A stretch of DNA of 24,790 nucleotides from a virus: the IMG/VR virus record IMGVR_UViG_3300031603_000257, positions 1-24,790 of that record; one strand, written 5' to 3'. Below are positions 1 through 24,790 of the stretch, one piece after another (positions within the stretch are counted from its first letter, which is position 1; each line of letters begins with the position of its first letter). The notes under the pieces were generated by a model. That model was not told the origin of the DNA. It was given only the letters and a program-made list of their open reading frames with translations, and searched no databases. The position numbers and the translations under genes were made by a program.

Positions 1-59
1 TGTTGAATGCCTTATTTAGTGTGATTCAGGGATATAGAACATGTCCATGCCATCGACAT

Positions 60-87
60 GACACAAAAACATGTATATATTTGTGTC
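60..87. repeat. Inverted repeat, 8 bp stem
   Basis: GACACAAA at 60-67 is the exact reverse complement of TTTGTGTC at 80-87, with a 12-base AT-rich loop. The same word family returns nearby as TTTGTGTC around 155-162 and ACACAAA around 214-220. Confidence 0.6.
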
Positions 88-267
88 AGAAATCGACACG
101 TTTCATAGGTAGATAGTGGGGATTCATCCTGACTTGGAGCTCATGAAACATAAGTTTGTGTCTCATATATCGGTCATTATGAGCCACAACGGGATTAGTG
201 CGTCATATACCATACACAAACTAAAGGACATTCTATAGGACAATTCGTTCCTTACGCGACATTTATC

Positions 268-282
268 GCGACATCGTGTCGC
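268..282. repeat. Inverted repeat GCGACA-TCG-TGTCGC
   Basis: A perfect 6 bp stem (268-273 with 277-282) closes a 3-base loop. CGCGACAT also occurs just upstream, and related CGACACG words continue to 360. Confidence 0.55.
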
Positions 283-318
283 TAAAGGACGTATATCGGT
301 ACACGTCTCGGGGTCATG

Positions 319-362
319 TCGCCCAGGACGACACGTAAATTCGCCTAGGACGACACGTAAAT
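319..362. repeat. Tandem 22-bp direct repeat
   Basis: Two adjacent 22-base units (319-340 and 341-362) differ at a single position (C or T at the sixth base). Each contains the core GGACGACACGTAAAT. They are directly abutting, like a two-copy iteron or a recent tandem duplication. Confidence 0.75.
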
Positions 363-374
363 CACATGATCATG

Positions 375-462
375 GGGAATATATTTTACCGTAACGACAG
401 TAAATTGGAGATAAAGGGAATATATTTTACACTAACTGGGAGATGAGGGAAGATATTTTACC
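375..462. repeat. Three copies of GGGAATATATTTTAC-like repeat
   Basis: The copies start at 375, 416 and 447 (third copy GGGAAGATATTTTACC). Copies one and three are followed by an inverted GTAAAT, so TTTTAC...GTAAA(T) could form hairpins. Spacing is irregular (41 and 31 bases). Confidence 0.65.
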
Positions 463-583
463 TTAAGAGCGGTAAATCCTCATGCACAGTCTTTGTGCAC
501 TAATCTATATAATACACAATACTTATCATTAAATGTGCACAGGATCGCGTTAGACTCGATCTTATGCAAATTAAATAACCGAG

Positions 584-613
584 AATCGGCTCAAGAATGG
601 CTCAATCGGCTCA
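584..613. repeat. Three copies of AATCGGCTCA
   Basis: AATCGGCTCA at 584-593, AATGGCTCA at 596-604 and AATCGGCTCA at 604-613. The word was not noticed elsewhere in the tract. Confidence 0.6.
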
Positions 614-618
614 GAACC

Positions 619-700
619 TTACCACTATTGGTAACCTTCGTCTATGGATCTCGCCAGTTTGGCGAGTAATTGGCGAGATAGCTATCCGGAAACTTTCCGG
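619..700. repeat. Cluster of three hairpin-forming inverted repeats
   Basis: TTACCA/TGGTAA at 619-624 and 629-634; CTCGCCA/TGGCGAG at 650-656 and 660-666 with a further TGGCGAG at 671-677; CCGGAAA/TTTCCGG at 686-692 and 694-700. Each stem is perfect and each uses an unrelated word. Confidence 0.65.
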
Positions 701-829
701 GTATTCTAGATGGGTTTCCGGGTAATCGGGGTATTTGTACCAATAAGTAGGTATTCTATTACCAATCCTGGGAAAACTGATAATAGATTGGTAGTTTGTA
801 CCAACATACTGGCACGTCGTGGCAGGTTT

Positions 830-861
830 AGATCCGTGTGGATCTTTATACTAATAGTATA
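830..861. repeat. Two adjacent palindromes
   Basis: AGATCC-GTGT-GGATCT at 830-845 is followed at once by TATACTA-A-TAGTATA at 847-861. Both stems are perfect. Confidence 0.6.
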
Positions 862-890
862 ATAACGTTCACAATACTAAACACTAACCC

Positions 891-945
891 GGTTAATGTC
901 CGGGATGTTGGATGTTAACGGACATATAGGGGTTAATGTCCGTTA
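891..945. repeat. Direct and inverted GGTTAATGTCCG repeat
   Basis: GGTTAATGTCCG occurs at 891-902 and 931-942. Between them TAACGGACAT (916-925) is the exact inverse of ATGTCCGTTA (936-945), giving a 10 bp stem with a 10-base loop. This is the longest stem in the tract. Confidence 0.7.
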
Positions 946-1104
946 TAATGCACCTTACAGACTATATCAAAAGTATATAGGCTACTATTCATCATGACTG
1001 ACGAGATAACCTCATATCGGGATCGATATTCATCACGTATTAGGATTTAGCTTCGGTGTAACCTTCGGAGAAAACTTCGGTGAAAGATGCTAACAGTCTT
1101 CTTA

Positions 1105-1128
1105 ATGCTTATATGCTTATATGCTTAT
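1105..1128. repeat. ATGCTTAT microsatellite, three copies
   Basis: Three perfect tandem copies of the 8-base unit ATGCTTAT. The stop codon and last codons of the leftward gene ending at 1117 lie inside the repeat, so copy-number change would alter that protein's C-terminus. Confidence 0.75.
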
Positions 1129-1356
1129 ATCGTTTGACCAATGTAGCTTGTGCTCCTCATTATGGTTCAGGTGCCTACTGATCTTGCCATGTCGTTCTAA
1201 TAGCATCGCCCTCTGTAGTTCTTCCTCGGTATAGGAGATAGGAGTGACCGCCGCGTTGGGGGCGTAATGTACGTAGCTAGTACCGTCCGTAGCACTGGTC
1301 CCAGTAGACGTCCATGATACTCCAGTACTATCACTACTGCTGTTTATCCAGGTCAT
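1117..1356 (-). CDS. Hypothetical small protein, Ser/Thr-rich N-terminus
   Basis: A 79-residue protein of no recognised family. Residues 1-40 are rich in Ser, Thr and Gly and look disordered; the C-terminal half is charged and His-rich, with a probable helix around EEELQRAMLLERHGK. The ATG at 1356 overlaps the stop of the upstream gene as TGATG; a TTG one codon earlier is possible but less likely. It is the last gene of the leftward operon and its stop lies within the ATGCTTAT repeat. Unlike the four neighbours above it, it does not carry the PSxY[LM] tail. Function unknown; reality rests on tight operon packing. Confidence 0.5.
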   Translation of the reverse strand: MTWINSSSDSTGVSWTSTGTSATDGTSYVHYAPNAAVTPISYTEEELQRAMLLERHGKISRHLNHNEEHKLHWSNDISI

Positions 1357-1568
1357 CAATCCGCCAGGTAATCCGAAGGTTTGACTACGGGCTTGGCCGG
1401 TTCGCCGCCCCCTATAATCACACCTAAGGCTTTGGCTGTCTCGTGGGCATGCCGGGCAGCCATCTCTTCGACCGTCTCACGTGCGAGCTCGTGCCATGCT
1501 CCTGTTCCATTAGCAATATCTTCTAGCTTACGCGCTCTCAGGTGTTCCTCTCTACTAGGCTCTCTCAT
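1356..1568 (-). CDS. Hypothetical small protein with PSDYLAD tail
   Basis: A 70-residue, mostly helical and charged protein (residues 1-48) followed by a Gly/Pro/Val linker and the C-terminal tail KPSDYLAD. No family is recognised. GGAG seven bases before the ATG is a good ribosome site, and the start directly follows the TAA of the upstream gene. The tail matches those of three other unrelated proteins in this operon, while the bodies do not match, which suggests a short linear motif added to different proteins. The last codon's bases overlap the start of the downstream gene. Probably an early or accessory protein. Confidence 0.65.
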   Translation of the reverse strand: MREPSREEHLRARKLEDIANGTGAWHELARETVEEMAARHAHETAKALGVIIGGGEPAKPVVKPSDYLAD

Positions 1569-1820
1569 TTAATTCTCCACTAAGTAGCTGGAAGGTCGGT
1601 CGTGCTTCGGCTCTACGTTGTAGATCCTGACCTTACCAGAATGTATGATTTCACTATTACCGTGATATCCATTTTTAAAACGTATCTCCCCGTTCGTACT
1701 GTCCACTTCCATGTAAGTCCACTTGGACAGACAGGGAACAGGTTCCTCGTTAAGGTAGATGTCGTACTGATCTAGCTTACGTCGCCAGCCTGGTTCGTTC
1801 TTGTCAATTACTAGTTTCAT
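1569..1820 (-). CDS. Hypothetical small protein with PSSYLVEN tail
   Basis: An 83-residue protein with beta-rich character (alternating hydrophobic and polar stretches, several Tyr and Trp) and the C-terminal tail RPSSYLVEN. It has no motif I recognise. Its ATG overlaps the stop of the upstream gene as ATGA, so the two are probably translationally coupled. The tail aligns with those of the genes at 1356, 1817 and 2129. Its serine codons (TCC AGC) differ from those used at the same positions in the neighbouring tails, so the likeness is not simply a copied piece of DNA. Confidence 0.65.
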   Translation of the reverse strand: MKLVIDKNEPGWRRKLDQYDIYLNEEPVPCLSKWTYMEVDSTNGEIRFKNGYHGNSEIIHSGKVRIYNVEPKHDRPSSYLVEN

Positions 1821-2077
1821 TCGTCCAAGTAGGCGCTGGGTCTAGGTCTAGGTCTAGGCGTAAGCTCGCTTAACTGGGCACTTCCTCTGACTGATTTAAT
1901 GTCCCTAAAGGTGACGTGTATCATCTCGAATGGTCCTATAGTCCGAGCAGTCACACCCGTAACTCTCAGTGGCTCCACGTACTGCTTATGTAAAGAACTA
2001 CCGGGAGGGAAGTACACCATATCACCAATGTCCGGTGGATCTTCGAACACGTATATATCTTCAGAAATTCTATTCAT
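1817..2077 (-). CDS. Hypothetical small protein with (RP)n-PSAYLDE tail
   Basis: An 86-residue protein. The body (residues 1-70) is beta-rich, with DIGDMVYFPPGSS and LRVTGVTARTIGPFEMIHVTF resembling a small barrel or KOW/SH3-like fold, though this is only a visual impression. An Arg-Pro repeat encoded by a TCTAGG hexamer repeat (1841-1858) leads to the tail RPSAYLDE. AAGGA six bases before the ATG is a good ribosome site. There is a short gap of about 50 bases to the upstream gene. Function unknown. Confidence 0.65.
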   Translation of the reverse strand: MNRISEDIYVFEDPPDIGDMVYFPPGSSLHKQYVEPLRVTGVTARTIGPFEMIHVTFRDIKSVRGSAQLSELTPRPRPRPSAYLDE

Positions 2078-2128
2078 TACTGTTCCTTACGTCACAGCTG
2101 GTGAGTAGCCTCTTATACCTATAGTATA

Positions 2129-2338
2129 TCACTGTGCGGAATCTTCCATGTAGCTAGAAGGCTTAGCCCTCTCCAGAGGTACCCTGGCCATCTGGTATTT
2201 GATCTGATGTTCGTCACATCTGTCGTTGTCACATGATATCACCAAATCCGAAGGGAGCGTACCCACGAACTTATGTACATACATAGCATGCCCGCATTTA
2301 CTGCAGGCTACGGTGGCTAGTAGTGCGTATTCCATCAT
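2129..2338 (-). CDS. Small zinc-ribbon protein with PSSYMED tail
   Basis: A 69-residue protein with cysteines 12, 15, 36 and 41 in a CxxC...CxxxxC arrangement, typical of a small zinc ribbon. It is a paralogue of the gene upstream: both share C-N/D-x-x-x-C-x-E-H-x-I-K-Y. This copy continues past the common end with ERAKPSSYMEDSAQ, which contains the tail motif; the paralogue stops before it. The start overlaps the upstream stop (TGATG); two consecutive ATG codons are possible starts. Binding of nucleic acid or protein is plausible for such ribbons but cannot be shown here. Confidence 0.7.
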   Translation of the reverse strand: MMEYALLATVACSKCGHAMYVHKFVGTLPSDLVISCDNDRCDEHQIKYQMARVPLERAKPSSYMEDSAQ

Positions 2339-2520
2339 ACCTTCCTCAGTCTAGTCCTCGGTAGGTGATACTTAATATTATGCTCTTTACATTTAGAGTT
2401 GTTACACCACATCACCACTTCTTCCGGGTCTCTGATCTTCTTAGTATCCAATAAAGGAGTCCGTGCCATATCGGAATAGCACACGGAACACTTATTATCT
2501 AATTGATACGAATAGCGCAT
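2335..2520 (-). CDS. Small zinc-ribbon protein, tailless paralogue
   Basis: A 61-residue protein with cysteines 11, 14, 39 and 44 forming a zinc-ribbon pattern, ending in the basic run RTRLRKV. It is clearly related to the next gene downstream (2129-2338) over the whole ribbon, but lacks the PSxY[LM] tail. A TGCCATAAC motif lies 31 bases upstream of its ATG on the same strand, and AGGAG precedes the start, so this gene may begin its own transcript within the leftward operon. Confidence 0.7.
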   Translation of the reverse strand: MRYSYQLDNKCSVCYSDMARTPLLDTKKIRDPEEVVMWCNNSKCKEHNIKYHLPRTRLRKV

Positions 2521-2551
2521 TATACTTAAACTCCTATATGTTCTAATACTA

Positions 2552-2560
2552 GTTATGGCA
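2552..2560 (-). promoter_or_regulatory. TGCCATAAC motif (leftward)
   Basis: TGCCATAACTA read on the minus strand, 31 bases before the ATG of the gene ending at 2520. It resembles an extended -10 element (TGn followed by a CATAAC hexamer). Same word as at 2980, 3621, 7981 and 23708. Confidence 0.5.
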
Positions 2561-2577
2561 CACAGCGAAGCGTTCTA

Positions 2578-2904
2578 TTAGAACTTGTCTACGTTACTGC
2601 CGTTGTCATTTAGCAAGTATCCGCCAAGGTCGGCAGCCACTACTAACGGAGTGCCGTTACGTCTGCAAAAAGCAAATGCTATTCCGGTTGTCTTGGAGGA
2701 TCCCCATGGATCGTGACTTAATACATCCATCACGTCGTGACAATGTGTCTTGGCGAAGGTGTCAAACTCTTCCTTGGTCAGTACCTCGTAGAATATCTCA
2801 GGCGTCTCGATGCCGTCCACGTATCTCCAATGGGTTTGGTACGAGTCATACTTTTGGCTTGTTACTTTGGATTCGATTCGGGTAGTGCGTACTTTTAGTA
2901 TCAT
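2578..2904 (-). CDS. Hypothetical protein, first gene of leftward operon
   Basis: A 108-residue protein of mixed alpha/beta character with no recognised family. Residues 40-70 are helical and acidic; the C-terminal third (residues 75-98) is hydrophobic and beta-like. AGAGGT lies seven bases before the ATG, a strong ribosome site. A TGCCATAAC motif lies 75 bases upstream on the same strand, so this is likely the first gene of the leftward transcript. It contains GGYLLND near its end, a faint echo of the tail motif, but it lacks the PS pair and I do not count it. Confidence 0.65.
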   Translation of the reverse strand: MILKVRTTRIESKVTSQKYDSYQTHWRYVDGIETPEIFYEVLTKEEFDTFAKTHCHDVMDVLSHDPWGSSKTTGIAFAFCRRNGTPLVVAADLGGYLLNDNGSNVDKF

Positions 2905-2979
2905 GTTAATACCTCTTTGTTTAGTTATCTATCTACTTATCTGTCTGCGTGCTCCGCTGCGGGCACATATCTGATAATA

Positions 2980-2988
2980 GTTATGGCA
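2980..2988 (-). promoter_or_regulatory. TGCCATAAC motif (leftward)
   Basis: TGCCATAACTA on the minus strand, 75 bases before the ATG of the first leftward gene at 2904. Both leftward copies continue as CTA, while the rightward copies continue as CAT. Confidence 0.5.
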
Positions 2989-3620
2989 AGCAATTTAGGT
3001 TGCATTTAGCATTTGCAATCTATATAGGTTGCATGAGGAGAATCCGAGAATAGTCGTTTTTAAATAGGTTGATTTAGATTTGAGAGAAAGGGGAATATAG
3101 AAAAGGTATAATATGGGGAGAAAATGAACCTATATAAAAGGTAGCCTTTAATATGGAGAAGAATAGTAGTAAGAAATAGTGTACAAGATATCTTACAGAT
3201 AGATGATCGGAACGGTTACCGTCTGGATACACCAGGACCTTAAAAACCGCACAAACCATTACAACCTCTGAAGTAGTATTGGAGGTGTTATGTAGTGTAC
3301 GGTTACAGTAGGATGGACTTAGTGGATCCTCTGCGAGGGCGAATGGATGGCAAGAACCGCTGGCTTCTCTGCGACTGGCGATTAATAATTAATAATATAA
3401 CAGAGCTTCTCTCTTAACTTACCAAACAAGACTATCATCAACTGCGATCGTGACTGCGCACTACGGCGTCCTTAATCTCCTTCGTGCTTGCCTTGATATT
3501 TGCCCACATGTAAAATAGCATCTGACTTTCCACTACGTCCAGTCAGGCGTTTAAGGGTATGTCAGAGAGATATTCTGAGAGAGTTTTTGCGAAAAGCGTT
3601 ACAAGCGAGTGCTGGAACGG

Positions 3621-3629
3621 TGCCATAAC
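3621..3629 (+). promoter_or_regulatory. TGCCATAAC motif (rightward)
   Basis: TGCCATAACAT lies 30 bases before the ATG of the first rightward gene at 3660, with TAGGAGATGA as the following ribosome site. No clear -35 hexamer is seen. Confidence 0.5.
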
Positions 3630-3659
3630 ATTATCTGCCAAAATAGAGGTAGGAGATGA

Positions 3660-4148
3660 ATGTTTTATAGAAAAGCCCGGCGAATCAAAGAACTTGAATC
3701 CCAACTAGAAAAGCTGAACGAATCACACGGTACTCTCACTGAACGCCATGAAGAGGGAGAGGAAGCATTAGCTGACCTTTCTGACAATCATGCATTAATG
3801 GGAGCGGAGTATACCACCTTGATAGGAGAGCACGGTAAAGCACTCAACAGGTTGGAGAATCTGAAAGATATACACAAGATGGACCTATCCAACATCTCAG
3901 CCATGGCGTCTGAGATCATAGCCTACAGTAGGCAGATTGGATATAAGTCTATAGTAACACATGCGACTACGACATTACCAATGGTAGTACGAGCATTTAG
4001 CCTACACCCGGGGAACGGTACGATAATGGCCAAGTGCGAAGTGTACAAGGTAGACGAGGAAGGTATAAAGAATAAATTCATCACTATACCTGCTGACGAG
4101 CTCTCTAAGATAGCCGATTTACCTGGCGGTAAGATAGCCCAGGATTAG
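3660..4148 (+). CDS. Hypothetical coiled-coil protein
   Basis: A 162-residue protein. Residues 5-75 are a long charged helix with heptad-like spacing (RIKELESQLEKLNESHG, then ERHEEGEEALADLSDNHALMG), so it probably oligomerises as a coiled coil. Residues 95-155 look like a small alpha/beta domain. No catalytic motif or family is recognised. It is the first gene of the rightward transcript, with a strong GGAG ribosome site and a TGCCATAAC motif 30 bases upstream. Its role is unknown. Confidence 0.75.
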   Translation: MFYRKARRIKELESQLEKLNESHGTLTERHEEGEEALADLSDNHALMGAEYTTLIGEHGKALNRLENLKDIHKMDLSNISAMASEIIAYSRQIGYKSIVTHATTTLPMVVRAFSLHPGNGTIMAKCEVYKVDEEGIKNKFITIPADELSKIADLPGGKIAQD

Positions 4149-4153
4149 AGAGT

Positions 4154-4414
4154 ATGACGTCTAGCCCGAAGACCCAGTTCCAGTTTAGATGTTTCCCGGA
4201 GGGGAAGCCAGATATAGGTAGACGATTGTTAGTATTTAGACAGGGGATAGACACCTACGGTAAACACTGGCAAACATGGGACATAGCATTCTACGGTAAG
4301 TTAGACGCAGACCGGCGACGCCGAGACTTCGGCCCGTGGCTAGGTCACAATAGGAAGACCAAATTAGTTACAGACGTCCTAGAGGGAATAACCAATTGGA
4401 CATACTTAGATTAA
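4154..4414 (+). CDS. Hypothetical basic protein
   Basis: An 86-residue basic protein rich in Arg, Lys, Trp and Phe (YGKHWQTWDIAFYGKL and the run DADRRRRDFGPWLG). No family is recognised. The composition would suit nucleic-acid binding, but there is no motif to prove it. It begins five bases after the upstream stop; AGAGAG before the ATG is a weak ribosome site. It ends in NWTYLD, which I do not count as the leftward-operon tail because the PS pair is absent. Confidence 0.65.
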   Translation: MTSSPKTQFQFRCFPEGKPDIGRRLLVFRQGIDTYGKHWQTWDIAFYGKLDADRRRRDFGPWLGHNRKTKLVTDVLEGITNWTYLD

Positions 4415-4433
4415 ATAGAAAGGACCATTAACA

Positions 4434-4931
4434 ATGGCACGAGAAAGTAAGAAAGATAAGAAAGCACGCTTAGCACTAGAAGAAAAGGAAGCTCTTGCAC
4501 TCAAGAACGAAGAGACCCTGCCGGAACCTACAGAGATCAACTCTGAAGGGGCTAACGACACGATTACGACCGACGCAGATCTTGATGCAGAAATCACCAC
4601 AGACACGGTTGTCATCGTGGAAGAGATTCCCGAAGAAAAGCCTGAGGAGAAGACTGAGGCCGAAAAGCCAACCAAAGCATCCGAACCGGCTCCAGGACCA
4701 GAAGATAAGCTCGAGCTGCGTAGTAGAAAGACGATTAAGTACACATTCGTTCCCAGGGGTACAGCACCCAATGGTTTCAAACAAATGGCCCAGCTTCTAT
4801 TCGACGTCATCGGAATAGAACTCTATGCCTATGACGATGAAGAAGGTGCCAAACGAGTAGCGAAGTTTGAAGCATGGAATGCAAAGAACAGCCGCTATGG
4901 TAAGCTCGTTAAGGACTCAGAGGTCAAATAA
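4434..4931 (+). CDS. Hypothetical protein with long acidic/charged disordered N-terminus
   Basis: A 165-residue protein. Residues 1-95 are low-complexity and disordered: a Lys-rich start (ARESKKDKKARLALEEKEAL), then Glu/Thr/Pro-rich sequence with repeated EEKPEEK-type units. Residues 98-160 look folded (TIKYTFVPRGTAPNGFKQMAQLLFD, then an acidic helix). AAAGGA about ten bases before the ATG is the ribosome site. Its TAA shares one base with the ATG of the next gene. No family is recognised. Confidence 0.7.
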   Translation: MARESKKDKKARLALEEKEALALKNEETLPEPTEINSEGANDTITTDADLDAEITTDTVVIVEEIPEEKPEEKTEAEKPTKASEPAPGPEDKLELRSRKTIKYTFVPRGTAPNGFKQMAQLLFDVIGIELYAYDDEEGAKRVAKFEAWNAKNSRYGKLVKDSEVK

Positions 4932-5284
4932 TGTTCGTCGTAACCGCCAAGAACGCAACGGAAGTCTACAAGTTATTCACTGGTAGGGACCTGACGTTCA
5001 TGGAGCTCTGGAAGTTAATGTACTTCAGGGAGTTTCCACAGAGCGGTAGGCACTGGGTAAGTCCGCCTAGGGGCGACGACATGCCTACGTGGTTCTTCGA
5101 ACACCTAGAAGATGCATGCTACGCAGCACAGCCAGGTGATGAAACCCCGGTAGTTAAGATACCTGCGGCATTACCTTCCACGGACGACAGGTTCGATGTT
5201 GTTGAATCATTGGCTGTCGCCAACCTCCAGGATGAAGATGCTGATTTCGCAAAAGCACTTCGTAAGATAGGTTCGCCAGGATAA
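4931..5284 (+). CDS. Hypothetical protein
   Basis: A 117-residue protein with an aromatic-rich N-terminal half (residues 15-65, including ELWKLMYFREFPQSGRHW) and an acidic C-terminal helix (residues 88-112). No motif or family is recognised. It starts on the last base of the preceding stop codon, so translation is probably coupled. It is followed by a 139-base gap that holds the GC-rich structured element. Confidence 0.65.
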   Translation: MFVVTAKNATEVYKLFTGRDLTFMELWKLMYFREFPQSGRHWVSPPRGDDMPTWFFEHLEDACYAAQPGDETPVVKIPAALPSTDDRFDVVESLAVANLQDEDADFAKALRKIGSPG

Positions 5285-5370
5285 GGGTAGACCCCGGTCT
5301 AGGGTGGATCTCGCGGGTGCGACACCCCTCAACGGTGAGGAGTTCGAGCCTCCAGCCTCCCTAGACGGCC
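5285..5370 (+). ncRNA. GC-rich structured element, tRNA-like but not a canonical tRNA
   Basis: Between two genes, 5291-5370 is about 67% G+C by my count, well above its surroundings. GTCTAGGG (5297-5304) pairs perfectly with CCCTAGAC (5359-5366) and closes a 70-base unit. Inside are GGGTG-CGA-CACCC (5315-5327) and a T-arm-like hairpin GGAG-TTCGAGC-CTCC (5339-5353). A shrunken cloverleaf can be drawn with a CCTCAAC loop, but it lacks a variable loop, has no U33 and has acceptor mismatches. It may be a degraded tRNA, a tRNA-like RNA, or a processing or control element. The strand is assumed from the T-arm-like motif. Confidence 0.4.
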
Positions 5371-5379
5371 AAGATAGGC

Positions 5380-5388
5380 TGACATAAC
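5380..5388 (+). promoter_or_regulatory. TGACATAAC, variant of the TGCCATAAC motif
   Basis: TGACATAACAT lies 35 bases before the ATG at 5424, the same distance as the exact motif copies at 3621 and 23708. The identical variant also occurs inside a gene at about 9483, so this site is less certain than the exact copies. Confidence 0.3.
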
Positions 5389-5423
5389 ATCCAGTAGATG
5401 AAACAATACAGGGGACATGTATA

Positions 5424-5678
5424 ATGCTTAACTTATTTAAACTACTAATCATGTTGATTACCTTCACAATAGGATCTATTATTAACGGATTCTATCGGCT
5501 AGGACAGATACTGACATATGGAGTTTATATACTTCCAATGAATGCTGCAATGGCAGCGGGCCTATTGGCGATATCAATCCCGATGGGATTATCAATACTA
5601 TTAGTATGGGCATGGTACTTCGGAGCATTTAACTTCAAGTCTAAAGTACTAGGTATGCCGATGCAGGAGATGAATTAA
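5424..5678 (+). CDS. Small membrane protein, two transmembrane segments
   Basis: An 84-residue protein with two or three hydrophobic stretches: about residues 4-22 (FKLLIMLITFTIGSIING) and 40-68 (AAMAAGLLAISIPMGLSI and on to the WAWYFGAF end), so it very likely sits in the membrane. The C-terminal tail is short and polar. Small membrane proteins in phages may be holins, superinfection-exclusion or host-takeover proteins; there is no lysin next to it, so a holin call is not justified. GGGG about nine bases before the ATG may serve as ribosome site. Its stop overlaps the start of the nuclease gene. Confidence 0.75.
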   Translation: MLNLFKLLIMLITFTIGSIINGFYRLGQILTYGVYILPMNAAMAAGLLAISIPMGLSILLVWAWYFGAFNFKSKVLGMPMQEMN

Positions 5679-6625
5679 TGCGTGGTAATGAAAAGGTAGC
5701 CGCAGAGGTTACCCTGCCGCCAGGAATAATACTACCCAAGGGATACTTAAGTGTTTCCCAGATAGAGACATACCTCAAGTGTGGTATTCAGTATTACTTC
5801 CGATACATAGAAGGACTAATCTCTCCACCTAGTATAGAACTAGGTACAGGAAAAGCAGGGCATGCAGCCCTGGAGTTGAACTTCACCCACAAGGCAGTAA
5901 ACGGAGCCGATGCTCCACTAGACGAAGTTCTAGATCATTTCAGTGATCGGTTCGAAGCAGAGATGCAAGATGTATCTAGCCAGAACGCTACATACAAAGG
6001 TGCTGTCAAGGACAAGACTACTAAGCTAATTGAGATCCACCAGGACAAGGTGGCACCCAATCTAGTACCAGCCAGCCCAGATGACATCGAGGGTAAGATC
6101 GAGATGCCTATCGCAGGAATACCCATGGTGGGATACTACGATTTAGCTACTCAATCTACAGTAATAGATCACAAGTTTGTCAGCAGGACTAAGTCCAAAG
6201 CTGACGCAGACAATTCACTACAACTCACATTCTATGCCCGGGCAACTGGCAAGAAAGATGTTGCCTTTAATTGTCTTATTAAATCAAATAAGAGAGACAG
6301 TGGTACCTGGTCAGAACCCAGAGTAAACATTGTTAGTGGTAACCCACGTAATGCGCAAGACTTTCAATGGCTAGAGAGCGTAGTGAGATACGTAGCGAAT
6401 GCTATTTCTGCTGGTATCTTCCTTCCAGCGCCTCCAGATCACTGGGCATGCACTAAGAAGTGGTGTGGTTATTATCACAAATGCAGGGGTGCGGGAAAAG
6501 ATGTATCCCCTAAGATTATACAAATGAGCGGAACTAGAGATGTCAAGCTTCCAGCTGATACGAAGCAGCAGAAGCCCGTACTGGGTGGTCCGGTCACAAC
6601 TAAAATTCATGAAGTAAATAGCTAG
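5678..6625 (+). CDS. PD-(D/E)XK nuclease, Cas4/AddB-like with 4-Cys (4Fe-4S-type) motif
   Basis: A 315-residue RecB-family exonuclease. Visible motifs in order: the SxSQIETYLKC opening helix with Cys35; His62 in GTGKAGHAALE; Asp155 in VGYYDL; Asp164 and Lys166 in VIDHK (the D-x-K catalytic pair); Gln182 and Tyr186 in LQLTFY (the QxxxY motif); then Cys258, Cys263 and Cys269. One early Cys plus three late Cys is the iron-sulfur cluster layout of Cas4 and AddB nucleases. Such enzymes degrade DNA from ends and support recombination or replication. No cas gene or helicase is next to it, so a role in phage DNA recombination is likelier than CRISPR adaptation. It overlaps the previous stop by one base. 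Confidence 0.88.
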   Translation: MRGNEKVAAEVTLPPGIILPKGYLSVSQIETYLKCGIQYYFRYIEGLISPPSIELGTGKAGHAALELNFTHKAVNGADAPLDEVLDHFSDRFEAEMQDVSSQNATYKGAVKDKTTKLIEIHQDKVAPNLVPASPDDIEGKIEMPIAGIPMVGYYDLATQSTVIDHKFVSRTKSKADADNSLQLTFYARATGKKDVAFNCLIKSNKRDSGTWSEPRVNIVSGNPRNAQDFQWLESVVRYVANAISAGIFLPAPPDHWACTKKWCGYYHKCRGAGKDVSPKIIQMSGTRDVKLPADTKQQKPVLGGPVTTKIHEVNS

Positions 6626-6634
6626 GAGCTGTCG

Positions 6635-7759
6635 ATGAACATAAGATACGAATACCCAATGGGAGTAGATGAACTCGAACCAGTAGCACTGGGATACCTC
6701 AGACTAATGATGGAAGAGAATACTCTCGTCATGCCACCTATGATAGGAATGACGATTCAAGCAATACTAGGAGAATGTAAAACAGAAGCTCCTACAGAAG
6801 AAGGTAATTGGGATGTCACGGTAGCTCACCTGCAGCCGGCCCATGCCCCAATCTTCGAAGACAACAAACCCACCATCTTGGTGTCCAGTTTTCTGGCAAC
6901 CCCTCTTCCTCAGGAATGGAAACCATTCCTGGATCAAGCAGCTGGAATAATAGTACCAGGCGAGGACATCGCAGTAGCCTACAGGGCTATGACAGATACC
7001 CCAGTACTTGCCATACCTTTACCATTACCACCAATGGGCGGTTCGGACAAACGCCCAGTACCGGAATCCCTGGTTGGTAAAAAGTATCTCATGTGGAGTG
7101 GCCCATCCGGAATGATGAGTAATCTAGCCCCACTCGTAAAGGCCTACTACAACGCCGTACCTGAGAAGTCGTTAGATAAATATACACTAGTGTTGTCCAC
7201 CAACGGACCACTAGCCGGAGCAGATGGATCGCCCATAGACGTCATTAAAGCGGCCAAGAGGGAACTCAATTTCCGAGGCGAAACGTATCCATCTATTCAA
7301 CTGTTCGACGGAACAGAGATGCCTATAGTTCGGCAAGGTCTGTTACAGAACGCACACGCATTCGTGTCCTTCTCTATGGACGATCCATTTGCTATACATG
7401 TGAAAAATGCGGTATCAGCAGGTATTCCCGTAGTGAGTACAGGATACAAGCAACTCGGTGGTCTCATTAACGTTCCAGTTAATTCAGGTGAACCAGTACT
7501 TCCGTATCCAGAATTAGCCCTGGACCCGAAGACTATGTCTTGGGATATGCCAGACCTGACACAACTGACCAGTACTTTGCAGAAACTCCTAGAGGATCAG
7601 GAATTCTATAGCAAGTTAGAAAAGGCCAGTCAAGAGGTATGCCAAGCCTACGCTGACCGGCTTAAGCCCGATACTGAGGTTCTTACGAATTGGCTAACGG
7701 AGATATCGGACTCATGCAAAGAAAACGAAGAACCAACCGAAGATGGGATAAGTACCTAG
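6635..7759 (+). CDS. GT-B glycosyltransferase-like protein
   Basis: A 374-residue protein with GT4-like, two-domain GT-B organisation. The N-terminal domain (about 1-145) has alternating strands and helices including LVSSFLATPLPQEW and GIIVPGEDI. The C-terminal domain begins near YLMWSGPSGMMSNLAPLV (151) and holds FVSFSMDDPFAIHVKNAVSAG (243-263), followed by IPVV, equivalent to the family's EX7E segment. Here the two acidic positions read Asp250 and Asn258, so donor binding may be altered. A good AGGAG ribosome site precedes the ATG. The sugar and acceptor are unknown; DNA, virion protein or host surface are all possible. Resembles, in plan but not in detail, the second glycosyltransferase at 10833. 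Confidence 0.75.
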   Translation: MNIRYEYPMGVDELEPVALGYLRLMMEENTLVMPPMIGMTIQAILGECKTEAPTEEGNWDVTVAHLQPAHAPIFEDNKPTILVSSFLATPLPQEWKPFLDQAAGIIVPGEDIAVAYRAMTDTPVLAIPLPLPPMGGSDKRPVPESLVGKKYLMWSGPSGMMSNLAPLVKAYYNAVPEKSLDKYTLVLSTNGPLAGADGSPIDVIKAAKRELNFRGETYPSIQLFDGTEMPIVRQGLLQNAHAFVSFSMDDPFAIHVKNAVSAGIPVVSTGYKQLGGLINVPVNSGEPVLPYPELALDPKTMSWDMPDLTQLTSTLQKLLEDQEFYSKLEKASQEVCQAYADRLKPDTEVLTNWLTEISDSCKENEEPTEDGIST

Positions 7760-7905
7760 TACTATCCACTATTCGTCGACTAGACGACGTCAATTACTCC
7801 GTGGTCAGAGCTGAGGACGAGGCCTTACTGAAGGCAGCTAAGAAGTTCTTCGACACATGGGAAGACGCCGTAAACGAAGCAGGACGTGGCGACGAGCTCA
7901 AATGA
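7714..7905 (+). CDS. Hypothetical small basic protein
   Basis: A 63-residue protein with a basic N-terminus (MQRKRRTNRRWDKYLVLS) and a helical C-terminal half (ALLKAAKKFFDTWEDAVNEAG). I chose the ATG at 7714, with GGAG eleven bases upstream; a TTG at 7690 preceded by GAGGT nine bases upstream would give 71 residues and is a real alternative. Either start overlaps the end of the glycosyltransferase. It is the last gene before the 7923-7975 terminator. No family is recognised. Confidence 0.55.
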   Translation: MQRKRRTNRRWDKYLVLSTIRRLDDVNYSVVRAEDEALLKAAKKFFDTWEDAVNEAGRGDELK

Positions 7906-7922
7906 TTTATCCTGCACCCCCA

Positions 7923-7975
7923 GGGAGTTCCCGCTCCCACACAGACGAAGCCCGGTTTCCCCCTGCTGGGCTTTT
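7923..7975 (+). terminator. Probable intrinsic terminator, two hairpins
   Basis: GGGAG/CTCCC (7923-7927 with 7934-7938) is followed by AAGCCC/GGGCTT (7948-7953 with 7968-7973) running into a short T stretch. It sits 18 bases after the stop at 7905 and just before a TGCCATAAC motif, a terminator-then-promoter arrangement. Confidence 0.65.
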
Positions 7976-7980
7976 CTGTA

Positions 7981-7989
7981 TGCCATAAC
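7981..7989 (+). promoter_or_regulatory. TGCCATAAC motif (rightward)
   Basis: TGCCATAACAT lies directly after the terminator and only 10 bases before the ATG at 8000, with GAGGTGAT between. If it is a -10 element, the leader would be very short. Confidence 0.55.
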
Positions 7990-7999
7990 ATGAGGTGAT

Positions 8000-8389
8000 A
8001 TGATAAGAATTAAACACTTTGACGGGGTTACTGAAACCCACAGATCAATAGAAATAGATTACTTCCCAGGAGTAGATAGACTGTCCTTTTTGGATAAACT
8101 ACTAGGAATATTCCGACAACAGAGCGATATAGTAACTACTATTCAATGGCTCTCATTCCTAGAGCTAGAAGTAGAAGACCCCAAGTCCTTGCCGTACGGA
8201 ATGAAGACCTATCTAAAGAAACGACCAACTCCGTACTTAAAGTTCCCGGCCATACGAATAACCCGGGATACTCAAAATCCTAACCACGACCTAATGTGGG
8301 AAGATCTTCTACAGCTGCCCAGGGCGGCTAGTGAATCCACCTTATATGAGTTATTACTAAAGTACCTGGCAGAGGGTGAACTAGAATGA
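8000..8389 (+). CDS. Hypothetical protein
   Basis: A 129-residue protein, first gene of the second rightward unit. It begins with a beta-strand-like segment (MIRIKHFDGVTETHRSIEID), followed by a helix-rich middle. No catalytic motif or family is recognised. GAGGTG precedes the ATG at good spacing. The stop overlaps the next start as ATGA, so it is probably co-translated with the large protein that follows. A position just before a membrane protein and upstream of structural genes hints at a virion role, but this is inference. Confidence 0.7.
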   Translation: MIRIKHFDGVTETHRSIEIDYFPGVDRLSFLDKLLGIFRQQSDIVTTIQWLSFLELEVEDPKSLPYGMKTYLKKRPTPYLKFPAIRITRDTQNPNHDLMWEDLLQLPRAASESTLYELLLKYLAEGELE

Positions 8390-9603
8390 GTGACCGTAAT
8401 AAACTAGAATCAATATTTGATGCCAAGTATCGGCCTAAAGAGACCAAAGGCGATACTAGGGTATTGTCTACCTCTGAGGAATCCAAAGGAAAAATAGACA
8501 CATACTTACGTAGCGTAGCGGAAGACTTAGCTAAGAGGCATCTATATAAAATGCTCATGGCTAAACGACTACGTGACTCAATCAGAAAGAAGCTAGAAGA
8601 ATCACTAGCTGACTTCTCCGTAGACATAGATCCGGCTGACAACCCGCTGCTAGCCAGAGCCCTACAGAGGATATCAGGTAACCCAAACAGTTTGACATGG
8701 GCTGACATAGCGAAGTCATATTCAATATACCGTAATGTACCAACGGCAGCACTTGGATACGATCCAGTGGCAGCCATCAACGGTCAAGTTGGAGACAACG
8801 GCGAATATCTCGTAAACCACTTCGGAGACAGAAGACCACAGAGCTGTGACGAGATGGCAGATGGCAGTTGGATGGACAACCTCGGTGACGACTTAGATGA
8901 CTTTACAGATAGGATTACGGACCCCAAACCAATAGACAGCGTAATGGAGGGGGTATCCGATGCATTGCAATTTACTTTATTGCAAATGCTATGGGCAATG
9001 TTACTGTTCTTCTTCTTTACCGCTTGTGGTGATTTCTTCAACAGATTTAGAAACGTCCCAATAGTAGCAGGATTCGTAAAGAAAGTAGTCCGAATGTTCA
9101 GACGTCTAGCGGCACGGCAGCAATGTGCCATGAGCGGAGGGGCAGATTGTGAGCAATACGCATTAGATATGTACCCAGACGAGGACGAGGACGACGGAAC
9201 TATCTGGGAAGAAATGGGAGAGGCATTTGGGGAACCCATCTACCAACGTGGAGATAACGTCAGTACTTGCGCAGAAGCATCCTCTACGGTATTGAACTTC
9301 GTGCGCATACGTAGTGCCGCAGCGGGGCAATCCGCCCTAGACACAGAATCCACTATACCAGACTGGGCAACGGTACTCACAGGTCTTATAATGGCCTACA
9401 CGGATGACCAGTTTGCATCATCTTCTCAGTTCCTACTAGATACGTCAGACTTTGGACCCATGGAAGATACCATAGGCGGGAGTGACATAACAGTAGGTGA
9501 AGCAGTTGATGAACTTGAATTAGACTCTAAACAAAATCCAATATACAGAATAAGGTATTACGGAGGTAATAAGGAACGATGGAAAAACCTGATACAGTCG
9601 TAG
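8386..9603 (+). CDS. Unknown 405-residue protein with one transmembrane segment
   Basis: Residues 1-75 are charged and helical. A strongly hydrophobic segment at about 195-214 (LLQMLWAMLLFFFFTAC) is a probable membrane helix, followed by a basic stretch (RFRNVPIVAGFVKKVVRMFRR). An acidic run (DEDEDDGTIWEEMGEAFGEP) lies near 265-285, and several cysteines are scattered (154, 214 and later). No family is recognised. It has general features in common with the unknown 637-residue protein at 19368 (large, acidic, one or two hydrophobic helices, near packaging genes), but I see no clear sequence match. It could be a virion or injected protein. Confidence 0.7.
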   Translation: MSDRNKLESIFDAKYRPKETKGDTRVLSTSEESKGKIDTYLRSVAEDLAKRHLYKMLMAKRLRDSIRKKLEESLADFSVDIDPADNPLLARALQRISGNPNSLTWADIAKSYSIYRNVPTAALGYDPVAAINGQVGDNGEYLVNHFGDRRPQSCDEMADGSWMDNLGDDLDDFTDRITDPKPIDSVMEGVSDALQFTLLQMLWAMLLFFFFTACGDFFNRFRNVPIVAGFVKKVVRMFRRLAARQQCAMSGGADCEQYALDMYPDEDEDDGTIWEEMGEAFGEPIYQRGDNVSTCAEASSTVLNFVRIRSAAAGQSALDTESTIPDWATVLTGLIMAYTDDQFASSSQFLLDTSDFGPMEDTIGGSDITVGEAVDELELDSKQNPIYRIRYYGGNKERWKNLIQS

Positions 9604-9869
9604 AAGTAACATCCCAAGAGCTATTAGCCGGGGACACGGACGGTGACATTAATCCTTTGCTTTCAAGGACATGGATAGATGACATCGAAGTTGAATTCGA
9701 AGGTAAACATCAATTTGAATACAATGAACAAAAAGTTACTCTGATATGCATATGCACGGAAGAGGTAGAACTTTTCGACCACAGTCAAGCCACGTGCTTG
9801 AAGTGTGGACGTGTCTATACCATGGAGACCAAGATAAAAGTATCCTGGGTAGGCAAGGAAGATAGTTAA
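9579..9869 (+). CDS. Zinc-ribbon protein
   Basis: A 96-residue acidic protein whose second half has cysteines 57, 59, 73 and 76 (LICICTEE...CLKCGRVY), a plausible zinc ribbon with an unusual CxC first knuckle. The N-terminal 45 residues are acidic. The ATG lies within the last 25 bases of the preceding gene, with AAGGA just upstream. The next gene begins on the last base of its stop. No specific family is recognised; a role in nucleic-acid or protein binding is only suggested by the ribbon. Confidence 0.7.
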   Translation: MEKPDTVVEVTSQELLAGDTDGDINPLLSRTWIDDIEVEFEGKHQFEYNEQKVTLICICTEEVELFDHSQATCLKCGRVYTMETKIKVSWVGKEDS

Positions 9870-10237
9870 TGATCATTATTAGAATGCTGGACGGTAAGCC
9901 AGTAAGAGTAGAACTTACCCTGTTCAGAGTATTAGAGGATGAATACCTACGGCTTATTAAAAAAGCCAAGGACTTGAAACAGTCTATTACATTCAACCAG
10001 GATAACGACGCCGGGGAATTCATCCCTGTCAGCCACACACCTCCTATATTAGAAAAGTATTATAAGATGACTTCGGAAGCCGATCAGAGTCAGCTATTGG
10101 ATGTCAACCAAATTACGGTGGAGATACACGACCGTATCGATCCATCTGGAATTACAGAGACACACTTCTTCATAACCGAACTAACAGAAGAAGAAGAAAA
10201 AGCACTAAATGAGGTCATATCATATGGAACAGCTTAA
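9869..10237 (+). CDS. Hypothetical protein
   Basis: A 122-residue protein with short N-terminal strands (MIIIRMLDGKPVRVELT), a helix (residues 25-42) and a C-terminal strand followed by an acidic helix (FFITELTEEEEKALNEV). No motif is recognised. AAGGA precedes the ATG. It is coupled by one base to the zinc-ribbon gene and overlaps the next start, so it belongs to the same transcript. Confidence 0.65.
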   Translation: MIIIRMLDGKPVRVELTLFRVLEDEYLRLIKKAKDLKQSITFNQDNDAGEFIPVSHTPPILEKYYKMTSEADQSQLLDVNQITVEIHDRIDPSGITETHFFITELTEEEEKALNEVISYGTA

Positions 10238-10628
10238 AACCGTAAGTGATCTCCCTAAGCCACTGGAGATAATAGCACGATCCTTCCTAGAGGGCGGTGA
10301 GGATTACACACCAGAAATATTCCATTGTGTTCCTGACGATCTCAAGAAACTAATGGATGAGGATGATTTGGTATTTCAAATCATACTAGATAAGCAGTAT
10401 GAGAAATACTACCTAGTAGCAGTAGGAGAATCAGACAGGGCTTACCAAAGTCAATTGGTAATGCATAACCCTATACACACAAAACGAGCCAGTATGTACT
10501 TCTCAGAAGTAAGCGGACCTTGGATATATGCCGAACGGCAGAACTTCGAGAACCGTCAGATGTACGACGCAGACGTAGAGTACGACGGTGATGAGTCTTT
10601 CATCATCCCAGAAAAGTATCAGCACTGA
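10224..10628 (+). CDS. Hypothetical protein
   Basis: A 134-residue acidic protein of no recognised family. I prefer the ATG at 10224 because GAGGT lies eight bases upstream of it; the earlier ATG at 10209 would use part of that ribosome site as coding sequence. Residues 45-75 (VFQIILDKQYEKYYLVAVGES) look like paired strands. It overlaps the preceding gene by 14 bases and the following one by about 38. Confidence 0.65.
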   Translation: MEQLKTVSDLPKPLEIIARSFLEGGEDYTPEIFHCVPDDLKKLMDEDDLVFQIILDKQYEKYYLVAVGESDRAYQSQLVMHNPIHTKRASMYFSEVSGPWIYAERQNFENRQMYDADVEYDGDESFIIPEKYQH

Positions 10629-10836
10629 TGTCTTGGATAAGTTCGAGCGCTTTTTCCTATATGAAATTGCACCCGAATACCTGAGACATAACAAGTACTG
10701 GCAGGCGTTTTTGAAGATACGAACTCTCCGAGGAATCGGATGTAACTTTTCCCTTAGAGTTTGCGAAAAGCTGGTTGAAGAGAATGCAGAGCTCGCCAAC
10801 CAGATTCTTAACGAAGAAATCAAGAGGACTAAATGA
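10591..10836 (+). CDS. Hypothetical helical protein, start uncertain
   Basis: An 81-residue basic, helical protein (body KFERFFLYEIAPEYLRHNKY, then repeated charged helices). The end is well supported by the ATGA overlap with the glycosyltransferase at 10833. The start is not: ATG 10591 (or GTG 10588) overlaps the previous gene by 38 bases, while a TTG at 10633 would avoid overlap but lacks a clear ribosome site. No family is recognised. Confidence 0.55.
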   Translation: MSLSSSQKSISTDVLDKFERFFLYEIAPEYLRHNKYWQAFLKIRTLRGIGCNFSLRVCEKLVEENAELANQILNEEIKRTK

Positions 10837-12215
10837 AGATTTTAATCGTAGCTCCATCGGCATCAAACCATTACGGAGAGAGCCGACTCACGAGAGACCT
10901 AGTGAAGATGTTCCGTTCATCAGGTAACACCGTAGCGCACATAGCGTTAGGTCACGAATACACCGCTTTCAACGCAGAGTTAGGTGAAACCTTTAGCACA
11001 CTTAAGGATCACTCCCAGTGCTGCCAGGCGCAAGGTCCGGTACTGGAATACCAGAACGGCCATCAACTCGGTTATCTTATTTACAAAGAAGGCCAGATGG
11101 TGCCATGGGAGAAAGAAGTCCCATGCCAGAAAGGCCGCCTCATGGAGGAAGACCTCCACGCAACCCAAACCTTTACGTTTTCAGCAGCCAGTCAGAAGCC
11201 CGACCTAGTCATCACGTTAGGCTCCTATCAAGCCGGAGTAGCTGTAACAGCAAGCCCATTGCGACGTTCTTTCAAACATGTACATTACGTCACGATGGAA
11301 GGCACTAGCCTACCAGAAGTTAGCTTCGGCGGGGCTGATGATGCCAGCATTAGAACGCTTCTGGCATCGGCAGACGCCATCGTTACAAACTCAGAAGCAG
11401 CAAATAAGGAACTCATTCGTAGGTTCGGCAGTGATGCATCAGCACTGGTAATCCCCGAAGGTATAGATACAGATACTTTCGTACAATTACCAACAGAGGC
11501 TGCCGATCGTTTAACACGCACCAATCGAACCAATCTCGTTAAGATAACCAAAGACGGGGGATATTCCCTCGACATTGAGGATCTTTCCGATACATTCAAC
11601 ATTCTATCGATCGCCCGTAATACAGAGCGCAAGAACATCCCTTTACTATTTGAGGCGGTAGACCAGATGAGACATGAAACTCCTGGTTTGGATAAACGTG
11701 ACGTTCGTTTGATCCTACATGTACCCGCCGATGTCTACAGAGGCTGGCACTTGAGTCATCTCGTCGACAAGTATAAAGCCTGGGACTGGGCGTACATTCA
11801 CTACCAGTATAATCCAGACTTCCATCTTGACGATAAAGAACTCAATAGCTTGTTCTCGATCGCAGACGTATACCTATCCATGTCGTCAGCCGAGAGCTGG
11901 AATACCGCAGCGATGCAAGCAGTATCTGCATCAGTTCCGGTAGTAACACCACTCTTTCCTACTTCTCACGAATGGGGAGATGAAGTACTATTCGAAACAC
12001 AGCCGCTTATGACTATCCTGAAACCAGGAACTCACGTAGAATGGGTAATGCCAGATACGAAGCACAGCGCTGACGGACTTAAGAGAGCATACGAGGGCAC
12101 CTATGCCCCGGATAACCTCCGATCGACTGCTCTTAAATACGATTGGTTCAAGGTCAAACAGTTCTGGACGAAGCTAACGGATAGCTTTAACTTAGGAACA
12201 ATTATCAATGCCTAG
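10833..12215 (+). CDS. GT4-like glycosyltransferase
   Basis: A 460-residue GT-B enzyme of the GT4 type. The N-terminal domain opens with MKILIVAPSASNHYGESRLT and includes a YVTMEGTSLP segment. TNSEAANKELIRRFG, then VIPEGIDTDTF (207-217), is the classic linker between domains. The C-terminal domain has LSIARNTERKNIPLLFEAV (258-276) and SAESWNTAAMQAVSASVPVV (352-371), matching the EX7E donor-binding segment, but the second Glu is Gln (Glu354, Gln362). GT4 enzymes move sugar from nucleotide donors to varied acceptors. The acceptor is unknown; phage examples modify DNA, capsid or host glycans. It is followed by a phosphoesterase with a small overlap. Confidence 0.85.
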   Translation: MKILIVAPSASNHYGESRLTRDLVKMFRSSGNTVAHIALGHEYTAFNAELGETFSTLKDHSQCCQAQGPVLEYQNGHQLGYLIYKEGQMVPWEKEVPCQKGRLMEEDLHATQTFTFSAASQKPDLVITLGSYQAGVAVTASPLRRSFKHVHYVTMEGTSLPEVSFGGADDASIRTLLASADAIVTNSEAANKELIRRFGSDASALVIPEGIDTDTFVQLPTEAADRLTRTNRTNLVKITKDGGYSLDIEDLSDTFNILSIARNTERKNIPLLFEAVDQMRHETPGLDKRDVRLILHVPADVYRGWHLSHLVDKYKAWDWAYIHYQYNPDFHLDDKELNSLFSIADVYLSMSSAESWNTAAMQAVSASVPVVTPLFPTSHEWGDEVLFETQPLMTILKPGTHVEWVMPDTKHSADGLKRAYEGTYAPDNLRSTALKYDWFKVKQFWTKLTDSFNLGTIINA

Positions 12216-13188
12216 AACTTACTTTCAGTACAAAGACGAACATTACATCTGGTTAGATGAATATGTGAAGAAAGACCCCGACCACAGTTGGGGCAAACGA
12301 ACTGCTAAATTCAACAAGAAGTTCGGTACTGAACAATCAGAACCAACACTCTATCAGACCTTTCGCTCAGCAAAACAGGGCGGTAAGATAACACAAGCAC
12401 GGAAGAACATCAAGTCGAAACTGACTCTTAGTAACCAGGATTATGTCAAGGTTATGATTATCCCCGACATGCATGTGCCATACCATGATGAGAGAGCACT
12501 CAACGCCCTCTTGGCTGCAGGACAGGATTGGAAACCCGATCTAGTCGTACAGCTTGGTGATCTGCTTGACTTCTATGGGATCTCCTTCTTCGATAAAAGT
12601 ATCAAAGAAGCCAACGCTCTCGTAGACGAACTCTACTACGGGCGAGAAGCGCTAGCCTCTATCCGCGCAGCTTTCCCTACGCAAGAGATTCACATGATCA
12701 AAGGTAACCACGAGAACCGCTGGAATAAGCATCTCAGAAAGCACTCTCCGGAGTTCTACAACCTTCTCGGTCATGATTCATTTACCGATTACCTGGAACT
12801 GGATACGATGAACATCCAGTACCACGAGTACGATTATCTCTACCGTGGATTTCAATTCACACACGGAGAAATAGTACGCAAGTACGCCGGTTACACTGCT
12901 AAAGCACAACATGAGAAGAGCATGTGCGACGGCGCCATGGGCCATACCCACCGAATGGGAATGTTCACCCATACATACCGCGAACAGAAGTCATATACAT
13001 TCATAGAATGTGGTCATCTGTTTAAGACGGAACTGGCGACCTACATCACTGGGAACCCGAACTGGCAACAGGGCGGAGTATTCGCAGAGCTGTGGTGGCC
13101 CACACCGGACCATCTCGAAGTAATGCCTCAGTTCATTAAAACCGTAAACGGCGAGACAGTCCACAACGGTAGAAAGTATGCCGGATAA
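12208..13188 (+). CDS. Metallophosphoesterase (calcineurin-like)
   Basis: A 326-residue protein with all metal-binding blocks of the calcineurin-like family: Asp87-x-His89 in IIPDMHVPYHDE, Asp118 in QLGDLLD, Asn167-His168 in KGNHENR, His219 in FTHGE, and His246/His248 in GHTHR. Residues 1-75 form an added basic N-terminal region, possibly helix-turn-helix-like (RTAKFNKKFGTEQSEPTLYQ). Such enzymes use two metals to cut phosphodiester or phosphate esters, so DNA, RNA or nucleotide substrates are possible. It overlaps the glycosyltransferase upstream by 8 bases and the next gene by 11. Confidence 0.9.
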   Translation: MPRTYFQYKDEHYIWLDEYVKKDPDHSWGKRTAKFNKKFGTEQSEPTLYQTFRSAKQGGKITQARKNIKSKLTLSNQDYVKVMIIPDMHVPYHDERALNALLAAGQDWKPDLVVQLGDLLDFYGISFFDKSIKEANALVDELYYGREALASIRAAFPTQEIHMIKGNHENRWNKHLRKHSPEFYNLLGHDSFTDYLELDTMNIQYHEYDYLYRGFQFTHGEIVRKYAGYTAKAQHEKSMCDGAMGHTHRMGMFTHTYREQKSYTFIECGHLFKTELATYITGNPNWQQGGVFAELWWPTPDHLEVMPQFIKTVNGETVHNGRKYAG

Positions 13189-13915
13189 AGAACATAAAGA
13201 AAAGTCCTCTGCCATAGAACAGAACACCCAACCCAGCAATCATCTTGTTGAGTTGGGTGATTCCATTCGTAGGGTGTTAGAAGCATTCCCCAAGGAAATA
13301 GCCAAGGGAATGAATCTCACCAACGAAGAAGTCACGGCAATAATGCAAGCCACTAACAAGGGCGTGAACTCACTATCTGCCACCATTCCACGAAAGTGCG
13401 AAGAAGGTAACTGCGAGTACAGCTCTGTTTGTGTGTTTTATAAATTAGATCTAACTAAACCGGGGATACTATGTCCAGATGAGATAATGTTCATCGAGAC
13501 GGCTGCTCCCCAATTAGCCAAGGACATGGCCATCGACACGGAAAATTATGTCGAATGGGATATGCTCCAGGACTACGTAGACGCCATGGTGCGAGAACGC
13601 CGTGCACGTCGTCTATTAAGTCTCGAAGGAGAAACACAGGAATCAGTAACAGCTGTAGATCAGAAGTCTGGTACTGCATTCTATGAGAAACGTCTTAACG
13701 TAGCTCATGAGATTCTCCTGCGCTCACAGAAGCGTAAAGATAAGATCCGTAAGGATCTACTGCTAACCCGCGAGATGCGTCTGAAATTCCAGACGGAAGC
13801 TGGTAAGGACGAGAGCACAAGTCTATCAGACCTGCGTTCACGTCTCACCGACCCCATTAAGAATGCGGAAGATGCAGAGGTTTCGGAAATACCGAAGCCA
13901 GATAAGGAATCATAA
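13178..13915 (+). CDS. Four-Cys protein, possible small-terminase-like partner
   Basis: A 245-residue charged protein. Cysteines 74, 79, 85 and 99 (RKCEEGNCEYSSVCVFYKLD and LCPDEI) form a compact metal-binding pattern. I recall, without being able to check, a similar C...C...C...CPxE pattern in phage proteins encoded before large terminases. The second half (residues 130-215) is helical and very basic, suited to DNA or protein contact. Its position a few genes before the large terminase and its size fit a small-terminase-like role, but residues typical of known small terminases were not identified, so this stays a guess. Adjacent genes overlap by 11 bases and 1 base. Confidence 0.5.
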   Translation: MPDKEHKEKSSAIEQNTQPSNHLVELGDSIRRVLEAFPKEIAKGMNLTNEEVTAIMQATNKGVNSLSATIPRKCEEGNCEYSSVCVFYKLDLTKPGILCPDEIMFIETAAPQLAKDMAIDTENYVEWDMLQDYVDAMVRERRARRLLSLEGETQESVTAVDQKSGTAFYEKRLNVAHEILLRSQKRKDKIRKDLLLTREMRLKFQTEAGKDESTSLSDLRSRLTDPIKNAEDAEVSEIPKPDKES

Positions 13916-14667
13916 TGCCGTTAAATCCAAAAGAAGCCTATAAGGCAGCCAGAGCAGGGCGTAGACCAAGCAAAGCGTGGAGTCAGATAGGTAACATAGG
14001 TAAAACTATAGCCAGTAACTGGCGCAACAGCCCAGGGTTTCGTAGAATGGGAGGCGTACTAGGAGCTGGACTTGCAGTATACGGGGCTGCTAGAGTATTT
14101 ATGCCATCCAGGTCACACACCATGGGTAGTGATTTCACGATGAGCCTCGCTGAGCAATTCACGGTGGGCAAAGACCCGTCCTTCATGAGTAACATAAGAG
14201 CCACATCCCCGGCAAGTAACTTCATGTCCGGAGTATCAAAAATAGCCGATACACCCGGTGTAAGGGGACTAGCCATAGCGTCCGCAGTAACAATGGGACT
14301 ATTCACAGGCGGAGTAAGTACCAGAATGGCCAGGAGAATGATGGTCGGATCCACCATGTCCAAGGGAAGACAGATGGCTGTAACAGCTGCCACTGCAGTA
14401 GGAGGCGGAGCAGCCGGTATGGTGTACGGGACTAACAAGTCCGTCAATGTCATGGGAGACTACGCCAAGACTACCAGTGCCATATTAAGAGATACATTAG
14501 GTATGCGAGGGGTAGGTAGACCAAACCTTCGTCGCATGAGAGTAGGATCTGGTTCGCGTACTTGGACCCAACCTACGTTAGGTCGACGCATGGCTCCCAA
14601 CCCCAATGCAGCCGGCGGTGATCTAGTACTAGCAATGCACAGAACTAAACATAAGTCATTTATCTAA
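13915..14667 (+). CDS. Gly/Ala-rich, membrane-type protein
   Basis: A 250-residue basic protein with three small-residue hydrophobic segments: about 45-62 (GGVLGAGLAVYGAARVF), 115-135 (VRGLAIASAVTMGLFTGGVS) and 152-172 (MAVTAATAVGGGAAGMVYG). Glycine-spaced helices like these resemble glycine zippers in pore-forming or injected phage proteins. The Arg-rich C-terminus lacks a motif. It overlaps neighbours by one base on each side. The next protein has the same character, suggesting a functional pair. Function unknown. Confidence 0.65.
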   Translation: MPLNPKEAYKAARAGRRPSKAWSQIGNIGKTIASNWRNSPGFRRMGGVLGAGLAVYGAARVFMPSRSHTMGSDFTMSLAEQFTVGKDPSFMSNIRATSPASNFMSGVSKIADTPGVRGLAIASAVTMGLFTGGVSTRMARRMMVGSTMSKGRQMAVTAATAVGGGAAGMVYGTNKSVNVMGDYAKTTSAILRDTLGMRGVGRPNLRRMRVGSGSRTWTQPTLGRRMAPNPNAAGGDLVLAMHRTKHKSFI

Positions 14668-15824
14668 TGGAAATAGCCAAGAACATACTAAAGAGTAGTT
14701 CAGTACTCCCATCCCTGGGAGTGTCAACCGCAGCCTTAGCCGCCAACGCGGCAGTCAGCGCCGGCTCTGGGGTTAACATGGCAGGGGAAATCCTGTTCCC
14801 TAATATAGCCACGTCTGCGCTTATAGGTAGTGGCGTTGGATTCTTAGGTAGTAAGGGTGGAACCTTTACTGGTATGTTTGGATATAAGTCACTATTACGT
14901 GGTATAGAAAAACCTAAAGATATGCTCACGGCAGGTGGTCTCATGCTACCAGTCATAGAAGCTGCAGCACGTCTCAGTGTCAAGGCTGGAGCTAAAAGTT
15001 CATTCGCAGTAGGAGCTGCTAGTATTAGACAACTCGGAGTTAGTGGGTTATTCGGTAACCTCGCAGCCGGTATCCCGGGGTACTTCAATACTCTAGGCAA
15101 TAACGAATTACTATCCAAGAGTGTTTTAAAGATATTTAACGAAGTTGGTATTAGCAACGTCAAAGCCCCGTTGAAAATAGGCAACAAGTATTCTATGTAT
15201 ACCATGCAGGAAGCTATAAAGAAAGGTGTCTCCAAAGACGCCTTCATAGCTGGGATTACTAAAGCCAAAGGTACCAGCGCAAAGCCTGGTATGAAAGCCA
15301 TAGCTTCCAAACTTAGCGGTGTCGGGTCCAAAGGCATAGGATCCGCTTATACTCTGCTAGAGAATATATCGAAGAGTAAGATATTTAGATTCATGGCGGG
15401 AGCAGCAGGACGTGATTTAGACGATGTACTATCTAATTTTAAGATAGTCGAAAAGACAGTAGGGCAGGGAACACATAGATTCCTATCTCTTAAAGGCGCA
15501 GCATCCCCGGCGTTCTTAAAAGGCGGGAAGATAGCCATGGGAATTAACATGGTCAACCTGGTAATGATAACAGCAATGGCAGGGAACGCCGCTATATATG
15601 GCGGTGGTAAATTACTAGAAGGTGGCGCAGCCGGACTTGCATATGGTGTAGACCAGGCAATGCAAGCACAGAGATTAGATTTAGGATCGGGAAGAATGAA
15701 CCCAGTCTACATGAGCCAGGGCGCTCAAACAGAACGGCAACGTGCGATAAAGGCTATTTATGGAGCCAAAGTCAATCCGTCACAGCGTATGTTTGGGAAC
15801 GAAGGCCGGAATATGCACAGATGA
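14667..15824 (+). CDS. Gly/Ala-rich, membrane-type protein
   Basis: A 385-residue protein rich in Gly, Ala, Ser and Lys. Hydrophobic small-residue stretches occur near 12-35, 45-65 and 285-315 (MGINMVNLVMITAMAGNAAI), separated by basic amphipathic segments. It resembles the preceding protein in composition rather than in clear sequence. Large Gly/Ala-rich proteins near phage packaging genes may be internal head or ejection proteins that enter membranes, but no family is recognised. The ATG shares one base with the preceding stop, and its stop overlaps the intein-like gene as ATGA. Confidence 0.65.
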   Translation: MEIAKNILKSSSVLPSLGVSTAALAANAAVSAGSGVNMAGEILFPNIATSALIGSGVGFLGSKGGTFTGMFGYKSLLRGIEKPKDMLTAGGLMLPVIEAAARLSVKAGAKSSFAVGAASIRQLGVSGLFGNLAAGIPGYFNTLGNNELLSKSVLKIFNEVGISNVKAPLKIGNKYSMYTMQEAIKKGVSKDAFIAGITKAKGTSAKPGMKAIASKLSGVGSKGIGSAYTLLENISKSKIFRFMAGAAGRDLDDVLSNFKIVEKTVGQGTHRFLSLKGAASPAFLKGGKIAMGINMVNLVMITAMAGNAAIYGGGKLLEGGAAGLAYGVDQAMQAQRLDLGSGRMNPVYMSQGAQTERQRAIKAIYGAKVNPSQRMFGNEGRNMHR

Positions 15825-16570
15825 TAGTCAGCTATAAGACAGATATAGTTCTGGCTGATGGCAGCTTTCGTCCAGTATCAAGACTTACAGATAAGACATA
15901 CAAAGGATGGGCATACCTAGATGGTGAATTTGTCCATACCGACATAACAGCCACGGCAGTAGGGGAGCAGAAGATATACCGCCTCCGCTCACATACAGGT
16001 CGCGTACTGGATATTTCAGCAGATTCATCTATACTACAAGAAGACGGGAACTGGCTAGACCTATCGAGCGTGTCACACACTACTCGAGATAAAGACTCAG
16101 TGATGTCGAACGTAGAGAAACCAATCGCGGAACTAGGATTATTCAAACACTTCGGAGACGAAGACAGGGATATGCACTGGGTACGCACGGTTAAACGTAG
16201 TTGGTTCGCAGACCCAGAGTACCCAGAGGATGTATCTTCATATTTAGGTGAACTAAATGAGACCGTACTGGGAGACCTACTCAAGCATAAATACTATACT
16301 AGCTCTAAACTACGGCTAAGTGACAGCCTGTCTCGTAATAGACTATTTCATCTACTCTCCAGGCTAGGTGTCTACTCTTACTCCACGAAGGGAGCATCGA
16401 CTAACAGGGCTGCCATATACATTCAAGGGGGAATACCTCCTACCAATCAGACATGGCACGCGGGCCAGATCTACGAGTTTAGTAGTTCATTCGTGGTACC
16501 CGCGTACGAAGTCCATAGCTCCCACGGAAACTTACTCGAAAAGAACTTCCTATGCCAAACAACCAAGTAG
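15821..16570 (+). CDS. Free-standing degenerate intein-like (Hint) protein
   Basis: A 249-residue protein that reads like an intein with no host protein around it. Residues 7-21 (TDIVLADGSFRPVSRL) match intein block A, but no Cys or Ser lies at the expected first position, which falls about at the start Met. Residues 57-83 (SHTGRVLDISADSSILQEDG) match block B with the T-x-x-H changed to S-x-x-S. Residues 165-190 (RLSDSLSRNRLFHLLSRLGV) resemble the end of LAGLIDADG-type intein endonucleases. Residues 225-247 (VPAYEVHSSHGNLLEKNFLC, then QT) match blocks F and G, with Cys-Gln in place of His-Asn. Splicing therefore looks unlikely. It overlaps the terminase start by 19 bases. Confidence 0.65.
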   Translation: MIVSYKTDIVLADGSFRPVSRLTDKTYKGWAYLDGEFVHTDITATAVGEQKIYRLRSHTGRVLDISADSSILQEDGNWLDLSSVSHTTRDKDSVMSNVEKPIAELGLFKHFGDEDRDMHWVRTVKRSWFADPEYPEDVSSYLGELNETVLGDLLKHKYYTSSKLRLSDSLSRNRLFHLLSRLGVYSYSTKGASTNRAAIYIQGGIPPTNQTWHAGQIYEFSSSFVVPAYEVHSSHGNLLEKNFLCQTTK

Positions 16571-19368
16571 ATCCATTATCCTCATTTACCGAGGATGAAC
16601 TAAAAGTACTAATAGACAACCCAGACATCTGGGCTGAGACGTTTCTACAGGATCCTACTACTCCTACCCAGCAGCTAAAACTTAGATGGTATCAGCGTAA
16701 TGTATTAAAAGACCAGAGTCAGCGCCGTGTATTACGTATGGGACGTCGCTGCGTTGCCGCCGCGGATACAATATATACCCCCCACGGACCTTATCTGTTC
16801 GAAGATCTCTTAACGGAGCATCCTCCTATATGGACATTAAATACAGACACCTATACCATAGAGGAGACAATAGACTACGATGTTTCCTCTAATGGAGAAG
16901 TAGAAACTGTAAAACTAGAAACAATAAGTGGGAAAAGACAACAAGTCTCACTTGATCATCCATTCCTAGTTTATACCAACAATGGGCCTAATTGGATCGA
17001 AGCCAAAGATATACAGCCTGGAATGCGCATCGCGGTACCTCGCGGGCTTATCAGAAAAGGCACAGCCCATGGAATAGATAAAGTTGCAAAAATAGCAAAG
17101 ACTTTAGACAGCCATAGTATATACTCAGCACTGTCCTGTGATGTACTATGGGAACCAGTCAAGTCCGTTACCCCCAGCGGGAAGACTCAGACAGTAGACC
17201 TACACGTACACAATACGGAAACCTTTATCGGTAGTGATATAATTTCACACAATACAGGAAAAACAGCTGTACTAGGAATTATAGCTCTATTCCAGGCCAT
17301 GACTTACAAACAACGCCAGGTACTAATAGTAGCCGCGTATGATGCACAGGTACAGGAAATCTTTGAACAAATGCTCCGTATGGCAGAGGGATCCCCCCTC
17401 GTAGGACCGTCGATAAATCGTACCCGTCAGCGCCCATTCGAGATCTGGTTTAGAAACGGATCTCTAGTTCGCGGTATGGTGGCCAACAATACTGTTCGTG
17501 GTAAATGCTTAGCATCTGGAACCAGAGTAATGGTAGAGGCTCAGCAGAATAAAGCTATCGAAGAGCTAAAACCAGGTGAGCTGGTAATGACAGTTAACAT
17601 GGAAACTGGTGAAACCGAGATGAAACCAGTAGTAGCTTTGCATAACAATGGTATCCGAGAAGTATTCGAACTCAGCACTACGTCTGATAGAATCATTAGA
17701 GCGACGGAGGGGCATAAGTTTTATCTCTCTCACGGGAGAGGATGGACAGAACTTAATGATATAGTATCTGCCATGGAGAGTGAAGATAATGCAGACTACG
17801 TAGCTATCAACACAGTATCTACCGGTCTTAGGTTTGGCAGGGTAAATCGTATAAAAATCATAGGACAACTTCCTACCTGGGATCTCGAGGTAGAAGACAA
17901 CCACAACTTTGTCGCATTCGAACCTGACATGGATCCGGCTAAAAGTGGATTCTCCGCAAGTGGAATGGCCGACGGGGGGTTCCTGGTTCATAACTCAGCT
18001 CACATGCTCATCATGGATGAGATCGACTTTGCCGATCAGAAAGCGCTTATGGAAGCTGTCTGGCCTGTAGCTACCACGTGGAGAACCACAGAGGTAGTAA
18101 TGTCATCGACGCCATCGGGACGGCGTGAATTCTTCTGGAAGGTATGTAACAACCTCAAGGAATACAAGTTCGAAGAACATCACTATCCGTCATCCTACTC
18201 ACCTGAATGGACGCAACAGAATGAGGCGTTCGCTAGAGGTACGACCACTAAGTCACAGTATGATCACGAGTACTTAGCAGAGTTCGGTGAATCTGCGGAA
18301 GGTGTGTACAGACATGACCTAGTAGATCAGGCTATGTACGCATACGAGTATGACCAATTAGAATACAATCCAAATAACTACTACACACTGGGTGTTGACT
18401 GGAATGAAGCATCCTCCGGAGTCCAGGGAGTTATCATGGAATGGTTGATAGAACCTGTGAAGATGTATAAATACAATCCTAAGATGGATAAGATAGACGT
18501 GAAGCACACGAGAGTGCAGCATAAGTGGCGCATCTTCCGTACATTCACCATAGATGCAGTTGACTACACCAACATTACAGCCATCGACGAGATACTCGAT
18601 TGGATGAAGAAGGTACCACTCGCATACGCCTGCTTCGATCGTGGCCATGGCTACACCAACTACGAGCTCCTGAGGGTATCTATTCAAAGAGGCGTCACTG
18701 CCAGTGGAAAGAAATGCCCAGGATTAATAGACATGCTTCCTAAGATGGAATCCGTAGACTTCGCAGTTCCATTCGAAATCATAGATCCAACTACTAACAT
18801 ACCTACCAAGTCTAAGACCAAGAATGTAATGGTACGTAACTCTGTTCGTTATCTAGAAGGTAACAACATGTGTATACCCGCGGTAGCGTTGCCGGCAGAC
18901 TGGCCACAAAGTGCGGACATACCACAGAGCTATAAGATTGTAGAGAATGATCAATACCGTCTTATCGGCCAGATGCGCGACTACCGAGTAGAACGTATCG
19001 GAGATAAGGGTGAAGTTTATTCAAAGGGCAATGACCATAGGTTAGATGCCTGGATCCTCGGACTTCATGCATTCCTACTAAACAAAGATCTATTGATGCA
19101 CTGGGCCAATGCAGTCCACGCAGAGTTTGCTTCTGATAACATCACCCCTAAGTCCCACATCAACAGGGCCCCTGGTAGCCCTAAGAAGAAGGGAGTCTCT
19201 GTGAAAAGTTCTACGAGTAGAGATGGAGTGACACACAATTATATGGGGAAGTATGCCGGACCAGGAGAACCGCCTGATTCAGAAACACTACCCGGAAGGC
19301 GAAAGATGTCAGAACACATAAGCCGCGGTGCAGTACGCGGACGTATTAACAAGAGACGAGGACTTTAA
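16552..19368 (+). CDS. Terminase large subunit with two mini-inteins
   Basis: A 938-residue precursor; removal of both inteins (residues 67-234 and 319-481) leaves 607 residues, a normal terminase size. Rejoined parts give Walker A as RMGRR+TGKTAVL, then VRGK+SAHMLIMDEIDFAD with Walker B (Asp489, Glu490) and the coupling motif SSTPSGRREFF. The RNase H-like nuclease shows Asp616 (TLGVDWNEASSG), Asp696 (ACFDRGHG) and Asp828/Asp832 (GNDHRLDAWILG). The enzyme drives DNA into the prohead by ATP hydrolysis and cuts concatemers. The C-terminal 70 residues are basic and disordered. The gene follows the orphan intein-like gene and precedes an unknown protein and the portal. Both inteins interrupt the ATPase active site, so splicing is needed for activity. 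Confidence 0.95.
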   Translation: MPNNQVDPLSSFTEDELKVLIDNPDIWAETFLQDPTTPTQQLKLRWYQRNVLKDQSQRRVLRMGRRCVAAADTIYTPHGPYLFEDLLTEHPPIWTLNTDTYTIEETIDYDVSSNGEVETVKLETISGKRQQVSLDHPFLVYTNNGPNWIEAKDIQPGMRIAVPRGLIRKGTAHGIDKVAKIAKTLDSHSIYSALSCDVLWEPVKSVTPSGKTQTVDLHVHNTETFIGSDIISHNTGKTAVLGIIALFQAMTYKQRQVLIVAAYDAQVQEIFEQMLRMAEGSPLVGPSINRTRQRPFEIWFRNGSLVRGMVANNTVRGKCLASGTRVMVEAQQNKAIEELKPGELVMTVNMETGETEMKPVVALHNNGIREVFELSTTSDRIIRATEGHKFYLSHGRGWTELNDIVSAMESEDNADYVAINTVSTGLRFGRVNRIKIIGQLPTWDLEVEDNHNFVAFEPDMDPAKSGFSASGMADGGFLVHNSAHMLIMDEIDFADQKALMEAVWPVATTWRTTEVVMSSTPSGRREFFWKVCNNLKEYKFEEHHYPSSYSPEWTQQNEAFARGTTTKSQYDHEYLAEFGESAEGVYRHDLVDQAMYAYEYDQLEYNPNNYYTLGVDWNEASSGVQGVIMEWLIEPVKMYKYNPKMDKIDVKHTRVQHKWRIFRTFTIDAVDYTNITAIDEILDWMKKVPLAYACFDRGHGYTNYELLRVSIQRGVTASGKKCPGLIDMLPKMESVDFAVPFEIIDPTTNIPTKSKTKNVMVRNSVRYLEGNNMCIPAVALPADWPQSADIPQSYKIVENDQYRLIGQMRDYRVERIGDKGEVYSKGNDHRLDAWILGLHAFLLNKDLLMHWANAVHAEFASDNITPKSHINRAPGSPKKKGVSVKSSTSRDGVTHNYMGKYAGPGEPPDSETLPGRRKMSEHISRGAVRGRINKRRGL
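16750..17253 (+). mobile_element. Mini-intein 1 in terminase, inserted in Walker A
   Basis: Residues 67-234 (168 aa). It starts with Cys67 and ends in His233-Asn234, followed by Thr235. Block A is CVAAADTIYTPHGPYLFEDL; block B contains VSLDHPFLV with His136; block F is VDLHVHNTETFI; block G is DIISHN. It is too short to hold a LAGLIDADG endonuclease, so it should splice but not move by itself. The insertion point is between GRR and TGKT of Walker A. Confidence 0.92.
17506..17994 (+). mobile_element. Mini-intein 2 in terminase, inserted before Walker B
   Basis: Residues 319-481 (163 aa). It starts at Cys319 (CLASGTRVMVEAQ), has block B IRATEGHKFYL with Thr385 and His388, block F TWDLEVEDNHNFVAFE, and ends FLVHN with Asn481, followed by Ser482. 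An extra loop of about 20 residues (DMDPAKSGFSASGMADGG) separates blocks F and G. There is no endonuclease domain. It differs strongly from intein 1, so the two probably arrived separately. Confidence 0.92.
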
Positions 19369-21281
19369 TGGTCGACCTAGTAGCAGCAAGTACCACAGCA
19401 GCAGACCTAGAACGAGCTGCCAATGCGGCCGTCGATAACGACCCAGGTGTCCAGCAAATAGAAAGACAGATAGAGGATCTCACTCGTCACATCTCCAGCC
19501 TCATAACTCCACAGTCCGGAGCTTCAGTGGCAGATATGTTCTTCGATCCCAGTCGTCGCTATACAGTTGTTAATTTTCCAAATCCTAGTGATCTAGAAGA
19601 GAGACTACGATTACTACGTAACGGATGGATAGTCATGATGGCAGAAGATGCCGACGCTATGAACATCGAAGCATTACGTGAAGCTTTAGATGGCGGCACA
19701 CATCTCTTCTTGGGCGTGTCCCAGGAGGGAGCGACCATACCGTTTATCGACAAAAAGATAGACTTGAATTATGTAATACCAGCTCCGTACTTACTACGTA
19801 TAATAGAGATCTCGGAAGTAAACCAAACCGTAGATGAAATAGATTCCTTTATCGAAGCCCAAAAGCAAAGAATATCAGCAGACGAAGGTAACTCGTCCAG
19901 CCAGGACTCAGATAGAGTAATACGTGTACAGGAGAAGTCCGATCTTAGCAATATGATATCAGAGCGTCAGGACATTATTAGGAACAACCCAATTTGGATA
20001 AAGGTAGCCACACTACCAATGCCAAAGGCTAGTGAGCAACAGACAGCAAACGAATGGGCTCAATTCGAGGATGGGATATCTCCAACGATGGCAGCCGTAC
20101 TCGCTCTCCAAGGCAAACCAGCTAGATTTCATTTCATGCCTCAAGACGCAGGATTGATGCTTAGGGCAGCACCAGGTATGGTAGGACAGACTACTAATGC
20201 CATACTCAGTCGTTATAACCAAATCGATGAGTTCCTCACATCCAACGGTAGCAACGATCTGTCACAGATAGCATGTTGCATCATACAAGCCCTAGGAGCT
20301 AATGCCAAGTATGACATCGGAGATAAGTCCGCATTTGAATCAGTGGATAGTTTCCTACTCAAAATAACCATCTTAATAGATATAATTATACTACTCGTAG
20401 GAGCTCCGGCAGCTCCATCTCTGGATGACCTATGGGATTTACTTTTAAACCTTTCAAAGATAATCACGGAACTGGCCATCCAGGCGGGAGTGTCAACCCT
20501 AGTTGCATTAGTTCAATACTTCATGCTAAGAGCACTGAATCAACTATCTGCATATTATCGGGATCTAGTTAAGAAAGGTAATGCTAACAAGATAGTAGGC
20601 ACTACCATTAGATGTTTCGCACTAGAGAACATGCTACGTAAGTTAATAGATAGGATCATCAAGGAAACTCGCGAAACCCTTACAGACCTTACACGAAGGT
20701 TACCACAACGGGATCCAATTGTCGATACAGATCTATTTTCATTCCTAATACCAGAAGGCCAACAGGCAGATATAAATTTCCTACAGGGCATACTATACGT
20801 ACTACGTTCTATCCGCAGTGCGGTACGTAGTGGAGAATTATGTGCCAATGCCGGATACACTGACATACCTAATTCAGAGGGTAATAACCTCGAAGGAGAT
20901 ACCAGTAATGATCCAGCAGATTCGATCATCATACCTACCACGTCATACTACCCGGGACAGGATGGAGATCAGAACCAAGATCAAGGTCAAACCCAGCAAG
21001 GTGAATCCGGGTCAGATACGGATGACATCTTTGCCAATTTCCTCAGACTATCGGGTAACGATGCCAATGCTGATGAATCAGGCGGGTCAGGACTTAGAGT
21101 TATCTACGGACCTACGGATGATGAGTTGACTAACTTCTTCGTCACCTATTTCGACATGTCCGCCTCCGACGCGCAAGACGCAGTTAACACGAACCGAAAA
21201 GGAACGTGTAAAGAAAAACTAAGCAGCACCGAAGCTGGCATCATTGGCGCTATTCTAAAAGAAGTCGACCTGGAGTTATAA
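19368..21281 (+). CDS. Unknown 637-residue protein between terminase and portal
   Basis: The N-terminal 45 residues are helical and acidic; residues 55-145 look like an alpha/beta domain. Hydrophobic helices lie at about 329-347 (FLLKITILIDIIILLVGAP) and 368-390. Residues 395-500 are basic helices, and 515-575 form an Asn/Asp/Gln/Ser-rich linker (DGDQNQDQGQTQQGESGS). The last 70 residues look folded and acidic. No family is recognised. The fixed place between terminase and portal suggests a virion or head-assembly protein, perhaps one injected with DNA. It is joined to both neighbours by one-base overlaps. Confidence 0.75.
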   Translation: MVDLVAASTTAADLERAANAAVDNDPGVQQIERQIEDLTRHISSLITPQSGASVADMFFDPSRRYTVVNFPNPSDLEERLRLLRNGWIVMMAEDADAMNIEALREALDGGTHLFLGVSQEGATIPFIDKKIDLNYVIPAPYLLRIIEISEVNQTVDEIDSFIEAQKQRISADEGNSSSQDSDRVIRVQEKSDLSNMISERQDIIRNNPIWIKVATLPMPKASEQQTANEWAQFEDGISPTMAAVLALQGKPARFHFMPQDAGLMLRAAPGMVGQTTNAILSRYNQIDEFLTSNGSNDLSQIACCIIQALGANAKYDIGDKSAFESVDSFLLKITILIDIIILLVGAPAAPSLDDLWDLLLNLSKIITELAIQAGVSTLVALVQYFMLRALNQLSAYYRDLVKKGNANKIVGTTIRCFALENMLRKLIDRIIKETRETLTDLTRRLPQRDPIVDTDLFSFLIPEGQQADINFLQGILYVLRSIRSAVRSGELCANAGYTDIPNSEGNNLEGDTSNDPADSIIIPTTSYYPGQDGDQNQDQGQTQQGESGSDTDDIFANFLRLSGNDANADESGGSGLRVIYGPTDDELTNFFVTYFDMSASDAQDAVNTNRKGTCKEKLSSTEAGIIGAILKEVDLEL

Positions 21282-22804
21282 TGGCTGACAAACGCAGCAG
21301 CATTTTTGGTGGATTAGGGTTTACGAGAAAACGTACCCAAGCCGATACAGATAACTATATCGACTCGACCATTCAAAGATATATCAATGACCGACTTGAC
21401 ATAATAGATGCCAAAGGTAAGAGCGCTAGAGGTAAGTCGCATTCATTATCCATAGCGGCAGTATACGCCACACTCAAGAGTCAAATATTTAAAGCATTGG
21501 GATACGACTCACGCGACAGCTTCACAGCTCCCGAATGGGACTTCAAAGAAGTAGCCGAAGTGCTACAGACTGAAGCCGTATTCCGTCGTTCCGTAGAAAA
21601 GTACGTAGAACAGATATGGAAAAATGGGTTCAGTTTCGTAGGTCGTAATCCCCAAACAGTAGAATACATCAAGAAACGTTTCAATCAGATAGCCATGGTT
21701 ACCAGGAAACCCACCCTTACCCTCATGCAGGAGTACGCGTTCTCATTGGTAACATACGCCAACACTCTGGTAATCAAGAAACGTAATCTCAAATCATCAG
21801 GCGGTAAACGACGTACTACCTTCGACGGAGCAGTACTAAATCCCATAGCCGGTCTTTATATAGCAGATCCAACCATCATGTGGGTCAAGAGAGACGAGTA
21901 TGGTAATGTCAAACGCTGGAAACAGATGCCCGACGACGTATGGGCATACAGGATCAGGGGTAAGACTAAGAGCTGGGGATACCGTGATGTAAACCACGTG
22001 CAAGATCGTACGGCTACTTCTCCGATCAACTTCTTCGCCATGCCCATGGTAGTTCCTGTTATACCTGATATTAAAGCTCTCCGTGAGATGGAAGAGCTCT
22101 CAATAGTCCAGGGTATCAAGTTTTCAACTCCTCGGTATCACGCAACGGTAGGAAACATCGAACGCCCGGGAACAGATCCCGAAGTAAGCCAATTAGCTAA
22201 CGACCTAGATTTACTACCAGCAGATGCCGTACTAACGACGTCAGGTAGAGCGAAGGTTGTCAACATCTCCAGTGGTGACCAGGTAATGGACATGACTCCG
22301 TTACTTAAATACTGGACCGATCGTATACGCGGAGGCCTGGGCCTATCCGGCGTATCCATGGGAGAGGGCGGAACTGCAAATCGTAACACTGCTCAGACTA
22401 TGCAGTCCGAGATGCAAACCACCTCTATCAAGTTCCAGCAGATAATCAAATCTGGAATGCTCGAATTAATCAAAGAACTTCTATACGAAGCAGGATGGAC
22501 GGAGCACACACTCAGAGAAGAAGACTGGGTACACCTGCATATTCCTGAAATAGATCTAGCCAATAAGATGGCCAAAGAGAACCACATCATGACTCTTTGG
22601 AACGGAGATCTAATAACACACGACGAGGCTCGTGTAGAGCTCGGGTATGACATTCTAGCTGATGCCGACTGGGAAAAACTCCATTCACGAATGATCACTG
22701 AATACAATGACAAGAAAGCAGCAGAGAACGCAGCTGCTAATAGTAATCAACCTGAAAACCAGTACGGTAAATCAGCATCAAAACCAAACCAAGCTAAAGA
22801 CTAA
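21281..22804 (+). CDS. Portal protein
   Basis: A 507-residue protein with portal signatures: SVEKYVEQIWKNGFSFVGRN (104-123) in the N-terminal wing; strands around LNPIAGLYIADPTIMWVKRD; GLGLSGVSMGEGGTANRNTA (352-371), typical of portals before the stem helix; and WNGDLITHDEARVELGYD (near 440-460), typical of the crown-side region. The C-terminal tail is Ala/Asn/Lys-rich and disordered. Portals form the dodecameric ring through which terminase pumps DNA. Placement two genes after the terminase supports the call. One unusual protein separates the two. Confidence 0.88.
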   Translation: MADKRSSIFGGLGFTRKRTQADTDNYIDSTIQRYINDRLDIIDAKGKSARGKSHSLSIAAVYATLKSQIFKALGYDSRDSFTAPEWDFKEVAEVLQTEAVFRRSVEKYVEQIWKNGFSFVGRNPQTVEYIKKRFNQIAMVTRKPTLTLMQEYAFSLVTYANTLVIKKRNLKSSGGKRRTTFDGAVLNPIAGLYIADPTIMWVKRDEYGNVKRWKQMPDDVWAYRIRGKTKSWGYRDVNHVQDRTATSPINFFAMPMVVPVIPDIKALREMEELSIVQGIKFSTPRYHATVGNIERPGTDPEVSQLANDLDLLPADAVLTTSGRAKVVNISSGDQVMDMTPLLKYWTDRIRGGLGLSGVSMGEGGTANRNTAQTMQSEMQTTSIKFQQIIKSGMLELIKELLYEAGWTEHTLREEDWVHLHIPEIDLANKMAKENHIMTLWNGDLITHDEARVELGYDILADADWEKLHSRMITEYNDKKAAENAAANSNQPENQYGKSASKPNQAKD

Positions 22805-22823
22805 TAAAGAAGATGAATAACCT

Positions 22824-23162
22824 ATGAGTAAACAGCCACGAAAGAAACTAGAAGAGCTGAGATGTGCGCCACCGTGCAATTCCCTGCTCGGCAAGTATGA
22901 TCCCGAGTCTGACTATTTCATCCAGACGAAATGCAGCCAACGTAATTGTAAATCAATCTCTAACCACGGTAACCACGCACCTACTAGTATGGGAGAATTC
23001 CGATGCTACGCTGTCGATCCTAAAAAGAGCGAACGCGCCGGACACGACGTGGTTTGTAATAAGCTACTGGCCAAGGTTTCACCAGAAACAGATTTAACGA
23101 CTAGATGCCCACGATGTGGAGCATTCGTTAATAGCCAGACAGCTACAAAGCAAGGTAAATAA
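22824..23162 (+). CDS. Tandem Com-like zinc-finger protein
   Basis: A 112-residue protein with two related zinc-ribbon units. Unit 1 has Cys14, 18, 37 and 42 (LRCAPPCNSLLGKYD, TKCSQRNCKSI). Unit 2 has Cys61, 78, 95 and 98 (FRCYAVD, VVCNKLLAKVSPETD, TRCPRCGAFV). Unit 2 follows the pattern of Mu Com (RC..CnklLa...CprC); in Mu, Com is an RNA-binding activator of mom translation. Here it lies between portal and structural genes, so an RNA-binding regulator and a structural zinc protein are both possible. The internal duplication is the odd point. Confidence 0.75.
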   Translation: MSKQPRKKLEELRCAPPCNSLLGKYDPESDYFIQTKCSQRNCKSISNHGNHAPTSMGEFRCYAVDPKKSERAGHDVVCNKLLAKVSPETDLTTRCPRCGAFVNSQTATKQGK

Positions 23163-23167
23163 ATCTA

Positions 23168-23554
23168 ATGGCCCTGAGAGAATCCAATGTACCAGTAACC
23201 CCGGGTAAGGGGTTAAAGATGAAGACATCGGAAGAGGGCGGGGTCCACATACCTCACCAGATAATCTCTAGTGTAGGATCAGAGACTGAACTTTATACCG
23301 GCAAAGTAACTATACCACAGAATGCCGCGACAGCCCTGGCCGCGGAAAGCGTAGAAGTGAAACAAGTATTCGTACGCGCCGCATCTGATAACAGCGTAGA
23401 AGTATATATACTAGCTGATCCTTTAGTATTGGATGCTGGTTACGAACTATCCGCCGGAGAATCAATCCCGATAGTAATAGACGACCTATCAAAGATCTAC
23501 CTATATTGCGGGAGTATTGGACAAGTAGTTACGTTCATCGGTTCTGGTACATGA
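23168..23554 (+). CDS. Small beta-rich structural protein, possible decoration protein
   Basis: A 128-residue protein made mostly of predicted strands. VEVKQVFVRAASDNSVEVYI, GYELSAGESIPIVIDDLSKI and YLYCGSIGQVVTFIGSG resemble the regular beta-sandwich of small phage head or fibre proteins. I recognise the type (ends such as IGQxVTFIG after an AGESIxI strand) but not a named family. It follows the Com-like gene closely and its stop overlaps the Trp-rich small gene as ATGA. A capsid-decorating or head-fibre role is likely but not proven. Confidence 0.6.
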   Translation: MALRESNVPVTPGKGLKMKTSEEGGVHIPHQIISSVGSETELYTGKVTIPQNAATALAAESVEVKQVFVRAASDNSVEVYILADPLVLDAGYELSAGESIPIVIDDLSKIYLYCGSIGQVVTFIGSGT

Positions 23555-23703
23555 GTATCCTAGTAACCAGAGCGAGAACTGCTTCTGTTATATGGTGGAA
23601 ACATAAAAAAGGTGAATTTCATATTAAACTACGTCATTGGAATTTACTAACAAACTCATCATGGCAAAACTGGATTGATGATAACTGGGAAGACCAGCTG
23701 TAA
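23551..23703 (+). CDS. Trp-rich 50-residue microprotein
   Basis: I start this at the ATG at 23551, which overlaps the preceding stop as ATGA; earlier in-frame starts lie deep inside the upstream gene. The 50-residue product is basic in its first half and acidic at its end, with six tryptophans (15, 16, 30, 38, 41, 46), about 12% of the protein. A TGCCATAAC motif begins four bases after its stop. No family is recognised. Trp-rich short proteins may associate with membranes or bind peptides, but nothing here decides this. Confidence 0.6.
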   Translation: MSILVTRARTASVIWWKHKKGEFHIKLRHWNLLTNSSWQNWIDDNWEDQL

Positions 23704-23707
23704 GCCC

Positions 23708-23716
23708 TGCCATAAC
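23708..23716 (+). promoter_or_regulatory. TGCCATAAC motif (rightward)
   Basis: TGCCATAACAT lies 34 bases before the ATG at 23751, with CTAGGAGACATGAA as ribosome site between. Same word and spacing as at 3621. Confidence 0.5.
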
Positions 23717-23750
23717 ATAAACCGAACAATAAACACCTAGGAGACATGAA

Positions 23751-24107
23751 ATGCCTAAAGGTAAAACAACAAAGCCAGAAGAGAGCAAACCAGTAGATCC
23801 GGTTGCTAAGATAGTTGATCGAATCATTGAATTACAATTCGGATCACTACCACAATTCCAACAGAAGACGGAACAGGCTGCAGCCCAGCTTCGACAGTCT
23901 GAAAATGACATAGTAGCATGCAATGGACGCATCGCAGAGATGCAGAAGTTTGCTGTCGATTCACTGGAAGTAGAACCTGAAGCCCTTCAGGAGATGGTAC
24001 AATCCCGTGCACAGGCTATGGCAGCAGAAGCCCAAGCAGCACAGGGCCCCCCAGTAGGAGCTCCCGAAGAGGAAGAAGCCGGCAAGGAAGAAAAGTCTAC
24101 CGACTGA
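23751..24107 (+). CDS. Hypothetical Ala/Glu/Gln-rich helical protein
   Basis: A 118-residue protein with a Lys/Pro-rich start, a helical coiled-coil-like centre (residues 18-90, rich in Gln, Ala and Glu: QQKTEQAAAQLRQSENDI), and an acidic Pro/Glu tail (PEEEEAGKEEK). It could be a scaffolding or assembly protein: such proteins are short, helical and often encoded between portal and capsid genes. No capsid gene is in the window to support this. GGAG before the ATG and a promoter-like motif upstream mark it as the start of its own unit. It is followed by a strong terminator. Confidence 0.65.
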   Translation: MPKGKTTKPEESKPVDPVAKIVDRIIELQFGSLPQFQQKTEQAAAQLRQSENDIVACNGRIAEMQKFAVDSLEVEPEALQEMVQSRAQAMAAEAQAAQGPPVGAPEEEEAGKEEKSTD

Positions 24108-24126
24108 TCTAACAAGCCACACTTAA

Positions 24127-24165
24127 ACCGGTATACCCGGTAGGGAGTGTCTGAGTGTTCCTCCC
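24127..24165. repeat. Two short hairpins before the terminator
   Basis: ACCGG/CCGGT (24127-24131 with 24137-24141) and GGGAG/CTCCC (24143-24147 with 24161-24165) follow one another in the gap between genes. Both stems are perfect 5 bp. Confidence 0.4.
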
Positions 24166-24188
24166 ACGGCAACTCATGGCTATAGTTT

Positions 24189-24223
24189 CAAGCTCGCTCG
24201 ATTCGTTGGGCGAGCTTGCTTTT
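24189..24223 (+). terminator. Intrinsic terminator
   Basis: CAAGCTCGC (24189-24197) pairs perfectly with GCGAGCTTG (24210-24218), a 9 bp stem with a 12-base loop, followed by CTTTTATT. It ends the unit at 23751-24107 and lies 14 bases before the next ATG. Confidence 0.8.
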
Positions 24224-24236
24224 ATTGGTGTAATCA

Positions 24237-24790
24237 ATGCCAGCTAATATACTATACGGTAAAGTACCAGCTAATACCTATACTCAGTTACCTGTATTCT
24301 TCGATCCAAGTACTGATGATTATACTCTAGTAAGGGATACCGGAGACGGTTCCACTAGTGAATTTGCACCCATACAGGTTAAGGGAAACATAGTTGACCT
24401 GATGCGCGCAAGGTCTGCAGCAGATGCAGACATACTCAGGGTAGACGGATCCACCGAAGAGGTAATGATCCGTGTTGTCAGGGAAACTGACACCGGAGTA
24501 GATCCAGCCACCCTGGCCATAGGTCAGGTATCGGCTAACATTTTCGACGGTAAACTCTATCTCGGCGGAGATGGAGAAATATTTACATTCCTAAACTCCA
24601 GCGTAACCGGAGTACATACACATCCACTTTCAGAAATAGACCAAGACGGGGCTGCTACTGGCAACGTTATCTTTTGGACCGGGTCCGCGTGGTCACCTAC
24701 CTCCGTATTAGTTATTGACCCGACAGGGGGTTCTGAATCTCTTACTGTCAATGGCAACCTCCACATCACAGGTGACTTTACTGTAGATGG
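24237..24790 (+). CDS. Fibre-like structural protein, 5' part only
   Basis: An open frame of 184 codons starting at ATG 24237 and still open at the window end. It begins MPANILYGKVPANTYTQLPV and is Gly/Asp/Thr/Val-rich with repeated short strands. VHTHPLSEIDQDGAATGNVI and LTVNGNLHITGDFTVDG are typical of phage tail- or head-fibre proteins (His-Thr-His-Pro linkers and the xVNGNLxITG repeat). It lies directly after a terminator, but no TGCCATAAC motif was found before it, and the ribosome site is weak. The whole size and class cannot be judged from this part. Confidence 0.75.
   Translation, partial: MPANILYGKVPANTYTQLPVFFDPSTDDYTLVRDTGDGSTSEFAPIQVKGNIVDLMRARSAADADILRVDGSTEEVMIRVVRETDTGVDPATLAIGQVSANIFDGKLYLGGDGEIFTFLNSSVTGVHTHPLSEIDQDGAATGNVIFWTGSAWSPTSVLVIDPTGGSESLTVNGNLHITGDFTVD

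Follow-up and report, generated by a model that had tools for sequence, protein, structure and literature searches.

A C-terminal peptide common to unrelated small phage proteins, probably a docking tag, with a matching set in a relative

What can neighboring, otherwise unrelated small phage proteins have in common if they end in nearly the same peptide? The question arises in the window, as we call the whole 24,790-base IMG/VR record analyzed here, which derives from a tailed phage and represents a 25-kb fragment of its genome. The portal protein of the window belongs to PHROG 9232 and identifies IMG/VR contigs of up to 198 kb as the nearest relatives; when aligned to 84,980 prokaryote genomes, it returned no relative. 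The source is an uncultured, probably large phage. A cluster of small ORFs, encoded on the opposite strand to the head module, occupies positions 1117-2904, with ATGA overlaps joining several of them, and the four genes that carry the tail overlap or adjoin one another within it, all on the minus strand (Table 1; ORFs are designated by their first coordinate).

Downstream of this operon, about 1.1 kb of the window (1-1116) contains no convincing gene. Short direct repeats are found there, with a GGGAATATATTTTAC-like unit occurring three times at 375-477, TCGCC[CT]AGGACGACACGTAAAT twice at 319-362 and GGTTAATGTCCG twice at 891-957. Elsewhere in the window, the ORF for the terminase large subunit (16552-19368, 938 aa) includes two separate Hint/intein-splicing-like stretches (residues ~90-234 and 316-435), and the 249-aa ORF just before it (15821-16570, start MIVSYKTDIVLADGSFRPVSRL) is Hint-like by eye and has no Pfam match.

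Table 1. Open reading frames of the tail operon in the window, and tailed and Pro-Phe-ending open reading frames of the 198-kb relative (G002)
Record	Feature	Coordinates	Strand	Tail (tail codons)	Residues before tail
Window	Last ORF of operon, 79 aa, without tail	1117..1356	-		
Window	Tailed ORF, 70 aa	1356..1568	-	KPSDYLAD (1359-1382)	GGGEPAKPVV (linker)
Window	Tailed ORF, 83 aa	1569..1820	-	RPSSYLVEN (1572-1598)	NVEPKHD
Window	Tailed ORF, 86 aa	1817..2077	-	RPSAYLDE (1820-1843)	LTPRPRP
Window	Tailed ORF, 69 aa	2129..2338	-	KPSSYMEDSAQ (2132-2164)	PLERA
Window	ORF 2129 paralogue, 61 aa, without tail; internal negative control	2335..2520	-		
Window	Upstream same-strand ORF, 108 aa, without tail	2578..2904	-		
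G002	Tailed ORF	69956	-	KVRDFLITN	
G002	Tailed ORF	70491	-	KLSDFLVVE	
G002	Tailed ORF	71003	-	KITDFLVHE	
G002	Tailed ORF	72638	-	KPSDFLVED	
G002	Pro-Phe-ending ORFs (loci L025, L026; record coordinates)	131643, 135885, 136927, 156616	-		

The tail peptide and its carriers in the window

Re-reading the ORFs of the window returned the same four tails, at the coordinates and in the reading frames given by the initial annotation. Their conserved core is [KR]PSxY[LM], with an acidic residue within the next one to two positions and then zero to four more residues. The core is near the C terminus and is not flush with it, as two to five varied residues follow the core Leu or Met, and Pro, Gly, or charged residues abound in the linkers that precede it. 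As far as sequence goes, core and linker are laid out as in a short docking peptide. AlphaFold2 run without an alignment gave poor models (mean pLDDT 46.8 and 58.1); in the single-sequence model of ORF 1569, which is weak evidence, the body appears β-rich and the last residues have a pLDDT near 30.

The tails stand out clearly from the rest of the window. Among its 187 ORFs of at least 35 aa, the pattern [KR]PSxY[LMIV] occurs four times, in each case at the C terminus of ORF 1356, 1569, 1817, or 2129, and the generalized pattern [KR]x[ST]x[YFW][LMI], at most 22 residues from the end, also has four matches against 0.09 expected. When the C-terminal 18-mers of the window are compared pairwise, the six pairs among the four tails take ranks 1-6 of 561. 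The minimum pair score within this clique of four is 26, compared with a null maximum of 20 for sets of four when internal 18-mers of these genes were drawn 6,623 times, and with a best score of 19 in 2,093 shuffles of the tails, so that the enrichment over shuffled C termini proposed at the outset as a check is indeed present. On the same pair-score measure, the tails of T4 gp43, gp55, and gp33, for which clamp binding is proven, reach only 30, 24, and 21, making them a weaker set than that of the window. The window tail set is far beyond chance.

The bodies that carry the tail had been described as otherwise unrelated, and this description holds, since BLASTP detects no similarity among the bodies once the tails are removed, apart from the pair 2129/2335. 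ORF 2129 contains two cysteine pairs and is zinc-ribbon-like, with only weak zinc-ribbon matches in Pfam and PHROGs. Its paralogue ORF 2335 (33% identity, E 3e-8, BLASTP) lacks the tail, indicating that the tail does not simply come with membership of the zinc-ribbon family. No credible family was found for ORFs 1356, 1569, or 1817 in Pfam and PHROGs, and no credible homologues of ORFs 1356, 1569, or 2129 among 50,697 phage records; homologues of ORFs 1817 and 2129 were not found in eleven relatives, nor those of ORF 1817 in IMG/VR. The coding score of ORF 1817 is weak, and a codon-usage gene caller did not select this ORF; an AAGGA is located upstream of its start, and it overlaps the start of the next gene, ORF 1569, as ATGA.

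A second tail set in a 198-kb relative

The 198-kb record IMGVR_UViG_3300031603_000001 (G002), whose portal is 55% identical to that of the window, contains a comparable set. Its tailed ORFs are neighbors, comprising four among five successive called ORFs, and their tails are written in varied codons. The core starts 14-18 residues before the end of the protein, with 8-12 varied residues after the core Leu, and deviates from that of the window in having Phe instead of Tyr and, in KVRDFL, in the absence of the serine. We found no convincing similarity of the G002 bodies to one another or to the window bodies, and family searches placed the tailed proteins in no credible known family. ORF 70491 and a CobT-like protein of G002, when used as queries, matched only G002 itself. 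The tailed set closes a leftward unit that includes a RecD2-like helicase, ribonucleotide reductase, primase, and polymerase. The family A DNA polymerase ORF of G002 (95054-98002) begins with a uracil-DNA glycosylase-like stretch (Pfam UDG E 9e-11, residues 1-104).

Profiles link the two sets in both directions. A profile built from the four window tails only places KPSDFLVE at rank 1 of 55,349 G002 positions, with a score of 18.1 versus 10.9 for the next, and a profile built from G002 only places KPSDYLAD and RPSSYLVE at ranks 1 and 2 of 6,881 window positions. The local clique of four in G002 reaches 22, where 626 null draws gave at most 21, a statistic that is partly post hoc because the set was first picked by eye from about ten genomes; for the same reason, the cross-profile test is fairer than the set's own null.

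Searching related genomes for the motif, as the initial annotation had suggested, succeeded in part: beyond the set in G002, no comparable set was found in 35 other related records (~2.4 Mb), in a scan whose crude choice of ORFs by length misses some small genes and missed ORF 71003 of G002. Scanning IMG/VR DNA for the pattern KPSD[FY]LV[ED] yielded 13 records, and the match is a tail with siblings in G002 only. The tail feature has been seen in two phages only, that of the window and G002. Several other candidates were discarded. The sequence RASAYMDDD in a terminase fragment of G003 matches the profile and appears, from its sequence, to be the end of an exon at an intein junction and not a tail, and PSGYLE in G006 occurs in a single gene and hence does not form a tail set. 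A likeness to the FtsZ C-terminal peptide was dropped because the core of that peptide, DIPxFL, is absent from the tails.

Probable docking and the alternative explanations

The initial annotation had read the tail as a possible docking, localization, stability, or processing signal. The common peptide on unrelated bodies stands, and with the same layout present in G002, it is best read as being of the docking type. Because the bodies are unrelated and G002 has a separate matching set, we think it probable, if well short of certain, that the tail acts as a short linear docking peptide, bringing several unrelated small proteins to a partner that they have in common. A peptide matching [KR]-[P/aliphatic]-[S/T]-[D/S/A]-[Y/F]-[L/M]-x(0-2)-[D/E] would be held at the C terminus of small proteins in one phage lineage by a proline-rich or charged linker. 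The body of each protein would do a separate job, and the tail would recruit it to the common partner, which may be a protein of phage or host origin whose small hydrophobic groove is bordered by charge. We infer that the tail binds protein, that it has a single partner, and that contact is made through the aromatic-Leu pair and the acid. The strand of the carriers and, in G002, their position at the end of a leftward unit bearing replication genes suggest that they are non-structural early or middle proteins.

Explanations at the DNA level fit less well. The tailed genes are adjacent, and ORFs 1569 and 2129 have CCTTC[CT]AGCTAC in common, as might be expected if recent copying or gene-end recombination had spread one 3′ end, functionless by itself, among neighbors. 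The codons, however, argue against such an origin. As originally claimed, the motif serine is written TCG, TCC, AGC, and TCT, which draws on both Ser codon families (TCN and AGC); the other tail codons vary likewise (three Leu codons, CTG, TTA, and TTG, plus Met ATG; AAA, CGA, AGA, and AAG for Lys/Arg, with two Arg families), and only three to four of six third positions are shared per tail pair. Synonymous codons thus differ between the genes, which bears out the view that the tail is kept as a peptide and is not recently copied DNA. Together with the tail-less paralogue 2335 and the presence of the core on other bodies in the distant relative G002, these differences mean that recent copying is already disfavored, and we regard it as very unlikely. 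It is scarcely credible that the peptide is a by-product of the ribosome-binding sequence of the next overlapping gene. Although the tail codons of ORF 1569 include the GGAG ribosome site before the start of ORF 1356 and ATGA overlaps are present, ORF 2129 is tailed despite a 51-base gap to the next start, the ribosome sites at two other junctions are weak, the conserved [KR]PSxY precedes the place of the ribosome site, and the G002 tails continue for 8-12 more codons after the core Leu.

Other explanations share with docking the premise that the peptide itself is read. The DNA polymerase gp43, late sigma factor gp55, and co-activator gp33 of phage T4 have highly similar, interchangeable hydrophobic and acidic C termini that bind the sliding clamp, and the clamp tail of gp55 sits on a divergent flexible linker (PMC2988020). 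Given this precedent, the statement in the initial annotation that no system of this kind had been described does not stand. We nevertheless judge it unlikely that the tail is this lineage's version of the gp43/gp55/gp33 C terminus, tethering small proteins to a clamp on DNA. The architecture is as in T4, where the tails read PSLDFLYEAND, ASLDFLFG, and NTLDFLL as a set (T4 record); the G002 core also contains DFL and an acid (SDFLVE versus SLDFLYE in T4), and a site on nucleic acid would suit zinc-ribbon-like bodies. However, a profile of the three T4 tails scores the G002 tails unremarkably (best 7.3, third among C termini) and does not place the window tails among its top six, and the tail is absent from both the family A polymerase of G002 (which ends KVHTIKLEKAA) and its sigma-like protein (which ends SSRVINKLT). 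A gp45 C-domain, a PCNA N-domain, and a DnaN middle domain were likewise not found in G002, in a search whose T4 positive control worked for gp45. Since no clamp domain was recognized, the partner is unlikely to be a G002-encoded clamp of recognized type; it may instead be a host protein, some other hub of the phage, or an unrecognized clamp. We also consider it improbable that the tail is a degradation or processing signal through which a host protease adaptor or a phage protease sets the lifetime of the small proteins or trims them. The position near the C terminus of small proteins would suit such a signal, as would the L-x-E/D-like stretches in several tails (YLVE, YLDE, FLVED). C-terminal degrons such as ssrA have a flush end of non-polar residues, whereas the core here is not flush and is followed by residues of varied number and sequence in both the window and G002; moreover, a protease site could do without the conserved [KR]P[ST]. 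Quite unlikely, too, is a cargo or packaging tag that would direct the proteins into the prohead or some other shell, in the manner of encapsulin peptides or T4 internal-protein signals. Encapsulin cargo is loaded through targeting peptides, as one passage of the encapsulin literature has it (PMC10960027), and the presence on unrelated small proteins of a short tag, joined to the C terminus by a flexible Pro/Gly linker, would be in keeping with this role. The tailed genes of the window, however, are on the strand opposite the head module, and the G002 set ends a leftward unit that includes replication genes. In addition, the capsid targeting sequences of T4 are N-terminal, whereas the tails here are C-terminal.

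Significance and comparison with known C-terminal peptides

If the tail is a docking peptide, we tentatively suggest, with more reserve than confidence, that one C-terminal peptide serves as a general tag that takes a fast-changing set of small proteins, unrelated to one another, to the same partner, that acquiring the tag is how new ORFans come to be of use, and that neither the motif nor the partner corresponds to a docking system already described. Small phage genes are for the most part ORFans about which no testable hypothesis exists. A tag common to unrelated ORFans would imply the same place of action, with a partner that can be found by a single peptide pull-down, and if the arrangement is general, a scan for common C termini within a genome offers a simple way of grouping ORFans by partner.

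Several known systems provide points of comparison. The C terminus of SSB is an acidic tip that ends flush in Pro-Phe and binds many partners from one protein. Like it, the tails would present a short C-terminal peptide on a disordered linker as a docking site; unlike it, they end variably, lack Pro-Phe, and occur on many proteins for presumably one partner. No Pro-Phe C terminus was found among the called window proteins. In all four called G002 proteins with a Pro-Phe C terminus, an acidic stretch precedes the Pro-Phe (EDDDDEMPF, DEMEEAPF, YENDIQPF, and DDEPLPF); one is SSB itself (Pfam E 8e-34), and the other three look, by their C termini, like SSB-tip mimics. G006 has a similar acidic-PF pattern in three proteins. 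As with encapsulin cargo peptides, the role proposed here is that of a short tag bringing proteins to one receptor, although we see no shell-cargo gene pair and the tailed genes are opposite the head-gene strand.

The T4 clamp tails differ from those described here in that the window and G002 carriers are adjacent small ORFans, the SLDFL core profile is unmatched, no clamp is recognized in G002, and the polymerase is untailed. A search of the open-access literature did not find the motif, the carrier set, or the partner. As in T4, a hydrophobic and acidic peptide is found near the C terminus of several unrelated proteins of one phage, both in the window and in G002. Shared C-terminal docking peptides are already known; what is new here is the motif, the set of carriers, and presumably the partner.
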